Assembly (NCBI RefSeq): GCF_000024985.1
Contig: NC_013523.1
Location: 1,426,001-1,490,000, forward strand
Length of the DNA: 64,000 nt
Origin: Sphaerobacter thermophilus DSM 20745
GTDB taxonomy: Bacteria; Chloroflexota; Chloroflexia; Thermomicrobiales; Thermomicrobiaceae
Direction of reading: 5' to 3'
Shown: positions 1-64,000 of the stretch, one piece after another
Layout of the letters: each line of letters begins with the position of its first letter
Numbering within the stretch: position 1 is the first letter of the stretch
Made by a program: the position numbers and the translations under genes
Notes under the pieces: generated by a model
Told to the model about the DNA's origin: nothing
Seen by the model: the letters and a program-made list of their open reading frames with translations, nothing else
Database searches by the model: none

Positions 1-1486
1 AGTCGGTCACCGCGATCGGCTCGGCGCCGACGCAGGAGACGTTGCGCGCCGCCTCGGCCACGGCATGCGCGCCACCCAGATACGGATCCAGATACCCGTA
101 GCGCGGGTTGCAGTCGGTCTTGATGGCCAACCCAATCGTCGTTCCCTTGACGCGGATCACCGCGGCGTCGCCCGCCAGCGGCGGCACCACGGTGTTGGTC
201 ATGATCGTCGAGTCGTAGGTGCGGGTGACCGGCTCGCGGCTGCCGATATTCGGGGATGCCAGGAGCCGGAGCAGCGCCCCTGCCGGCGTCAGATCCCCGC
301 TCTCGGCCAGGTCCGGCACGGCCAGTACATCCCGGGCGCGCAGCTCCGCGATCTTGGCCGACTCGACACCCTCGCGCACGTAGGTCGGACACTCGTCGGT
401 GAAGAGGGTTGCCGGGACCTCGGCCACGACCTCGTCCCCGTCGCGCACCCGCACCAGCCCGTCGTCGGTCACCTCCCCAATGACGGCACACCGGAGGTCG
501 TGCCGCTCAAAGATCGCACGCACCGCGTCGAGCCCCTCCGGCCGCACCACGACGAGCATGCGCTCCTGACTCTCGGACAGCATGACTTCGTAAGCATTCA
601 TGCCCGTCTCACGCCGGGGGACCTTGGCCACGTCGATTTCGATGCCGACACCGCCGCGGCTCGCGACCTCCACCGTCGAGCTGGTGAGCCCGGCCGCCCC
701 CAGGTCCTGCATCGCCACGACGTGCGGCGTCTTCAGCACCTCAAGGCACGCTTCCAGCAGCAGCTTCTCCAGGAACGGATTCCCGACCTGGACCACACCG
801 CGGTGCGACGCCTCCGGATCCTCGACCGAGGCAAAGGTCGCGCCGCCGACGCCGTCACGTCCCGTCTCCGCCCCGACGATCAGGACCAGGTTCCCCGGGC
901 CGGATGCCCGTGCCCGCATGAGTTCGTCCCGCCGCGCGATCCCGACGCACATCGCGTTGACCAGCGGGTTGCCCGAGTAGGCCGGGTCGAAGTAGATGTC
1001 GCCCCCCACCGTCGGCACGCCGAGGCAGTTGCCGTACCCGCCGATGCCGCCGACGACGCCGGAGAAGAGATAGCGGTTGCGCGGCTCATCCAGCGGACCG
1101 AACCGCAGCGAGTTGAGCAGCGCGACCGGGCGGGCGCCCATGGTGAAGATGTCGCGCACGATGCCGCCGACCCCGGTCGCCGCCCCCTGGTACGGCTCGA
1201 CCGCGCTGGGGTGGTTGTGCGACTCGATCTTCAGCACCGCGACCAGGCCGTCACCGATGTCGACCGCGCCGGCGTTCTCCCCCGGCCCCTGCACGACACG
1301 CGGCCCCGCCGTCGGGAAGCGCTTGAGCAACGGCTTCGAGTTCTTGTAGCCGCAGTGCTCACTCCACATCGCGCCGAACATGCCGAGTTCGACCTGGGTC
1401 GGCTCCCGGCCCAGCTTCTCGACGATCAGGCCGTACTCGTCGGCAGTCAGGCCGACCTCCTTCAGCAGCTCCGCCGTGACCTGCAT
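1..1486 (-). CDS. purL: Phosphoribosylformylglycinamidine synthase large subunit PurL (3' end outside window)
   Basis: PurL is the synthetase subunit that amidates FGAR to FGAM with ATP, the fourth step of IMP synthesis, using ammonia from PurQ. The first 495 codons are present and the gene runs off the left edge. The N-terminus reads [13 protein letters not shown] and is followed by the family motif [12 protein letters not shown] (near residue 42) and an IESHNHPS motif. The start is the ATG at 1486, preceded by GAGGGG at good spacing; an in-frame GTG nine bases upstream has no ribosome binding site. It lies 22 bases after purQ, last visible gene of the pur operon. The small-PurL type is inferred from the presence of separate purS and purQ. 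Confidence 0.95.
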
Positions 1487-1508
1487 GCGGCTCACCCCTC
1501 GCCTTCCC

Positions 1509-2219
1509 CTATACCCGGGCCGTCGCCGCGTCGATCCCGGCTTGCAGCACTGCCGACAGGATCTTCAGGCCGTCGTCGCTTCCGATGAGCGTGTCGTAGG
1601 CACGCTCCGGGTGCGGCATGAGTCCCACCACGTTGCCCTGCTCATTCGCAACCCCGGCGATGGCGTTTGCCGCCCCGTTGGGGTCCGCCTCCGGCGTCAC
1701 GTTCCCGGCCGCATCGACATAACGGAACACCACCTGGCCGTTCGCCTCGATGCGCTCCAGCGTCTCGGGGTCGGCGTAGTACCGTCCCTCACCGTGGGCG
1801 ATCGGCATTCTCAGCACGTCGCCCGGCGTGAGGCCAGCGGTCCACCGCGTCCGATTGCTCTCGACGCGGACATACACCCAGTCGCTGACGAACGAGAGGC
1901 CCTTATTCCGTAGCAGCGCACCCGGCAGCAGCCCCGCCTCCGTCAGGATCTGGAACCCGTTGCAGATGCCGAGGACCGGGCCACCTTGAGCCGCGAAGCG
2001 CGCCACCGCCTCCATGACCGGTGCGAAGCGTGCGATGGCCCCCGCCCGCAGGTAGTCGCCGTACGAGAACCCGCCGGGGATCACCAGCGCGTCGAAGCGG
2101 GACACATCGGTCTCGCGATACCAGACCGGCTCGACCGGCTGGCGCAGGCCCAGCTCGATCGCCGAGAGGGCATCGTGGTCGCCGTTGCTGCCCGGAAACG
2201 TGATGACTCCGAATCGCAT
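1509..2219 (-). CDS. purQ: Phosphoribosylformylglycinamidine synthase, glutaminase subunit PurQ
   Basis: PurQ is a class I glutamine amidotransferase that releases ammonia from glutamine for PurL. The 236-residue protein has the nucleophile elbow GICNGFQ with the catalytic Cys at residue 86, and the His/Glu pair in MPHPER (His203, Glu205). The N-terminus [12 protein letters not shown] is typical. Length and motifs are normal for the free-standing subunit. It lies between purS (9 bases upstream) and purL (22 bases downstream), so the three subunits are co-transcribed in the order S, Q, L. Confidence 0.96.
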
Positions 2220-2228
2220 CGTCTCCGC

Positions 2229-2534
2229 CTATCCCTCGCCCCGTGGCTGCGCCTCGCCGTCTGCCTCGCTCACCTGGAACTCGTAGCGCTCCATGACCGG
2301 GTTGGCCAGCAGTTGCTCGCACATCGCCGCGACCCGTGCCTCGGCCGTCGCCTGATCGGGGGCGCTGAGCGTGAGCGTGAGGTACTTCCCGACCCGCACC
2401 CCGTCGACCTCGTCGTAGCCGAGCATGTGCAGGCCGTCACGGACCGCCAGCCCCTGGGGGTCGTTCACCGCGGGCTTGAGCGACACATACACCTGCGCGA
2501 GCCAGCGCTTCGCGCCGTCTGCCTGGGTCGTCAC
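2229..2534 (-). CDS. purS: Phosphoribosylformylglycinamidine synthase subunit PurS
   Basis: PurS is the small structural subunit that bridges PurQ and PurL in bacteria with the three-part FGAM synthase. The protein is about 101 residues, slightly longer than the usual 80-85 because of a charged C-terminal tail (EADGEAQPRGEG). The core AQVYVSLKPAVNDPQG and the segment VRVGKYLTL match the family. I chose the GTG at 2534 because GAGGAG lies six bases upstream. Another GTG at 2558 would add eight residues but nearly abuts the purC stop and lacks a binding site. Confidence 0.9.
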   Translation of the reverse strand: MTTQADGAKRWLAQVYVSLKPAVNDPQGLAVRDGLHMLGYDEVDGVRVGKYLTLTLSAPDQATAEARVAAMCEQLLANPVMERYEFQVSEADGEAQPRGEG

Positions 2535-2559
2535 GCTCGTCTCCTCAATCCTCTCCACG

Positions 2560-3459
2560 CTAGCTCAGCGGGAACAGCGGTCGACCGGTGATCCGCTCGT
2601 ACGCCTCACGGTACTTCGCCGCGGTGGCCTCGACCACCTCCGGCGGCAGCGGCGGCGCTGGCGGCTCCCGATCCCACCCCGACTGCGTCAACCAATCGCG
2701 CACGAACTGCTTGTCGAACGACGGCTGGTCCCTGCCGGGCTGGTAGCGCTCCGCATCCCAGAAACGGGAGCTGTCCGGCGTCAGCAGCTCGTCGATGATC
2801 GTCAGCTCGCCGTCGACCAGGCCGAACTCCAGCTTCGTATCGGCAATGATGATCCCACGCGTGCGGGCGTACTCCTCAGCGGCGCGGTAGATGGTCAGCG
2901 TCGCCTCCCGCAGCCGCTCAGCGAGATCCCGGCCGACGAGATCCACCATTCGCTCGAAGGTGATGTTTTCGTCGTGCCCGGTGTCCGCCTTGGCAGCCGG
3001 GGTGAAGATCGGCTCGTCGAGCTTCGCGCACTCGGTCAGCCCCTCCGGAAGGCGGATGCCGCAGACCGTGCCCTCGCGCCGGTATTCCGCCCACGCCGAC
3101 CCGGCCAGATAGCCCCGCACGACGCACTCGATGTCAATCCGCTCGGCCTTCTTGACCACCATCGAGCGGCCTTCCAACTGCTCGCGGAAGGGCTGCGCGG
3201 CCGCGGGCAGGTCGGACAGGTCGGTCGTGATCAAGTGGTTCGGCACGAGGTCGCGCGTGCGCTCAAACCAGAAGCGGGAGAGCTGGGTCAGGACGATCCC
3301 CTTGTCAGGGATGCCGGTGGGCAGCACCGAGTCGTAGGCGGAGATGCGGTCGGTCGCGACCATCAGCAGGGCATCGCCCAGGTCGAACGTCTCCCGCACC
3401 TTACCCCGCCGGAACAACGGCAGGCCCGGAATCTCCAACTGGTCCACCACGGCTGCCAC
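2560..3459 (-). CDS. purC: Phosphoribosylaminoimidazole-succinocarboxamide synthase (SAICAR synthetase)
   Basis: PurC joins CAIR and aspartate with ATP to form SAICAR. The 299-residue protein shows the N-terminal GKVRETFDLG nucleotide-binding loop, the ATDRISAYD motif and the central VRGYLAGSAWAEY segment; the C-terminal part DKQFVRDWL is also typical. The length is that of the longer bacterial/yeast-like class (about 300 residues) rather than the 240-residue E. coli form. It is translated between purB and purS with gaps of about 22-25 bases, which fits one operon. Confidence 0.96.
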   Translation of the reverse strand: MAAVVDQLEIPGLPLFRRGKVRETFDLGDALLMVATDRISAYDSVLPTGIPDKGIVLTQLSRFWFERTRDLVPNHLITTDLSDLPAAAQPFREQLEGRSMVVKKAERIDIECVVRGYLAGSAWAEYRREGTVCGIRLPEGLTECAKLDEPIFTPAAKADTGHDENITFERMVDLVGRDLAERLREATLTIYRAAEEYARTRGIIIADTKLEFGLVDGELTIIDELLTPDSSRFWDAERYQPGRDQPSFDKQFVRDWLTQSGWDREPPAPPLPPEVVEATAAKYREAYERITGRPLFPLS

Positions 3460-3481
3460 GCTCTGTCCCTCCCCTTCCCCG

Positions 3482-4801
3482 TTACTGGCTCGTGCCTGCG
3501 GGCGCTGGCGTGCCCAGGCCCAGGCGGCGGAACGCCTCGTCGATGTGCGCGGTGTGGTAACTCGGGTCGAAGATCGCCTCGATCTGCTCCGGCGTCAGGC
3601 GGGCCCGCACCTCGTCGTCCTGCAGGAGCAGGTCGCGCATATGGGTGCCCGTATCCCACGCCGTGTGCCCGGCACGCTGCACGATCCGGTAGGCTTCCTG
3701 GCGGTCCATCCCAGCCTCGACCAGGGCCAGCAGCGCCCGCTGCGAGTAGATCGCGCCGTGCGTCGCCTCCAGGTTGCGGCGCATCCGCTCGGGATAGACG
3801 ACCCAGTCCTCCACGATCTCGGTCATCAGGGCAACCATGTAGTCGAGCAGGATGAACGCGTCGGGGAAGATCACCCGCTCGGCGGAACTGTTACTGATGT
3901 CGCGCTCGTGCCAGAGGGCGATGTTCTCCATGGCCGTCACGGCGTAGCCGCGCACCAGTCGCGCCAGGCCGCTGATCCGCTCGCTCTCGTGAGGGTTCCG
4001 CTTGTGCGGCATGGCGGACGAGCCCATATTGCCGGGGTCGAACGGCTCCTCCAGCTCCCCAACCTCGGTGCGCTGCAGGTGCCGGATCTCCGTCGCGAAC
4101 TTGTCGAGCGAACTGGCCAGAATCGCGAGGGTGGTGATCACGTGCGCGTGCCGGTCGCGCTGGATAATCTGCGTGGAGACCGGAGCGGGCCTCAGCCCCA
4201 GCAGGGCGCAAACGTCTTCTTCGACATCCGGCGGCACGTTGGCATGGGTGCCGACAGCGCCAGAGATCTTCCCGACCCGGATGTCGTCCCGTGCGGCCTC
4301 CAGGCGGGCGCGGTTGCGGCGCAGCTCGTCGTACCACACCGCCAGCTTGAAGCCGAAGGTGATCGGCTCGGCGTGGATCCCGTGGGTCCGGCCGATCATC
4401 AACGTGTCGCGGTGCTTCACCGCCTGCTTGCCCACGGCTTCGATCAGGCGGTCCAACCCCGCCAGCAAGTGGTCGATCGCCTCGACCGTCTGGAGCGCCA
4501 GGGCGGTGTCGATCACATCGGAGCTGGTCAGACCGAGATGGATGAATCGTGCCGCGTCGCCGACGGTCTCGCCTGTGGCGCGGAGGAATGCGATCACGTC
4601 GTGGTCGGTCTCGCGCTCGATCTCCTTCATCCGCTCCAGATCGCAGGTCGCCCGGCGGATTTTGGCCATGGCCTCCTCAGGCACGACGCCACGCTTGGCC
4701 CAGGCCTCGGCCACCGCGATCTCGACCCGCAGCCAGAGATCGATCTTGTGCCGCTCGCTCCAGATGCGGCCCATCTCCGGCCGGGTGTATCGCTCGATCA
4801 A
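3482..4801 (-). CDS. purB: Adenylosuccinate lyase
   Basis: PurB splits SAICAR to AICAR and adenylosuccinate to AMP, each with loss of fumarate. The 439-residue protein starts LIERYTRPEMGRIW and carries the fumarase/aspartase-family signature SSAMPHKRNP and the catalytic-His region GRTHGIHAEP. I place the start at the TTG at 4801 because GGAGGAG sits just upstream; extending the frame further would add a low-complexity arginine/serine stretch unlike the family. The gap to mtaB is 25 bases. Confidence 0.93.
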   Translation of the reverse strand: MIERYTRPEMGRIWSERHKIDLWLRVEIAVAEAWAKRGVVPEEAMAKIRRATCDLERMKEIERETDHDVIAFLRATGETVGDAARFIHLGLTSSDVIDTALALQTVEAIDHLLAGLDRLIEAVGKQAVKHRDTLMIGRTHGIHAEPITFGFKLAVWYDELRRNRARLEAARDDIRVGKISGAVGTHANVPPDVEEDVCALLGLRPAPVSTQIIQRDRHAHVITTLAILASSLDKFATEIRHLQRTEVGELEEPFDPGNMGSSAMPHKRNPHESERISGLARLVRGYAVTAMENIALWHERDISNSSAERVIFPDAFILLDYMVALMTEIVEDWVVYPERMRRNLEATHGAIYSQRALLALVEAGMDRQEAYRIVQRAGHTAWDTGTHMRDLLLQDDEVRARLTPEQIEAIFDPSYHTAHIDEAFRRLGLGTPAPAGTSQ

Positions 4802-4826
4802 GCCACTCCTCCGTCCACTGGCCCGA

Positions 4827-6176
4827 CTACTCGACGCGGATCGGCGGATCCGCCAGCACCCCATCCTCGTGCGGGGCCACCGCCCGCACGCTCACAAAAC
4901 GGTTCTCCAGGTCCTCGCCCGGATCGCCCGGCACGTAGACACGCAGGTAGTTGCCGGTATACCCGCTCCAGAGGGACCTGCCGTCCGGGAGTTGTTCCGC
5001 CACCTGCTCAACCAGCACCCGGACCTCCCGGCCCAGGTGCCGGGCGACGAACGCCGCGTGCAGCTCGTCACCGATGGCCCGCAACTCCGCCGCGCGGCGC
5101 TCCTTGACCCGGGGGTGAACCTGGTCGGGCATCGCCGCCGCGGGCGTGTCCTTGCGCGGCGAGAAGGGGAAGACGTGCAGCTTGGCAAAGCCCATCTCTC
5201 GCACGAAGTCGCACGTCTCCGCAAACTCCTCATCCGTCTCGCCCGGGAAACCGACGATCACGTCGGTGGTAATGGCAATGTCAGGAACCTCCTCGCGCAG
5301 CCGCCGCACCGCGCGCCGGAACTGGCGGGTGTTGTACCAGCGCTTCATCCGGCGCAGCACGGTCTCGCTGCCGCTCTGGAGCGCCATGTGCAAGTGCGGC
5401 GCCATCCGTGGGTGATTGACCAGTGCGATAAACCGCTCGTCGATCTCGTGCGGCCCGACCGAAGTCACACGCAGCCGCTCGATCGTGGTCGCCTCCAGGA
5501 CCAGCTCCAGCAGGTCGGCGAGCCGCAGTGTGCGGTCCCCCTCGGGCCACTTGTAGGTGCCGACATGCGTGCCGGTCAGCACCACCTCCCGGTAGCCCTC
5601 GTCGATCGCTTCCTGCACCCGGCGCACCACTTCCGCCGGGGCGACATTCCGCGGTGCGCCGCGCGCCCGCGGGATGATGCAGTAGGTGCAGTGGGCGCGG
5701 CACCCTTCCTGGATCTTGATCATCCGGCGGGTGCGCGTCTCCACATGCTCGACCGGCTCGTCGCTGTCAAAAGCCTGGTTCTCCCAGTCAAGCCGCCCGA
5801 GAATCTCGTCGACCACGGTCGCCTTCTCGATCGAGCCGACCACGATATCGACCTCGGGCATGGCGTGGAGTTCATCCGGGTTGACAGCGGGGTAACAGCC
5901 GATCGCCGCGACGAGCGCCTCCGGGTTCTGCCGGTGGGCACGCCGCAGCATCTGGCGCGAGCGCCGGTCGGCCAACTGGGTGACGGTGCAGGTGTTGACG
6001 ATGTAGACTTCGGCTTCCGAGCCGAAGTCCACCTCCTGCAACCCGGCCTGGCGCAGGCTGCGTCGCAGATCGGCCTCGTCACTCTGGTTGAGCTTGCATC
6101 CGAGTGTGCAAATAGCGAAGCGGGGGCGCCGCCGCACGTGAAGCGGTTGCGGTGTCAGCGAGCGTGGCGAGTCCAT
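4827..6176 (-). CDS. mtaB: tRNA t6A37 methylthiotransferase MtaB (radical SAM)
   Basis: MtaB adds a methylthio group to t6A37 of tRNAs that read ANN codons. The 449-residue protein has the three expected parts: an N-terminal UPF0004 domain starting at CTLGCKLNQSD, a radical-SAM core with the CxxxCxxC cluster in GCRAHCTYC, and a C-terminal TRAM-like region (EVRVLVEQVAEQ). The CKLNQ signature separates MtaB from MiaB and RimO. The start at 6176 has GAAGGGA upstream. It is the first gene of the run into purB, and a TATAAT box lies 38-43 bases upstream. Confidence 0.9.
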   Translation of the reverse strand: MDSPRSLTPQPLHVRRRPRFAICTLGCKLNQSDEADLRRSLRQAGLQEVDFGSEAEVYIVNTCTVTQLADRRSRQMLRRAHRQNPEALVAAIGCYPAVNPDELHAMPEVDIVVGSIEKATVVDEILGRLDWENQAFDSDEPVEHVETRTRRMIKIQEGCRAHCTYCIIPRARGAPRNVAPAEVVRRVQEAIDEGYREVVLTGTHVGTYKWPEGDRTLRLADLLELVLEATTIERLRVTSVGPHEIDERFIALVNHPRMAPHLHMALQSGSETVLRRMKRWYNTRQFRRAVRRLREEVPDIAITTDVIVGFPGETDEEFAETCDFVREMGFAKLHVFPFSPRKDTPAAAMPDQVHPRVKERRAAELRAIGDELHAAFVARHLGREVRVLVEQVAEQLPDGRSLWSGYTGNYLRVYVPGDPGEDLENRFVSVRAVAPHEDGVLADPPIRVE

Positions 6177-6213
6177 CGTTCCCTTCGAAGGGTCAGGTCC
6201 GCTCAACAACGGG

Positions 6214-6219
6214 ATTATA
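6214..6219 (-). promoter_or_regulatory. -10 box of the mtaB-pur operon promoter
   Basis: A perfect TATAAT on the minus strand, immediately preceded by TG, lies about 38 bases before the mtaB start. No good -35 hexamer is seen 16-18 bases further upstream, so the call rests on the -10 box and position. It would give a short leader and drive mtaB-purB-C-S-Q-L. Confidence 0.5.
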
Positions 6220-6331
6220 CACGAACGGACGTGGCGGACGCCGTGCAGATTTCGGTTCAAACCGGCTGCTCTTTCCCGAATGTTGCGCGGATCTGGCGGG
6301 CATCGGATAGCCCAGGCCGGACCTTTGTCCC

Positions 6332-6360
6332 TTGCAGTGCCACCTTCGCGCCGTTATAGT
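6332..6360 (+). promoter_or_regulatory. glmS promoter (-35 TTGCAG, -10 TATAGT)
   Basis: TTGCAG (6332-6337) and TATAGT (6355-6360) are separated by exactly 17 bases. Transcription would begin near 6367, about 75 bases before the glmS ribozyme cleavage site, so the ribozyme lies wholly within the transcript. It diverges from the mtaB promoter. Confidence 0.65.
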
Positions 6361-6435
6361 CAAGATGAGGCGCGCCCCGGGCAGTAGGGGTAATGCTCCT
6401 CTCCGGGACGGACGGGAGTCTGTTGGCGTTCCGTC

Positions 6436-6596
6436 GTTGAGTAGCGCCCGGACTCGCCGGAGGAGGCGGCGAGTCGACGAGGTGGAGGCTTCTCGAAATA
6501 TTCGGCGGATGGCCTCCCGGCTGGCACGGTCGTGAGGGTCAGGGCAAAACCGCTGAGTGATCGGCGGCACAAAGACTGGCCCGGTGCGCGTACATC
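6436..6596 (+). promoter_or_regulatory. glmS ribozyme (glucosamine-6-phosphate-activated self-cleaving riboswitch)
   Basis: The 5' leader of glmS contains the conserved ribozyme core: self-cleavage site before GCGCC (between A6443 and G6444); P2 stem GACTCGCC (6451-6458) with GGCGAGTC (6468-6475); GACGAGG at 6476; the P2.1/P1 segments TCTCGAA and TTCGGCGGATG; and GGAGGC (6484-6489) pairing with GCCTCC (6512-6517), followed by CGGCTGG. The downstream P3/P4 part shows AAACC, GTGA and ACAAAG elements. In the known family, bound GlcN6P acts as cofactor for cleavage, which destabilises the mRNA and lowers GlmS. The 3' boundary is approximate. Confidence 0.92.
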
Positions 6597-6715
6597 TGTC
6601 CTGTTTCCCGTCCCCCGGGCGTCAACCAGCATTGCTCCGTGCGGCTTTGAATACGAGCCGCCCGGTTTGGTGGCCTGCGCCCTTCGGCCAGGCACGGGAA
6701 GGGACACACAATCGA

Positions 6716-8491
6716 ATGTGCGGAATCTTCGGTTACATCGGCCCGCAGTGTGACACCGGGCTGATGGTCCTCGACGCGCTGCGGCGCCTGGAGTATCGCG
6801 GTTACGACTCGTGGGGGGTCGGCGTCGCAGTCAACGGCCATGTTCAGGTAACCAAGCGGGCCGGGCGAATCGGCGACGCGTCTGTCGCGCTCCCGGAGGC
6901 CAGCATCGGCTTCGGCCATACCCGCTGGGCAACGCACGGTGGCGTTAGCGACGAGAACGCCCATCCCCACCTCGACTGCACCGGCCGCTTCGCGGTCATC
7001 CACAACGGCATCATCGAGAACTTCCGTGCGCTGCGGGCGCGCCTCGAAGGCGCCGGCCACGTCTTCCGCAGTGAGACAGACACCGAGGTCGTCTCCCACC
7101 TGATCGAGGAAACGGTCCGCGACTCGACAGACCCCGAAACCGTCGTGAGCGCCGTGCGGACGGTCTTCGGCATGCTGCGGGGCTTGAACGCCATCATCGT
7201 CCTCGACACCGCCACGCAGCAACTCGTCGCCGCCAAGAACGTCTCCCCCCTCGTCGTTGGGCGCAACGAGAACGCGTCGTACATCGCGTCCGATGCCGTC
7301 GCGCTCGTCGGTCACGTCGATGAGGTACATTATGTCGAGGACGACGAGGTCGTGGCCCTCAGCGCCAGCGGCGTACGAGTCTACGATGGCCAGACAGGCG
7401 AACCGCGCCCGGTGGTGTTCATTCCGTTGACGCTTCAGCCGGCGGACACCTCGCTCGGGGGCTTCGACCACTACCTGATCAAGGAGATCCACGAGCAGCC
7501 GCGCGTGCTCCGCGCGATCGCGGAGAACTACGCCGAGCCGGTTCGCCGCCTGGCTGCGATGATCCGTGAATCCTACGGGAGCTTCCTTATCGGCTGCGGC
7601 ACTGCCAGCTACGCGGCTTTGAGCGGTGCCTACCTCTTCTCGCGGATCGCCCGCCGCCACGTCAACTTCGCGGTCGGATCCGAATTCAAGTACCAGGAGC
7701 ACTTCCTGACAGAACGCAGCCTCGTCATCGCGCTGTCCCAGAGCGGCGAGACGGCCGACATCATCGAGGCCGTCATGGCCGCCAAGCGCGCGGGGGCGCG
7801 GGTCGCGGCGTTGGTGAACGTCCCTGGCTCCACGCTTGACCGGCTGGCGGACTTCAGCATCCACCTGGGCGCCGGACCGGAGCAGTCCGTTCTCTCGACC
7901 AAGGCGTACACCGCCAAGGTCGCGATCCTGATGCTGACGGCGCATGTCCTGAACGGCAGCGAGCACGTCGGGCGGGAACACCTCTGGCGCGCGGTCGACG
8001 GGGTCGAGCAGGCGCTAGCCCCGGCAAGCGAGCGGCGCGTGCAGGAGATCGCCGATCGCATCGCCGATCAGGAACACTGCTTCGTCATCGGGCGCGGTCT
8101 CTCCTACCCCACCGCCCTGGAAGCTGCGCTGAAGATTAAGGAAGTGAGCTACATCCACGCCGAGGGCTTCGCCGGAGGCGAGCTGAAGCACGGGGTGATT
8201 GCCCTCGTGGAAGACGGCACCCCTTGCATCGTCTTCTCTCCGCTCGATGAGACGCGCGATGACATCCTCTCCGGCGCGATGGAGATGCGCAGCCGGGGCG
8301 GGTTCATCATCGGCGTCTCCCCGGAAGCCGAGGAAGTCTTCGACGTACACGTGCCGGTCGCCGAGGTCGGCGACGCGTCGCCGCTCGTGGGCGTCATTCC
8401 GGCGCAACTTCTGGGATACTACCTCGCGGTGCGCCGCGGCCTCGATCCGGACAAGCCGCGGAACCTGGCCAAGAGCGTCACCGTGAAGTAA
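6716..8491 (+). CDS. glmS: Glutamine--fructose-6-phosphate aminotransferase (isomerizing)
   Basis: GlmS makes glucosamine-6-phosphate from fructose-6-phosphate and glutamine, the entry to UDP-GlcNAc and cell-wall sugars. The 591-residue protein starts MCGIFGYIGP, with Cys2 as the Ntn nucleophile after Met removal. Two SIS domains follow, with GCGTASYAA and LSQSGETADIIEA, and the C-terminus ends KPRNLAKSVTVK as in the whole family. The start must be the ATG at 6716 because Cys2 is essential. A glmS ribozyme lies in its leader. tatD follows after 10 bases. Confidence 0.98.
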   Translation: MCGIFGYIGPQCDTGLMVLDALRRLEYRGYDSWGVGVAVNGHVQVTKRAGRIGDASVALPEASIGFGHTRWATHGGVSDENAHPHLDCTGRFAVIHNGIIENFRALRARLEGAGHVFRSETDTEVVSHLIEETVRDSTDPETVVSAVRTVFGMLRGLNAIIVLDTATQQLVAAKNVSPLVVGRNENASYIASDAVALVGHVDEVHYVEDDEVVALSASGVRVYDGQTGEPRPVVFIPLTLQPADTSLGGFDHYLIKEIHEQPRVLRAIAENYAEPVRRLAAMIRESYGSFLIGCGTASYAALSGAYLFSRIARRHVNFAVGSEFKYQEHFLTERSLVIALSQSGETADIIEAVMAAKRAGARVAALVNVPGSTLDRLADFSIHLGAGPEQSVLSTKAYTAKVAILMLTAHVLNGSEHVGREHLWRAVDGVEQALAPASERRVQEIADRIADQEHCFVIGRGLSYPTALEAALKIKEVSYIHAEGFAGGELKHGVIALVEDGTPCIVFSPLDETRDDILSGAMEMRSRGGFIIGVSPEAEEVFDVHVPVAEVGDASPLVGVIPAQLLGYYLAVRRGLDPDKPRNLAKSVTVK

Positions 8492-8501
8492 CCTGAGGAC
8501 G

Positions 8502-9287
8502 ATGCGACTGGTAGACACACACTGCCACCTCGATCTGGAGGCGTTCGACGAGGACCGCGCGCAGGTCCTGGCGCGAGCGCGGGCATCCGGAGTCGAGCGC
8601 ATCCTCGTGGTGGGCTTTGCGCCGGAGCGCTGGGAATCGGCGCTCCGGCTGGCACAGTCCGAGCCGGACGTGGCCGTCGCGGTCGGGCTTCACCCGACCG
8701 AGGCGGCCCGCTATAACGATGAGGTCGAGGCCGGCATCCGTGAGGCGGCGATGTCGCCGTCGGTCTGTGCCATCGGGGAGATCGGGCTGGACTACCACTG
8801 GATGACCGCCCCCGCTGAGGTTCAGCGCCGTGCATTCCTCCGGCAGATCGCGCTGGCTCGGGAGATGGACCTCCCCTTCATCGTCCATCAGCGGGACGCC
8901 GCCGAGGACACCCTGGACGCCCTGCAGGAGGCCGGCCCCCCGCATCGCGGGGTGATGCACTGCTTCACCGGCGACCTCACGTACGCCGAACGATGTCTCG
9001 CGATGGGGATGTACCTCGGCATCGGAGGCGCCGTCACCTTCCGCAAGGCAACCGACCTCCATGAGGTGGTCCGCTCCGTGCCCTTGGATCGCCTCGTCCT
9101 CGAAACCGATGCACCTTACATGACCCCCTCCCCGCACCGTGGAAAACGGAATGAGCCGTCCTACCTGCGCTTCATCGTGGAGCGCGTCGCGGAACTCCGC
9201 GACACGTCGGTGGAGGAGGTGGCGGAAGCGACCACGGCCAACGCTGCCCGGCTCTTCAACCTCGACATCGACGGGAGGGCGGCATGA
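8502..9287 (+). CDS. tatD: TatD-family metal-dependent deoxyribonuclease
   Basis: TatD-like TIM-barrel hydrolases are 3'-5' exonucleases/AP-site processing enzymes. The 261-residue protein begins MRLVDTHCHLDLEAFD, the metal-binding HCH motif, and shows IGEIGLDYHW, FIVHQRDA, GVMHCFTGD and LETDAPYM, all of the family's metal and substrate motifs in order. It overlaps the next gene by four bases (ATGA), so translation is probably coupled. Confidence 0.93.
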   Translation: MRLVDTHCHLDLEAFDEDRAQVLARARASGVERILVVGFAPERWESALRLAQSEPDVAVAVGLHPTEAARYNDEVEAGIREAAMSPSVCAIGEIGLDYHWMTAPAEVQRRAFLRQIALAREMDLPFIVHQRDAAEDTLDALQEAGPPHRGVMHCFTGDLTYAERCLAMGMYLGIGGAVTFRKATDLHEVVRSVPLDRLVLETDAPYMTPSPHRGKRNEPSYLRFIVERVAELRDTSVEEVAEATTANAARLFNLDIDGRAA

Positions 9288-9970
9288 CCCATCCAGGCGG
9301 AGCGGGCCGGCAGGAAGTCACCGTCGTGCTGGCGTCAAACAACCCCGGCAAGGTCGACGAGCTGCGCCGCTTGCTGCCGGAGTGGGTTCGCATCTTGACG
9401 GCGTCCGACGCGGGCGTCACGCTCCCCGAGGAGACCGGCACGACATTCGCCGCGAACGCCCTGCTCAAGGCACGCGCCGCCGTCCAGCAGACGGGACACA
9501 TCGCGCTCGCTGACGACTCGGGCCTCGAGGTCGACGCCTTGGGCGGCGAGCCGGGCGTGCGCTCGGCCCGCTACGCGGGCGAGCCCACCGACGACGCCGC
9601 GAACAACGCACTGCTGCTGGAGCGCCTGCGCGCCGTCCCGAGCGCGGAGCGGACGGCGCGGTTCCGCTCGGCTGTCGCTATCGTCACACCCGAAGGGCGC
9701 GAGCACGTGGCCGAGGGCACAGTTGAAGGGGTCATCCTGGAACAGCCGCGAGGCAGCGGCGGATTCGGTTACGACCCACTCTTCCAGCCCGCCGGGTCCG
9801 ACCGGACCATGGCCGAGCTGGCTACCGACGAGAAGAACCGCATCAGCCACCGTGGACGGGCCTTCCGCGCGGCGGCAGCCTGGCTCCTACCCATCCTGGA
9901 GGCCGCGCGCCGCGAGGGATCGGACGGCGAGATTGCCCGTCGGCACGAAGAGAAAACGGAGTTGTCATGA
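9284..9970 (+). CDS. rdgB: dITP/XTP pyrophosphatase (RdgB/HAM1 family)
   Basis: RdgB hydrolyses dITP, ITP and XTP to monophosphates and keeps deaminated purines out of DNA and RNA. The 228-residue protein has the substrate-binding start VLASNNPGKVDE, the metal site ADDSGLEVDALGG with GVRSARYAG, and the C-terminal GFGYDPLF and SHRGRAFRA motifs. An N-terminal extension of about 10 residues and a charged C-terminal tail make it slightly longer than usual. It overlaps tatD and the next gene by four bases each. Confidence 0.95.
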   Translation: MTHPGGAGRQEVTVVLASNNPGKVDELRRLLPEWVRILTASDAGVTLPEETGTTFAANALLKARAAVQQTGHIALADDSGLEVDALGGEPGVRSARYAGEPTDDAANNALLLERLRAVPSAERTARFRSAVAIVTPEGREHVAEGTVEGVILEQPRGSGGFGYDPLFQPAGSDRTMAELATDEKNRISHRGRAFRAAAAWLLPILEAARREGSDGEIARRHEEKTELS

Positions 9971-11169
9971 CTGACGTGGAGCGACGGCAGGCAAGCGGAT
10001 CCTACGGCCTGAGCGAGCGGCGCACGCGAGCGCTCCCGCTCGTCGGGGTAGCCGGAACCCGCGGCAAGTCGACCACGGTCTGGCTCCTCGATGCGATGCT
10101 CACCGCCGCCGGTCGCTCGACCGGCTTGTGGAGCAGCACCGGCGTCTACGTCCGTGGCGTCCGCCAGCCGGGCGAGCTCGGCCCCTGGTCCCGCGTCCTG
10201 GCCGCCGTCGGCAGTGGGGAACTCGACGTGGCACTCCAAGAGCTGGAAACCCCTCTCGTAACCAGCGTCGGGCTCCCCGAGGGCATCTACCCGCTTGCCG
10301 GCATCACCACGCTCTGCGGCAACAACGAGGACTGCCTGCTCAGCCCCGAGTTCAGCAGCGGCGCGCTGGCGCAGGCGATCGTCGCGCGCGCCGTCCGGCC
10401 TGACGGCTTACTCGTGCTGAACGCCGACGACCTGGCCGTGCTCGAGGCCGCCAACCAGACGAACGCCACCACCGTGCTCTTCGCACTGCACCCCGACAAC
10501 CCGGCGCTGCGCCGGCACCTGGATCAGGGTGGGTGCGGCGTCTGGGTGGCCGACGGCACCGTCGTCGTCGGGGACGCGCTCGACCAGCGGGCTGTGGTGC
10601 GGGTCGAAGAAGCCCGCTTTACGCTCGACGGCGCCCTGATATTCCAGGTGCAGAACCTCCTGTGCAGCGTCGCGCTGGCGGTCGCACTCGACGTGCCCGA
10701 CGCAGCGATCCGCGAGGCGGTGCGCGCCTTCAGTCCGGACCCGGCCCGCCTCCCCGGGAGCTGCAACATCTTCTACAAGCGCGGCGCCACGATCGTGCTC
10801 GACACCTCCCGCCAGGTCTGGACACTCAAGTCCCTCATCCGCGGCATCCGCCACCAGCCCCACCGGCGAACGATCATCGTGGCCGGCTTTTTCTCCCACC
10901 TCCCTGAGGAGCAGATCGTCGAGGCCGGACGCCTGCTCGGGCGCCTCGGCGGCGTGGTCATCCTGCACGAGGAGACGGAACGCCCGATCGTGGAGCTACT
11001 CAAGAACGGCATCGCCCTGAACGAGATCCCACCGCTGGTGCTCGCGATGCCGACCGAGCAGCAGGCCTTTGCCCACGCCTTCCGCATGCTCAGCGAGGGC
11101 GATCTCTGCCTGCTCATCACCGACGACGTCCAGAACGCCGTCGATGCGGTCACCAGCCTGGACAAGTGA
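9967..11169 (+). CDS. Mur-ligase-like ATPase, related to the C-terminal half of cyanophycin synthetase / PgsB
   Basis: The 400-residue protein has a Mur-ligase-type P-loop GTRGKSTT at residues 30-37 and the central segment NNEDCLLSPEFSSG. The C-terminal domain (about residues 270-400) resembles the Mur-ligase C-terminal domain of cyanophycin synthetase, but where those enzymes have a DYGHNP-like motif this protein reads LDTSRQVWT. No ATP-grasp domain is attached. The substrate is unknown: a peptide or amino-acid ligase role is the family-level inference. It is the last gene of the glmS-tatD-rdgB run and overlaps rdgB by four bases. Confidence 0.7.
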   Translation: MTDVERRQASGSYGLSERRTRALPLVGVAGTRGKSTTVWLLDAMLTAAGRSTGLWSSTGVYVRGVRQPGELGPWSRVLAAVGSGELDVALQELETPLVTSVGLPEGIYPLAGITTLCGNNEDCLLSPEFSSGALAQAIVARAVRPDGLLVLNADDLAVLEAANQTNATTVLFALHPDNPALRRHLDQGGCGVWVADGTVVVGDALDQRAVVRVEEARFTLDGALIFQVQNLLCSVALAVALDVPDAAIREAVRAFSPDPARLPGSCNIFYKRGATIVLDTSRQVWTLKSLIRGIRHQPHRRTIIVAGFFSHLPEEQIVEAGRLLGRLGGVVILHEETERPIVELLKNGIALNEIPPLVLAMPTEQQAFAHAFRMLSEGDLCLLITDDVQNAVDAVTSLDK

Positions 11170-11378
11170 GGCGACGGCTCTCTCGACGACCGCAACGAGC
11201 CGTGATGTCAAGTAGCTCCGGATGCCTCTCGCGCTGACGACAGGGGCGAACCCATTACCGACCAGGTGATCCGAGGCTGGGCTTGAGGATCTCCGCCGGT
11301 GGCGTGTGCCTGGTGTGAACCCCCGGGCTCACCACAGCGCGTGATTCCTCCGACCACCCGCCTAGGGCCCAACGCCGT

Positions 11379-11399
11379 CCGCTGAGACAGTCTCAGCGG
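11379..11399. repeat. Perfect hairpin in the 11170-11543 intergenic gap
   Basis: CCGCTGAGA (11379-11387) and TCTCAGCGG (11391-11399) form a 9-bp stem with a 3-base loop. No T-run follows on either strand, so an operator or RNA element is as likely as a terminator. The remaining 374-base gap shows no convincing gene. TATCAT near 11492 could be a -10 box for the PHP gene, but no -35 is visible. Confidence 0.45.
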
Positions 11400-11543
11400 A
11401 TAAGGACAATGGCGCACGATAGCCAGCCCGCTCCGGCAACGCGGGACCGCCACGTTGGTACAGTGTCCACGCACCTCCCCACCCGCATGGCGTATCATCC
11501 CCCATGGGCACGTAACCCGGCGGGAGAAGACGAGGAGCAGAGC

Positions 11544-12215
11544 GTGGTCTTTGATTTCCACACACACACCTTCTGGAGCGACGGGGAGTTGTCCCCGATG
11601 GAGCAGGCGCGGCGGGCCGTCCAGCGCGGCTACCGGGTCCTCGGGCTGACGGACCACGTCGGCGTCGGCGGCGTGCCGGAGTTGATCAAGGCACTGAAGG
11701 CAGACCGCGAGATCATCGAGCGCTACTGGCCGATCACTGTGGTCGTCGGGGTCGAGTTGACCCACGTGCCGGCGGAAGCCATCCCTGAGGCCGCGCGCTT
11801 CGCCCTCGATGCCGGTGCCGAGATCGTCGTGCTGCATGGTGAGACCCCGGTCGAGCCAGTGCCGGAGGGCTCAAACCACGCCGCGATCATCAGTGGCCTG
11901 GTAGACGTGATCGGCCACCCCGGTCACATCACCGAGGAGGACGTGCGTGAGGCCGCCGCCCGCGACATCTTCCTGGAAATCACATCCCGGCGCGGCCATT
12001 CCCTCACCAATGGCCACGTTGCCCGGCTCGCCCAGCGGTACGGCGCGAAGATGATTGTCAACAGCGACACGCACTCCCCATCCGACCTGCTGACCAGCGA
12101 CTTCCAGCGCTCGGTCGCGCTGGGCGCCGGGATCGAGCCGAGCCTCCTGCCCGACGTGCTCCAGACATGGCCCGAGGAGTTGCTGCAGCGGGTCCTCGCC
12201 CGCCGGGAGGGTTGA
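11544..12215 (+). CDS. PHP-domain phosphoesterase, standalone
   Basis: The 223-residue protein is a single PHP domain of histidinol-phosphatase type. Visible metal-binding motifs are DFHTHTFWSDGE at the N-terminus, LTDHVG, GVELTH, LHGE, IGHPGH and NSDTHSPSD, so the trinuclear metal site looks complete. The GTG start at 11544 has GAGGAG six bases upstream; longer readings add non-conserved residues. It sits four bases before the PolX/PHP gene, suggesting a functional pair in nucleic-acid or phosphate-ester metabolism, but the substrate cannot be named. Confidence 0.8.
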   Translation: MVFDFHTHTFWSDGELSPMEQARRAVQRGYRVLGLTDHVGVGGVPELIKALKADREIIERYWPITVVVGVELTHVPAEAIPEAARFALDAGAEIVVLHGETPVEPVPEGSNHAAIISGLVDVIGHPGHITEEDVREAAARDIFLEITSRRGHSLTNGHVARLAQRYGAKMIVNSDTHSPSDLLTSDFQRSVALGAGIEPSLLPDVLQTWPEELLQRVLARREG

Positions 12216-12219
12216 GGCC

Positions 12220-13884
12220 GTGGACAACCGTGAGGTCGCGGAGCAGCTTCGCCAGTTCGCCGACCTGCTCGAGATCAAGGGGGAGAACGCCTTCCGCGTC
12301 AACGCCTATCGGCGCGCGGCGGACGCGGTGGAGCGGGAACCTGAGCCGCTCGAAGCCATCATTGCGCGGGAGGAGCTCACCGCCATCGAGGGGATCGGTC
12401 CCGGCCTGGCGGCGGCCATTACCGAGATCGTGCAGACCGGGCGCTACAGCGCCACCGAGGAGTTGCTGGACGAGGTCCCCGGAACGCTCCTCACCCTCCT
12501 TGGAATCCCTGGCGTCGGCCCGAAGACCGTCGGACGCCTCTATCGCGAGTTGGGCATCACCACGCTGGTGCAACTCGAAGCCGCCGCCCGGGCCGGTCAG
12601 GTGCGGCAGTTGAAGGGGTTCGGCCCGCGCGCCGAGGCGCGGATCCTCGAAGGCATCGCGTTCCTCCACCGCCGCACCAACCGCCTGTCGATCGGGACTG
12701 CCGACCCGGTCGCCCGGCGGCTGGTGGAGCACTTGCGGCGCGAGCTGGGCGTCCCCGTTGAGATCGCCGGGAGTGTGCGGCGCCAGTGCGAGACAGTGGG
12801 CAACATCGACCTCCTCGCCGCGGTCGAGAGCCCGGCCGCGATCGCGCCGGCACTGGAGTCGGCCCCGCGCGTGACCCAGATTGAGGAGGTCAACGACGCC
12901 TTCGTCGTCGCGGCGCTCGAGATCGGCAGCTCGGTGCGGGTGGTGGCGGCAGCGCCGGCTGTCTTCGGTACCGAGTTGGTCCGCTGGACCGGGAGCCGCG
13001 CGCACGTGGCGGAGCTGGTGCGCGTTGCCGGCGGCACGTTGCCGCACGTCGCCGAGGAGGCCGAGGTCTACGCCGCGCTCGGCTTACCCTGGATCGCGCC
13101 CGAGCTGCGCGAGGCGCGTGGGGAGATCGCTGCAGCCCAGGCCGGGCGGCTCCCGCGCCTCATTGAGGTATCGGACCTCCGCGGCGACCTACATCTCCAC
13201 TCGGAGTGGAGCGACGGGCGAGCCACGATCCTGCAGTTGGCCGAGGCGGCGCGCGATCGCGGCTACGAGTACCTGTGCATCGCCGACCACTCGGGCGGCC
13301 TGCGCGTCGCTCGGGGTCTCGACGTCGACCGGCTGCGTGAGCAGTGGCGCGAGATCGAGCGGGTGAACGAGCTGGTTCCCGAGGTGCGGCTGCTCCGTGC
13401 CTCTGAGGTAGAGGTCCGGCGCGACGGGAGCCTGGACTTCCCTGATGAGATCCTCGCTGAGTTCGACCTGGTGGTCGCCTCGCTCCACTCCGGCCTGCGC
13501 CAGCCGCGCGAGGAGCTGATGAAGCGCATCCTCGGCGTCCTGCGCAATCCCCACGTCGATATTGTCGCCCACCCGACCGGCCGCATCATCGAGCGACGAC
13601 CGGGCGCGGAGTACGACTGGGAGGAAGTCTTCCGGGTGGCGCGGGAGACCGGCACCGCGATCGAGATCAACGCCGACCCGGCGCGCCTCGACATGAACGA
13701 TGAGCACGCGCGGATGGCGCAGGAGGCCGGCGTTCTCATCGCCATCGACTCGGACGCCCACGACATCCCGTCGCTGGATCACATCCGCTACGGTGTGTCC
13801 GTGGCACGCCGCGCCTGGATCGGTCCCGAGTCCGTCGTGAACACCCGCCCGCTGCCGGATCTGCTTGCCTGGCTCAACCGGTAG
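12220..13884 (+). CDS. polX: PolX-type protein: degenerate DNA polymerase X domain fused to an intact PHP domain
   Basis: The 554-residue protein has the domain order of bacterial PolX: N-terminal helix-hairpin-helix region (IPGVGPKTVGRLY near residue 100), a nucleotidyltransferase domain (GSVRRQCETVG at 184-194; WTGSRAH at 256-262), and a C-terminal PHP domain (DLHLHSEWSDG at 323-333, ADHSGG, DSDAH). In active family X enzymes the catalytic aspartates lie in GDxD and in a VDLR-type strand. Here the first reads GNID (Asn195, Asp197) and the aligned third position is Ser238. PHP motifs are complete, so nuclease activity is plausible while polymerase activity is doubtful. GTG start, with GGGAGG upstream. 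Confidence 0.88.
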   Translation: MDNREVAEQLRQFADLLEIKGENAFRVNAYRRAADAVEREPEPLEAIIAREELTAIEGIGPGLAAAITEIVQTGRYSATEELLDEVPGTLLTLLGIPGVGPKTVGRLYRELGITTLVQLEAAARAGQVRQLKGFGPRAEARILEGIAFLHRRTNRLSIGTADPVARRLVEHLRRELGVPVEIAGSVRRQCETVGNIDLLAAVESPAAIAPALESAPRVTQIEEVNDAFVVAALEIGSSVRVVAAAPAVFGTELVRWTGSRAHVAELVRVAGGTLPHVAEEAEVYAALGLPWIAPELREARGEIAAAQAGRLPRLIEVSDLRGDLHLHSEWSDGRATILQLAEAARDRGYEYLCIADHSGGLRVARGLDVDRLREQWREIERVNELVPEVRLLRASEVEVRRDGSLDFPDEILAEFDLVVASLHSGLRQPREELMKRILGVLRNPHVDIVAHPTGRIIERRPGAEYDWEEVFRVARETGTAIEINADPARLDMNDEHARMAQEAGVLIAIDSDAHDIPSLDHIRYGVSVARRAWIGPESVVNTRPLPDLLAWLNR

Positions 13885-13963
13885 CGCCCGCGGGGAAGGG
13901 TCGGTCGTCAGGATCGGGCCATACCGACCACTGCACTGTTACCACCGGGATAATGAACACCAC

Positions 13964-13984
13964 GGGCGGGGTTCACCCCCGCCC
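13964..13984. terminator. Hairpin between the convergent polX and dnaE genes
   Basis: GGGCGGGG (13964-13971) pairs with CCCCGCCC (13977-13984) around a 5-base loop. It lies midway between two convergent stop codons and could end transcripts from both sides. There is no U-tract, so factor-independent termination is uncertain. Confidence 0.5.
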
Positions 13985-14052
13985 AAGGTTGACCCGGTCA
14001 TGCTGAGGGCACGTCCCTCGGGCCGGGACGCTTCCACCGGGATGGCCGCGCG

Positions 14053-17000
14053 CTACGCGGTGAGGCGCCGCGGCTCGGCGGGAACCATCACAGTGCGCTC
14101 GGAGACTGTCGCGCAGCCAGGGCCGAGCATCTCCTCCAGCGCCCGCTCGACATCGGGGCACCAGTCAATACTCAGGGATGCCCGCATCAGCACGGTTCGG
14201 CCGCGCGCAGGGACGTGCAAGATCACGCCGTCGTCGCCCGGGAACTGGTCGAACAGTTCGCGCACCCGGTTCATGGTCTCGACGTCGGCGGTGACATTGC
14301 CCGTGTCCGGGAGACGGACATGCACCTCGCGGACCACCACCGGCTTCGGCTCTTCGATGGTCACTGGTCCCACGCGGTCGGCGACGAGCTGGATGCGGTC
14401 GTTGCGTTGATCCACCCGTGCAGCGACCCGCACGATGGAGTCGACGACGAGGTGCTCGCCCGCCTGTTCGTAGAGGTCCGGGAAGACCACCATCTCGATC
14501 GCCCCGGTCTGATCTTCGAGCTGGCAGATCGCCATCACCCGGTTCGTCTTGGTGGTCAGCTTGCGCATGCCCGTGATCATCACGATCGCTTCGATCTGCT
14601 GGCCGACGGTCTCCTCGTCGATCTCGGCCAGCCGCACGTACCCACCGTCCCGGATCAGCGGAACGAGATCGTTCAGGGGGTGCGAGCTGAGGTAGAGCCC
14701 CAGCAGTTCCTTCTCCCAGGCGAGGAGCGTGGCGCGCGGGATCTCCGGCACGTCGTCCGGCATCGCCAGTGCCAGGGCGGGGGCGGCCACAGGCGCTGCG
14801 GAGAAGAGGTCGATCTGTCCGCGCTTGGCCGCACGCTGCCGCGATTGCGCGGCGCTGATCGCCTGCTCCAGGACCGCCAGCAAGGTAGCGCGGTCACCGA
14901 GGCTGTCCAGCGCACCACACTTGATCAGGCTCTCAGCCACCCGACGGTTGACCACCGTCCAGTCAACCGTGTCGCAGAACTGCTCGAAGCTCTCGAAGCG
15001 CTCGCCCGGCAGCGACTTGCGCGCCGCGACAATGGACTCCACGGCAGCCTCGCCGACGTTCTTCACGATCGCCAGGCCGAAGCGGATTGCCTTAGTCCCA
15101 TCCTCAAGGATCTCGATCTCAAAATCGACGCCGCTCTTGTTGATATCGGGCGGGAGCACCGGGATGCCGAGCTTCTGGCACTCCGCCACCGCCGCCGCCA
15201 CGCGCTGCGTCGCGCCGCTCGGGTGGCTGGGCGCACCCCGCAGCACGGCCGTCATGTACTCGGCCGGGTAGTTGGCCTTCAGGTACGAGGTCTGATAGGA
15301 GATCGTCGCGTAGCAGACTGCGTGCGCCTTGTTGAAGGCATAGCCCGCGAACGGCTCAATCAGGTTGAAGACGTTCTGCGCGTCCTCCGCGCTGTACCCC
15401 TTCTCCTGTGCGCCACGCAGGAAGCGCTCGCGCTCGGCCTTCATCACCTCGGGGATCTTCTTCCCCATCGCCTTGCGCATGATGTCGGCCTCGCCCAGGG
15501 TGTACCCGGCGAACTTGCGAGCGATCAGAAGCACCTGGTCCTGATAGACGATGACGCCGTACGTCTCGTCCAGGATCTCCGCCAGGTCCGGGTGCGGATA
15601 GCGGATCGGCTCCAGTCCATGCTTGGCGCGGCAGTAGGTGGGGATGTGCTGCATCGGCCCCGGCCGGTAGAGGGCCACCATGGCCGCCAGCTCGGCGATG
15701 GAGCTGGGCCGCAGCTCCCGGATGTAGCGACGCATGCCGGCGCTCTCGAGCTGGAACACGCCGAAGGTCTCGCCCTGCGACAGCATGGCATAGGTCTTCT
15801 CGTCGCCGTCCGGGATTTTCTTGGGGTCGATCTCAACACCCGTCGTCTGGCGGATCAGCTCGACCGCCTCGCCGAGGATGGTGAGGTTGGCCAGCCCGAG
15901 GAAGTCCATCTTCAGCAGGCCGATCTCGGCCACCGTCTCCATCGGGAACTGGGTGGTCGGAAGAGCCCCCTCCTCGGCACGTGCCGGGCGCTGCAGAGGT
16001 AGATGCTCGACCAGCGGGTCGGCTGCGATCACTACACCCGCCGCATGCGTACCGGCATGGCGGGAGATACCCTCGAGTCGCTTGGCGTTGTCGATCAGCT
16101 CGCGGCACGCCGGATCCGTCTCGTAGAGCTGGCGCAGCTCCGGGCTCTCCTGCAGGGCCTTGTCAAGCGTGATATTGAGCGTCGACGGGATCAGCCGCGC
16201 GATCCGGTCGACATCGTTGTACGCCCAGCCCATGGCCCGGCCGGTGTCACGGATCGCCGCCTTCGCGCCCATCGTTCCAAAGGTGATGATCTGGGCCACC
16301 CGGTCGTGGCCGTATTTGCTGGCGACGTAGTCGATGACCTCCGCGCGTCGGTTGTCGGCGAAGTCCATGTCGATATCCGGCATCTCGCGGCGCTCCCGGT
16401 TCAGGAAGCGCTCGAACACCAGCCGGTTCGCCAGCGGGTCGATGTCGGTGATGCCCAGGGTATAGAGGACGATACTGGCTGCCGCACTGCCGCGTACGCC
16501 GAAGGAAATGCGACGCTGCCGCGCGAACTCCGCGAAGTCGCGCACGATCAGCATGTAGCTGCTGAAGCCCGTCTCCTGGATGACGTCCAGCTCGTACTCC
16601 AGGCGGCGGCGCACCTCCTCGGTCACTTCGGGGTAGCGGCGGCGCACACCGTCCCAGCAAAGCTGGCACAGGTACTCGTGCGGGGTCATACCCTCGGGAA
16701 TGCCGGGGTCAGGCAGGTGCAACCGGCCGAACTCGAGGTCGACGTTGCAGCGCTCCGCGATGCGGATCGTGTTCTCCAGCGCCTCGGGCACCTCACCGAA
16801 GAGCCGCCACATCTCCTCCGGGCTCTTGAAGTAGAGCTGGTCACTCTCCATCCGGAGGCGCTTGGGGTCGTGGAGCGTCGTGTTGGTCTGGATACAGACC
16901 AGCAGCTCTTGCAGCGGCGCGTCGGACTTGTCGACGTAGTGGACGTCGTTCGTTGCCACCAGCGGCAGGTCGAGCTTCCGCGCGAGCTCGATCAGTTGCG

Positions 17001-17556
17001 GGTTGGTCTGCCGCTGGCCTTCGATTCCGTGGTCCTGGATTTCAATATAGAAGTGATCCGGGCCGAACATCTCCTTCAGGATGCCGGCCAGACGCACGGC
17101 TTCCTCGTCGCGCCCCTGCAGAAAGTTGTTGGCGACCGGCCCACCGAGACAGGCCGAAGTGCAGATGATGCCGTCGCGGAGACTGTTGAGCATGTCCAGG
17201 TCGACGCGCGGCTTATAGTAGAAGCCCTCCAGGCTCGCCCGGCTGGCCAACCGCAACAGGTTCCGGTAGCCCCGCTCGTTCTCCGCGAGCAAGAGCAGGT
17301 GGTACGACTGCTTTTCCCGGTCCTCGATGCTGCCCGGTGCGAGGTAGGCCTCAATCCCCAGGATCGGGTGGAGGTCGTGTGCGCGCGCCGCCTTGTACCA
17401 GTCGATCACGCCGTACATCACGCCGTGGTCGGTGATGGCGATGTGCTCCATCCCGAACTCACGTGCGCGGGCCATGTAGTCCTTGATGCGCCCCATGCCA
17501 TCGAGGAGCGAGAACTCGGTGTGCAGGTGCAAATGCGCGAACGGACGCGCGGTCAC
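14053..17556 (-). CDS. dnaE: DNA polymerase III alpha subunit
   Basis: DnaE is the replicative polymerase. The 1167-residue protein has the N-terminal PHP domain (HLHLHTEFSLLDG, ITDHGVMYG, ATNDVHYVDKSD) with the metal ligands apparently complete, the C-family polymerase core with catalytic PDIDMDFADNRR and LKMDFLGL, the helix-hairpin-helix region and a C-terminal OB fold (VMITGMRKLTTK). It lacks a separate 3'-5' exonuclease insert, so it is DnaE rather than PolC. An intact PHP domain is compatible with intrinsic proofreading, as known for some DnaE enzymes. It is convergent with polX and 210 bases downstream of the XRE regulator. Confidence 0.97.
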   Translation of the reverse strand: MTARPFAHLHLHTEFSLLDGMGRIKDYMARAREFGMEHIAITDHGVMYGVIDWYKAARAHDLHPILGIEAYLAPGSIEDREKQSYHLLLLAENERGYRNLLRLASRASLEGFYYKPRVDLDMLNSLRDGIICTSACLGGPVANNFLQGRDEEAVRLAGILKEMFGPDHFYIEIQDHGIEGQRQTNPQLIELARKLDLPLVATNDVHYVDKSDAPLQELLVCIQTNTTLHDPKRLRMESDQLYFKSPEEMWRLFGEVPEALENTIRIAERCNVDLEFGRLHLPDPGIPEGMTPHEYLCQLCWDGVRRRYPEVTEEVRRRLEYELDVIQETGFSSYMLIVRDFAEFARQRRISFGVRGSAAASIVLYTLGITDIDPLANRLVFERFLNRERREMPDIDMDFADNRRAEVIDYVASKYGHDRVAQIITFGTMGAKAAIRDTGRAMGWAYNDVDRIARLIPSTLNITLDKALQESPELRQLYETDPACRELIDNAKRLEGISRHAGTHAAGVVIAADPLVEHLPLQRPARAEEGALPTTQFPMETVAEIGLLKMDFLGLANLTILGEAVELIRQTTGVEIDPKKIPDGDEKTYAMLSQGETFGVFQLESAGMRRYIRELRPSSIAELAAMVALYRPGPMQHIPTYCRAKHGLEPIRYPHPDLAEILDETYGVIVYQDQVLLIARKFAGYTLGEADIMRKAMGKKIPEVMKAERERFLRGAQEKGYSAEDAQNVFNLIEPFAGYAFNKAHAVCYATISYQTSYLKANYPAEYMTAVLRGAPSHPSGATQRVAAAVAECQKLGIPVLPPDINKSGVDFEIEILEDGTKAIRFGLAIVKNVGEAAVESIVAARKSLPGERFESFEQFCDTVDWTVVNRRVAESLIKCGALDSLGDRATLLAVLEQAISAAQSRQRAAKRGQIDLFSAAPVAAPALALAMPDDVPEIPRATLLAWEKELLGLYLSSHPLNDLVPLIRDGGYVRLAEIDEETVGQQIEAIVMITGMRKLTTKTNRVMAICQLEDQTGAIEMVVFPDLYEQAGEHLVVDSIVRVAARVDQRNDRIQLVADRVGPVTIEEPKPVVVREVHVRLPDTGNVTADVETMNRVRELFDQFPGDDGVILHVPARGRTVLMRASLSIDWCPDVERALEEMLGPGCATVSERTVMVPAEPRRLTA

Positions 17557-17766
17557 GACAGCCTATCCCTTCCCGAACGATCGCCCCGCTCCTGCTCAGG
17601 CCGCTGATCAGGGGGGCCTTCCCTTGGCGATCGACCGTCCCCGGGCATTGTAGCGCCGCTGGAGGCCGAACGGTCGGACGATTTGGCTAGACCCGAAGGG
17701 CACGCCGTACCGGCCGAAACCACCCGGCACGGATATCGACCCCGAACGCGGAGCAGTTAGCCGGCG

Positions 17767-18207
17767 TTAGTCAGCCGCCATGGCATCGGGGGAGGTATCG
17801 GGACCGGACGGCCAGCCGATTGCAGCCAACTGCGCCTGGGTGACCATCAAGCGAAGCATCTGCCGGACGTTCTGTCGGATCGGCTCCGGGATGTCGCGGC
17901 GCTGGAGGAGTTGCAGCACCTCGCTCACGACCGGCTCATCGGCCAGGAGGCTCTCCACCCGCTGGGGCATGTATCCCGCCGCAGCGAGCAGGGTATCGCG
18001 CTGCTCAGGCGTGAGACCCAGGGCGTCCGCCAGCTTGACGACGGCCTCACGCGTCGGCGTGCGATTACCGCTCTCAAGTCGGCTCACGTAGCTGTGGTCG
18101 AACCCCGCCGATTCGGCAAGCCGGCTCTGCGAGGTACGGGCTTCCTCCCGGAAGCGCTTGAGAAGCTCTGCGAACGTGGGCGCCGCGCTCGGTGCCTGTC
18201 CCGCCAT
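17767..18207 (-). CDS. XRE-family helix-turn-helix transcriptional regulator
   Basis: The 146-residue protein carries a Cro/CI-type HTH in residues 11-75: FAELLKRFREEARTSQSRLA, then YVSRLESGNRTPTREAVVKLADALGL. The C-terminal half (LLQRRDIPEPIRQNVRQMLRL) has no motif I recognise. The start at 18207 has GAAGGGAG upstream. Its promoter is close to the sigma-70 consensus and surrounded by palindromes, so autoregulation is likely. Targets are unknown; the divergent fchA-folD-fhs cluster is the nearest candidate. Confidence 0.85.
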   Translation of the reverse strand: MAGQAPSAAPTFAELLKRFREEARTSQSRLAESAGFDHSYVSRLESGNRTPTREAVVKLADALGLTPEQRDTLLAAAGYMPQRVESLLADEPVVSEVLQLLQRRDIPEPIRQNVRQMLRLMVTQAQLAAIGWPSGPDTSPDAMAAD

Positions 18208-18223
18208 GCCTGGCTCCCTTCTG

Positions 18224-18238
18224 TCTGCTCTCAGCAGA
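18224..18238. repeat. Small palindrome in the regulator's 5' leader
   Basis: TCTGCT (18224-18229) and AGCAGA (18233-18238) form a 6-bp inverted repeat around CTC, between the promoter and the start codon of the XRE gene. A candidate operator for the regulator itself. Confidence 0.4.
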
Positions 18239-18274
18239 TATGCCTCGAGCGAACCCTGTCCGTACACTGACCCT

Positions 18275-18303
18275 ACTATAGCGGTCACGTGTCTGCCTGT
18301 CAA
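18275..18303 (-). promoter_or_regulatory. Consensus sigma-70 promoter of the XRE regulator gene
   Basis: On the minus strand TTGACA (18298-18303) and TATAGT (18275-18280) are 17 bases apart. The spacer contains the palindrome CACGTG. This is among the best promoter matches in the window. Confidence 0.8.
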
Positions 18304-18315
18304 TAGTTATCCCGG

Positions 18316-18324
18316 TTATCCACA
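18316..18324 (+). promoter_or_regulatory. Perfect DnaA box TTATCCACA
   Basis: The 9-base E. coli-type DnaA consensus lies 13 bases upstream of the regulator's -35 box and is preceded by a half-matching TTATCCCGG copy at about 18307. A single strong box suggests DnaA-linked regulation rather than an origin. dnaA itself is not in the window. Confidence 0.5.
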
Positions 18325-18433
18325 GAGCAGTGTTCGGTTGGATACAATACGACTGACCAAGCCAGCTTCTCGGCAGATTAATGACAGTAATGCGACACCA
18401 AGATTGGGCTGCGGCAGGCTCACGGACGAGGAG

Positions 18434-18442
18434 TGCTATACT
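18434..18442 (+). promoter_or_regulatory. Extended -10 promoter element of fchA-folD-fhs
   Basis: TGCTATACT is an extended -10 element (TGnTATACT) about 50-60 bases upstream of the first fchA start candidate. No good -35 box is seen, as is common for extended -10 promoters. Confidence 0.5.
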
Positions 18443-18495
18443 CGTGGCGATCCCCGCGCTGTCCGTTCGGAAATCCGGAACGGCGTGGGATCTGC

Positions 18496-19236
18496 ATGTC
18501 GATGAGGACTGCGTGTGAGAGGAGGGTCGTCCTGAGTCCCGAAGCTCCGCAGCAGCTCCGGGTCGCCGAACAGCCCCTCGCCCAGGTCGCCGGTCGGCTC
18601 GCCGATCCGCAGCAACCGGCCGGAGGCGGCGTCGCCGCCGCAGCGACCCTGGCACTGGCCGCCGCCACGGCCGAGCTGGTCGCGACCCTCTCGCTGCGCC
18701 GGAAGTCGGTGCAGCCCCGCCGCGCTGAACTGGAAGAGATCCGCGACAGGCTGGTCGACCTCCAGGCCCGCTTCCTTGCAGCGGCCGACGAGGACATCGC
18801 CGTCCTGTCGGACCTGCTGGCGGCGCAGCGCGCCGCGCGCCCGGCAGCCGACGCTGCCCCGGACGCCCAGCGCGCGGCCAAGGAGGCACTCGAGCGGAGC
18901 CTCACCCTGGCCGCGGAGACGCCCATCGCCCTGGCTCAGGACGGCCTCGCGCTCCTGCGCCTCGTGCTCGCGACCGTGCCGTTCGCAGCGCGCTTCACCG
19001 TCAGCGACCTCGGCGCCGCCGCCGGTCTCGCCCAGGGCGCGATTGAGGCCGCACTCTTGATGAGCGAGGTCAACGTCGGTCTTCTCACCGATGCCGCCCG
19101 GGCAGACGAGCTCCGAACCGCCGTCGACCAGATCCGCCAGGAGGCACCGGAGCTGGCCAGGCAGGCACTGGATCTCACCCGCGCGAAGATGTCCGGGAAA
19201 CCAATGGAGGAGGGGACACGTGGCGATCGCGCTTGA
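18496..19236 (+). CDS. fchA: FchA-type cyclodeaminase / methenyl-tetrahydrofolate cyclohydrolase
   Basis: The protein belongs to the formiminotransferase-cyclodeaminase family: PAGGGVAAAATLALAAATAELVA is the Gly-rich start (in two pieces PAGGGVAAAATL and ALAAATAELVA), followed by RRAELEEIRDRL, ETPIALAQ and VSDLGAAAGLAQG. Family members either deaminate formimino-THF or, as in Methylobacterium FchA, hydrolyse methenyl-THF. With folD and fhs directly downstream the cyclohydrolase role is more likely. The start is uncertain: ATG at 18496 or 18502 lack a binding site, whereas a CTG at 18532 has GAGGAGG six bases upstream. It overlaps folD by 17 bases. Confidence 0.8.
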   Translation: MSMRTACERRVVLSPEAPQQLRVAEQPLAQVAGRLADPQQPAGGGVAAAATLALAAATAELVATLSLRRKSVQPRRAELEEIRDRLVDLQARFLAAADEDIAVLSDLLAAQRAARPAADAAPDAQRAAKEALERSLTLAAETPIALAQDGLALLRLVLATVPFAARFTVSDLGAAAGLAQGAIEAALLMSEVNVGLLTDAARADELRTAVDQIRQEAPELARQALDLTRAKMSGKPMEEGTRGDRA

Positions 19237-20080
19237 GGGGCGACCGGTGGCGCGTGCGATATTGGAGCGCGCGCGTGAGGAATTGGCCGAATACGTCACG
19301 CAGGCAGGACACCCTCCCGAGCTTGCAACCGTGCTGGCCGGAGACGACGCCAGCGCTGCCGCCTACGTGCGTGCCATCCACCGTACCTTTGACCGCGTCG
19401 GCATCCCGGTGCGGGACGTGACGCTTCCCGGCGACGTGGCCGAGTCCGAGCTCCGGGACGCTGTGGAGCGCCTCAACGCGGACCCGGCCGTGAGCGGGAT
19501 CATCATCCTCCATCCACTGCCGCGACACCTTCCCGCTGGGATCGCCTCCCAGCTGGTCGATCCAGCCAAGGATGTGGACGGCGTCACGCCGTACAGTGCG
19601 GGCCGCCTCGCCGTCGGGCTTCCCGCGTTGCCGCCGAGCACGCCCGAGGGGGGAATGGCCATCCTCGAGCACTATGGCATCGAGATCGCCGGGAGCCACG
19701 CCGTCGTCATCGGCCGCAGCCCGGTCGTCGGCCTCCCGATGGCGCTCATGTTGATCGCAGCCGACGCCACCGTTACCGTCTGTCACAGCCGAACGCCCGA
19801 CCTGCCCGCCATGACCCGCCAGGCCGACATCCTGGTTGCCGCCGCCGGTCGGCCGGGTTTGGTACGGCCGGAAATGGTCAAGCCGGGTGCGACAGTTATT
19901 GACTTTGGCGTTAGCTTTGTGGACGGAAGGATGGTCGGGGACGTCGAGCCGGCTGTGGGAGAGGTGGCCGGCGCGCTTACGCCGGTACCGGGTGGAACCG
20001 GCGCCGTCACGAATGCCATCCTCGTCCAGAACACGCTCCGAGCTGCGTGGGCCGCGCTCGGCGGCCGCCGCGCCGGATAG
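19220..20080 (+). CDS. folD: FolD-like methylene-THF dehydrogenase lacking the cyclohydrolase lysine
   Basis: FolD normally interconverts methylene-, methenyl- and 10-formyl-THF. The 286-residue protein has the NADP-binding [23 protein letters not shown] with the conserved Asp, and the C-terminal [12 protein letters not shown]. It aligns without gaps to the catalytic region, but where FolD has YVxxK this protein reads Tyr49-VRA-Ile53: the lysine needed for cyclohydrolase activity is replaced, and the nearby VQLPLP is ILHPLP. It is therefore probably a dehydrogenase only, with FchA supplying the cyclohydrolase step. GTG start at 19220 with GGAGGAGGGG upstream, inside the end of fchA. Confidence 0.9.
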
Positions 20081-20123
20081 TCGTCAGTCGGTGAGCGTTG
20101 AGCCGGGGATAGAGGGGAGTACC

Positions 20124-21815
20124 ATGCTCACGGACATCGAGATCGCGAGTCAGGTCACGCCAAAGCCGATCACCGAGATCGCTGCCGACCTCGGCATCCA
20201 GCCGGACGAGCTGGAGTTGTACGGTCCCTACAAGGCCAAGATCAGCCTGTCGATCCGGGACCGCCTCAAGGATCGGCCGAACGGCAAATACGTGGTGGTA
20301 ACCGCCATCACCCCCACCCCGCTCGGCGAGGGGAAGACGACGGTCACCGTTGGGCTGGGCCAGGCGTTCGGCAAGATCGGCACTCGCGCGATCGTGGCGA
20401 TCCGGCAGCCGTCGCTCGGTCCCGTGTTCGGGATCAAGGGTGGCGCGGCCGGCGGCGGCTACAGCCAGATCATCCCGATGGAGGACTTCAACCTCCACCT
20501 GACCGGGGACTTCCACGCCGTAACCGCGGCCCATAACCTGTGCGCGGCCTTCCTCGACAACTCCATCTACCACGGCAACCCGCTCGACATCGACCAGACT
20601 GCCGTCCTTTGGCGGCGCGTGATGGACGTGAACGACCGGACCCTGCGAGACATCGTCATCGGCCTCGGGTCGGGCAACGGGATCCCGCGCCAGACCGGCT
20701 TCGACATCACGGCGGCTTCAGAGGTCATGGCGGTCCTGGCCCTGGCGACCGACTATCGCGACCTCCGCGAGCGGCTGGGACGGCTCGTCGTCGCGCTCAA
20801 CCGGAAGAAGGAGCCGGTGACCGCTGAGGACATCGGGGTGGCTGGCGCCATGGCCGCCCTGCTGAAGGACGCCCTCAAGCCGAACCTGCTCCAGACCCTC
20901 GAGCACACGCCCGCCATCGTCCATGCCGGCCCCTTCGGCAACATCGCCCACGGCAACTCGTCGGTGCTCGCTGACCTGATCGGTCTCAAGCTCGCCGACG
21001 TGGTGGTCACCGAGGCGGGCTTCGGCGCCGACCTCGGCTTCGAGAAGTTCTGCGACATCAAGTGCCGTGTCAGCGGACTCAAGCCCGATGCCGCAGTCCT
21101 GGTCGCGACCATCCGCGCCCTGAAGGCGCACAGTGGGCGCTATAAGATCGTGGCCGGCAAGCCGCTCGACCCCGGCCTCGTGACCGAGAACCTCGACGCG
21201 CTCCGTGAGGGAATCGGCAACCTCGAAAAGCAGATCGAGAACGTGCGCCGCTTCGGCGTGCCGGTGGTGGTGGCCATCAACCAGTTCCCGACCGACACCC
21301 CGGCGGAGATCGAGCTGGTGCGCGAGGTGGCGCTGAAGGCCGGGGCGTTCGATGCCGTGCCCACCCGGGTGCACAGCGAGGGCGGCGAGGGCGGCGCCGA
21401 CCTGGCTCGCGCGGTACTGCGTGCGACGGAAGAACCCAACTCCTTCCGCCCGCTCTACGAGCTGGACATGCCGCTCACCGACAAGATCGAAATCATCGCG
21501 CGCGAGCTCTACGGCGCCGGATCCGTCACCTACCAGCCCGCGGCTGCCCGGGCGCTGCGCACCTTTACCAGCATGGGTTACGACAAGCTCCCGGTGTGCA
21601 TGGCCAAGACGCACCTGTCCCTCAGCGGCGACCCGAACCTACGCGGGCGGCCTGAGGGCTTCGAGCTGACGGTGCGCGAGGCGCGCCTGTCGGCCGGGGC
21701 CGGTTTCATCTACCCCATCATCGGCGAGATGCGGACGATGCCCGGCCTTGGCAGCAAGCCCGGCGGGCTGAACGTCGACATCGACGACGACGGTACGATC
21801 CGGGGTCTGTTCTAG
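20124..21815 (+). CDS. fhs: Formate--tetrahydrofolate ligase
   Basis: Fhs makes 10-formyl-THF from formate, THF and ATP, supplying one-carbon units to purine synthesis. The 563-residue protein has the ATP-binding loop [16 protein letters not shown] and the conserved REPSLGP-equivalent [14 protein letters not shown], with full family length. The start at 20124 has GAGGGGAG upstream. With fchA and folD it forms a complete route from formate to methylene-THF; the 10-formyl-THF it produces feeds the purine pathway, whose genes lie at the left end of the window. Confidence 0.97.
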
Positions 21816-21825
21816 GCGACGGCGA

Positions 21826-21860
21826 CCGGGCGCGCGTCAGTCCATATCACGCGCGCCCGG
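21826..21860 (+). terminator. Terminator-like hairpin after fhs
   Basis: CCGGGCGCGCGT (21826-21837) and ACGCGCGCCCGG (21849-21860) form a perfect 12-bp stem with an 11-base loop, ten bases after the fhs stop. No U-tract follows. It sits just before the next open reading frame. Confidence 0.6.
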
Positions 21861-21895
21861 CCAGTCTCTACCGACGAGGGAGAGGATGCGACACA

Positions 21896-22180
21896 GTGGA
21901 TGAGACGGCGCGCGCCTTCCTGATCTGGGTGCCGGCAGGCACCTTGATCCCCTTCCTCATCAGCCGCCTCACCGGCGCCGACTGGCGCAGCGCCACGATC
22001 GAGGCCGCGCTCTTCGCAGCGCTGGGTCTACTCATCTACCCGACCCTCTTCGCCCTGATCGTCGTCCACATCGTCGGCTACCCCAACGTCGAGGCCCTCT
22101 TCCTCGCCGGATTCGCCCTCGCCGCGCTGACGGTCCTTGGCTACCGGCGCAGCATCGGTGGTGGCCGTCCCCGATACTGA
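21896..22180 (+). CDS. Small integral membrane protein, unknown function
   Basis: The 94-residue product has about three hydrophobic segments: residues 6-25 (AFLIWVPAGTLIPFLIS), 35-60 (ATIEAALFAALGLLIYPTLF onward) and 65-83 (ALFLAGFALAALTVLGY). The C-terminus is short and basic. Start is a GTG at 21896 with GAGGGAGAGG somewhat upstream. No family is recognised. It precedes the two DUF2382 stress genes, which have their own sigma-54-type promoters, so it may belong to the same stress locus or be the tail of the fhs transcript. Confidence 0.55.
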   Translation: MDETARAFLIWVPAGTLIPFLISRLTGADWRSATIEAALFAALGLLIYPTLFALIVVHIVGYPNVEALFLAGFALAALTVLGYRRSIGGGRPRY

Positions 22181-22230
22181 TCCCGGCTTCCCTCTCCCGC
22201 CGCCCCCTACCCGTGTCAGTTCTCCCCTCG

Positions 22231-22246
22231 TGGCACCGCCATTGCA
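22231..22246 (+). promoter_or_regulatory. Sigma-54 (-24/-12) promoter of the first DUF2382 gene
   Basis: TGGCAC (22231-22236), five bases, then TTGCA (22242-22246): the invariant GG and GC are exactly 10 bases apart, as the sigma-54 consensus requires. The predicted transcript starts near 22257, about 58 bases before the start codon. Confidence 0.7.
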
Positions 22247-22314
22247 CCCACCCCCCTGTCGGACGGCCCGGCGATCGGCCGGAGCAGCACCACACCAGCG
22301 GAAGTGAGCCCAAC

Positions 22315-23109
22315 ATGGCACGCAGCGATCGCCCCGCCCTCGTGGGCGTATTCACGGCCCCTGATCAGGCGGAGCGAGCAGTGGCAAACCTGTACGCAGC
22401 CGGCTTCGCGACCGACGAAGTTGGCATCATGCGGGGAAGCGACGCCCAGTCTAGCCCATCCCAGCAGACCGAGGCATCGGAAGAAGTTGCCCCCGGCACC
22501 ATCGCCGGCACGCTGGCCGGACTGGGTATCCCAGACGAGGAAGCGCAGTTCTACGAGGGAGAACTCAAGAGCGGCCGGACCATCGTCACCGTCCAGGGCG
22601 ACAAGCGCAGCGGCGATGCCCGCCGCATCCTTCGCCGCCACGGCGCCTACGACTGGACCGACCAGGAAACGTCGACACCTGAGGCCGGTGACGACGAGCG
22701 AACCATAGAGCTGCGCGAAGAGCGCCTGGTGCCCAGCGCGCAGTGGCGCGAGGCCGGCGAGGTCGTGGTCCGCCGCGTCGTCGAAGAGGTCCCGGCAAGC
22801 ATCGAACTCGATGCGACCCACGAGGAGATCGACCTCCAGCGAGTTCCCGTGGGCGAGGTCGTCGACGAGCGTCGCGACCCGTGGATGGAGGACGACGTAC
22901 TGGTCATCCCCGTCTACGAAGAGCAACTCGTCGTCAGCCGGCGGCTCGTCCTCAGAGAGCAACTACGTATCCGGCGACTCCGCGTCACCGAGCACAAGGT
23001 CTTTCAGGACACGCTGCGCCAGGAGCGGGTCGTCGTCGAAGACCCAAACCAGACCGGCCAGGTGCACGAGCGCTTCGTCGAGCCGGAGACCGGGATCGAG
23101 CAATCGTGA
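22315..23109 (+). CDS. General-stress protein with GSP17M-like N-domain and YsnF/DUF2382 C-domain
   Basis: The 264-residue protein begins with a domain like YflT/general stress protein 17M (ALVGVFTAPDQAERAV and AGFATDEVGIM, residues 8-40) and ends with a DUF2382 (YsnF/AvaK) domain, seen in ELREERLVPS, VVVRRVVEEVP, IDLQRVPVGEVVDER and VLVIPVYEEQLVV. The middle is acidic and Gln/Ser-rich. No signal or membrane segment is seen, so it should be cytosolic. DUF2382 proteins are associated with stress responses but have no known biochemical activity. ATG at 22315 is preceded by GGAAGTGAG. It carries its own sigma-54-type promoter. Confidence 0.8.
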   Translation: MARSDRPALVGVFTAPDQAERAVANLYAAGFATDEVGIMRGSDAQSSPSQQTEASEEVAPGTIAGTLAGLGIPDEEAQFYEGELKSGRTIVTVQGDKRSGDARRILRRHGAYDWTDQETSTPEAGDDERTIELREERLVPSAQWREAGEVVVRRVVEEVPASIELDATHEEIDLQRVPVGEVVDERRDPWMEDDVLVIPVYEEQLVVSRRLVLREQLRIRRLRVTEHKVFQDTLRQERVVVEDPNQTGQVHERFVEPETGIEQS

Positions 23110-23169
23110 CACGCGCACGCCCGCCGAAATCGCAGCCTCCACGAGCATATTTGCCTATTCGATGATAGT

Positions 23170-23185
23170 TGGCACAGAGCTTGCA
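23170..23185 (+). promoter_or_regulatory. Sigma-54 (-24/-12) promoter of the second DUF2382 gene
   Basis: TGGCAC (23170-23175), five bases, TTGCA (23181-23185), preceded by T and followed by T, matching the sigma-54 consensus with GG and GC 10 bases apart. The predicted start is near 23197, leaving a leader of about 130 bases. Confidence 0.72.
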
Positions 23186-23325
23186 TCATGCGGCGGTGTC
23201 GTGGGCGCTACCCGCGACACTGGAAGCAACCGGTTCGCGCGCGGGCGCGGACGACACGGAGTTCGTATGCCTCCGGCGTCAGCGGTGGCCCATCGGAGGC
23301 CGGAGAGTGGTCGGGGAGGTCAACC

Positions 23326-24156
23326 ATGGTACATGGCGACGAGACTCTGGACCCAGGTATGGGCGACATCGGTCACATCCAGCCTAGCCAGCTACAGAGG
23401 GGCTGGGATGTGTTTGGCTCCGAAGGCGACAAGATCGGTGACCTCGAAGAGGTACGCGACGAGTACATCATCGTCTCGCGGGGCTTCCTCTTCACGACCG
23501 AGCGCTTCATCCCCCTGTGGGCGGTCAGCACCGCCGGCGACGGGAAGGTCTTCCTGAACGTCACCAAGGATGAGATCGAGACCCGCGGCTGGGACAACGC
23601 CGAAGCAGTCGCGAGGAGCCGCCCGGCCGGCACCGGCGAGATGCGGGGCCGCGAGACCCGCGCGAGCCAAACCGACGAGATGCTCGGCCGGGAGACGCGA
23701 GCCGGCGACACAGGCGAGATGCTCGGCCGCGAAACCCGCACCAGCCCAACGGGCGAAACCGAGGAGCGGATGGAGATCCGCGAGGAAGAGCTCCGTACGC
23801 GGAAGCGCGAGGTCGAAGCCGGGGCGGTCGACGTCGAGCGCGAGGTCGTGACCGAGCGCGAGACTCGCGAGGTACCGGTGACTCGGGAAGAGGTGGATGT
23901 CGAGTACCGGCCGGTCGATTCGAAGCCCGCGACGCAGGGTGAGCTGAGCGAAGAAGAGATCCACGTGCCGATCCACGAAGAAGAGGTCACGGTCGACAAG
24001 GAGACCGTGGTCACTGGCGAGGTCGAAGTCCGGAAGCGTCAGGTTCAGGACACCGAGGAGATTTCCGAGGAGGTCCGCAAGGAGCGTCCACGGATCCGCG
24101 GCGAGGGCGATGTCAGCCTCGACGCCGAGGAGTCGCACGAGGAGCACCCGCACTAA
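23326..24156 (+). CDS. DUF2382 (YsnF/AvaK) stress protein with PRC-barrel-like N-domain
   Basis: The 276-residue protein starts with a PRC-barrel-like domain (GWDVFGSEGDKIGDLEEV, then FLFTTERFIPLWAV, residues 25-70), passes through three tandem 13-residue repeats with GRETRA cores (106-144), and ends in a highly charged DUF2382 domain with repeated VEREVVTERE and EEIHVPIHEEEVTV strands. It is strongly acidic, glutamate-rich and likely cytosolic. The start at 23326 has GGGGAGG upstream. PRC-barrel plus DUF2382 is a known architecture in GC-rich stress proteins; the function is unknown. Confidence 0.8.
   Translation: MVHGDETLDPGMGDIGHIQPSQLQRGWDVFGSEGDKIGDLEEVRDEYIIVSRGFLFTTERFIPLWAVSTAGDGKVFLNVTKDEIETRGWDNAEAVARSRPAGTGEMRGRETRASQTDEMLGRETRAGDTGEMLGRETRTSPTGETEERMEIREEELRTRKREVEAGAVDVEREVVTERETREVPVTREEVDVEYRPVDSKPATQGELSEEEIHVPIHEEEVTVDKETVVTGEVEVRKRQVQDTEEISEEVRKERPRIRGEGDVSLDAEESHEEHPH
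23641..23757 (+). repeat. Three tandem 39-bp repeats inside the DUF2382 gene
   Basis: Copies start at 23641, 23680 and 23719, each encoding 13 residues of the form M-(R/L)-GRETRA-xx-T-(D/G)-E. Copies differ mostly at third codon positions and in the two variable residues. They link the PRC-barrel-like and DUF2382 parts. Confidence 0.85.
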
Positions 24157-24192
24157 CGGATCCTCCGCTCTCCGCCGCGATCCTCTCCTCAT

Positions 24193-24216
24193 GCCCTGCC
24201 CCATCTGGGGCGGGGC
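24193..24216 (+). terminator. Intrinsic terminator of the DUF2382 genes
   Basis: GCCCTGCCCC (24193-24202), loop ATCT, GGGGCGGGGC (24207-24216), then TTTCGTTCT. One G-U pair in a 10-bp stem, with a T-rich tail 36 bases after the stop codon. Confidence 0.8.
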
Positions 24217-24247
24217 TTTCGTTCTATGACTCTGGCCAACGGCACCT

Positions 24248-24661
24248 CTACCGCTGGCCGACGAGCACTGCAGCCGCACGCACGGGCGGCTCGGAGGTGC
24301 TCCGCCCCTGGGGCTGTGCCCAGAACGCGGCGTACAACGACCCCATCGCCAACCCAAAGACGACCAGCCAGAGCACGCCCGACACACCTGGCCCACCGAT
24401 GAAGATGATCGGAATCATCCCGTGCAGCGCGATCCCAGCCATAAGCCCGGCTCGCCGCCAGCGTGGCAACCAGAACGCAACTACGAGGAATGCTTCGACC
24501 GCGATGGACAGCACCGCGAGCGGCATCAAGGCTCGCCAGTCGAACCAGGTGTCAGGCAGCACGAGCGGTCCGTACTCGCGACGCAGGTAGATCGCCAGCA
24601 CCCCGCCGGAGACGTAGACCAGGTTCGCACCGTCGGCGCCTCCGTCGAGACCGATCGACAT
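24248..24661 (-). CDS. Membrane protein resembling the C-terminal part of HTTM-domain proteins, possibly a remnant
   Basis: The 137-residue product has three or four hydrophobic segments (LMPLAVLSIAVEAFLVVAFW; LMAGIALHGMIPIIFIGG; VLWLVVFGLAMGSLYAAFW). The pattern of a helix ending in a Glu, WLPRWRRAG, and a helix with a His resembles the later helices of HTTM/vitamin-K-carboxylase-like proteins, which are normally 300 residues or more. No ribosome binding site precedes the start at 24661, and no upstream part is found in other frames. It may be a truncated gene. Weakly supported. Confidence 0.4.
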   Translation of the reverse strand: MSIGLDGGADGANLVYVSGGVLAIYLRREYGPLVLPDTWFDWRALMPLAVLSIAVEAFLVVAFWLPRWRRAGLMAGIALHGMIPIIFIGGPGVSGVLWLVVFGLAMGSLYAAFWAQPQGRSTSEPPVRAAAVLVGQR

Positions 24662-24783
24662 TGGGGGGACTCTACGGCACCCTCCCGATCCTCGACACGG
24701 GAGAATCGTCCTGAAGGTGCGACTGGTCGGTCACGCTTGACCACACGATCCCGCCCAGGGCCTAGTCCACCCTCGCAGGCCAC

Positions 24784-24811
24784 AAAAACCCCGCTCCGTC
24801 TTGGAGCGGGG
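24784..24811 (-). terminator. Intrinsic terminator of tRNA-Gln
   Basis: On the minus strand CCCCGCTCC and GGAGCGGGG (24803-24811 and 24789-24797) form a perfect 9-bp stem with a 5-base loop, followed by TTTTT. It lies 11 bases after the CCA end of the tRNA. Confidence 0.92.
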
Positions 24812-24821
24812 CGATTCATCG

Positions 24822-24895
24822 TGGCTGGGGAGCAGGGATTCGAACCCCAACTGGCTGATCCAGAGTCAGCTGTCCTACCGTTAGACGACTCCCCA
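24822..24895 (-). tRNA. tRNA-Gln (anticodon CTG)
   Basis: Complete cloverleaf: acceptor TGGGGAG with CTCCCCA, anticodon stem GCTGA/TCAGC around loop CTCTGGA (anticodon CTG, reads CAG), T-loop TTCGAAT. Discriminator G is followed by an encoded CCA (24822-24824). An intrinsic terminator follows. Confidence 0.97.
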
Positions 24896-24956
24896 ATGTT
24901 GTCGCCGCCTACGCGGCACAGGAGATTATAGCAGGTGCGGTGCCGTTCTCGCAACT

Positions 24957-26195
24957 TCACCCGTGTTCGGACGGCTGCGAAGCCTCCTCCCCCTCGACCC
25001 AGACGAGTGTGCCGTTTCGCGCCTCGACTAGCGGAAGAGCCGCGAGCGCCGGCTGGTCGAGGAGCGCCCGGTCGGTCGCGGTGATCAGGATCTGGCAGCC
25101 GGCTGATCCCAGTACCGCCAGAAGTCGCTCCTGGTGCTCCGGGTCCAGCTCTGAGAGGACATCGTCAAGGAGGAGCACCGGCCGCTCGCCGGTGGAGGCC
25201 ACGACTTGACGGAGTTCCGCGAGCTTGGTGGCGACGACCGCCAGCCGCTGTTGCCCGCGGGAGCCGTAGGCGCTCAGCTCGTGTCCACCGAGGAGGAAGT
25301 GGAGGTCATCCCGGTGTGGGCCGACCAGCGTCACCCCGCGCCGCAGTTCATCCGGCCGCAGGCGGTGGAGGTCCGATTCCAGCGCGCGGGCCACGAACGC
25401 CTGAGCGTCCGCCAGGGTGGACTCCACCACGCGCTCGCGCAGCGCATCCGGAAGGGTGACCGTCGTTGAATAGCGCAGACCGAGCCGGTCCTCGGTTCGG
25501 GCCAGCGCCCGGAACTCTTCGGCCGCCACGCGATCGACCTCGTGGACATAGCGCAACCGTTGGGCAAGCAGGTACGCCCCGCGCGTCACGATCTCGGCGT
25601 CCCAGTACGCCATCTGATCTTCGATGGCGCGCTCGTCCCGCGGACGGCGTCCGCCAAGCTCTTTGAGCAGGCTGTTGCGCTGCTCCAGCAGGCGCCCGTA
25701 CTGCCCTAGCGCCTGGAGGTAGGTGCTGTCGATCTGGGACAGTGTGATATCGAGGTAGCGGCGCCGCACGGAGGGTGACCCGAGGATCAGGTTCAGGTCG
25801 TCCGGGGTGAAGAGCACCACCTTGAGCGCACCGACGGCGTCGATCGCGCGGCGCGGCCGGCCATCCAGCTTTACCCGCTTCCGCAACGCGCCGCCGCGCT
25901 CCTCGTCCACGGTCAGAACCACTTCGACGTCGGTCTCGTGGCGGTTGTGCCGGATCCTCGCGGCAACGCGGGCGTAGGGCGGCAGGCCGAGCTCGACGCC
26001 ACTCTCCCAGTGGATCGTCTCACGCTCGGAACTGGCGCGCGGCGAGCGCATCGTCGCCAGCAGGTAGACTGCTTCCAGCAGGGAAGTCTTGCCCCCGGCG
26101 TTCTGGCCGAAGATGCGCAAGCCGGCCGCCGGGAGGTCGACGCTCAACCGGCGGTACGAGCGGAACTCTTCGAGCTGCAGCGTGGTGAGTATCAT
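24957..26195 (-). CDS. recF: DNA replication and repair protein RecF
   Basis: RecF is an SMC-like ATPase that helps load RecA at single-strand gaps through RecR/RecO. The 412-residue protein has the P-loop GQNAGGKT (residues 30-37), the family start LQLEEFRSYRRL, the signature region YGSRGQQRL and a Walker B LLLDDVLSELD. A charged C-terminal tail extends it a little beyond the usual 360-390 residues. The gene is separated from dnaN by a hypothetical gene, unlike the classical dnaA-dnaN-recF order. GAGG precedes the ATG at 26195. Confidence 0.95.
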   Translation of the reverse strand: MILTTLQLEEFRSYRRLSVDLPAAGLRIFGQNAGGKTSLLEAVYLLATMRSPRASSERETIHWESGVELGLPPYARVAARIRHNRHETDVEVVLTVDEERGGALRKRVKLDGRPRRAIDAVGALKVVLFTPDDLNLILGSPSVRRRYLDITLSQIDSTYLQALGQYGRLLEQRNSLLKELGGRRPRDERAIEDQMAYWDAEIVTRGAYLLAQRLRYVHEVDRVAAEEFRALARTEDRLGLRYSTTVTLPDALRERVVESTLADAQAFVARALESDLHRLRPDELRRGVTLVGPHRDDLHFLLGGHELSAYGSRGQQRLAVVATKLAELRQVVASTGERPVLLLDDVLSELDPEHQERLLAVLGSAGCQILITATDRALLDQPALAALPLVEARNGTLVWVEGEEASQPSEHG

Positions 26196-26392
26196 CCGGC
26201 CTCAGGCCGCCGTCTCCAGTCCTCCCGCACCCCTGCCCACGACCGGCCAGCACACTCCGTCGGCAACCCTCGCGGGCACGGCGCGGGTCAGGTGCCGCGT
26301 TGATGCGCTACGCAGCACCGTTATTGCGAGCGAGCATCGCTCCCGCCCGGATCGAGGTCAGTGATCCGCGCCGGACCGAGACGGCTATGCAG

Positions 26393-26418
26393 GCCGGGGA
26401 ACTCCTTATCTCCCCGGC
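26393..26418. repeat. Hairpin in the 596-base gap upstream of recF
   Basis: GCCGGGGA (26393-26400) pairs with TCCCCGGC (26411-26418) across a 10-base loop. The gap 26196-26791 contains no open frame with coding character, no tRNA and no clear -35/-10 pair, although it must hold the promoters of recF (leftward) and the next gene (rightward). Confidence 0.35.
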
Positions 26419-26791
26419 AGACCAACCTGAAACAGCGGCACCGACGGTACCGTGACCTGGGCGTGAGCCGCGTTCGTCGGAGGGTAGCTGTTACGAGTGA
26501 TGCGAGCTTCTCGCGACGAGAACAACTCGATTGCCTCCCGCCCCACAGCCAGCCCTCAAACGCCACACACTACCACACCCGGCAAACCCGAGTCTAGCGG
26601 CGCTGGATGGACCAGTTGCTCTCTCCCTGGGCGCGTCGGCCGGCCCATTTCCCACCCCCGGAACCGCCACCCGTCTCGACCGTGTTCCTTTGGGTCGTGT
26701 GTCTGCTTCTCGTGATCCCGTAGACTAGCGGTGCGCGTTTCTGAGGCACAACAAAGCAACGTTCGACAGATGGATAGGAGATCCGGACGCA

Positions 26792-27442
26792 ATGGACGGG
26801 ACCGTCCACTGGTTTCGCTCGCTTGAGGTGACGGGATGGGTCGGCCTCGGCCAGGTGTTTGCAAGCCTGGTCCTCGCCGTGATTACCTGGCGATACGTGC
26901 GGATGACAAATCGGATGGCCGATGAGATGGCAGCACAGCGTCTCGACGCCATCCGCCCGGTCCTGACGCTGAACCACCTGGCCTGGCGTGCTGATGGGAC
27001 GGTTCACGGTGTCCTGCGTAACGTCGGCTCGGGTCCGGCCTTTGACATCCGCTGCACGGCGAAGTCGGCCTATGTTGAGTACGACGCGACGCGGGTCGGC
27101 TCGCTGGGCGCGATGGACGAGATGCAGATCGACTTCGCGCCGCCGAAACGCTGGGAGGACCTCCCTCAGGACGCCCTGGAGAAGGACCAGTGGTCAGTCA
27201 CGTTTACCATCACCTACGATGACCTGATCCAGCGCCAGTGGACGACGCGAGTAACATCGACCTTCTTCTTTGAGACCGATTTCGACCAACAGCGGCAGCG
27301 CATTCGCGTGGTGGACAAGATCGAGCCTGAACTTCACGTGGTATACGCGAGCACGCCAAAGGACGAGGGCCCGCGTCGACGACAACTCCGCGAGTGGGTG
27401 CGTCGGTCATTCCGCGAGTCGTCGAAGGTCTGGAAGGAATGA
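26792..27442 (+). CDS. Hypothetical membrane-anchored protein
   Basis: The 216-residue protein has one N-terminal membrane segment (VGLGQVFASLVLAVITW, residues 17-33) with a short outer stretch, followed by a basic region and a soluble domain of mostly beta-strand character (VLTLNHLAWRADGTVHGVLR; WSVTFTITYDDLIQRQW). The C-terminus is rich in arginine and could be amphipathic (LREWVRRSFRESSKVW). No family is recognised. GGAG lies 11 bases before the ATG. It stands alone between recF and dnaN. Confidence 0.7.
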   Translation: MDGTVHWFRSLEVTGWVGLGQVFASLVLAVITWRYVRMTNRMADEMAAQRLDAIRPVLTLNHLAWRADGTVHGVLRNVGSGPAFDIRCTAKSAYVEYDATRVGSLGAMDEMQIDFAPPKRWEDLPQDALEKDQWSVTFTITYDDLIQRQWTTRVTSTFFFETDFDQQRQRIRVVDKIEPELHVVYASTPKDEGPRRRQLREWVRRSFRESSKVWKE

Positions 27443-27485
27443 TGCTCGGTACGCGGGACGAGGTGTCGGGACAAAGGGTGGGGAT

Positions 27486-27518
27486 GGGCACCTGCAAGCC
27501 GCCACCTGTAGGGTGCCC
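27486..27518. terminator. Hairpin between convergent hypothetical gene and dnaN
   Basis: GGGCACC (27486-27492) pairs with GGTGCCC (27512-27518) around a 19-base loop. It lies in the 148-base gap between two convergent stops. There is no U-run, so support is mainly positional. Confidence 0.35.
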
Positions 27519-27590
27519 GGATGCGACATCTCCCCTACCTCGCCCACTTCCGGGCAGTGCACTCCCGCGGAACGCCCTCGCGAGCGCAGA

Positions 27591-28730
27591 TTAGGTGCCG
27601 ATGACCATGGGCATGATCACGTGGGTGAAGTCGTCGCTCCCCACAGGCTTGAAGACCCCGGCCGCGTTCGGGCTGGTCATCTCCAGCGCGACCTCGTTGC
27701 TGCGCATGACTGAGAGTACTTCTGTCAAGTAGCGACCGTTGAACGCGATGTGCGCCTGGGGGCCTTCGACCTGCGCCTCTAGGTGGTCCTCATTGTCGCC
27801 CGTCTCGGCCGCCTGCGCCGAGATGGTCGCAAAGCCCGGATCCAACTCGCCGTCACCCGGGTTCATCTGGATGCGCACGACGTCGTTGTTCGACTGAGCG
27901 AAGAGCTTGGCCCGTCGCGCCGCGGCCAGGAACTCGTCGCGACTGACGACCATCCGGGTGCCGTAGGTCTGCGGGATGATGTGGCGCACGTCAGGGAAGT
28001 GGCCGTCGATCAGCCGGCTGAGGAACTCGATCGAGCCCGCCCGCACCAGGAGCTGGCTTCGGTTGGGCGTGACCGCCAAGTCGATCGGCTCTTCCAGGTC
28101 ACCGATAATGCGCGCGAGCTCTTGCAGCGCTCGCGCCGGCACCACAATCGAGAGCGACTCTCGACTCGGCTCGACCAGGTCACAGCGTCGGACCGAGAGT
28201 CGGAATCCGTCGGCAGCGGCCAGGGTGAGCGACGCGCCCTCGAACTCAGCGAGCACGCCGGCCAGCACGGGTCGGCTGTCGTCGGTGGCCGCGGCGAAGG
28301 CCACCTGGCCGATCGCCTCGCGGAATTCCGCGGGATCAATACGGGCGGTGGGCTCGGTATCACCGATGGACGCAAGGGTCGGGAAGTCCTCGGCGCCGAT
28401 TCCCTTGATATGAGCCTTTGAGCGGGCGCAGGAAACCGCGACCGACAGCGTGCGGCGGTCGAGTTCGATCGACACCGAATCGTTGGGGAGGCTGGCCACA
28501 AACTCAGTCAACAGATCGGAGCGGACGGTGATGGTCCCCTCCTCCTCGACCGTGGCGTCGGCCCATGCCGTGATCGCGATCTCCAGGTTCGTGGCAGCGA
28601 GCTTCAGGCGTCCTCCCTCGGCGGAGAGGAGCACGTTGCCAAGCACCGGCAGCGTCGACTTGCGAGAGACCGCGCGCGAGACGTAGCCGAGAGCGCGCTG
28701 GAGGTCTTCTTGCTGGCAGGACAGCCGCAC
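27591..28730 (-). CDS. dnaN: DNA polymerase III beta subunit (sliding clamp)
   Basis: DnaN forms the ring clamp that tethers DNA polymerase III. The 379-residue protein begins VRLSCQQEDLQRALGYVSRAVSRKSTLPVLGNVL (here cited as RLSCQQEDLQRAL and RKSTLPVLGNVLL) and ends with the clamp's typical HVIMPMVIGT-like tail. Three clamp domains fit the length. The start is a GTG at 28730 with AAGGGG seven bases upstream; an extension to 28832 would run through the promoter. It is divergent from the ERF-like gene, with both promoters packed into about 150 bases. Confidence 0.95.
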   Translation of the reverse strand: MRLSCQQEDLQRALGYVSRAVSRKSTLPVLGNVLLSAEGGRLKLAATNLEIAITAWADATVEEEGTITVRSDLLTEFVASLPNDSVSIELDRRTLSVAVSCARSKAHIKGIGAEDFPTLASIGDTEPTARIDPAEFREAIGQVAFAAATDDSRPVLAGVLAEFEGASLTLAAADGFRLSVRRCDLVEPSRESLSIVVPARALQELARIIGDLEEPIDLAVTPNRSQLLVRAGSIEFLSRLIDGHFPDVRHIIPQTYGTRMVVSRDEFLAAARRAKLFAQSNNDVVRIQMNPGDGELDPGFATISAQAAETGDNEDHLEAQVEGPQAHIAFNGRYLTEVLSVMRSNEVALEMTSPNAAGVFKPVGSDDFTHVIMPMVIGT

Positions 28731-28773
28731 AGGCCCACCCCTTCTGTGTCCGTACACCACCCGTAGCGCACGC

Positions 28774-28782
28774 ATTATAGCA
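28774..28782 (-). promoter_or_regulatory. dnaN promoter, extended -10 (TGCTATAAT)
   Basis: A perfect extended -10 element on the minus strand, about 44 bases upstream of the dnaN GTG. The expected -35 position reads CAGCGG, so recognition would depend on the extended -10. It lies back to back with the promoter at 28804-28832. Confidence 0.75.
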
Positions 28783-28803
28783 TACGCTCGCCCCGTCCGC
28801 TGC

Positions 28804-28832
28804 TTGACATCCGGGCACCGACCCGGTATCAT
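28804..28832 (+). promoter_or_regulatory. Promoter of the ERF/Rad52-like gene (TTGACA, 17, TATCAT)
   Basis: TTGACA at 28804-28809 and TATCAT at 28827-28832 are 17 bases apart, near the sigma-70 consensus. Transcription would start near 28839, about 45 bases before the ATG at 28884. Confidence 0.8.
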
Positions 28833-28883
28833 GGTTTAGAACAAAAGTTCTGGAATGGCCGCCGCGCATTGGAGGACATGGCA

Positions 28884-29474
28884 ATGGCCGAGAAGACCGC
28901 GTTCGACCCGAGCAAGTACATCACCAAGGTCGGCGGCGGGGACTACCTCGAGGTGAAGTGGCGCCTCGTCTGGTTCCGCACCGAGCACCCGGATGGGCAG
29001 ATCGAGACCGAGCTGGTCAGCCACGAGGGCGACATGGCCGTCTTCCGCGCTCGGGTCACGATCCCGGGCGGTGGGTCTGCCACCGGGTGGGGCAGCGAGG
29101 CCGCTGACGACTTCCGTGACTACCTGGAGAAGGCGGAGACGAAGGCGCTCGGCCGGGCGCTCGCGGCGTTGGGCTACGGCACGCAGTTCTGCCCGGACTT
29201 TGAGTTTGGCGCGGACGCCAGCCGCATCGTCGACTCCCCCATCGACCTGGAGCGGACGCGCGAGCGCCGTCAGCAGCGGGGCGAGGCGGCAACGCCGAGT
29301 CCGGCCACACCGCGGCAGATCAAGTTCCTCCACGCCATCGCCCGCGAGGTGGGGCTGAGCGAGGAGGAACTGGAAGCCGAGGCCATGGAAGCCTTCGGCA
29401 GCGGCGTCGACGGACTGTCCCGCCGTGATGCATCAGCCCTGATCGAGCGCTTCCAGCAGCGGCGGGCGGGCTAA
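28884..29474 (+). CDS. Putative single-strand annealing / recombination protein (ERF/Rad52-like)
   Basis: The 196-residue protein has an N-terminal domain with a pattern found in phage recombination proteins and their bacterial relatives: YLEVKWRLVWFRTEHP, then a strand-rich stretch, then DYLEKAETKALGRALAALG and YGTQF. After a linker, the C-terminal segment TPRQIKFLHAIAREVGLSEEE with DASALIERFQQR resembles the tail of such proteins. Single-strand annealing is inferred from this resemblance, not shown. The ATG at 28884 has GGAGG eight bases upstream; the ATG at 28878 is too close to it. It diverges from dnaN and is followed by a small coiled-coil gene. Confidence 0.6.
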   Translation: MAEKTAFDPSKYITKVGGGDYLEVKWRLVWFRTEHPDGQIETELVSHEGDMAVFRARVTIPGGGSATGWGSEAADDFRDYLEKAETKALGRALAALGYGTQFCPDFEFGADASRIVDSPIDLERTRERRQQRGEAATPSPATPRQIKFLHAIAREVGLSEEELEAEAMEAFGSGVDGLSRRDASALIERFQQRRAG

Positions 29475-29522
29475 GCCCCGCTCGCCTGACCGGTCGACTG
29501 TGCCAGGGAGGAACACAGAACC

Positions 29523-29747
29523 ATGGTAGCAGCACCCTCGACAGCCATGACGGCCCGCGACGCGGTGACGGACCTCGAAGATCTGAAGCAGCGGCGCAGC
29601 GCGCTCCAGCTCCGGCTGGAGGATGGCTACCAGCGGATCGAGCAGGCCCTGAAGGATGGCAAGGACGTCACCCGTTGGGAAGATTTCTGGGTCCAGCTCC
29701 TCGACGAGTACGTCCGCATCTGCGACACCATCCGCGAACTCGAATAG
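29523..29747 (+). CDS. Small coiled-coil protein, unknown function
   Basis: The 74-residue protein is almost entirely alpha-helical in character, with heptad-like spacing in VTDLEDLKQRRSALQLRL, EDGYQRIEQALKDGKD and WVQLLDEYVRICDTIREL. GGGAGG lies 12 bases upstream of the ATG. It is 48 bases after the ERF-like gene and probably shares its transcript, so a role with it is possible. No family is recognised. Confidence 0.65.
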   Translation: MVAAPSTAMTARDAVTDLEDLKQRRSALQLRLEDGYQRIEQALKDGKDVTRWEDFWVQLLDEYVRICDTIRELE

Positions 29748-29916
29748 CCCGGAACCTCCCTCTTCCATCCCTCCTCCCCACCCGGTACCCGGGGCGGTTT
29801 GGCCGAGCCGCCCCGGGTACATCGTCTCCGGCAGCCCCCCGACGCTTGACCCCGGTCGCACCGCGGTGCTACCGTGCCGCGGCGATGACGGAGGGAATGC
29901 AACCGGGGGCGAACTG

Positions 29917-31110
29917 ATGGGCAACGAGCAGACCTACGACCTCGCCGCCGTGCGGGCGGCGCTGCCGATCCTGCGGGAGGTGACCTATCTCAATACGGGC
30001 ACCGTCGGCCTGATGCCGGAGCCGGTGCTGGAGCGGCACCTGGCCGCGCAGGCCGCGTACGAGCGAGGCGGCCATGTGGCCCAGGAAGCAGCGCGCGACG
30101 CCTACGAGCGCGCCCGTGCGGCGTTCGCCGCCCTCATCAACGCCCGCCATCCCGACGAGATCGCGCTCACGCGCAACGCGACGGACGGGGTCGCCATCCT
30201 GGCGGCGGGGCTCCGGCTCACGCCGGAGGACATCGTCTTGACCACCACCCAAGAGCACCCGGCGGTGCTGCTGCCGTGGGCCGCGGCCGAGCGGCGTGGC
30301 GGCGCGCGGCTGCGGCTCTTTCCGATCTCCGCTGACCCGGACGAGACGCTCGCCGCCTTCGAGCGCGCGCTCACTCCCGCCACCCGCCTGGTAGTCGTGA
30401 GTCACGTCTCCTGTGAGACGGGCATCCGCCTGCCGGTCGCGGAGATCTGCCGCCGCTGCCGGGAACGCGGCATCCTGACGCTCGTCGACGGCGCGCAGTC
30501 GCTCGGGCAGTTCCCGGTCGATGTGCAGGCGATCGGCTGCGACGCCCTGACCGGCAATGGCCACAAGTGGCTCGGCGGGCCGAAGGGAACCGGCTTCCTC
30601 TACCTGCGCCGTGAGCTCATCGCCCAGGTCGAGCCCATGCTGGTCGGCGACGGCTCAATCCAGCCGGACTTCGACCGCGTCGCGCTCGGAGATCGCCCCG
30701 CCGAGGCAGCCTGGGACTACGCCCCCACCGCGCGTCGCTTCGAGTACGGCACGCGGAACTGGCACACGTTCGCCGCCCTGCCCGACGCCATCAACTACCT
30801 CGCGGACCTGGGCTGGGGCGCCATCGAGCGCCACTGCGCGGCGACGAGCACCGCGCTCAAGGAACAACTCGCCACCCTGCCCGGCATCACGCTCCACACG
30901 CCCACGTCATGGGACCAGAGCAGCGGGCTGGTGACCTTCTCATACGACGGCTGGACCGGCGAGGAGCTGAGCCGGCGACTGTGGGATGAATACCGCATCA
31001 TCCAGCGCCGCGTGCAGGTTCCCAGCGCCGTGCGCGTCTCCTGCGCTTACTTCACCACCGACGAGGACATCACCCGGCTCATGGCCGCACTCCACGAGTT
31101 ACGCGTCTGA
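29917..31110 (+). CDS. Class V aminotransferase-fold PLP enzyme (cysteine desulfurase / isopenicillin-N epimerase type)
   Basis: The 397-residue protein is a fold-type I PLP enzyme of the class V subgroup. Visible features are TYLNTGTVGLMP near the start, His114 in TQEHP stacking the cofactor, DGAQSLGQ (Asp191, Gln194) and the Schiff-base Lys217 in GNGHKWLGGPKG. No cysteine-containing loop typical of NifS-type desulfurases is obvious, so an epimerase- or lyase-type reaction is as likely. Start ATG at 29917 has only a weak GGGGGC upstream. Substrate unknown. Confidence 0.8.
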   Translation: MGNEQTYDLAAVRAALPILREVTYLNTGTVGLMPEPVLERHLAAQAAYERGGHVAQEAARDAYERARAAFAALINARHPDEIALTRNATDGVAILAAGLRLTPEDIVLTTTQEHPAVLLPWAAAERRGGARLRLFPISADPDETLAAFERALTPATRLVVVSHVSCETGIRLPVAEICRRCRERGILTLVDGAQSLGQFPVDVQAIGCDALTGNGHKWLGGPKGTGFLYLRRELIAQVEPMLVGDGSIQPDFDRVALGDRPAEAAWDYAPTARRFEYGTRNWHTFAALPDAINYLADLGWGAIERHCAATSTALKEQLATLPGITLHTPTSWDQSSGLVTFSYDGWTGEELSRRLWDEYRIIQRRVQVPSAVRVSCAYFTTDEDITRLMAALHELRV

Positions 31111-31121
31111 CCCGGCCCAAT

Positions 31122-31148
31122 CCCCCTCTCCCACAAGGGGAGAGGGGG
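31122..31148. terminator. Bidirectional terminator-like hairpin (CCTCTCCC/GGGAGAGG type)
   Basis: CCCCCTCTCCC (31122-31132), loop ACAAG, GGGAGAGGGGG (31138-31148): a perfect 11-bp stem between convergent genes. The same core with a different 5-base loop recurs at 55395-55415, also between convergent genes, so this may be a dispersed REP-like element. Confidence 0.65.
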
Positions 31149-31171
31149 TCAGGGGGTGAGGGGGAGACACG

Positions 31172-32179
31172 CTACTGCGCCAGCAACTCCTTGATCGCGT
31201 CATCGATGAACTTCGTGTCGACCGGGTTGATCCCACCGCCCGCGAAGTGGCCATAGTTCGACCGGATCGGTCGAAACTCGGCGTTCGGGATACGCTTGGC
31301 CTCGTACTCGCCATCCTCCGGCGTGAAGTAGAGGTCCTTCTCGCCCGGCAGAATCATCGCGCGCGCCTTGATCGACCCGAGCGCGCGGTCGAAGTCGCCG
31401 TTGTACGTGGGGTTCGCCGAGATATCGCCGTGCTGCCACGTCCAGGCCATCGCCAGCAGGTTGTTCGCGTCCTTCCGCAGGAAAAATCCCTCCCAGAAGC
31501 CGACCAGAAAGTCTTCCAACGAGGCGTAACCCAACTCGCGCCACGTTTCCTCGCGGTAGAACATCTGGGAGAGGCCCCAGCCGGCATACACGCGCCCCAC
31601 CGCGCGCAGCCCCTTCCAGGGCTGTTCCGTGTACCACCCGTTCTTCCACGCCGCGTCGGTGCGGATAGCTGCCTTGACCGCTTCCAGGAACACGTAGTTG
31701 TGCGGCCAGGTCTTGGCCGTGCCGCAGAAGGGAGCGATCCGCTCGACCATGTCGGGGAAGGTCGCTGCCCATTGGAACGTCTGCTGCGCGCCCATCGACC
31801 AGCCGGTGACGAGCGCCAGGCGGGTGATACCGAACCGCTCAGTGACCAGACGGTGCTGCGCCAGGACGTTGTCGTAGACCGTGACGTTGGGGAAGCGCGC
31901 GCGGTCGTACGGCGGGGGCGTGTTGCTCGGCGACGACGACAGCCCGTTGCCGAACATGTTGGGGATGATGATGAAGTAGCGGGTCGGATCGAGCGCCATC
32001 CCCTCGCCGATCAGCCACAGATTGTCCGTGTGCTGCCCGGAATACCAGGTGGGGTAGAGAATCGCGTTGCTCTTGTCCGCGTTGAGCGTGCCGAGGGTAA
32101 CGTAGGCCAGGCGTGCATCCGGGATTCGCATGCCGGACTGCAGGACGAAATCGCCCAGCTCAAAGACGTCGTAGTCCAT
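31172..32179 (-). CDS. Alpha/beta hydrolase of the homoserine O-acetyltransferase (MetX) family
   Basis: The 335-residue protein shows the MetX-like layout: MRIPDARLAYVTLGTLNADK, oxyanion-hole region, nucleophile elbow GWSMGAQQ, acid in LPGEKDLYFTPED and His in SNYGHFAGGG. Many proteins of this subgroup are not acetyltransferases but uncharacterised hydrolases, and the usual homoserine-binding residues cannot be confirmed by eye, so no gene symbol is given. GGAAGGGG precedes the ATG. A long inverted repeat lies in the 87-base gap upstream. Confidence 0.75.
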   Translation of the reverse strand: MDYDVFELGDFVLQSGMRIPDARLAYVTLGTLNADKSNAILYPTWYSGQHTDNLWLIGEGMALDPTRYFIIIPNMFGNGLSSSPSNTPPPYDRARFPNVTVYDNVLAQHRLVTERFGITRLALVTGWSMGAQQTFQWAATFPDMVERIAPFCGTAKTWPHNYVFLEAVKAAIRTDAAWKNGWYTEQPWKGLRAVGRVYAGWGLSQMFYREETWRELGYASLEDFLVGFWEGFFLRKDANNLLAMAWTWQHGDISANPTYNGDFDRALGSIKARAMILPGEKDLYFTPEDGEYEAKRIPNAEFRPIRSNYGHFAGGGINPVDTKFIDDAIKELLAQ

Positions 32180-32197
32180 GAGGGCACCCCTTCCTGC

Positions 32198-32238
32198 GAC
32201 GTTGGGACATTGGATATGGGCACGAATGCCCCAACGTC
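32198..32238. repeat. Interrupted inverted repeat upstream of the MetX-like gene
   Basis: GACGTTGGG (32198-32206) pairs with CCCAACGTC (32230-32238), and after one A-C mismatch CATT (32208-32211) pairs with AATG (32225-32228). The 13-base loop completes a 41-base element directly before the ribosome binding site. No U-tract, so it is probably regulatory or a small repeat rather than a terminator. Confidence 0.5.
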
Positions 32239-32266
32239 AGCAAGGCGGGTGCCGCGACGCGTTGCG

Positions 32267-32722
32267 TCAGCGGATGAGGTCCATCCAGGGCTCACGCGGT
32301 CCGCGCTCGTAACCGATGCGTAGCGGGATGCGCGTGACCAGTTCGTCGTCCAGGTACACCTCAAACCAGTAGACGCCGGTCTGGTCGATGTCGAGCGAGA
32401 GATCCGACACGATGGTCGCCCGCTGGTCGCCACCCCCCAGAGTGATCCGCTGGCTGACCGGCGGCAGCCGCTCGCCGTTCGGCTGCTCCGCGACGACCGT
32501 GACCGTCCGGTCACCGACGGCATCCCCGGAGACGAACATCACGACCAGGTTCGCGTCGAGGCGGAATGGCGGCATCTGCTCCGGTGCATTCGGGTCGTCC
32601 GACCCGGCGACCAGATGCTCCAGGAGGTTGATCAGGCTGAACGAACCGTATTGATCCTGCTGCGCTCGCTGGCAGATCGCGGCCACCAGCAGATGCGGCC
32701 CGCGCCCCGTCTCCATCGTCAC
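32267..32722 (-). CDS. Conserved hypothetical protein (DUF6941-like)
   Basis: The 151-residue protein has a pattern I associate with DUF6941: a start with HLLVAAICQRAQQDQYGSF, SLINLLEHL, then beta-strands with FRLDANLVVMFVSGDAVGD and an end VYWFEVYLDDELVTRIPLRI. It looks like a small beta-sandwich with an immunoglobulin-like strand layout. No signal peptide or membrane segment. Function unknown. It lies 39 bases after the cyclophilin gene and probably shares its transcript. Confidence 0.6.
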   Translation of the reverse strand: MTMETGRGPHLLVAAICQRAQQDQYGSFSLINLLEHLVAGSDDPNAPEQMPPFRLDANLVVMFVSGDAVGDRTVTVVAEQPNGERLPPVSQRITLGGGDQRATIVSDLSLDIDQTGVYWFEVYLDDELVTRIPLRIGYERGPREPWMDLIR

Positions 32723-32761
32723 CGTTGGCCACCCTCCACCCGGCTCGCCCGCGACCCGGCG

Positions 32762-33463
32762 CTACTTCTCGACGATTTCGACCGACTCGATGTAGATCGG
32801 CTCGACCGGAGCCGACTGCTCGCCCATCCGCGGGTTGTACGTCTTCTCGACGGCAGCGATCGCGTCTACAACGTCCATCCCCTGAGTGACCTCACCGAAG
32901 ATGGTGTAGTCCTTGGGCAGGCGCCCGCGAAGGTCGGCCTGGACGATGAAGAACTGGCTGCCGTTGGTGTTGGGCCCGTGATTGGCCATAGCCACGGTTC
33001 CCGGCGTGTAGTCACGGGTGAACGGCTCGTCGTCGAACTCGTAGCCGGGTCCGCCGGCACCGGTGCCGGTGGGATCACCGGTCTGAATCATGAAGCCCTC
33101 GATCACCCGGTGGAAGGTCACGCCGTTGTAGAAGCCCTCTCGGGCCAGGAAGACGAAGCTGTTGACCGTCTGGGGCGTCTCCTGCTCAAACAGGTCGATG
33201 ACGATGTCGCCCTTGCTCGTGTGCAGCGTTGCCTGGTAGTCCACGCCCTCCTTGAGCTGCATCGGCGGTGGAGACGACCACTGCTTTGGTCCATTGGCAT
33301 CCATGATAGATCCTTCCTCCGCTCCGGCTGTGGCGACCGGCGTCGCCGTGGGCTCCAGGGTGGGTGTCGATGTCGTGGACTCCCCACCGCAGGCCACCAA
33401 GACCAGAACGGCTAACACGATCACGAAGAGTCGCCGCATCCTCGCTCGCAACCCGATTCTCAC
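32762..33463 (-). CDS. Peptidyl-prolyl cis-trans isomerase, cyclophilin type, lipoprotein
   Basis: A cyclophilin-family prolyl isomerase acting outside the membrane. The signal peptide LFVIVLAVLVLVACGG has a lipobox ending at Cys25; a Ser/Thr/Pro-rich linker follows; the cyclophilin domain (about residues 60-225) has TSKGDIVIDLF, GVTFHRVIEGFMIQTGDP, NTNGSQFFI and IFGEVTQGMDVVD, so the catalytic Arg and the substrate loop are present. The start is either the GTG at 33463 or the ATG at 33439; neither has a clear binding site and both retain the lipobox. Confidence 0.9.
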   Translation of the reverse strand: MRIGLRARMRRLFVIVLAVLVLVACGGESTTSTPTLEPTATPVATAGAEEGSIMDANGPKQWSSPPPMQLKEGVDYQATLHTSKGDIVIDLFEQETPQTVNSFVFLAREGFYNGVTFHRVIEGFMIQTGDPTGTGAGGPGYEFDDEPFTRDYTPGTVAMANHGPNTNGSQFFIVQADLRGRLPKDYTIFGEVTQGMDVVDAIAAVEKTYNPRMGEQSAPVEPIYIESVEIVEK

Positions 33464-33506
33464 GCCTGTTGACGGCGCATTGCCTCCAACCCGCGCCGCA
33501 GCGAAC

Positions 33507-33534
33507 GCGGGCGTGCCCGCGTGGGCACGCCCGC
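33507..33534 (-). terminator. Terminator-like hairpin after pckA
   Basis: GCGGGCGTGCCC (33507-33518) and GGGCACGCCCGC (33523-33534) form a perfect 12-bp stem with a 4-base loop, 26 bases beyond the pckA stop. A short GTT but no long U-run follows on the minus strand. Confidence 0.6.
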
Positions 33535-33559
33535 CATTCTACTCAACCGGAGCCGACGA

Positions 33560-35161
<1,602 letters not shown>

Positions 35162-35315
35162 AGGACCTCCCGCTGATCTCGCCGTCGTCCTCAGCGGCTG
35201 GCCGGCACCAGCACCGCCGGAGGGTGTCGGGGCTATTGCGAGGCATGATTGTGGAACGGCCAACCGCCACAGCCGGTCCGCAGCATCTGTGCCGTGAGCC
35301 GCGCAACCTCCAACG

Positions 35316-35344
35316 ATGCTACACCGCCTCACTGAAAGGCACAA
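35316..35344 (-). promoter_or_regulatory. Candidate pckA promoter
   Basis: On the minus strand TTGTGC (35339-35344) and TAGCAT (35316-35321) are 17 bases apart, about 155 bases before the pckA start. Matches are only moderate (3/6 and 4/6). Confidence 0.35.
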
Positions 35345-35388
35345 GTCACCAGATCTTCACGCAGTTCGTCGGTGTGCCGCGCGACGGA

Positions 35389-36456
35389 TTAGAGAATTAA
35401 CATTGCGTCACCGAAGCTGAAGAACCGGTAACGCGTCCGCACCGCTTCCTCATACGCGCGCAGGATCAGCTCGCGCCCAGCAAATGCGCTTACGAGCAGG
35501 AGCAACGTGGATCGCGGCAGGTGGAAGTTGGTCACGAGCGCGTCCACCACCTGGAACTGATGCCCCGGTACGATGAACAGGTCGGTCCAACCGCTGAGGT
35601 CATCGTCGGCATCCAGATCTGGGGCGATCGACTCCAGCGTCCGGCACGCCGTGGTCCCGACCGCCACCACGCGCCGACCGGCAGCACGCGTCTCGCGGAT
35701 GGCCGCCAGGGTGTCTGCCGGCACGTGGTACCACTCCTGGTGCATCCGGTGCTGGCGAGCATCTTCGACCTTCACCGGCAGGAAGGTGCCCAGGCCGACG
35801 TGCAGCGTGATCGTCGCCCGGCGGATGCCTGCCGCATCCAGTTCGGCCAGCAGTCGCGGCGTAAAGTGCAGCCCGGCTGTCGGCGCCGCCGCCGAGCCGA
35901 CCTCGGTTGCGAAGACGGTCTGATAGCGCTCAGGGTCCTCAAGCCGGGCGCGGATGTAGGGCGGCAGGGGCATCTCTCCAAACTCATCGAGCCGAGCCTC
36001 GACCTCCGACGGCAGCCGAACGGCCAGCAGGCCCTCCCCGCGTCGCGCGACAACTTCCGCCGGCTCCACGGCCTCGCGTCCTCCCTGGTCGCGAAGGTGA
36101 ACGAACGTCCCCGGCCGCAGCCGCCGCGCCGGGCGCCCCATCGCCTCCCAGCATCCATCCTCCAGTCGCCGGAGCAGCAATAGTTCGACCTGCCCGCCGG
36201 TCGGCCGCCGCCCGTGCAGCCGTGCAGGCATGACGCGAGTGTCGTTGACGATCAGCAGGTCGCCCGGACTGAGCAGACTGGGGAGATCCCGGAACCGGCG
36301 GTGGGCGATCGTCTCGCTCGCGCGGTCGACCACCATGAGCCGCGACGCATCGCGCGGCTCCACCGGGTGCTGCGCGATCAGCTCCGGCGGCAGGTCATAG
36401 TCGTAGTCCGCCATCCAAAGCGGGGCGGAGGATTGTTCAGGCTGAGGGCTCGTCAT
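35389..36456 (-). CDS. queA: S-adenosylmethionine:tRNA ribosyltransferase-isomerase
   Basis: QueA transfers the ribosyl part of SAM to preQ1 in tRNA to give epoxyqueuosine. The 355-residue protein shows LPPELIAQHPVEPRDASRLMV, DLLIVNDTRVMPARL, TAGLHFT, HVGLGTFLPVK and NFHLPRSTLLLLVSAFAG (in two parts, NFHLPRST and LLLVSAFAG). The start at 36456 is coupled to the ruvB stop three bases away; the ATG of MADYDYDLPPE, 14 codons later, is an alternative that fits family alignments. Pairing with ruvB is common in bacteria. Confidence 0.95.
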   Translation of the reverse strand: MTSPQPEQSSAPLWMADYDYDLPPELIAQHPVEPRDASRLMVVDRASETIAHRRFRDLPSLLSPGDLLIVNDTRVMPARLHGRRPTGGQVELLLLRRLEDGCWEAMGRPARRLRPGTFVHLRDQGGREAVEPAEVVARRGEGLLAVRLPSEVEARLDEFGEMPLPPYIRARLEDPERYQTVFATEVGSAAAPTAGLHFTPRLLAELDAAGIRRATITLHVGLGTFLPVKVEDARQHRMHQEWYHVPADTLAAIRETRAAGRRVVAVGTTACRTLESIAPDLDADDDLSGWTDLFIVPGHQFQVVDALVTNFHLPRSTLLLLVSAFAGRELILRAYEEAVRTRYRFFSFGDAMLIL

Positions 36457-36459
36457 CAG

Positions 36460-37506
36460 CTAGGAGGCATCAGGGTCAAAGAGAGAGGCCTGCTGCGGGC
36501 TCTCGGGCCGCTCGACGTATGGGAGATCCAGGTGCTCATAGGCACGACGTGTGGCAACCCGACCGCGCGGCGTGCGCTGGAGAAACCCGAGCTGGATCAG
36601 GTACGGCTCGTACACATCCTCGATCGTGTCGGCCTCCTCACTCGTCGCCGCAGCCAGCGTCTCGACGCCGACCGGTCCGCCATCGAACTTCTCAACGATA
36701 GTCCGGAGGATGACCCGGTCCACGTCGTCCAGCCCGAGATGGTCAACCTCCAGCATCTCCAGTGCTGCCCGGGCCACGTCGGCGGTAATGACACCGTCCG
36801 CCCGCACCTGCGCGTAGTCGCGCACTCGCCGCAGCAGCCGGTTGGCGATGCGCGGCGTTCCGCGCGCTCGCGCCGCGATCTCCCGGGCGCCGTCCTCATC
36901 GATCGCGACGCCGAGGATGCGCGCCGCGCGCGTCACGATCTTCTGCATCGCCTCAAGGCTGTAGAACTCGAGGCGATAGGTGGACCCGAAGCGGTCGCGC
37001 AGCGGCGAGGTGAGCAGCGCCAGCCGGGTCGTCGCGCCGACCAGCGTGAAGGGCGGCAGGTTGAGCCGCATCGAGCGGGCGGCCGGCCCCTTCCCGAGCA
37101 CGATGTCGACCGCGAAGTCCTCCATCGCCGGGTAGAGGACCTCCTCCACTACCCGGTTGAGCCGGTGGATCTCGTCGATGAAGAGGACATCGCCGGGCTT
37201 GAGGTTCGTCAGGATCGACACGAGGTCGCCCGCGCGCTCGATCGCCGGACCGGAAGTGATCCGCAGGTTCACGCCCATCTCTGCCGCGACAATCGACGCC
37301 AGCGTGGTCTTGCCCAGCCCTGGCGGGCCGTAGAGCAGCAGGTGATCGAGGCACTCACCCCGGGCCTGCGCGGCCTGGATCGAGATCAGGAGGCCTTCCT
37401 TGACCTTCTCCTGCCCGATGTACTCCGCCAGCCGCCGCGGGCGCAGGCTCGCTTCCAGGGGTTCGTCCTCGTCTCGGATCTTTCCCGACACCACGCGCGT
37501 GCTCAT
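36460..37506 (-). CDS. ruvB: Holliday junction branch-migration ATPase RuvB
   Basis: RuvB is the hexameric motor of the RuvABC resolvasome. The 348-residue protein has [17 protein letters not shown], Walker [13 protein letters not shown], Walker [11 protein letters not shown], sensor 1 GATTRLALL and the arginine-finger region PLRDRFG, followed by the winged-helix domain with [12 protein letters not shown]. The ATG at 37506 has GAGGGG upstream. ruvA and ruvC are not in the window. Confidence 0.97.
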
Positions 37507-37544
37507 CGTCGCCCCTCGTGTGTCCGTCGGCACCGCTGCCGGGA

Positions 37545-37553
37545 AGTATATCA
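37545..37553 (-). promoter_or_regulatory. Extended -10 promoter of ruvB-queA
   Basis: TGATATACT on the minus strand is an extended -10 element (TGnTATACT), about 40 bases before the ruvB ATG. No clear -35 box. Confidence 0.5.
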
Positions 37554-37600
37554 CGCCCTCCCGAACATCTGTGCTATTTCTTGACCGTTAGCGGCCGTTG

Positions 37601-37798
37601 CTACGCCTTCGGACCGCCCTCCGGCAGCTCAGCCTCGTCGATCAGCATGATGGGAATGCCGTCCTCGATGCGGTAGCGCCGCCCGCACGTGTCGCAGACC
37701 AGGCGATCCCCTTCGAGGCGCACCGCCGTCTTGCACAGCGGACAGGCCAGGATCTCCAGCAGGTCATCGCTGATCGGCTTCGCTCCGCTCGACTCCAC
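37601..37798 (-). CDS. Trm112 family small zinc-ribbon protein
   Basis: The 65-residue protein is a UPF0434/Trm112-type zinc ribbon: LLEILACPLCKTAVRLE with CxxC, then LVCDTCGRRYRIEDGIPIML with the second CxxC. All four cysteines are present. In known systems Trm112 activates methyltransferases; in bacteria the partner is often a neighbouring gene, but no methyltransferase is next to it here. It overlaps the 3' end of the glycosyltransferase gene by 35 bases in another frame, so it is probably translated from the same mRNA. Confidence 0.88.
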   Translation of the reverse strand: MESSGAKPISDDLLEILACPLCKTAVRLEGDRLVCDTCGRRYRIEDGIPIMLIDEAELPEGGPKA

Positions 37799-39227
37799 GG
37801 CGCCCTTCCTTTCCGCCCACCGGCTCCGTCCCCGTCGAACCCATCTTACCAGGGGCCAGCCCGATCTCCGCCATCGACCTGGCCACCGAGGCGACGAGGC
37901 GGGTATCCGCCCCGATCCCCAGGTCTACCAGCGCTTGCGCCACCGCGCCCGCCAGGGGATCGGTCCTGGTCGGCGGCTCGGTTGCGGGCAGGTCGATCTG
38001 CTCCGGTTCCGTGCCCCCAGGCGGGACCGGCACCGGCCGGCCGATCGCCGCTTCGATCGCGGCCGCATACCCGCGCGCCGCAGCCGCCAGGCTGTGCTCT
38101 CGGGCCACGAAGTCCCGCGCAAGACGCCCCACCCGCTCCCGCAGCTCCGGCTGCTCAGCCAGCGCCCGCAGCAGCGCGAAGACCGTCTCCTGCTCCAGCA
38201 CGTCCGGCGGCACTTTGACCACCGCGCCATCGGGGATCTCGGCGAACGACCCTCCGTCGGTCACCAGCACCGGCCGGCCGGCGCCCATCGTGCGCAGCAG
38301 GCTGGCCGAGGTTTCGCCGGCGGTCGGCCAGCGGAGGTTCACGCACACATCCGACGCGGCGACCACCAGCCGAGCCGTGGCGTCGTCCACGTAGCCAAGG
38401 TGATCTGCCGCCTGCTCCAGTCCGAACATGCCGATCAGCCGCTCCAGCGGCACCATGTGCGACACGTTCCCCGCCAACACCAGCCGAGCCGGGACGAACT
38501 CCCGCAGGCGCCGGACGGCCTGCATCACAACATCGAGCCGCTTGTATGGGTTGATGAAGGTCACCGATCCGACGACAAACTGGTCCTCCGGTAGCGACAG
38601 TCGCCGCCGTGCCTCCTCGCGCGGGATCTCCGGCGGGAGCGGCACCCCCATCGGAATGCGCAGCACCTGCGCGTCCGGGCACCAACTAAGCACCTGCGCC
38701 CGGCTGTACTCGCTGTGCACCGCGACGACCCGCGAGGCCTCGATCAACTCCTCCGACAGCGGGAACTGGAACAGCGCCGAGGGCATCTGTCCCCGCAGCA
38801 CCCGCGTGGCCGCTTCCCACCCGGCCCGGCCGTAACGCCGTTCCATCTCCGCCCGGTAGCGCGGCGCGCCGCGGCCGCGCAAGAGCATCCCGACCCGCAG
38901 GTGGTGGAGCACGGTGTCGTGCAGGACCAGCACCCCCGGGACCTCGCGCGCGAGGTCGTACATGTAGGCGTGGTAGGGGTTGTTCCCCATCTGGTAGACG
39001 ACGACGTCATACGGCCGCAACCGGTGCGCCGCGCGGAATTCGCGCGCCATCCGGACCCGCAGGGTGTCCGACTCCCGGAGGTGCGTCGGGCGGTAGCCGT
39101 CGACGTACACGTCGATCTGCCAGGCGCGCGCCAGCACCGGCAGCAGGTCTTCGCTGTACTGCGAAATGCCCGACTCGACCGGTCGGAGCGGGGTGAACCA
39201 GGCGAGCCGCAGCGCGGAATCAGCCAT
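37764..39227 (-). CDS. Glycosyltransferase, GT4-like
   Basis: The 487-residue protein has a GT-B fold layout. The N-terminal half starts LRLAWFTPLRPVESGISQYS with the Gly-rich acceptor region, and the C-terminal donor half has FVVGSVTFINPYKRLD and the family's E(x7)E-like region in CVNLRWPTAGETSASLLRTMGAG-type sequence (NLRWPTAGETS, SLLRTMGAG). A Pro/Thr-rich tail of about 90 residues follows and ends in charged residues. The nucleotide sugar and acceptor are unknown. It overlaps the upstream glycosyltransferase by eight bases. Confidence 0.82.
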   Translation of the reverse strand: MADSALRLAWFTPLRPVESGISQYSEDLLPVLARAWQIDVYVDGYRPTHLRESDTLRVRMAREFRAAHRLRPYDVVVYQMGNNPYHAYMYDLAREVPGVLVLHDTVLHHLRVGMLLRGRGAPRYRAEMERRYGRAGWEAATRVLRGQMPSALFQFPLSEELIEASRVVAVHSEYSRAQVLSWCPDAQVLRIPMGVPLPPEIPREEARRRLSLPEDQFVVGSVTFINPYKRLDVVMQAVRRLREFVPARLVLAGNVSHMVPLERLIGMFGLEQAADHLGYVDDATARLVVAASDVCVNLRWPTAGETSASLLRTMGAGRPVLVTDGGSFAEIPDGAVVKVPPDVLEQETVFALLRALAEQPELRERVGRLARDFVAREHSLAAAARGYAAAIEAAIGRPVPVPPGGTEPEQIDLPATEPPTRTDPLAGAVAQALVDLGIGADTRLVASVARSMAEIGLAPGKMGSTGTEPVGGKEGRRGVERSEADQR

Positions 39228-40257
39228 GTCCCAGGAGCCTCGCCACGACGCGGTCCCAGCGGAGCCCGGCCACCCGCTCCTGGCCCGCCGCGCCGAGCCG
39301 CCGAGCCAGCGCCTCGTCCGCCATCAGCCGGGATAGGATAGGCGCGGTGGAGCAGGGTTCGGCGTTCGCACTCACCAGGCCGGTCACGCCGTCCTCGACG
39401 AACTCCAGCACGCCGCCCGCGTCCGCCACCGTCACCACCGGCTTGCCGGCCGTCAGCGCCTCAACCGCCGCCAGACCGAAATCCTCATCCACCGGGCTGT
39501 AGAACACGGCCCGCGCCTCGTTGTACAGTCGGACCAGCTCGGAATCGCTCACGCGCCCGGTGAACGTGACCCGCCCGCTTAACCCGAGGCTGGCGGCTCG
39601 TTCCCGGAGCGAGCCGGCCTCCGGACCATCCCCGGCGATCACGGCGCGGAAGTCCCCACCAGCCTCCGCCATCGCCTCCAGCAGCAGCTCGACCCGCTTG
39701 GCCCGGTCCAGCCGCGAGACGCTGAGGATGTAGTCGCCGTACGCGACCGGTTCCAGGCCCTCAAGGCGAATCGGCACGTGCAACGGCTCAGCCTCAAGCC
39801 CGATCGAGCGCTTCAGGCGTGCAGCGACGTTCCCCGAAATCGCGAAGCGGGCCACGCACTCCCCCAGCCCCCGGCGATCGATCTCGGCGATCCGACGCCG
39901 CAGAGCGACATCCTCGGCGCTGTTCGTGAAATCGCTCAGCGGCGTGCCGAACCAGTCGTACGCCTGCCGGTGCTGGTGAACAACCCAGGCGATCTTGCGC
40001 GGGTGCCGCACGGCCCAGGTCGGGAACTTGGTGCAGATCACCGCGTCCACCGGCATGCCGTTGGCCTCGGTCAAGTCGAGCAGCCGCCAGGCCAGTGCCG
40101 ACTTGAGGATCTCCTCCTTGGGATACCACTTGAAGGGAAGCGCCACAACGTCCACCCGATGCCCGGCCGCGACCAGCGCCTCGCGAAGCCCGTCGACCAG
40201 CACCTCCGCCCCGCCCCGGACGAACGGCACCTGCGTGGCACAGATGATCACATTCAT
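39220..40257 (-). CDS. Glycosyltransferase, GT4 family
   Basis: The 345-residue protein has a typical start MNVIICATQVPFVRGGAEVLVDGL, the donor-domain strand YILSVSRLDRAKRVELLLEAM, IAGDGPEAGSL and the nucleotide-sugar site FYSPVDEDFGLAAVEALTAGKPVV with the paired glutamates of retaining GT4 enzymes. The C-terminus is short. Sugar donor and acceptor are unknown. It overlaps both neighbours by a few bases, within a five-gene glycan-assembly operon. Confidence 0.88.
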   Translation of the reverse strand: MNVIICATQVPFVRGGAEVLVDGLREALVAAGHRVDVVALPFKWYPKEEILKSALAWRLLDLTEANGMPVDAVICTKFPTWAVRHPRKIAWVVHQHRQAYDWFGTPLSDFTNSAEDVALRRRIAEIDRRGLGECVARFAISGNVAARLKRSIGLEAEPLHVPIRLEGLEPVAYGDYILSVSRLDRAKRVELLLEAMAEAGGDFRAVIAGDGPEAGSLRERAASLGLSGRVTFTGRVSDSELVRLYNEARAVFYSPVDEDFGLAAVEALTAGKPVVTVADAGGVLEFVEDGVTGLVSANAEPCSTAPILSRLMADEALARRLGAAGQERVAGLRWDRVVARLLGHG

Positions 40258-40646
40258 CGCTCGCGCGGCTCCTCGCCCTCGCGCGCTTCCAGCCGCCGCA
40301 GGAGCTCCTGCTGACGAGCGTCAAGGGTGGAGAGCGCCCGGACCACGGCATCGTTGAAGGCGTTCTGCTGCTCCACGATGGGGTTGATGTACCAGCGCAG
40401 GCAGAGCCGCATGGCCCGCTTCGCGAGCGCGATCCACCGGCCCACGATCGGCGTCTCCCACGTCACGGGCAGGTGGGCCGAAATGCGCGCCAGATCGGCC
40501 GCCTCGGTGATGGGTGACCCGGTCCCCAGCGGCGGCACCTCGGACGCGCTCAGGTAACCCGAACGCCGCCGCACCTCGCTGCGGATCGCCTCGATCGCCG
40601 CGGCCACCTCGTCGACATCGTCGCGCGTCACATCGGGCGTCGTCAT
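40254..40646 (-). CDS. Small helical protein of the glycosyltransferase operon
   Basis: The 130-residue protein has a disordered acidic N-terminus (TTPDVTRDDVDEVAAA), then an amphipathic region with TPIVGRWIALAKRAMRLCLRWY and NPIVEQQNAFNDAVVRAL, and ends in a likely coiled coil (LDARQQELLRRLEA). Similar helical segments occur in small proteins and in N-terminal parts of enzymes within polysaccharide operons; membrane association is plausible. GGGGAGG precedes the ATG at 40646. It overlaps the flanking genes by four bases each. Confidence 0.7.
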   Translation of the reverse strand: MTTPDVTRDDVDEVAAAIEAIRSEVRRRSGYLSASEVPPLGTGSPITEAADLARISAHLPVTWETPIVGRWIALAKRAMRLCLRWYINPIVEQQNAFNDAVVRALSTLDARQQELLRRLEAREGEEPRER

Positions 40647-41938
40647 CTCCCCTCCCCGCTCACGGCCGCAACCGGATCGGCCGGCGTGCCCAGCACCTGC
40701 GCGTACACTCCCCGGATGCGCTGGTACCACGCGGCTTCGTCCACCACTTTGTTCCGACCCGCCGCGGCGAGCCGCGCCGCCAGCGCCGGGTCGGCGGTCA
40801 AGGACCGAATCGCGTCCGCCAGCGCGGCCACATCTCCGAAGGGTACCAGCAGGCCATCCCGCTCGTGGTCCACCACTGCCGGGATCGCCCCAGCCCGCGC
40901 GCCGATCACCGGCTTGCCATTGGCCCACGCCTCCAGGAACACGATCCCGAAGGACTCGGTCCGGGACGGCAGCGCCACCACGTCCGCCGCAGCCAGCAGG
41001 TCGCGCTTGTCCTCATCAGAGACGAACCCCAGCACGTGCAAGTTGCGGCGCGCCGCAGCGGGCAGGCCCGCGACGAAGCGCTCGAACTCGCTCATGACCG
41101 GACCGGCAAAGACAACGGACACAGGCCAGCCCGCGCGATCCAGCGCTCCTGCAGCCTCCGCCAGGTGAAACGACCCCTTGTCGAACGCCGCGGCCCCCAG
41201 CGCCAGCACCATCGGGCCGTCGATCCCGAGCCTCTGCCGCGCCCGGGCCGCATCCCCTCCGGTGACCGCCGGCACGTCCAGCCCCGCGCCCACGACGTGG
41301 ACGCGGTCCGGCGCAACGCCGCGGGCGATGAGATAGTCGGCCTCGATCGTGGTCAGCGACATCACGCCGTCCGCCCGGCACAGCAGTGCCATCTGGTGCG
41401 GCATCGTGTAGTAACGCCTGACCCGTGACGAGGGCCCCTCCCCCAGGTGCAGGAACGGCGTCACCAGGTGCGGCGCATCCACCGTTCGCGCCAGCCGCTC
41501 GGCGCCCGCAATCATCGACTCAAAGGCGATGTTCGCCGAGTGCACCACGTCCGGTCGCCACGAGGGATCGGGCAGCCACTCCGAAACCGGCGGCAGCCAC
41601 GGTCCGAATCGCCCCGCCGCCTGCAGGAGCCGCACCTGTCCCCGGAACCGCCAGCGCGCCGACTCGGCCATCAGCCGGCGGATCGCGCGGTGCGTGAGTC
41701 GCGGAGCCGGGAGGTGCCGCAAGCGCAGGCGCCGAATGCGCACGCCTGCGTGACAACCCTGCACCTCCTCGACACGCCGCTTGGTAGGATCCCAGAAGTA
41801 CTCGAGGTCCCAGGCATCGGTCGTCACGACCTGGACCTCGGCACAGTCTGCGGCGAAGCGCTCCGAGAAGGCCTGGAAGTATCGCTCGGAACCGCCCTGG
41901 AATGGGTAGTAGCGTTGGATCACATGCAGGAGACGCAT
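40643..41938 (-). CDS. Glycosyltransferase, GT4 family
   Basis: The 431-residue protein starts MRLLHVIQRYYPFQGGSERY, with the GGSE acceptor loop of GT4 enzymes. The donor half has LALGAAAFDKGSFHLAEAAG, VFAGPVMSEFERFV and the E(x7)E motif in PSRTESFGIVFLEAWANGKPV. Length is normal for the family. It is preceded by the TPR gene (12 bases) and followed by the small helical protein. Donor and acceptor are not identifiable. Confidence 0.9.
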   Translation of the reverse strand: MRLLHVIQRYYPFQGGSERYFQAFSERFAADCAEVQVVTTDAWDLEYFWDPTKRRVEEVQGCHAGVRIRRLRLRHLPAPRLTHRAIRRLMAESARWRFRGQVRLLQAAGRFGPWLPPVSEWLPDPSWRPDVVHSANIAFESMIAGAERLARTVDAPHLVTPFLHLGEGPSSRVRRYYTMPHQMALLCRADGVMSLTTIEADYLIARGVAPDRVHVVGAGLDVPAVTGGDAARARQRLGIDGPMVLALGAAAFDKGSFHLAEAAGALDRAGWPVSVVFAGPVMSEFERFVAGLPAAARRNLHVLGFVSDEDKRDLLAAADVVALPSRTESFGIVFLEAWANGKPVIGARAGAIPAVVDHERDGLLVPFGDVAALADAIRSLTADPALAARLAAAGRNKVVDEAAWYQRIRGVYAQVLGTPADPVAAVSGEGR

Positions 41939-41949
41939 CGACGACTGAC

Positions 41950-42582
41950 CTACGACGCCCGGTCGAGGGCATCGAGCTGCTCCTGCGCCCGCTCCGCATA
42001 GACCGAATCGGGCGCCACCTCGATGACGCGCTCATACTGCGCGCGAGCCTCGCTCTCTCGCGGCGGGTCACTCTCCTGATAGAGCTGGCCAAGGAGGAAG
42101 ATCGGCTCCGGGTTCGTCGGCGCGAGCTCAATCGCCTTCTTGAACTGGATCTCCGCGTCGAGGCGATATCCTCCTTGCATGAGCGTCCGCCCGAAGGCGA
42201 CCCGTAGCCCCACGTCGTCCGGCCGGGCCTGCACCGCCTTCTCGTACCACTGGACCGCCTCGGACGCCCGGCCGGTGTTGGCCAGCAAGTCCGCCAGGAC
42301 GAGCATGGCGTTCACGTCGTCGGGGTTCTCCTGGAGGCGAGCCCGCATCTCCGCTTCCTGCGCTCCGGGCGTGACCGCGATCTGCGGCTGGAGAAAATCA
42401 TTGGCGTCGGAGCCGCGCGAGGTGAACAGGTCGAGCACCACCACCTCGATGAGGGTGATGACCAGCACGGCGCTGATTGTGACCGCGAGGGCAACAAAGA
42501 GCCGAGAGTGGCGGCGGCTTGGCGCACGCTCCCCCCGATCGTCGACTGGACGTCGGCCTCGATTACGCGTCCGTGAGGTCAT
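41950..42582 (-). CDS. Membrane-anchored TPR protein
   Basis: The 210-residue protein has a basic N-terminus, one membrane helix (LFVALAVTISAVLVITLIEV, about residues 28-48) and at least three tetratricopeptide repeats with the usual spacing: PDDVNAMLVLADLLANTGRA, PDDVGLRVAFGRTLMQGGYR and PTNPEPIFLLGQLYQESDP. The TPR part would face outward. The ATG at 42582 has GGAGG about 13 bases upstream; reading further upstream would run antisense to the tRNA cluster. First gene of the glycosyltransferase operon, probably a scaffold. Confidence 0.82.
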   Translation of the reverse strand: MTSRTRNRGRRPVDDRGERAPSRRHSRLFVALAVTISAVLVITLIEVVVLDLFTSRGSDANDFLQPQIAVTPGAQEAEMRARLQENPDDVNAMLVLADLLANTGRASEAVQWYEKAVQARPDDVGLRVAFGRTLMQGGYRLDAEIQFKKAIELAPTNPEPIFLLGQLYQESDPPRESEARAQYERVIEVAPDSVYAERAQEQLDALDRAS

Positions 42583-42720
42583 CGATGCCCTGCCTCCATC
42601 TGCCCGGCACGCGCACCCGGCGCGCTCCCGCCGGTTGCTGCTCGGGCTCCTCGTAAGAATACGAACCGGCGCGGCACGCGGCCAGCAGTGCGGTCCACGC
42701 CTCGGTGCCAAGTCCCCGGC

Positions 42721-42750
42721 TTGAACCCGTTCCCCCTTATGTGCTATCCT
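42721..42750 (+). promoter_or_regulatory. Promoter of the three-tRNA cluster
   Basis: TTGAAC (42721-42726), 18 bases, TATCCT (42745-42750) with an extended -10 TGC. It lies about 48 bases upstream of tRNA-Arg and diverges from the TPR gene. Confidence 0.6.
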
Positions 42751-42797
42751 AATACACGCCGCGAGGGGATTCGCCCAAGCGGCAACAAGCGGAATAT

Positions 42798-42870
42798 GCG
42801 CCCGTAGCTCAGTGGATAGAGCGTTTGGTTGCGGACCAAAAGGTCGGGGGTTCAAGTCCCTCCGGGCGTA
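42798..42870 (+). tRNA. tRNA-Arg (anticodon GCG)
   Basis: Cloverleaf: acceptor GCGCCCG with CGGGCGT (one G-U pair), D stem GCTC/GAGC, anticodon stem TTTGG/CCAAA with loop TTGCGGA, T-loop TTCAAGT. The anticodon is GCG (reads CGC), not the ACG found in most bacteria. CCA is not encoded. Confidence 0.95.
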
Positions 42871-42930
42871 CCGCCCCGAAGTGCAGGGCCTGACCAGCGC
42901 CCTGCACTCCTTGCGTTCGGGGCTTGACAT

Positions 42931-43016
42931 GGAGAGGTGTCCGAGTGGTTGAAGGTGCCGCTCTCGAAAAGCGGTAGGGTGAATAGCCCTCGTGGGTTCG
43001 AATCCCACCCTCTCCG
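42931..43016 (+). tRNA. tRNA-Ser (anticodon CGA)
   Basis: Acceptor GGAGAGG/CCTCTCC, anticodon stem CCGCT/AGCGG with loop CTCGAAA, long class II variable arm and T-loop TTCGAAT. Reads UCG. CCA is not encoded. Confidence 0.96.
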
Positions 43017-43022
43017 CCTCTT

Positions 43023-43115
43023 GGAAGGGTCGCATAGTCTGGCCGAGTGCGCGCGACTGGAAATCGCGTAGGCGTGATGAGCGCCTCGAGGGTTCGAATC
43101 CCTCCCCTTCCGCCA
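43023..43115 (+). tRNA. tRNA-Ser (anticodon GGA)
   Basis: Acceptor GGAAGGG/CCCTTCC, short D stem GCA/TGC, anticodon stem CGCGA/TCGCG with loop CTGGAAA, long variable arm, T-loop TTCGAAT, discriminator G at 43112 and encoded CCA (43113-43115). Reads UCC. Six bases after tRNA-Ser(CGA). Confidence 0.95.
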
Positions 43116-43140
43116 GAAATCCGCATCTAGACGCGAGAAT

Positions 43141-43192
43141 CGGGGGTCGCGATACGGGGTTGAGTTCCCGTTGACGACCCCCGAAACCTTTT
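43141..43192 (+). terminator. Terminator of the tRNA cluster
   Basis: CGGGGGTCG (43141-43149) and CGACCCCCG (43175-43183) form the outer stem, with an inner ACGGG/CCCGT stem, followed by AAACC and TTTT (43189-43192). Well placed 25 bases after the last tRNA. Confidence 0.75.
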
Positions 43193-43540
43193 CTCAACGG
43201 CCCCAGATTGCTACACGCTCTGCTATCGAGGTAGAAAGGGGGCAGTGCGGTTCCGAAGCGTGGCTAAAGAGTCGTAGGCGTTCATCGACCACTGCCTGAA
43301 GGCTGAGGACGCAGGACACGCTGTTGGTGTTGGCACTAACAATTGGTCTGCGCCTTGTCGGCGTCAGAATGGCCCCGCTCCCGCGCGTGCGCTGACCCCT
43401 GGCGCGGTGCAGGAGCCCACCAAGATCTCCGCCGATCCCCCGCCTGGCCGGCTGACTGCCAAAGGGCATGGAGCGAACCGCGCCCCAGGGTACCTTCCCC
43501 CAAGAAGTCAAGCGACGCCTGAAGCCGGTGTCGAAGCATG

Positions 43541-43562
43541 GTGGAACCTTCGTGGAACCTTC
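43541..43562 (+). repeat. Perfect tandem 11-bp repeat in a non-coding gap
   Basis: GTGGAACCTTC occurs twice head to tail. It lies in the gap 43193-43638 between the tRNA terminator and the frameshifted gene; the rest of that gap shows no supported gene, RNA or promoter. Confidence 0.6.
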
Positions 43563-43638
43563 ACGTCGTAGACAATCGGGTGTGATAAGGCTGACTGGAG
43601 TTGCTAGGCCGGGGGAACGGATAAAGTCGCGGCGTCTG

Positions 43639-44561
43639 ATGCGTCTGGTCGTGGGTTTGCTCCTGCTGATGCCTGCTCTGCCGTCGACACACACCGTACA
43701 CGCCGTGGACAGCTCGACGCCTGAGGAGGCACTGCCCGACGAGACCGAGTTCCATGCGCCGTGGTCACGGTACGACACCCCGGTAGCCACGGGACGTGTG
43801 TCGCGCACCTGGACTTGGGGCGGCGAGGTCACCGACACCCCGATCGTTGAACGCTACGAAGAGGGCCCCGTCGATATCGGCATTCCTGAGCCTGGCTCCC
43901 GCTGGGTGCAGTACGTTGACAAGGGACGGATGGAGGCGAACCCCCGCTGGAACCCGGGGGCGGGGTGATACCGAGTGGCGCATCACCACAGGCCTTCTTG
44001 CCACGGAACTGCTCACCGGACGTCTGCAACTCGGCGACTTCACGTTTGAGCACCGCGAACCTGCCGACATCCCGGTGGCGGGTGATGGACGATGCTCCCT
44101 ATGAAGACGGCGAGCCCGTGTCGTGGTACCTGGTGAAGATTAGTGACCCGAGCAACCCTCACATGACAATGATTAGCGGCACCCCTGACCAGGCACAAGG
44201 CGTCACCGCCGTCGATGTCGGAGCCCCAACCCACCATACCGTCGCTTCGGTCTTCTGGGAGTTCATGAACAGTCGGGGAACCCTGTATGACGAGGCCGCG
44301 GACCAGTATGTTGACGACAGGCTCTGGGCGAACCCCTTCTATGCCACCGGATATCCGATCACGGATGCCTATTGGATCAACACCTGGGTGACCGGCGAGT
44401 ATACGCGAGTGCTGGTACAGTGCTTTGAGCGGCGGTGTCTGACTTACACCCCGTCTAATCCCGACGGCCGAAAGGTTGAAATGGGGAACATCGGCCAACA
44501 CTATTATTACTGGCGTTACGGTGAAAAGCCGTGGGAAGCCGTAACGGACCCGAATGGATAA
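43639..44561 (+). pseudogene. Secreted protein gene broken by two frameshifts
   Basis: Three frames join into one protein of about 300 residues. It starts MRLVVGLLLLMPALPSTHTV (signal peptide), continues to SRWVQYVDKGRMEANPRW, then after a shift in the G-rich run near 43955-43967 reads GDTEWRITTGLLATELLTGR and FEHREPADIPVAGD, and after a second shift near 44083-44093 (extra G in GATGGACGAT) reads DAPYEDGEPVSWYLV to the end, with FWEFMNSRG, NPFYATGYPITDAYW and QCFERRCLTYTPSNP. This conserved extracellular pattern is familiar from Chloroflexota secreted proteins of unknown function. Either a decaying gene or two sequencing errors in G-runs. Confidence 0.75.
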
Positions 44562-44710
44562 CGGCGCCCCTCGATCCCACGACGCGAGGCAACCGAGCAT
44601 GGACCGCCGCGGACGGGCATAGCTAGGCGACGTGCCGCCGGCGGTTCAATTCCCAGCCACAGGTCACATTCCGGTCTCAGAGACGCCCTCCGACATTATG
44701 TTCAGCTAGG

Positions 44711-44727
44711 CCGCATCGGAGATGCGG
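44711..44727. repeat. Perfect 7-bp hairpin in the 44562-45082 gap
   Basis: CCGCATC (44711-44717), GGA, GATGCGG (44721-44727). No T-run follows. The 521-base gap has no open frame with coding character. Confidence 0.4.
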
Positions 44728-44883
44728 TGCCACCCGCGCCGCGAGCCGTCCGTGCGCCGGCGCCCGTGAGACGGTCCGGCCCGTCACGGCCACATCGTCG
44801 CGGTTGTGCAGAGCATCCGCCCCAGCACGTCCCGCTCGACGGACCGTAACCGCGACCTGAGGGTGTTGACACACGACCCTTCC

Positions 44884-44895
44884 GGGGCATGCCCC
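44884..44895. repeat. 12-bp palindrome GGGGCATGCCCC
   Basis: A perfect even palindrome 13 bases after an isolated TTGACA (44866-44871) and upstream of the secreted glycosidase-like gene. A candidate operator; no -10 box is found at the right distance. Confidence 0.35.
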
Positions 44896-45082
44896 ATGCT
44901 CCCTATAGCCTCATCCATTGGCTCGTCGGAGCCACAGAGACAGGTAGTCGGAGTCCGGCTGGACTCATTCATCCCAGGATGCGGTGGCCGACGCCGGGTC
45001 ACGATCCGTGAGGACGTGATCCTGGATACGGTGCGCCGCTCCTCCGACCGCCCGACGTCCACGACCGGGAGATACCGCCCAC

Positions 45083-46060
45083 ATGGGACGAAGCCTCCGT
45101 TTCGTGGTGGTCATCATCCTCGTGGCGGTCCTGCTCCGACCGGGGCCGAGCGCCAAGGCGGCGATCGGTATCCCCTTCGGCGCCGACCTCATCGCGCCCG
45201 GCTCCAACCGCTGGGACGACGTTGAACGTGGCCTCTTCCGCCGGATGCGCGGGAACATCGCGCGGTTCCGGATCCCGGTAGGGTTTGGCGGCTCCCCCAG
45301 CCAGGTTGAGGAGCTCATCGATGACGGGGCACGTACCGTGATCCTGACGACCGAGGACTGCGACTTCACTCCGGATCGCACGCGGGCCGACCTCGTGGGC
45401 CGAGGCTTTTACAGCGTCGTCGAGCGCCACCCGGAGGTTCAGTTCTTCATCGAGGTCAGTAACGAGACGAACATCTGCGGGATGGACCCGTACCGCGCGC
45501 GGTTCTGGATGCTGGAGACGCGCGAAGAGTTGCGGGATCTGGATCGGCCGAACTTCGGCTGGATGGCGTCGATGCCGACCGTGCTCCGCGACGCCGAGAT
45601 CATCCTGTCGCGCCAGGACGACGGTGCCGTCGGTGATGTCTACGACGCAATCGCGGTGCACCACTACGGCGACTATAACGTCTGGCCGCTCGAGGACCAC
45701 TACGAATGGGTGGACGTCACCAACCTCGTGCTCACCCAGACGTCGTTGCCGCTATACGTCACCGAGATCGGGATCAACGATCCCGCCACACCCAAGCCCG
45801 AGAAAGCCCGGCGCATCCTCGAGGCCGTGGCGCAGATGCCGGACCGGATCAGAGGAGTGATGGTCTTCGCCATCACGGAACCGCAGGACAACCGATGGCC
45901 CCAGTACACCGTCGACGGCGCCATGGCCGACGTCTTCGCCTCCCGCCCCGACGCTCCGGAGGACGGCTCTCGGGCGCCGTTACCTGAGCCCAGACACGCG
46001 CCATCCTCGGGCCCGCCACCTGTCCAACGCGCCCCCAGACGCACAGGTGCCCGCCCGTAA
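45083..46060 (+). CDS. Secreted glycoside-hydrolase-like protein (clan GH-A type)
   Basis: The 325-residue protein has a signal peptide (SLRFVVVIILVAVLL, cleavage near residue 26) and a TIM-barrel pattern. Strand 4 ends in FFIEVSNETN with an Asn-Glu pair (Glu128, acid/base candidate) and strand 7 reads LPLYVTEIGIND with Glu228 as nucleophile candidate, which is the clan GH-A arrangement. A Pro-rich tail of about 40 residues ends the protein. The family within the clan and the substrate are unknown. GGGAG lies about 11 bases upstream of the ATG. Confidence 0.75.
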   Translation: MGRSLRFVVVIILVAVLLRPGPSAKAAIGIPFGADLIAPGSNRWDDVERGLFRRMRGNIARFRIPVGFGGSPSQVEELIDDGARTVILTTEDCDFTPDRTRADLVGRGFYSVVERHPEVQFFIEVSNETNICGMDPYRARFWMLETREELRDLDRPNFGWMASMPTVLRDAEIILSRQDDGAVGDVYDAIAVHHYGDYNVWPLEDHYEWVDVTNLVLTQTSLPLYVTEIGINDPATPKPEKARRILEAVAQMPDRIRGVMVFAITEPQDNRWPQYTVDGAMADVFASRPDAPEDGSRAPLPEPRHAPSSGPPPVQRAPRRTGARP

Positions 46061-46141
46061 CGCCGGGCTGCGGGCTCCGCAGCGACAGGGTCGGGCAGGG
46101 GACATTCCCGGCGGCACTGACTAACCGCTCTCCCGGGCGCG

Positions 46142-47068
46142 TCAGCACCGGCCGAGCGCCTGAAGCGCCTGGTCCACGAAGCGCTTGTGTCGCGCCCGCA
46201 TGGTCTGCTCGGTCTGCGGGTCCAGGCCCCATTGCGAGAGCTTGCCCGCAGGGCGGAGGGCCGCGATCAGATCCCAGTAAGGTAAGCAGGACACGTCGAC
46301 GTGGGGCATTAATGCCCGGTATCGCCGGGTGAAGGCGTGCATGGCGCTGGAGCCGTACGCCCACAGGATCTCCAGCCGCGCATTGCCGAGGTCCGCCAGC
46401 GGATCACCCGGCGCGACATCCTCCCAGTCGATCACGGCCACGAGCCGATCATCGCGCCACAAGGTGTTGCCGGGCCAGTAGTCCCCGTGCAGAAGCACCG
46501 GCTGATTCCGCTGGGGCAGCGGCCAGACGGCTTCCAGCACGTCACGGATCCGGGGCTCGTCCAGTGAGTCATCGAGCGTGGCAGGCCGTCGGGCGAGCAT
46601 TTCCGCGACGGTGCGCTCCTGGCTGGGCAGGAAGGAGAGATCGGCCGCCGCGACGTCCACCGAGTGGATCCTGGCAAGCGTCTCAGCCAGTGGTGGGAGG
46701 GCACGATCCAGATCAGCCGATGCCAGCCCGGTCTGCCCGTCGACGTAGTCGATGACGATGAGCGGCGTTCCGAGCAGTGCGCCGGTCTGGTCAAGGTAGT
46801 AGGGTTCGGGAGCGGGTACCCCTGCCGATCGCACGACCTGGAGCACGCGGAACTCGTGGGCTGCCACATCCGGGTTACGGTGGAGATCCCCAGCACCGTA
46901 CTCCTTCACGACCAGGCGCTGGGACTGTCCGTCCGGATAGCGCACCCCGACTACGGTCACCCGCGCGGAGACACCGCCCGGTAACGCCTCCACGCTGCAC
47001 AGCTCGGCTCCCGGAACGACGTGCTCCACCAGACGGGAAAATCGATCGTGATCGACCCCATGACGCAT
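46142..47068 (-). CDS. Aminoglycoside phosphotransferase-family kinase-like protein
   Basis: The 308-residue protein has a kinase-like fold: the Lys-containing strand QRLVVKEYG, the Brenner-type catalytic loop LLHGDYWPGNTLW and the metal site VIDWEDVAPGDPLADLGN. Such proteins phosphorylate small molecules; aminoglycoside resistance is only one option and is not implied. The start at 47068 gives a normal N-terminus (MRHGVDHDRFSRL); a longer frame to 47293 has no conservation. The gene stands alone between the glycosidase-like gene and the mrp operon. Confidence 0.82.
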   Translation of the reverse strand: MRHGVDHDRFSRLVEHVVPGAELCSVEALPGGVSARVTVVGVRYPDGQSQRLVVKEYGAGDLHRNPDVAAHEFRVLQVVRSAGVPAPEPYYLDQTGALLGTPLIVIDYVDGQTGLASADLDRALPPLAETLARIHSVDVAAADLSFLPSQERTVAEMLARRPATLDDSLDEPRIRDVLEAVWPLPQRNQPVLLHGDYWPGNTLWRDDRLVAVIDWEDVAPGDPLADLGNARLEILWAYGSSAMHAFTRRYRALMPHVDVSCLPYWDLIAALRPAGKLSQWGLDPQTEQTMRARHKRFVDQALQALGRC

Positions 47069-47256
47069 GGCGCAAGCATATCGTAAAATCCCTAACGGCG
47101 GCCGGCACGCTCGGGTTCCTTTGACCGCGCACGGGCCTACACGTCTCCGTGCCCACCCGAGGCCCGACCGAGCCAGATGGCCTCGTCCGTGCGTTCCAAC
47201 CGTTATGTCGATCTCAGATCGGCTCCGGCCGCGTCTCGGCTGCGACAGTCGATTAC

Positions 47257-47277
47257 CGTGCAGCGGGTGTCTGCACG
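47257..47277. repeat. Hairpin upstream of the mrp operon
   Basis: CGTGCAG (47257-47263) pairs with CTGCACG (47271-47277) around a 7-base loop, about 100 bases before mrpA. The 305-base gap 47069-47373 contains no other supported feature; a regulatory role is possible. Confidence 0.4.
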
Positions 47278-47373
47278 TTCGGAAGACGAGCACGACACCC
47301 AGGTGTAGTGGGGTGCTCCGCGCGCGGTTCGAGCGTACCCGGCAGAGGTTAGCCGCAGGTGGTGGAGGTGACG

Positions 47374-49668
47374 ATGCCCGAGGAGTTCCGAGTGCTGGCG
47401 CCCCTCATCGTCGCCGCCCTCGGGACGTTCGCGGTCGCTACCCTGGGCGCTGTCCGCCCGCGGCTCGCACCGCCTCTCGCGGTGGCGACCGCAGCCCTGG
47501 CTTTGGCGACCACGCTCCTGATGCCTGCCGGGGGGCGGGTCGATCTCGCCTGGGCACCCACCTGGGACCTCCGCCTCACCTTCGCGGCCGACGGCCCGGC
47601 TAAGCTCTACGCGCTGCTGGCAACCGGAGTCGGCCTGGCCGTCCTGACCTACGCCGCGGGCTACATGCCCCGGCACGCGGCCCACGAGGGTCACCTACTG
47701 TCCCGCACCGTCCGGCTCTACAGTCTCATCCTTCTGTTCATGACCGCGATGCTGGGCCTCGTCCTGGCCCAGGATCTCATCGTCCTGATCATCTTCTGGG
47801 ATCTGACGGCCATCACGTCGTACTACCTGATCGGCTACGAGCAGGAGCAGGAAGCGTCCCGGCGGGCAGCGATGACTGCGCTGCTCGTAACCGGGATCAG
47901 CGCGATCCTGCTCATCCTGGCCGGGGTTCTGCTCTACACGCGCTTCGGCACCGCGCAGCTCCCAGACATCCTGGCGCAAGCTCAAGCCGGGCCGTTCGTG
48001 ACCGCGACCGGAGCGCTCATCGCGATCGCCGCGCTCGCAAAGAGCGCCCAGGTTCCGATGCACTTCTGGCTCCCGCAGGCGATGGTCGCGCCGACGCCCG
48101 TCTCCTCCTACCTCCACTCGGCAGCCATGGTCGCAGCCGGGGTATTCCTGCTCGGCCGGGTCCACCCGCTCCTCGACCTGAGTCCCGGCCTACAGAACGT
48201 CCTCATAGCCCTTGGCTTCGCTTCCATGGCGATCGGCGGAGTGCTGGCGCTGGCCCAGATGGAGATCAAACGGCTGCTGGCCTACTCAACCATCGCTCAG
48301 TACGGGTACGTCGTGGTGATGCTGAGCCTCGGCGCGGTGGAAGGGGCGGCCTTCTACATCCTCGCCCACGCCCTCATCAAGAGTGCCCTCTTTATGAGCG
48401 CAGGCGCGGTGACCGAGGCGACCGGAGAGACCGATCTCACGAGGCTCGGCGGTCTCGCTCGGTCGCTGCCGCTGCTGGCCGTCGGGAGCGGGCTGGCCGC
48501 AGCCGGGCTGGCAGCGCTGCCGCTCACGATGGGGTTCTTCAAGGATGAAGTGTTCTTCGCCGCGGCCGCGGAGCGCGGCGGGGTGGTGCCCGTGCTCGCC
48601 GTCGCGGGCGCCGTCCTAAGTTTCGCCTACACCTGGCGCTTCTGGGGCAACATCTTCCTGGGTCCACTTCGGAACCGGGTGGAGCGCATCCCCTGGACAC
48701 TGACGCTTCCGGTGCTCGCGCTCGGTGTGCTGGTCGGGCTCGGCGGGATCGTGCCGGGTCCGGCAGCGAGCCTCGCCGCGGATGCTGGAGAGGCGATGGC
48801 CGGACGGGCCACGCCGCTGCAACTCGCCTACCACTTCGACCTGCGCGCGCCCAACCTGATGGCAGTGATCACTTGGGTGCTCGGGGTCGTGGCCATTCTG
48901 ACCGCGCCGCGCTGGGCCACGATTCCGCGCGCAGTGGCGAGGACCGGGGATCGGTACGGCCCCGACCGTGGTCTGTTCACGGCGATCATCAGGCTCACCA
49001 CGTTCTCGCGCCGAACGCGCGCCTTCCTTGAGGTGCGGAATCTCCAGTGGCGTATCGCCACCGTTCTCGTCGCGACCGCCGTGCTGGTCGGCGTGACCAT
49101 TGTCTTCGCGCCGCCCTGGCCGACCTTCCGCGTCGGACGACTCCCCACGAGCGACTGGCCACTCTTCCTCTTTCTGGTACTTGCGGCCCTCTCGGCTCTG
49201 GTCGCAACGCGCAGCGCCGGTCGCCTGACCCTGGTGCTTTCCCTTTCGGCAGTGGGGTACTCGCTCGCGGCGGTCTTCACCTTCATCGGTGCACCGGACG
49301 TGGCGCTGGTCGCCCTGTTGATCGAGACGATGATGACACTGCTCCTGCTGGCGGTGCTCGGGCTGCTCCCGATCGAGCTAGCACGTGCTCCGGCTGAGCG
49401 CGAGCCACACCCCGGGCGTCGCCGCGCAGTGGGCTTTATCACGACCGGCTTCGTCTTCGTGATCTGCTGGGGCGTCCTGTCGTGGCCCGCGCCGGACGCG
49501 ACGATGGCCCGCGCACACCTGGAACTCTCCCCAGCCGCCCACGCAGCGGATGTCGTCACCGCCATCCTGGCTGACTTCCGCGGGCTCGACACGCTCGGTG
49601 AGATCACCGTGATCGCCGTCGCGCTCCTCGGCGCGCTCACCTTCTTTGCCTCGAGGAGATCGGCATGA
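47374..49668 (+). CDS. mrpA: Mrp-type Na+/H+ antiporter subunit A
   Basis: MrpA is the largest membrane subunit of the multi-subunit cation/proton antiporter, related to NuoL. The 764-residue protein has about 20 hydrophobic segments, the NuoL-like core with FWDLTAITSYYLIGYE, KSAQVPMHFWLPQAMVAPTPVSSYLHSA (seen as KSAQVPMHFWLPQAM and PTPVSSYLHSA) and MEIKRLLAYSTIAQYGYV, and the C-terminal MrpA-specific extension (FIGAPDVALVALLIETMM). The start at 47374 has GGAGGTGAC upstream. It overlaps mrpB by four bases. Confidence 0.95.
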   Translation: MPEEFRVLAPLIVAALGTFAVATLGAVRPRLAPPLAVATAALALATTLLMPAGGRVDLAWAPTWDLRLTFAADGPAKLYALLATGVGLAVLTYAAGYMPRHAAHEGHLLSRTVRLYSLILLFMTAMLGLVLAQDLIVLIIFWDLTAITSYYLIGYEQEQEASRRAAMTALLVTGISAILLILAGVLLYTRFGTAQLPDILAQAQAGPFVTATGALIAIAALAKSAQVPMHFWLPQAMVAPTPVSSYLHSAAMVAAGVFLLGRVHPLLDLSPGLQNVLIALGFASMAIGGVLALAQMEIKRLLAYSTIAQYGYVVVMLSLGAVEGAAFYILAHALIKSALFMSAGAVTEATGETDLTRLGGLARSLPLLAVGSGLAAAGLAALPLTMGFFKDEVFFAAAAERGGVVPVLAVAGAVLSFAYTWRFWGNIFLGPLRNRVERIPWTLTLPVLALGVLVGLGGIVPGPAASLAADAGEAMAGRATPLQLAYHFDLRAPNLMAVITWVLGVVAILTAPRWATIPRAVARTGDRYGPDRGLFTAIIRLTTFSRRTRAFLEVRNLQWRIATVLVATAVLVGVTIVFAPPWPTFRVGRLPTSDWPLFLFLVLAALSALVATRSAGRLTLVLSLSAVGYSLAAVFTFIGAPDVALVALLIETMMTLLLLAVLGLLPIELARAPAEREPHPGRRRAVGFITTGFVFVICWGVLSWPAPDATMARAHLELSPAAHAADVVTAILADFRGLDTLGEITVIAVALLGALTFFASRRSA

Positions 49669-50117
49669 GCATGAGCACCATCCTGACCAAAGTCATCTCC
49701 CGGTTGATCTTCCTCCCGACGTTCGTGACTGCGGTCGCCATCCTGGTCAAGGGATACTTCGGAGCGGGCGACGGATTCAGCGCCGGAGTGATTGCGGGCA
49801 CCGGGGTCGTCATCCAGTTCCTGGCCTTCGGCCCGCGCGAGTTGTTTGCGCGCTACCCCAGCCTGCGCCGGGCACCCCTCCTCGCCTGGAGCGGGCTCCT
49901 GCTTGGGCTGGCCACCGCGTTCGCGCCAGTCCTCTGGGGCGACCCGATCATGACCCACTATCCACGACCGGGGGAAGAGGTGCCTCACCTGGGCCTGCTG
50001 GCATTCCACACGGCCGTCTTGTTTGACGCGGCGGTCTTCTTGCTCGTCTTCGGGATGATCGTGTCGGTCCTCGGGGCAATCGGGAATCGCTACGGGAGCG
50101 AGGGAGTGGACTCGTGA
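49665..50117 (+). CDS. mrpB: Mrp antiporter subunit B
   Basis: The 150-residue membrane protein has four hydrophobic segments and the MrpB pattern GYFGAGDGFSAGVIAGTGVVIQF, here also LLAFHTAVLFDAAVFLLVFG. The start ATG overlaps the mrpA stop and the stop overlaps mrpC, so the subunits are translationally coupled. Confidence 0.93.
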   Translation: MSMSTILTKVISRLIFLPTFVTAVAILVKGYFGAGDGFSAGVIAGTGVVIQFLAFGPRELFARYPSLRRAPLLAWSGLLLGLATAFAPVLWGDPIMTHYPRPGEEVPHLGLLAFHTAVLFDAAVFLLVFGMIVSVLGAIGNRYGSEGVDS

Positions 50118-50488
50118 TTCTGGGACTGGCGTTGGTGATATCCATCCTCTTCGGCTGTGGCGCGTTCCTGTTGCTCAAGCGCGACCTGATCCGAATGGCA
50201 GGCGGCGTCATCCTCATCTCGAACGCCGCGAACCTCTTCATCGTCGCGGCCGGGCTCAGCCGCGGCCGCGAGCCGATCTACCCGCTACCCCCCGGTGAGC
50301 GAATCAGCGATCCGGTGGTGCAGGCACTGGTTCTCACCGCGATTGTGATCGGGTTCGGAACGGTGGCCGTCCTCCTGGGCTTGATCTACCGAACGTACAC
50401 AGCACGAATCGCCAGAGCGGTGGACCAGGGCGAAGAAACGGAAGGGACGCCGGTGTCGATGCCGCCGGAAGATAGGGTGGCCGACTGA
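50114..50488 (+). CDS. mrpC: Mrp antiporter subunit C (NuoK-like)
   Basis: The 124-residue protein has three membrane segments and the NuoK/MrpC pattern FGCGAFLLLKRDLIRMAGGV, SNAANLFIVAAG and DPVVQALVLTAIVIGFGTVAV. A polar C-terminal tail of about 25 residues follows. GTG start inside the end of mrpB. Confidence 0.93.
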   Translation: MILGLALVISILFGCGAFLLLKRDLIRMAGGVILISNAANLFIVAAGLSRGREPIYPLPPGERISDPVVQALVLTAIVIGFGTVAVLLGLIYRTYTARIARAVDQGEETEGTPVSMPPEDRVAD

Positions 50489-51861
50489 TGCTGCTCCTCC
50501 TGCCGCTGGCGATCACCTGGTTCGGAGCGGTGGCCCTCGCGCCGTTCGACGGCCGACGGCGCGCCGTCGGCGCCGTGGCGGTCGGCGTCATGGTCGCCGC
50601 GTTCATCGCGCTGGTTCGGCTGGGGATCGAGGTCTGGACCTCGGGACCGGTCGAGATGGTCGCGGGCGACTGGCCGGCGGGGATCGGGATCCGCCTTCGC
50701 GCTGACGCACTGGGGATCGCCTTCTCGTTGATCTCACTCGGCGTGCTGCTGGCTGCGCTGGCCTACGAGGTTCTGGGTGGCGTTCACGAGCGCTCGCTCC
50801 CGAGCCTGGTCCTCTTCATGAGCACTGGCCTGACCGGCGTCTTTCTGACCGCCGACATCTTCAACTTCTACGTCTTCTTTGAGATCGCCATGATCTCGTC
50901 GTTCGTCCTGGCTACCTACGGCGCGCAGGTCGGGCACCTCCGGGCGGCACTGACCTTCATGGTCGTCAACCTGCTCGGCTCCGTCGTCTTCCTGGCCGGG
51001 GTCGCCTCCCTCTACCATGTCACCGGCACCCTGGACATGATGGGCGTGGCTGACCGGGTCGACGGGGCACCGGCCGGGTCCGTGCTGCTGATCGCGGTCC
51101 TCATCTTCGTGGCGTTCGGCCTGAAGCTCGGGCTGTTCCCATTCCACTCCTGGGTGCCCCTCGTCTACCGCGACACCTGGCCCGCGGTGGCCGCCATGTT
51201 GAGCGCCGCGCTGGCCAACATCGGGAGCTACGGCCTGCTGCGCTTCGGTGCCGGCCTCATGCCGCGCGAGTTGAGTCTCACCGCCGGCGGCCTGATCGTT
51301 ATCGGCAGCCTCAGCATCATCTACGGCGCCGTGCAGGCGATCAGCCCACGGACCGCCAGCGAGGTCATCGCCTGGTCCTCGATCGGACAGGTCGGCTATA
51401 TCCTGGTCGCACTCGGGGTCGGTGGCCCGGTTGGGCTGGCGGCAGCCGTGCTGTACTCCATCATCAATTCGCTCAACAAACTGGTCCTCTTCCTGGCGGT
51501 CGGACTGCGTGGCTGGCTGGTGGGAGCCGCATTCGCCCTCGCTGCCTTCAGCGTCGCCGGGGTACCCCCATCCGCCGGGTTCTTCGGCAAGGTCGCCATC
51601 TTCCGGGCGGGCGCGGATGCGGACAGCACGGCGCTGCTGGCGCTCGTGTTCGTCGGCGGCGCGCTCTCGCTCATCTACCTGTTCCGCATCTACCAGCGCG
51701 ACTACTGGGCGCGAAACCACGCCACGCCGCCGAGCCCGCTCGGCGCCCGGGTCCTCGTCCTGGCCCTGGCCTGCGGAATCGTGTTTATCGGGCTCTGGCC
51801 TGAGCCGCTGCTGGCACTCAGTGCCAGCGCGGCCGCAGCGTTGACGGGCGGTGGGTCATGA
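50488..51861 (+). CDS. mrpD: Mrp antiporter subunit D (NuoM/N-like)
   Basis: The 457-residue polytopic protein carries the proton-pumping subunit pattern: FYVFFEIAMISSFVLATYG with the conserved Glu, KLGLFPFHSWVPLVY with the Lys of the membrane channel, and SEVIAWSSIGQVGYILVALG, plus AGVPPSAGFFGKVAIF. About 14 membrane helices. It overlaps mrpC by one base and mrpE by four. Confidence 0.95.
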   Translation: MLLLLPLAITWFGAVALAPFDGRRRAVGAVAVGVMVAAFIALVRLGIEVWTSGPVEMVAGDWPAGIGIRLRADALGIAFSLISLGVLLAALAYEVLGGVHERSLPSLVLFMSTGLTGVFLTADIFNFYVFFEIAMISSFVLATYGAQVGHLRAALTFMVVNLLGSVVFLAGVASLYHVTGTLDMMGVADRVDGAPAGSVLLIAVLIFVAFGLKLGLFPFHSWVPLVYRDTWPAVAAMLSAALANIGSYGLLRFGAGLMPRELSLTAGGLIVIGSLSIIYGAVQAISPRTASEVIAWSSIGQVGYILVALGVGGPVGLAAAVLYSIINSLNKLVLFLAVGLRGWLVGAAFALAAFSVAGVPPSAGFFGKVAIFRAGADADSTALLALVFVGGALSLIYLFRIYQRDYWARNHATPPSPLGARVLVLALACGIVFIGLWPEPLLALSASAAAALTGGGS

Positions 51862-52340
51862 GCCTCTTCATCCTACGCCTCGTGCTGCTGTGCGGAATCT
51901 ATCTGCTTGCGCTGGGCCGGGTGAGCCTGGGCGACGTGCTCGTCGGCCTGATCATCTCGGCTACGCTGCTGCTGTTGCTCGACCACCGGAGCCAGCCGGT
52001 ACAGGATCCTCCCCTCGGACGGCGGCTAATCGGCTTCGTCCCGTTTTTCCTGGCTGCCTTCTTGGACGTCGTCCTCCGGACCTGGGACGTCGCGATGATT
52101 GTCCTCGGGCGCCGCCCCGCCGCTCCCGACTATCTCGAGGTGCCCATCGGCCCCCGGACACGGATCGGCGTCGCCGTCACGGGATTGCTTGTCACCCTCG
52201 CGCCAGGGTCGGTGCTGGTGGACGTCGACTGGGAGCGCGGCACGATGCTGTTCCACGTGTTTGACGCATCCGAACCAGATGCCTTCCGCGCCTCGTTGGC
52301 GCGGTTCTACGAGCGATATCAACGCTGGGTGTTCCCATGA
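51858..52340 (+). CDS. mrpE: Mrp antiporter subunit E
   Basis: The 160-residue protein has two N-terminal membrane segments (LRLVLLCGIYLLALGRVSLG; VLVGLIISATLLLLL), a third (LIGFVPFFLAAFLDVVLRTW) and a soluble C-terminal domain with LEVPIGPRTRIGVAVTG and TPGS-like APGSVLVDVDWERG, the standard MrpE arrangement. Start overlaps mrpD. Confidence 0.92.
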   Translation: MSLFILRLVLLCGIYLLALGRVSLGDVLVGLIISATLLLLLDHRSQPVQDPPLGRRLIGFVPFFLAAFLDVVLRTWDVAMIVLGRRPAAPDYLEVPIGPRTRIGVAVTGLLVTLAPGSVLVDVDWERGTMLFHVFDASEPDAFRASLARFYERYQRWVFP

Positions 52341-52368
52341 CGCCGGGGATCGGGAGAGAGGGACCCGA

Positions 52369-52635
52369 ATGCATGTAGTCGTCTTCTATATCGCGACACT
52401 GTGGCTGGCCCTGCTCATCGCGGTAGGCGTCGCCCTCACGCTGCGCGCGCGCACCATCCTGCTCCGCGTACTGGGGCTCGAGCTCGTTACGACGATGCTG
52501 GTCGGCCTGCTCGCCCTCTTCGCCGGTGGCCGGGATTCACCGCACTACCTTGATGCGGCGCTGGTGCTGGCACTGCTCTCATTCGTCGGCACGCTCGCGG
52601 CGGCACGTTTCGATGCGGAGGGACGGATCTTCTGA
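52369..52635 (+). CDS. mrpF: Mrp antiporter subunit F
   Basis: The 88-residue protein has three membrane helices (VVVFYIATLWLALLIAVGV; LELVTTMLVGLLALFAGG; AALVLALLSFVGTLAAARF) as in MrpF. The ATG at 52369 has GGGAGAGAGGG upstream. Its stop overlaps the mrpG start (ATGA). Confidence 0.92.
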   Translation: MHVVVFYIATLWLALLIAVGVALTLRARTILLRVLGLELVTTMLVGLLALFAGGRDSPHYLDAALVLALLSFVGTLAAARFDAEGRIF

Positions 52636-53003
52636 TGCTCGAGGCAGTGGTCCCCTGGGTAGCTGACGCCCTCGTGCTGCTCGGCCTCCTCATCCTCACG
52701 CTCTCCGTCTGGGGCGTGCTGCGGATGCGGAACGTCTATACCAGCCTCCACGCGTCGAGCAAGACGACTGCGCTCGGGCTCGGGCCGCTGCTCATTGCCG
52801 CCGGTTTGGAGAACGAGACGATCCTGCTACGCGGCCTGCTTGTCCTGGGTTTTCTCATCCTGACCGCACCCGTCGCCGCCGCCTCCATCGCCCGCGCCTA
52901 CTGGCGGAAGTACGACCGGGCCACCCGGCCCAACAACGGACAGCCGGAGACACGCGTCGATGCAGCAGCGACTGTTGACCAGCGCGTCGGCAGTCCCGAG
53001 TAG
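52635..53003 (+). CDS. mrpG: Mrp antiporter subunit G
   Basis: The 122-residue protein has three membrane segments and the MrpG pattern SVWGVLRMRNVYTSLHASSKTT followed by LGPLLIAAGLE and FLILTAPVAAASIARAYW. It completes an uninterrupted A-B-C-D-E-F-G set. The hydrophilic tail of about 30 residues is longer than usual. Confidence 0.93.
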   Translation: MLEAVVPWVADALVLLGLLILTLSVWGVLRMRNVYTSLHASSKTTALGLGPLLIAAGLENETILLRGLLVLGFLILTAPVAAASIARAYWRKYDRATRPNNGQPETRVDAAATVDQRVGSPE

Positions 53004-53063
53004 GTACGAGCGGGTGCACCGCGCCGGCTGCGGCGCACCCTACTGTCTCGCCGCAGGCCGTGC

Positions 53064-53474
53064 TTACTCTCCCTCGCCGCGGAGGTGAGGCGTGTAGGTA
53101 ATCCCGACCAGAAGCCCCTCCGGTCCCAGGAGCCGCGTCACCCGCTGACCCCACGGCTCCAGCCGATCCGCGACCAGCACCTCGTACCCGCGCTCGACGA
53201 GTTCATCCGTCGCTGCAGCCACGTCCTCGACATCGAACTCGATCCACCCTCGCGGCACCGGGAAGTCCGCCGGCCAGTCGTCCGTGCCGAAGCACGACTG
53301 TGCTGCGGCCGGGAGCGGCCAGACGGCGAAGTGCTTCACCCCGTCGACCTCGTCGCTGGCCAGGTACGACTCGTCACCACTGAGCGGAAGGCCCAGCGTC
53401 TCGCTGTAGAATGCGCGTGCCGCTTCCATGTCCGGCGCAATCGGACCGAATCCCGCTACGAAGAGAACCTTCAC
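53064..53474 (-). CDS. VOC/glyoxalase superfamily protein
   Basis: The 136-residue protein is a two-repeat vicinal-oxygen-chelate fold: LFVAGFGPIAPDMEAARAFY with the typical start of repeat one, HFAVWPLP, GWIEFDVEDVAAATDEL beginning repeat two, and GPEGLLVGITYTP at the end. Candidate metal ligands are His, Glu and Glu, but the exact set cannot be assigned. GTG at 53474 has GAGAGG nine bases upstream. Substrate unknown. Confidence 0.8.
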   Translation of the reverse strand: MKVLFVAGFGPIAPDMEAARAFYSETLGLPLSGDESYLASDEVDGVKHFAVWPLPAAAQSCFGTDDWPADFPVPRGWIEFDVEDVAAATDELVERGYEVLVADRLEPWGQRVTRLLGPEGLLVGITYTPHLRGEGE

Positions 53475-53662
53475 GGACGCCCACCTCTCAATAAGCTGTA
53501 GGGCCAACGCGGGACCTGATGAGAGCATCGTAATGCCCTCGTCAACACCTCTCTCGGGAGCGCACCTGGGTGCGGTGCGAGGCGCGACGGCGTGCAGAAA
53601 CCGTGGTAGACTGTGCGATCAAAGTCCACTCGCATGGAAATACCGTAGCGAGGAGTAGCCCG

Positions 53663-53767
53663 ATGGCGATTCTGAGCATGAACCCGCTCATTTTCCTGGT
53701 GGATGTCGCCGTGGTCGGCTTCGTAGCCGCCGCGGTAGTGCTCGGCATGCGCGCGCTCCGCCGCTAG
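53663..53767 (+). CDS. Very small single-pass membrane protein
   Basis: The 34-residue product MAILSMNPLIFLVD... has one predicted membrane helix (PLIFLVDVAVVGFVAAAVVL, residues 8-27) and a basic C-terminus GMRALRR, giving an N-out/C-in topology by the positive-inside rule. GAGGAG lies eight bases before the ATG at 53663, and TGGTAGACT about 55 bases upstream resembles an extended -10 box. No family is recognised. Support is the ribosome binding site and helix only. Confidence 0.45.
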   Translation: MAILSMNPLIFLVDVAVVGFVAAAVVLGMRALRR

Positions 53768-54003
53768 CCCCGCCGGGCACATCCCGTTTCCACCCCAAGA
53801 CTACCGCCTGTCCGCCGTTTGAGCCGGACGCTACCCGCGTGCAGTGCTTCCAATTCGATCATGTTCACCTGAATTATTAGCTTGATACAACTGTGTCAGT
53901 GCCTCACACTAGTGCCACGTGTGTCCTCCCGCTATGCCTCCACCACGGTCGGCCCGCGCCCGTGCGAGCCGAACCGGGTATCACCCCCTAAGGAGGGACT
54001 CCC

Positions 54004-55374
54004 ATGGGCAGCGCCGACCACGCGTCCCACGAGCACCATGGGCCTGGCTACGCCTCGCCGGCCGACGCGATGAAGGCCGGTCCGGAGAAGGAGCTCTACG
54101 CCACTGCACTCTACGAGGGTACCGGCATTGAGCACCCCGACTACCTGGCGACGGTTGACGTCGACCCGAACTCGCGCACCTACTCACAGGTGATCCACCG
54201 CACCGACATGCCCCACGTCGGCGATGAGTTGCACCACTTCGGCTGGAATGCGTGCAGCTCGTGCCACGCCGACCCCGGTGCGAGCCGCCGCTTCCTGATC
54301 GCCCCGGGAACCCTGTCGAGCCGCGTCAATATCCTTGACGCGAGCGACCCGCGGGCGCCGAAGGTCCACAAGGTCATCGAGGGAGAGGAGATCAAGGAGC
54401 GTCTCAATCTCTCCGCGCCGCACACAGTCCACTGTCTGCCGGACGGCACAATTATGATCTCGATGCTCGGCGACCGGGACGGCGACGGGCCGGGCGGGTT
54501 CCTCCTGCTCGACCAGGACTTCAACATCACCGGCCGCTGGGAGCACGACAGCGGCGCCATGCGCTTCAACTATGACTACTGGCACCAGCCACGCCACAAC
54601 GTCATGGTCAGCAGTGAGTGGGGCGCGCCGAGCACGTTCCTACCCGGCTTCAACCTTGAGGACGTGACGGCCGGGAAGTACGGTCACGCGATCCACTTCT
54701 GGGACTGGGAAAAGCACGACGTCATCAAGACGGTCGACTTGGGTGACGAAGGGCTGATCCCGCTCGAGGTGCGTTTCCTCCACGATCCGGATAGCACTCA
54801 CGGCTTCGTCGGCGCCGCGCTCAGCAGCACCATGTGGCACTGGGAGCGGAAAGACGGCGACTGGACCGTCGAGAACGTGATCGCGGTTGAACCGGTTGAA
54901 GTGGCGGGCTGGCCCTTCCCGGTCCCCAGTCTGATCACCGACCTCCTGGTGTCGATGAACGACCGCTACCTCTACTTCTCCAACTGGCTCCACGGTGATA
55001 TCCGGCAGTACGACATTAGTGACCCTGCCAAGCCGAGGCTGGCCGGGCAGGTCTGGGTCGGCGGGCTTCTCGGGCGTGCCGAGGAGGTGCAGGGGAACAC
55101 GCTGCGCGGCGGGCCGCAGATGCTCCAGCTCAGCCTGGACGGCAAGCGGCTCTACGTCACCAACTCGCTCTACAGCACTTGGGACAACCAGTTCTACCCC
55201 GACCTCGCCACCGCCGGCTCGCACCTGCTGCAGATCGATTGCGACACCGAGCGGGGCGGCATGCGGATCAACAAGGACTTCTTCGTCGACTTCGGCAAGG
55301 AGCCGGCCGGACCCGCCCGTGCGCATGAGATGCGCTATCCCGGCGGCGACTCGACATCGGACATCTGGGTCTAA
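54004..55374 (+). CDS. Selenium-binding protein 56 family (SBP56 / methanethiol oxidase-like)
   Basis: The 456-residue protein is a beta-propeller of the SBP56 family. Seen are DYLATVDVDPNSRTYSQVIH, HFGWNACSSCHADPG with the conserved CSSC, LSAPHTVHCLPDGTIMIS, NYDYWHQPRHNVMVSSEWG and DISDPAKPRLAGQVWVGG. Family members oxidise methanethiol to formaldehyde, hydrogen peroxide and hydrogen sulfide, probably with copper bound by conserved His residues. No signal peptide is obvious in this protein. The gap 53768-54003 upstream has no clear promoter. Confidence 0.9.
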   Translation: MGSADHASHEHHGPGYASPADAMKAGPEKELYATALYEGTGIEHPDYLATVDVDPNSRTYSQVIHRTDMPHVGDELHHFGWNACSSCHADPGASRRFLIAPGTLSSRVNILDASDPRAPKVHKVIEGEEIKERLNLSAPHTVHCLPDGTIMISMLGDRDGDGPGGFLLLDQDFNITGRWEHDSGAMRFNYDYWHQPRHNVMVSSEWGAPSTFLPGFNLEDVTAGKYGHAIHFWDWEKHDVIKTVDLGDEGLIPLEVRFLHDPDSTHGFVGAALSSTMWHWERKDGDWTVENVIAVEPVEVAGWPFPVPSLITDLLVSMNDRYLYFSNWLHGDIRQYDISDPAKPRLAGQVWVGGLLGRAEEVQGNTLRGGPQMLQLSLDGKRLYVTNSLYSTWDNQFYPDLATAGSHLLQIDCDTERGGMRINKDFFVDFGKEPAGPARAHEMRYPGGDSTSDIWV

Positions 55375-55394
55375 GAGCCCGAGATGAAACCGCC

Positions 55395-55415
55395 CCTCTC
55401 CCGAGCCGGGAGAGG
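55395..55415. terminator. Bidirectional terminator-like hairpin (second CCTCTCCC/GGGAGAGG element)
   Basis: CCTCTCCC (55395-55402), loop GAGCC, GGGAGAGG (55408-55415), between the convergent SBP56 and proS genes. It shares its stem with the hairpin at 31122-31148. Confidence 0.6.
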
Positions 55416-55447
55416 AGCGGCGCGTGTTCGCCAGTGTTGAGCGGACG

Positions 55448-56899
55448 TTAGTACGCTCGCGCCCAGATCACCTGCTGCTGCGCGGCTTCGCCGCACACGA
55501 GGCAGCGACCGGGCGCCTCCGGCTGGTCGAACGGGATGCAGCGGATCGTGGCCTTGGTCTCGGCCTTGACCCGATCCTCACACTCCTCGCTGCCGCACCA
55601 GTAGGCACGGGAGAACCCCGCGTTCGCCGCGACCCGCTCCTTGAGCACGTCGTAGCTGTCGATCTCCACCGTGTTCTCGGCCAGCATCCGCGACGCGGCG
55701 GCGAAGAGGTTGGCCTGGATGTCGTCCAGGATCTCCGTGATCCGGCCCGCCAGATCGGTAATGGAGATCGCCTGCTTCTCGTGGGTATCGCGGCGCACCA
55801 GCGTGACCTGATCGTTGGCCACGTCGCGCGGGCCGATCTCCAGTCGCACCGGCACGCCCTTGAGTTCCCACTCGTTGAACTTCCAGCCCGGCGTCTTGTC
55901 GTCGCGCCGGTCGACGAAGACCCGCGCCACCGGCAGCAGCGCATCGCGCACGCGGTCGACGGCGGCCTCCACCGCCTCGCGCTCCGACTCCTTGCGCCAG
56001 ATTGGGACGATCACGACCTGGATCGGTGCCACCCGCGGCGGCAGCTTCAAGCCCCGGTCGTCGCCGTGCACCATGATCACCGCGCCGACCATGCGGAAGC
56101 TGAGCCCCCAGCTCGTGTTGAAGGCGTAGCGGCGCTCGCCGTTCCGATCCAGAAACTCGATGCCGAAGACGCGGCCGAAGTGGTCGCCCAGGTTGTGCGA
56201 GGTTCCGGACTGCAGCGCCCACTTCTTGCCGCCCATCATCGCCTCGATGGTGTAGGTCCGGAGCGCGCCGGCGAACTTCTCCGACTCCGTCTTCCGGCCC
56301 GGGATCACCGGAACGGCCAGCTCCGTTTCCACGAAGTCGCGGTAGACCTCGAGCATCAGGCGCGTCCGCTCTTCGGCCTCCTCTAGCGTCGCATGGGCCG
56401 TGTGGCCCTCCTGCCAGAGGAACTCCAGCGAGCGGAGGAAGGCGCGGGGACGTTCCTCCCAGCGCACCACGCTGTTCCACTGGTTGATGAGAATCGGCAG
56501 GTCGCGGTACGACTGGACCCAGCGCGCGTACATCGGGCAGATGATCGCCTCAGAGGTCGGGCGCACCGCCCACGGCTCTTCCAGCTCCTTGTTGCCGCCG
56601 CGCGTTACCCACGCGACCTCCGGCGCGAAGCCCTCCACGTGCTCGGCCTCTCGTGCCAGCATGCTCTGCGGGATGAAGAGCGGGAAGTAGGCGTTCTGGA
56701 CGCCCGTCTCCTTGATCCGCCGGTCGAGCTCCGCCTGCATGTTCTCCCACAGGGCGAAGCCGTAGGGCCGCACCACGCGCGTGCCCCGCACCGGCGACTC
56801 GTCAGCCAGCTCCGCCCGGCGGACGACCTCGACGTACCAGCGGTCGAAATCGTCCTCCACGTCGCTCAGTTCCTCGACGTACTTTCGTTCGTCGCTCAT
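55448..56899 (-). CDS. proS: Prolyl-tRNA synthetase, archaeal/eukaryotic-like type
   Basis: The 483-residue class II synthetase charges tRNA-Pro. It lacks the large insertion domain of the E. coli enzyme and has the shorter ProS type 3 layout: RGTRVVRPYGFALWENMQ, WAVRPTSEAIICPMYARW (motif 2 neighbourhood, WVQSYRDLP after it), ENVWRWE-like NSVVRWEERPRAFLRS, GTSHNLGDHFGRVF and the C-terminal zinc-like domain with CGSEECEDRVK and CLVCG. ATG at 56899 follows GGAGG. A GC-rich structured leader precedes it. Confidence 0.95.
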   Translation of the reverse strand: MSDERKYVEELSDVEDDFDRWYVEVVRRAELADESPVRGTRVVRPYGFALWENMQAELDRRIKETGVQNAYFPLFIPQSMLAREAEHVEGFAPEVAWVTRGGNKELEEPWAVRPTSEAIICPMYARWVQSYRDLPILINQWNSVVRWEERPRAFLRSLEFLWQEGHTAHATLEEAEERTRLMLEVYRDFVETELAVPVIPGRKTESEKFAGALRTYTIEAMMGGKKWALQSGTSHNLGDHFGRVFGIEFLDRNGERRYAFNTSWGLSFRMVGAVIMVHGDDRGLKLPPRVAPIQVVIVPIWRKESEREAVEAAVDRVRDALLPVARVFVDRRDDKTPGWKFNEWELKGVPVRLEIGPRDVANDQVTLVRRDTHEKQAISITDLAGRITEILDDIQANLFAAASRMLAENTVEIDSYDVLKERVAANAGFSRAYWCGSEECEDRVKAETKATIRCIPFDQPEAPGRCLVCGEAAQQQVIWARAY

Positions 56900-56963
56900 C
56901 GGTGGTCCCCTATCCTCCCACGCTCATACGATCATCACGCGGCTCACAGCCACACGTCCACAT

Positions 56964-57009
56964 GCAGGGGCCTTTCCCCTGCTGGGAGGCGCGGGGATGC
57001 CACCCCAGC
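56964..57009 (-). promoter_or_regulatory. Structured leader of proS (two adjacent GC-rich hairpins)
   Basis: Within the 392-base gap, GCAGGGG (56964-56970) pairs with CCCCTGC (56976-56982), and GCTGGG (56981-56986) pairs with CCCAGC (57004-57009) around an inner GGGG/CCCC stem at 56993-57006. On the mRNA the second element reads GGGGTGGCATCCCC, loosely like a T-box antiterminator, but its 7-base bulge is wrong. A regulatory leader is plausible, its type unclear. Confidence 0.4.
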
Positions 57010-57158
57010 CGCCCCCCAACCGGGGGAGCGGCGCCGGGCACCATGCTGCGTTCCGGGTGCGGAAGAGCCCGTCTCCGCGTCCACTTCGCCGATGCATCAC
57101 TGCACTCTGTGTAGAATGCCGAAGAGTCCGCTCTCCGGCCGGCCGACTCCAGCGTGGC

Positions 57159-57167
57159 ATTATAGCA
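57159..57167 (-). promoter_or_regulatory. proS promoter, extended -10 (TGCTATAAT)
   Basis: A perfect extended -10 element on the minus strand. Transcription from about 57152 would create a leader of roughly 250 bases containing the hairpins at 56964-57009. No -35 box. Confidence 0.65.
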
Positions 57168-57291
57168 GTCGCCGCAGCCCGGCCGGCCCATCGACCGTCA
57201 CGGCCGTTGGTCCCGACCGTGCGTGCCACGATCGGACGTCGACAGCGGGTGGCGGTGATGGGGACGGAACGCAAGGCAGGGGAGAGTCGCT

Positions 57292-58416
57292 ATGGCAGTC
57301 GAGGGACGGAAGCGGATTGCGGTCCTCACCGGCGGGGGAGACGCCCCCGGTCTCAACGCGGTGATTCGGGCAGTCACCAAGGCGGCCATCCTCGACCACG
57401 GGTGGTCGGTGATCGGGTTCCGCGACGGCTTCGAGGGGGTCATCCACGACCGCTGGGTCGAACTCACGCTCGATGGTGTGCGCGGCATCCTGCCACGAGG
57501 CGGCACGATCCTTGGCGCTTCGAACCGGTGCAACCCCTTCTCCTACGCTGCGCCCGGTGACGAAGCGCCCCGCGACTACAGCAGCGAGGTCCTGCGGCGA
57601 GTCGAGCAGCACGGCATCGACGCGCTGGTGGTCATCGGCGGCGACGGCACCCTGACCGTCTCACACCACCTCCATACCATGGGTGCCCCGGTCGTCGGCG
57701 TGCCCAAGACGATCGACAACGACGTGCGCGGCACCGAGGTCACCTTCGGCTTCGACACAGCGGTCAACACGGTCACCGACGCCATCGACAAGCTGCACAC
57801 CACGGCCGAGAGCCACCACCGGGTCATGATCGTGGAGGTCATGGGCCGCACCACCGGCTGGATCGCCCTCCACTCTGGCCTGGCCGGTGGCGGCGACGTG
57901 ATCCTGATCCCGGAGATCCCATTCAAGCTCGACGCCATCCGGGCAACGATCCGGCGACGCCAGGCGCTCGGCCGCCACTTCACTATCATCGTCGTGGCCG
58001 AAGGCGCGAAGCCGGAGGGCGGCGAGGCGATCTACGAAAAGGTCGGGCATCTCCCCTACGAGCGCCGCTACGGTGGCATCGGCGAGTGGCTGCGCCGCGA
58101 GTTGGCCGCCACGATCACGCAGGAGGTGCGCTCGGTGGTGCTTGGTCACCTCCAGCGGGGCGGCAGCCCAACCGCACGCGACCGGGTCCTCGGCTCGGTG
58201 CTCGGGGCCGCCGCGGTGGATCTGATCGCGGAAGGCGCGCTGGGGTACATGGTCGGCGTCAGCGGTGATCTGGCCGGGCAGCGCCCGTACTCCGTGGTCT
58301 CCGTACCGCTCTCGGAGCCGAGCCGTGGGCCGCGGCACGTCCCGGTCGACCACTCGGCCGTACGAACCGCGCGCGAGATCGGGATCTCCTTCGGCGATGT
58401 AATGCCGGAGGAGTGA
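57292..58416 (+). CDS. pfkA: 6-phosphofructokinase (group III, ATP-type by residue)
   Basis: PFK phosphorylates fructose-6-phosphate in glycolysis. The 374-residue protein has IAVLTGGGDAPGLNAVIRA, VVIGGDGTLT and GVPKTIDNDV, with TVTDAIDKLHTTAESHHRVM. The residue that separates phosphoryl donors is Gly119 in GGDG (Asp in PPi enzymes), which points to ATP, while Lys139 in PKTIDND is shared with PPi-dependent and Streptomyces-type group III enzymes. The ATG at 57292 has GGGAG upstream. It diverges from proS and runs into the HypE-like gene. Confidence 0.94.
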   Translation: MAVEGRKRIAVLTGGGDAPGLNAVIRAVTKAAILDHGWSVIGFRDGFEGVIHDRWVELTLDGVRGILPRGGTILGASNRCNPFSYAAPGDEAPRDYSSEVLRRVEQHGIDALVVIGGDGTLTVSHHLHTMGAPVVGVPKTIDNDVRGTEVTFGFDTAVNTVTDAIDKLHTTAESHHRVMIVEVMGRTTGWIALHSGLAGGGDVILIPEIPFKLDAIRATIRRRQALGRHFTIIVVAEGAKPEGGEAIYEKVGHLPYERRYGGIGEWLRRELAATITQEVRSVVLGHLQRGGSPTARDRVLGSVLGAAAVDLIAEGALGYMVGVSGDLAGQRPYSVVSVPLSEPSRGPRHVPVDHSAVRTAREIGISFGDVMPEE

Positions 58417-58433
58417 GTCAGACAGGAGCGTGC

Positions 58434-59456
58434 ATGACGGAAACGCTGCCGCCGGGGAAGCTCCCGCAGGAGCTCCTGGCGTCGCTGCTCGCTTCGCTCG
58501 AGTCGGACCCGTCGGTGGTGGTCGGCCCGGGCATCGGTCGAGACGCCGCCGTGGTGCGCTTCGCCGACCGTCTGCTGGTGCTGAAGACCGACCCCATCAC
58601 CTTCGCCACCGATGAAATCGGGTGGTACGCCGCACACGTCAACGCCAACGACATCGCCTGCATGGGCGCCACACCGCGCTGGATGCTGGTCACTACCCTG
58701 CTCCCGGAGCACAGCACGACCCCGGCGCTCGTCGAACGTATCTTCGCCGGGCTGCGTGAGGGCTGCGAATCGGTCGGCGTCAGTCTTGTCGGCGGCCACA
58801 CCGAGATCACGACCGGGCTTGACCGGCCGATCGTCGTCGGGCTGATGGCCGGGGAGGCGCAGCCGGAGGATCTTATCGACCCGTGTAGCGCCAAACCAGG
58901 CGACACCATCATCCTGGCACGGGGGATCGCCATCGAAGGTACCGCGATCCTCGCACGCGAGATGACGGAGACACTTGCCGGCCAGGTTGACCGGGACGTC
59001 CTCGAGCGCGCATCCCGGTTCCTCCACGACCCCGGCCTGAGCGTCGTCCCGGCCGCCCGGGTCCTGCGCGAGGCCCTCGGGTCACAGCTCCATGCACTGC
59101 ATGATCCGACGGAAGGCGGGCTGGCGACCGGTCTGCGCGAACTGGGTGCTGCAACCGGGCTGGGACTAGCCGTCGAGGGCGATGCCATCCCCGTCTACCC
59201 CGAGACGCGCGTCCTCTGCGAGGTCTTCGGACTCGATCCGCTCGGGCTCATCGCCTCCGGCGCGCTCCTCGCCGTGGTCGCGCCGGAGGGTGTTTCGACC
59301 GCGCTCGCCGCGCTCCAGGAGGCCGGGATCCCTGCCGCCGCCATCGGCCGGCTCACGGCCGACCCGCACGAGGCAACACTGACCACGCGCGGGACCACAG
59401 GACCACTGCCGAGCTTCGCGGTGGACGAAATCGCTCGCCTCTTCGCCGAGCAATGA
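58434..59456 (+). CDS. HypE/AIR-synthase-like protein, function unknown
   Basis: The 340-residue protein has the PurM/HypE/SelD superfamily fold: GPGIGRDAAVV near residue 30, ANDIACMGATPRWM, SLVGGHTEIT and the C-terminal half with HDPTEGGLATGLREL. True HypE enzymes end in a short conserved tail with a cysteine that accepts the carbamoyl group; this protein ends FAEQ without it, and no hyp genes are near. It is therefore a free-standing ATP-binding relative of unknown role. The ATG at 58434 has AGGAG seven bases upstream; a GTG at 58413 is an alternative. Confidence 0.78.
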   Translation: MTETLPPGKLPQELLASLLASLESDPSVVVGPGIGRDAAVVRFADRLLVLKTDPITFATDEIGWYAAHVNANDIACMGATPRWMLVTTLLPEHSTTPALVERIFAGLREGCESVGVSLVGGHTEITTGLDRPIVVGLMAGEAQPEDLIDPCSAKPGDTIILARGIAIEGTAILAREMTETLAGQVDRDVLERASRFLHDPGLSVVPAARVLREALGSQLHALHDPTEGGLATGLRELGAATGLGLAVEGDAIPVYPETRVLCEVFGLDPLGLIASGALLAVVAPEGVSTALAALQEAGIPAAAIGRLTADPHEATLTTRGTTGPLPSFAVDEIARLFAEQ

Positions 59457-59459
59457 AAC

Positions 59460-59488
59460 GACCCCGCGGCCGAGTGAGCCGCGGGGTC
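59460..59488. terminator. Bidirectional hairpin terminator
   Basis: GACCCCGCGGC (59460-59470) and GCCGCGGGGTC (59478-59488) form a perfect 11-bp stem with a 7-base loop, between the convergent HypE-like and lipoprotein genes. Confidence 0.75.
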
Positions 59489-59514
59489 GCGATACTCCTG
59501 ACGGTTATTGCTGC

Positions 59515-60717
59515 CTACAGCTTGGGCATGTCGCGCAGCGCCTCGTAGGCCGGCCGAGGTGACCAGTCGGCGTTGAGGACGCTCCACGGATGCTTCTCAT
59601 CCTCCGGTGGCGTGATCACGGAATAGTTCAGGTTCCAGACGAACATGCCGCGCGCCCACGGCCAGTTCTCCTGAGCCCACTGGAAGGCCCCGACCAGGTA
59701 GTCGGCCTGGTCCTGCTCACTCACGTCGGCACCGTACTCGTACCCCGGCGCCTGATTGGCCGTCGTCCAGCCGAACTCAGTGATCCACACCGGCCGGGTA
59801 TCGCCGTACTTGGCCATCACCTCATGAAGTTGCTCGGCGCGCCGGAAGTAGAAGCTGGGATGGTCCGCCCAGTTCCCCTCACCGGGGTTGTCGGGCAACA
59901 TCTTGTCCGGCGAGTGGTTGGTCGCGTTGACGTGCGCCCCGAGCACGTCGAAGTACATCGCGTAGCGGCCGTTTTCAAGGCTGTAGAAGGACTCCAGATA
60001 CGCCACGTCGTCGATGGCCACGCTGGGGTCGTTCACCCCGGTGGGCGTCAGGCCGCCGAAGAGGATGACCGCGCTGCGGTCAACCGACTTGGCCGCCTGG
60101 TACGCCGCCTCGAGCATCTTGGCGTAGTCTTCGACCCGAACCGTGCCACCGACCTCATGCGCCAGGTTTTGCTCGTTCCAGATCTCCCAAGCGTCGATCT
60201 TGCCCTGATAGCGGCCGACCACGAACTGCACGAACTCGGCGAAGTCGTTGTAGTCGCGCAGGAACTGCTGGCCGCTCGGGTCAATCGCCCACTCCGGGGC
60301 CTTCACAAGCGTCGCGAGGACATTGACGCCACGGGCCTCGAACTGCTCGACAATGCGGTCGATTGGGAGCGGGTCCCACTGGCCCTTGGCCCGCTCAAAC
60401 TGACTCCACTCGATCTGGATGCGGACCCAGTCGAACCCGGCCCCGGTCACCATGTCGATGACCTGTTCATTGAACTCCGCGCCCTGATCGTCGCCGCGGG
60501 CGAAGACGTTGAAACCGTAGATGTAGTTCCTGCTGCCGGTCTCACCGGACGGCGCCCCGTCGCTCGGCGTCTCCGTCGGCGTCTCGCCCGCTGTCGGGCT
60601 CTCCTGAGCGGTGCTCGTGCTCTCACCCGCCGGGGTCGGCGTGGACGAACCCCCACCGCAGGCGATCACCAGCGTGGCGATCAGAGCCAGCAGCACAAAG
60701 ATTGCGATTCGTCTCAT
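59515..60717 (-). CDS. Glycoside-hydrolase-like lipoprotein (GH39/GH5-type)
   Basis: The 400-residue protein has a lipoprotein signal (ALIATLVIACGGG, Cys20), a Ser/Thr/Pro/Glu-rich linker to about residue 62, and a TIM-barrel of clan GH-A type. Strand 4 ends AWEIWNEQN with Glu182 as acid/base candidate, and strand 7 reads WITEFGW with Glu314 as nucleophile candidate. Other segments (WVRIQIEWSQFE, HPWSVLNADWSPRPAYEAL) fit xylosidase-like families. Location: outer face of the membrane. Substrate unknown. It shares its architecture, but little sequence, with the gene at 45083. Confidence 0.82.
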   Translation of the reverse strand: MRRIAIFVLLALIATLVIACGGGSSTPTPAGESTSTAQESPTAGETPTETPSDGAPSGETGSRNYIYGFNVFARGDDQGAEFNEQVIDMVTGAGFDWVRIQIEWSQFERAKGQWDPLPIDRIVEQFEARGVNVLATLVKAPEWAIDPSGQQFLRDYNDFAEFVQFVVGRYQGKIDAWEIWNEQNLAHEVGGTVRVEDYAKMLEAAYQAAKSVDRSAVILFGGLTPTGVNDPSVAIDDVAYLESFYSLENGRYAMYFDVLGAHVNATNHSPDKMLPDNPGEGNWADHPSFYFRRAEQLHEVMAKYGDTRPVWITEFGWTTANQAPGYEYGADVSEQDQADYLVGAFQWAQENWPWARGMFVWNLNYSVITPPEDEKHPWSVLNADWSPRPAYEALRDMPKL

Positions 60718-60849
60718 AACTCGTCTGGAACCCTTCCCTGTCGTCGATTCGCGGGGCGAACCCGTGCCAGCGGGCCCGCCACCGTCCCCTCCGTATGACG
60801 AACGAGGATCCGTTCGGTCCCTCGCCCAACCGTGGCCCGCGCACCGGAC

Positions 60850-60877
60850 TTGCGCGTCTTCCCGCGTGTAGTATGCT
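60850..60877 (+). promoter_or_regulatory. Candidate promoter of the DUF3090 gene
   Basis: TTGCGC (60850-60855), 16 bases, TATGCT (60872-60877). About 46 bases upstream of the GTG start. Moderate matches. Confidence 0.4.
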
Positions 60878-60923
60878 CGGATGGATACGGGCGAGGTCTG
60901 TTCCGGGAGGAGTCGAGCACCCA

Positions 60924-61451
60924 GTGGCCTTTGAGCATCACGAGTTCGAGCTGCTCACCGTGTTGGTCGCCGAGGCCATCGGCGAGCCGGGCCACCGCCG
61001 TTTCCGGCTTATCGCCGGGACCGAGGGCGACCTTGTCTCGCTCTGGATGGAGAAGGAACAACTCCGCGCACTCGGCCTCGCCGTCGAGCAACTGATCGAG
61101 CAGTTGGGCACCGCCGGTTACCCCGTCGACGACCTTCAACCGGACCCGGCGCCGCTGAACGGGGACGTTCCTCCCACGGCGCCGGAGTATGTCGTGAGCA
61201 AGATGGCCATCGGCTACGACGACGAGCGGCATCAACTGGCGATCTTCGCCCACGACATCGAGCAGGACGACGACGACGCCCCCGTCTTCGCCGGGCGAGC
61301 CACTCTGCCCGCCGCAATGGCGCTTGCGGAGGAGATAGCCCGCGTGGTCGCCGCTGGGCGACCACGGTGCCCGCGCTGCGGCGCACCGATCGGTCCCGAG
61401 GGGCACGTCTGCCCGCACAACAACGGGCACCTCCCCTGGTCCCCCGAGTGA
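60924..61451 (+). CDS. DUF3090 family protein with C-terminal zinc ribbon
   Basis: The 175-residue protein matches DUF3090, a family found in Actinobacteria and Chloroflexota: FRLIAGTEGDLVSLWMEKEQ, LRALGLAVEQLIEQL, EYVVSKMAIGYDDER and EIARVVAAGRPRCPRCGAPI. A C-terminal ribbon with CPRCG and a second Cys/His pair in HVCPHNNGH could bind zinc. Function unknown. The GTG at 60924 has GGGAGGAG 11 bases upstream. Confidence 0.85.
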   Translation: MAFEHHEFELLTVLVAEAIGEPGHRRFRLIAGTEGDLVSLWMEKEQLRALGLAVEQLIEQLGTAGYPVDDLQPDPAPLNGDVPPTAPEYVVSKMAIGYDDERHQLAIFAHDIEQDDDDAPVFAGRATLPAAMALAEEIARVVAAGRPRCPRCGAPIGPEGHVCPHNNGHLPWSPE

Positions 61452-61465
61452 GCGCGGTCTGACCC

Positions 61466-63073
61466 TCACCATCCCAGCGCGTAGCCGTCCGCGCGTGGGT
61501 CCGCGGCCCCGAGCAGGATACCCCGCTCCCGGTCGACCTGGATCATCTGCGCATGACCCATGAGCGAAGAGAACGGCTCAGTCGCTCGTGCCTCGTGGCC
61601 CATGGCGCGGAGCCGCTCGATCGTGGCCGCTCCGAACCCTGGCTCGATCCGGAGCACATGCGCCGGGTCGTCCGGCGTGCCGCGCCCGCTGACCCATCGC
61701 GGCGCCTCGATCGCCGCCTGCGGCTCCATCCCGAAGTCCACCAGGTTCAGCAACAGCTGCAAGTGCGTCTGCGCCTGGCCGTGACCGCCCATCGTGCCCA
61801 GCACGACCCACGGCTGACCGTCCCGCAGCAGCATGGCCGGGATCAGCGTATGCATCGGGCGCTTGCTCGGCTCCAACCGGTTGGCGGCATCGGGGTCCAG
61901 CGTGAATGAGGCGCCCCGGTTGTTGAGCACGATGCCTGTGCCGTCCGCCACCAGCCCAGATCCAAAGCCCTGGAAGATGCTCTGGATGAGCGACACCGCC
62001 ATCCCGTTGCGGTCGACGACACACAGGTACACCGTATCGCCGCCGCCGGGTGAGTCGGCCTCCGGCGTCCATGCACGGTCGGGGTCGATCCGCTGGCGTA
62101 GCTCGGCGGCGTACTCCTTCGCGATCAACCGCTCGATCGGGATGGGAACGCGCTCCGGGTCGGTGATGTAACGGTCGCGGTCCACGAATGCCAGCTTCTT
62201 CGCCTCGACGCAGCGGTGGATTAGCTCCGCGCTGCCGTATCCCAGCCCGGCCACATCGAACCCCTCGACGATGTTGGCCATCTGCAGCGCGGTCACTCCC
62301 TGGGTGTTGGGAGGCAACTCGACCAGTTCCACCCCACGGTAGGTCGTGCGGAGCGGCTCCACCCAATCGGAGCGATGCACCGCCATGTCATCGAGCGTCA
62401 TGAGGCCCCCGTGCTCCCGGAGGCTGTCGACGATCGACTGCGCGATCGCACCCTTGTAGAAGGCATCCGCTCCCCGCCCGGCGATCAGGCGCAGCGATGC
62501 CGCCAGGTCCGGCTGCCGCAACACGTCGCCCACCGCCGGCACCTTGCCGCCAGGCAGGAATTGCCGCGCCGCAGCATCCTGCTGCTCCAGCAGCGGCCGC
62601 GCCTGGGCGATGGCCGCATGCAGCCCCGGGGACACCGGGAAGCCCCGCTCAGCGTAGGCGATGGCCGGCTGCAGCAGGTCCGACAGGCCGAACGTGCCGA
62701 AGCGGTCCAGCACCGTCTCCCAGGCGTGCACCGTGCCCGGGACGGTCACAGCCAGCGCGCCCCGCTGCGGCATCGTCGTGTGACCCGCCGCTGTCAGCGC
62801 GTCGATACTGGCAGCCGCCGGGGATCGGCCGCTCCCGTTCAACGCGTGCAGTCGCCCCTCGCCCGGCTCCCAGATCAAGAAGAACGCGTCGCCACCGAGG
62901 GCGCACATGTGCGGGTAGACAACGGTGAGCACCGCGTTGGCCGCCACCGCAGCGTCGACGGCGTTTCCTCCAGATTGGAGCGCCCTCAGCCCCGCGACGC
63001 TGGCCAGGTAGTGCGGCGTCGCGACCATTCCCTCGACGGCCAGGGTCGTTGGCCGTCCCAGCACCTGGGTCAT
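61466..63073 (-). CDS. ggt: Gamma-glutamyltransferase family protein
   Basis: An Ntn hydrolase that cleaves gamma-glutamyl bonds after self-processing into two chains. The 535-residue protein has GMVATPHYLASVAG, ALQSGGNAVDAAVAAN, the processing region GGGDTVYLCVVDRNGMAVSL with the nucleophile Thr (T in GDTVY), GTGIVLNNRGASF and MGGHGQAQTHLQLLLNL. No signal peptide is seen, so the protein may be cytosolic, which is unusual for classical Ggt. The ATG at 63073 follows GGGGGAGGG. It is convergent with DUF3090 with only 14 bases between stops. Confidence 0.9.
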   Translation of the reverse strand: MTQVLGRPTTLAVEGMVATPHYLASVAGLRALQSGGNAVDAAVAANAVLTVVYPHMCALGGDAFFLIWEPGEGRLHALNGSGRSPAAASIDALTAAGHTTMPQRGALAVTVPGTVHAWETVLDRFGTFGLSDLLQPAIAYAERGFPVSPGLHAAIAQARPLLEQQDAAARQFLPGGKVPAVGDVLRQPDLAASLRLIAGRGADAFYKGAIAQSIVDSLREHGGLMTLDDMAVHRSDWVEPLRTTYRGVELVELPPNTQGVTALQMANIVEGFDVAGLGYGSAELIHRCVEAKKLAFVDRDRYITDPERVPIPIERLIAKEYAAELRQRIDPDRAWTPEADSPGGGDTVYLCVVDRNGMAVSLIQSIFQGFGSGLVADGTGIVLNNRGASFTLDPDAANRLEPSKRPMHTLIPAMLLRDGQPWVVLGTMGGHGQAQTHLQLLLNLVDFGMEPQAAIEAPRWVSGRGTPDDPAHVLRIEPGFGAATIERLRAMGHEARATEPFSSLMGHAQMIQVDRERGILLGAADPRADGYALGW

Positions 63074-63161
63074 CGTCCCTCCCCCTCGCTCAGCACCGCA
63101 CATCCGAATCCCTGTGCAACAGGTCGATCGTACTACACATCCGCCGGGAGAGGCTCGGCTC

Positions 63162-63189
63162 TTGCGGCAACGGGACACAGGGCTATCAT
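63162..63189 (+). promoter_or_regulatory. Promoter of the class II aldolase gene
   Basis: TTGCGG (63162-63167), 16 bases, TATCAT (63184-63189), about 40 bases before the ATG at 63228, in the divergent gap with ggt. Confidence 0.5.
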
Positions 63190-63227
63190 AGCGTGGCGGC
63201 TGACGCCGCGCGGAAGGGAGTTGAGTC

Positions 63228-63929
63228 ATGGCCGGCACCATCGATGCTCAGGCCCTTGCCACCGCCGAGGAGAGTGTGCTTGCCGCGGCGCGCACGCTCG
63301 TCGAGGGTCGCGTCCTCTCGCTGAGCCAGCACGGCAACATCAGCGCGCGCGTCCCCGGCGCGGGCGCCTTCGTTCTGACCGGCGGCGGGACGCTGGACCG
63401 ATTGGAGCGGCACGATCTGGCCCTGCTCGACCTCGACGGACGGGGGCTACGCGGGAGCCTGACCCCGACCGCACGTGAGATCATTCAGATGCACGCCGCC
63501 ATCTACCGGGCGCGCGCCGATGTCGGCGCGATCATCCACACCCACTCACCCCACATCACTGCCTTCGCTATCGCCGGCAAGCCGATCTCGCCCGTATACG
63601 AGGCGATGATCCGGTTCGACGTGACTGAACCGGTACCCGTGGCAGCCTACGGACCGCGCGGCTCCGAGCGCTCCGTACGCAACATCCTGGATGTGGTCGG
63701 CCCGCGGACCAAGGCCGTCCTGCTGGCCAACCACGGGGTGCTTGTCTTCGACCGGGACATCGAGAGCGCAGTGCGCCTGGTCTTCGTGTTGGAGGAGGCC
63801 GCCGAGTTCACCCTGAAGGCGGATCTCCTCGGTGGCGCCCAGGAGATCCCCCAGGACCTGATGGGCGAGGCGCTGCACCGACGCGACGCATTTGCGCAGG
63901 CCGCACAGCCGGAGGAGGCCGGCCTATGA
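63228..63929 (+). CDS. Class II aldolase/adducin family protein
   Basis: The 233-residue protein resembles L-fuculose-phosphate aldolases and related zinc enzymes: LSLSQHGNISARVPG, TPTAREIIQMHAAIYRA, the zinc ligands in IIHTHSPHITAF and ANHGVLVFD, with Glu in the TAREI segment as likely acid/base. The true substrate within the family (fuculose, rhamnulose, ribulose phosphates or methylthioribulose) cannot be read from the sequence. GGAAGGGAG precedes the ATG. An RNase Z-like gene follows after 25 bases. Confidence 0.88.
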   Translation: MAGTIDAQALATAEESVLAAARTLVEGRVLSLSQHGNISARVPGAGAFVLTGGGTLDRLERHDLALLDLDGRGLRGSLTPTAREIIQMHAAIYRARADVGAIIHTHSPHITAFAIAGKPISPVYEAMIRFDVTEPVPVAAYGPRGSERSVRNILDVVGPRTKAVLLANHGVLVFDRDIESAVRLVFVLEEAAEFTLKADLLGGAQEIPQDLMGEALHRRDAFAQAAQPEEAGL

Positions 63930-63954
63930 CCAGGCTGCCGCGAGGCGCTGCCCG

Positions 63955-64000
63955 ATGATCGACGCGTGCCTCCTCGGGACCGGCGGGATGATGCCGCTCC
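63955..64000 (+). CDS. Ribonuclease Z-like metallo-hydrolase, first 15 codons only
   Basis: Only the start is in the window: MIDACLLGTGGMMPL, closely matching the N-terminus of ribonuclease Z and related metallo-beta-lactamase-fold proteins (pattern LLGTGGMMPLP). GAGG lies about 11 bases upstream of the ATG at 63955. It may be an RNase Z or another member of the fold, since no metal-binding motif is yet visible. It probably shares a transcript with the aldolase gene. Confidence 0.6.
   Translation, partial: MIDACLLGTGGMMPL

Follow-up and report, generated by a model that had tools for sequence, protein, structure and literature searches.

In sigma-54/NtrC-type systems the promoters carry a -24/-12 GG/GC core at fixed spacing, RpoN has three domains and the activator consists of a receiver, an AAA+ domain with GAFTGA and an HTH, all of which recur in the case of Sphaerobacter thermophilus described here, the HTH in a weak form. 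It differs from those systems in having one activator for the whole regulon and in its stress-type and small-RNA targets, in a member of the Chloroflexota. Helicobacter FlgR and Chlamydia CtcC are single sigma-54 activators without a DNA-binding domain, according to an excerpt of PMC3162934 (and, for FlgR, a title found via PMC3844500). The likeness lies in there being one activator per genome, whose DNA-recognition helix looks eroded here; however, the HTH is degenerate and not absent, and the targets are not flagellar. In the Rrp2-RpoN-RpoS pathway of Borrelia, too, an adaptive response is headed by a response-regulator activator and RpoN (PMC2940757 and PMC3320556), whereas here the stress genes bear sigma-54 promoters directly and no downstream RpoS step is seen. 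The kinds of target also overlap with those of the Bacillus subtilis SigB regulon, which includes YsnF. The overlap covers YsnF/DUF2382, YflT and general-stress dehydrogenases, although SigB is a sigma-70-type factor with partner switching and the present system has sigma-54 with an ATPase activator. YsnF itself figures in SigB-regulon papers.

It may be noted that sigma-54 was already recorded in some Chloroflexi in 2011 (PMC3162934). The original prediction took the factor to be uncommon in this phylum, which does not hold, a match being found in 92 of 300 sampled phylum genomes. The literature that we searched, which holds few subscription papers, gave no report of a sigma-54 regulon in Chloroflexota or of sigma-54 control of DUF2382; the domain is scarcely mentioned there, and nothing joins Sphaerobacter thermophilus with sigma-54. 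We consider it very probable that the two elements described below are real sigma-54 promoters in a small order-wide stress-type regulon, opened by the only enhancer-binding protein of the genome. The sequence basis of this reading covers site identity, spacing, conservation, co-occurrence of the sites with rpoN and with the activator, and their loss where rpoN is missing. Sigma-54 would thereby have a definite role in Chloroflexota, and DUF2382, whose function is unknown, would be tied to a testable regulator.

The two -24/-12 elements and their DUF2382 genes

The window, i.e. the whole 64-kb stretch of DNA analysed, has the following features in the region of interest.

22231..22246, + strand: putative sigma-54 promoter TGGCAC-CGCCA-TTGCA of the first DUF2382 gene, exact match
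22257, + strand: predicted transcript start of the first gene, placed 12 bases past the C of the -12 GC
22315..23109, + strand: DUF2382 protein of 264 aa with a weak N-terminal YflT-like domain (PF09557, E 1.3e-21)
23170..23185, + strand: putative sigma-54 promoter TGGCAC-AGAGC-TTGCA of the second DUF2382 gene, exact match
23196/23197, + strand: predicted transcript start of the second gene, from promoter geometry
23197..23325, + strand: predicted 5' leader of the second gene, ~130 nt, with good conservation in the sister species
23326..24156, + strand: DUF2382 protein of 276 aa with an N-terminal PRC-barrel-like DUF2171 domain (PF09557, E 7.2e-25)
24193..24216, + strand: intrinsic-terminator-like hairpin 3' of the second gene

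As had been claimed, TGGCAC-N5-TTGCA occurs exactly at both places, with GG (22232-33 and 23171-72) and GC (22244-45 and 23183-84) 10 bases apart in both elements, and no third exact copy is present within the window. The accompanying claim that such a pair is improbable by chance stands as well, as shuffles of the window gave a mean of 0.01 and none of 100 held two copies. On alignment with the sister species (G001, of the same genus), the spacer of the first element is CACCA with the fixed bases intact, and that of the second is altered to AGGGC with the element kept. The elements lie 84 nt (22231) and 156 nt (23170) 5' of the probable start codons, and the transcript starts estimated earlier, 22257 and 23197, agree with the promoter geometry read from the letters. 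A search of 21800-24300 for a sigma-70-type promoter found none. The identity of both elements as sigma-54 promoters is strongly supported at the sequence level, and both would be expected to drive transcription.

The DUF2382 assignment of the downstream genes was borne out by the PF09557 matches given above, and a profile search found these two DUF2382 genes only in the genome. The first protein also matches PF11181 (E 9.8e-4, below cut-off) and the second PF09939 (E 3.6e-5, just short of cut-off). The probable starts are ATG 22315, which aligns with the start in the sister species, and ATG 23326, which lies behind GGGGAGGT and is identical there; with these starts, the leaders would be ~58 nt and ~130 nt long. 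ATG 23188 was rejected as the start of the second gene, being missing from the sister species. Similarly, a structured leader of the second gene was considered and set aside, the stretch being conserved but unremarkable in folding stability (z -0.7). A tRNA-Gln (CTG) is located downstream of the stress genes (window 24822-24895, minus strand).

RpoN and a single NtrC-type activator

For comparison, 41 genomes (24 rpoN+ and 17 rpoN-) were used, i.e. the own genome (G000; 3,993,764 bases in two contigs) and 40 relatives. The original prediction hinged on the presence of rpoN and of sigma-54-dependent activators, and the genome encodes both. It has a single complete RpoN, with activator-interacting (AID), core-binding (CBD) and DNA-binding (DBD) domains and the RpoN box ARRTVAKYRA. 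A PF00158 search of the genome gave seven matches, one strong (E 1.5e-75) and six weak (E of at least 1e-8). The strong match is an NtrC-type response regulator made up of a receiver (PF00072, E 1.5e-27), an AAA+ domain (E 8.9e-75) with GAFTGA and a weak Fis-type HTH (PF02954, 21.6 bits against the curated cut-off of 22; E 1.8e-4). An orthologue is present in 23 of the 24 rpoN+ genomes as against none of the 17 rpoN- genomes. The orthologues are full-length and 57-98% identical (two rows are fragments, and in one genome the orthologue is split across two contigs); all 21 that were aligned contain the G(A/S)FTGA motif, and none of the aligned orthologues lacks the Asp of (M/L)D. There is one activator per genome, the next matches below the full-length orthologues being receiver-only. 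Its gene is near rpoN in four genomes, with aroKB-type genes also nearby, and no candidate for a cognate kinase was recognised beside it among the flanking frames, which were judged by eye without Pfam. In G022 an exact sigma-54 site lies ahead of rpoN itself (L143:2038-2053), which suggests autoregulation of rpoN in that genome.

In the proposed mechanism, RpoN-RNA polymerase would wait at TGGCAC-N5-TTGC promoters of DUF2382, GlsB-type, YflT-like, ferritin-like and PRC-barrel genes and of two small-RNA candidates. The opener would be this orphan response regulator, with its phospho-acceptor Asp and intact GAFTGA loop; the stress signal would reach it as phosphorylation by an unlinked kinase, and the response would be general-stress-like. 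As to how the regulator finds its promoters, the mean pairwise identity among orthologues is 0.33 for the recognition helix, 0.60 for the receiver and 0.77 for the AAA+ domain, i.e. the helix is the least conserved of the parts measured. Also, no dyad or 8-mer is common to most of eight upstream regions. Because of these two observations, we infer that the activator can largely or wholly dispense with a specific enhancer; promoter specificity is superfluous where a genome has one activator only, which may therefore act from solution, by analogy with Helicobacter FlgR. A classical NtrC-like activator binding specific enhancer DNA, at sites that we missed, has a serious chance, if somewhat short of even, of being the correct description: the Fis-type HTH remnant is still recognisable, and the GlsB sigma-54 site (L017:6674 upstream region) is preceded, at a distance of 42 nt, by a perfect dyad GGTCATGATGACC (GGTCAT-G-ATGACC) that is kept in the sister species. 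The poor conservation of the helix relative to the AAA+ domain and the want of a shared upstream motif argue against it, and this dyad is not seen at the other promoters.

Targets and distribution of the exact sites

The genome-wide search for the same element that had been proposed gave 8 exact sites, where ~1.3 are expected from base composition and the reversed pattern gave 0. Six of them stand before protein genes, namely the two DUF2382 genes, one YflT-like gene, one GlsB/Transgly_assoc gene and those of a hydroxyacid dehydrogenase and a secreted beta-helix/Ig-domain protein; the remaining two precede stretches devoid of a protein gene. Genes with an exact site ahead of them in other genera encode ferritin-like (three cases), PRC-barrel (two) and DUF2171 (two) proteins, HU, DoxX, a short-chain dehydrogenase with DUF2795, GlsB and, in G022, RpoN. 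DUF2382 occurs in 13 genomes, all of them rpoN+. Of the 24 DUF2382 genes that belong to other genera, 11 show a sense-strand site (at least 9 of 11 matches with the GG/GC core), as against 0.55 expected; some DUF2382 genes of rpoN+ relatives are without a recognisable one. Similarly, a sigma-54-like site stands before 11 of the 18 GlsB genes of rpoN+ genomes and before none of the 12 that rpoN- genomes carry. The idea of a new stress regulon with an enhancer-binding ATPase is therefore supported across the 41 genomes, in a form wider than the DUF2382 genes, since it takes in GlsB, YflT-like, ferritin-like and PRC-barrel proteins and the two small-RNA candidates. The whole regulon can be read from sequence because of its one-sigma, one-activator design.

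Real sigma-54 promoters of a regulon that serves mainly the cell envelope, nitrogen or carbon, and not stress, would fit a proposal of sigma-54 as controller of the bacterial exterior (title of PMC3162934), and we regard this as unlikely while giving it some weight. The targets do include a secreted beta-helix/Ig-like protein, BrkB-type and DoxX membrane proteins, and GlgX-like and acetyl-CoA synthetase genes, GlsB is itself a membrane protein, and the hydroxyacid dehydrogenase, the secreted beta-helix/Ig-domain protein, acetyl-CoA synthetase and GreA are not obviously stress genes. Yet the targets that recur across genera are DUF2382, GlsB, ferritin-like, PRC-barrel/DUF2171 and YflT-like proteins, several of these families being counted among the general stress proteins of Bacillus or E. 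coli, and no nitrogen-assimilation gene is among the targets scanned. The exact site near greA lies 158 nt 5' of that gene in the sister species (L109:1037-1052).

Returning to the stress-type regulon, all 8 exact sites recur in the sister species, with spacer bases changed in three. On varying the spacer in six rpoN+ genomes, 8 sites were found for N3, 6 for N4, 54 for N5, 5 for N6 and 2 for N7. Over the 41 genomes, the ratio of exact sites to reversed control is 94:32 in rpoN+ and 12:37 in rpoN- genomes (Fisher p 1.6e-9, with genomes treated as independent though related). As the genomes are kin, Fisher values overstate the independent evidence, and the rpoN losses behind the rpoN- genomes may be few. 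The relatives without rpoN amount to a natural deletion experiment. One-mismatch sites in the own genome are not in excess (51 as against 75 in the reversed control), so that only near-perfect sites are to be trusted, and one-mismatch sites were rejected as additional targets, being at or below background. This missing excess would suit chance matches, with the DUF2382 genes driven by a sigma-A or ECF promoter, but the exact sites are enriched, spacer-specific, conserved despite spacer-base changes and tied to rpoN presence, which together with the failure to find a sigma-70-like promoter around the two genes makes chance most improbable.

Small-RNA candidates at the gene-less sites

The two sites without a protein gene probably precede small RNAs.

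G000:C2:80756-80954 (L189, L019), - strand: sRNA1, conserved non-coding RNA candidate with an upstream sigma-54 site and a terminator
G000:C2:1247483-1247603 (L021), - strand: sRNA2, candidate conserved RNA of ~90 nt with a sigma-54 site upstream

Both stretches are near-identical in G000 and the sister species, have terminator-like hairpins at their ends and are much more stably folded than shuffles (z -5.6 and -6.1); an Rfam search found no family match for either at E<=1. sRNA1 has an invariant CCCAATCCCTTCCCTTCCCTTG, a C-rich loop and its own TTGACA/TATAAT-like (sigma-A-like) promoter. An exact search of genome contigs for CCCAATCCCTTCCCTTCCCTTG returned Thermomicrobiaceae-type records only, the near relatives that carry sRNA1 being Sphaerobacter, Thermomicrobium, Thermalbibacter and Thermomicrobiaceae. 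It is present in members of the Sphaerobacter family both with and without rpoN, and the upstream TGGCAC site, in tandem with the sigma-A-like promoter, is found in 7 of 7 aligned rpoN+ members and 0 of 8 aligned rpoN- members. sRNA2 was found in seven rpoN+ family members, six of which have the TGGCAC site upstream (in G002 the contig starts just before a decayed TCGCAC), and gave no clear match in rpoN- members. An open frame over sRNA2 was rejected as a protein, as in the sister species a 1-base indel right after the conserved block puts it out of frame. Ribosome-binding sites would be fitting pairing partners for the UUCACCU of sRNA2 and for the C-rich stretch of sRNA1. A family-wide sRNA with tandem sigma-54 and sigma-A promoters would be a new starting point for work on RNA regulation in Chloroflexota.

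Tentatively, and with somewhat less than even confidence, the system may be a general stress response that extends over a whole order of Chloroflexota and in which sigma-54 replaces a SigB/RpoS-type factor. One phospho-activated ATPase, without specific enhancers, would serve all promoters at once; two regulatory RNAs would be included, one of which would gain extra output from a sigma-54 promoter on the upstream side of its housekeeping promoter, and the whole promoter set would decay upon loss of rpoN. Among other RNA elements, a T-box leader-like element (L018:9213-9488; 85.5 bits, a little short of the gathering score, 93) precedes a long open frame resembling an aminoacyl-tRNA synthetase.
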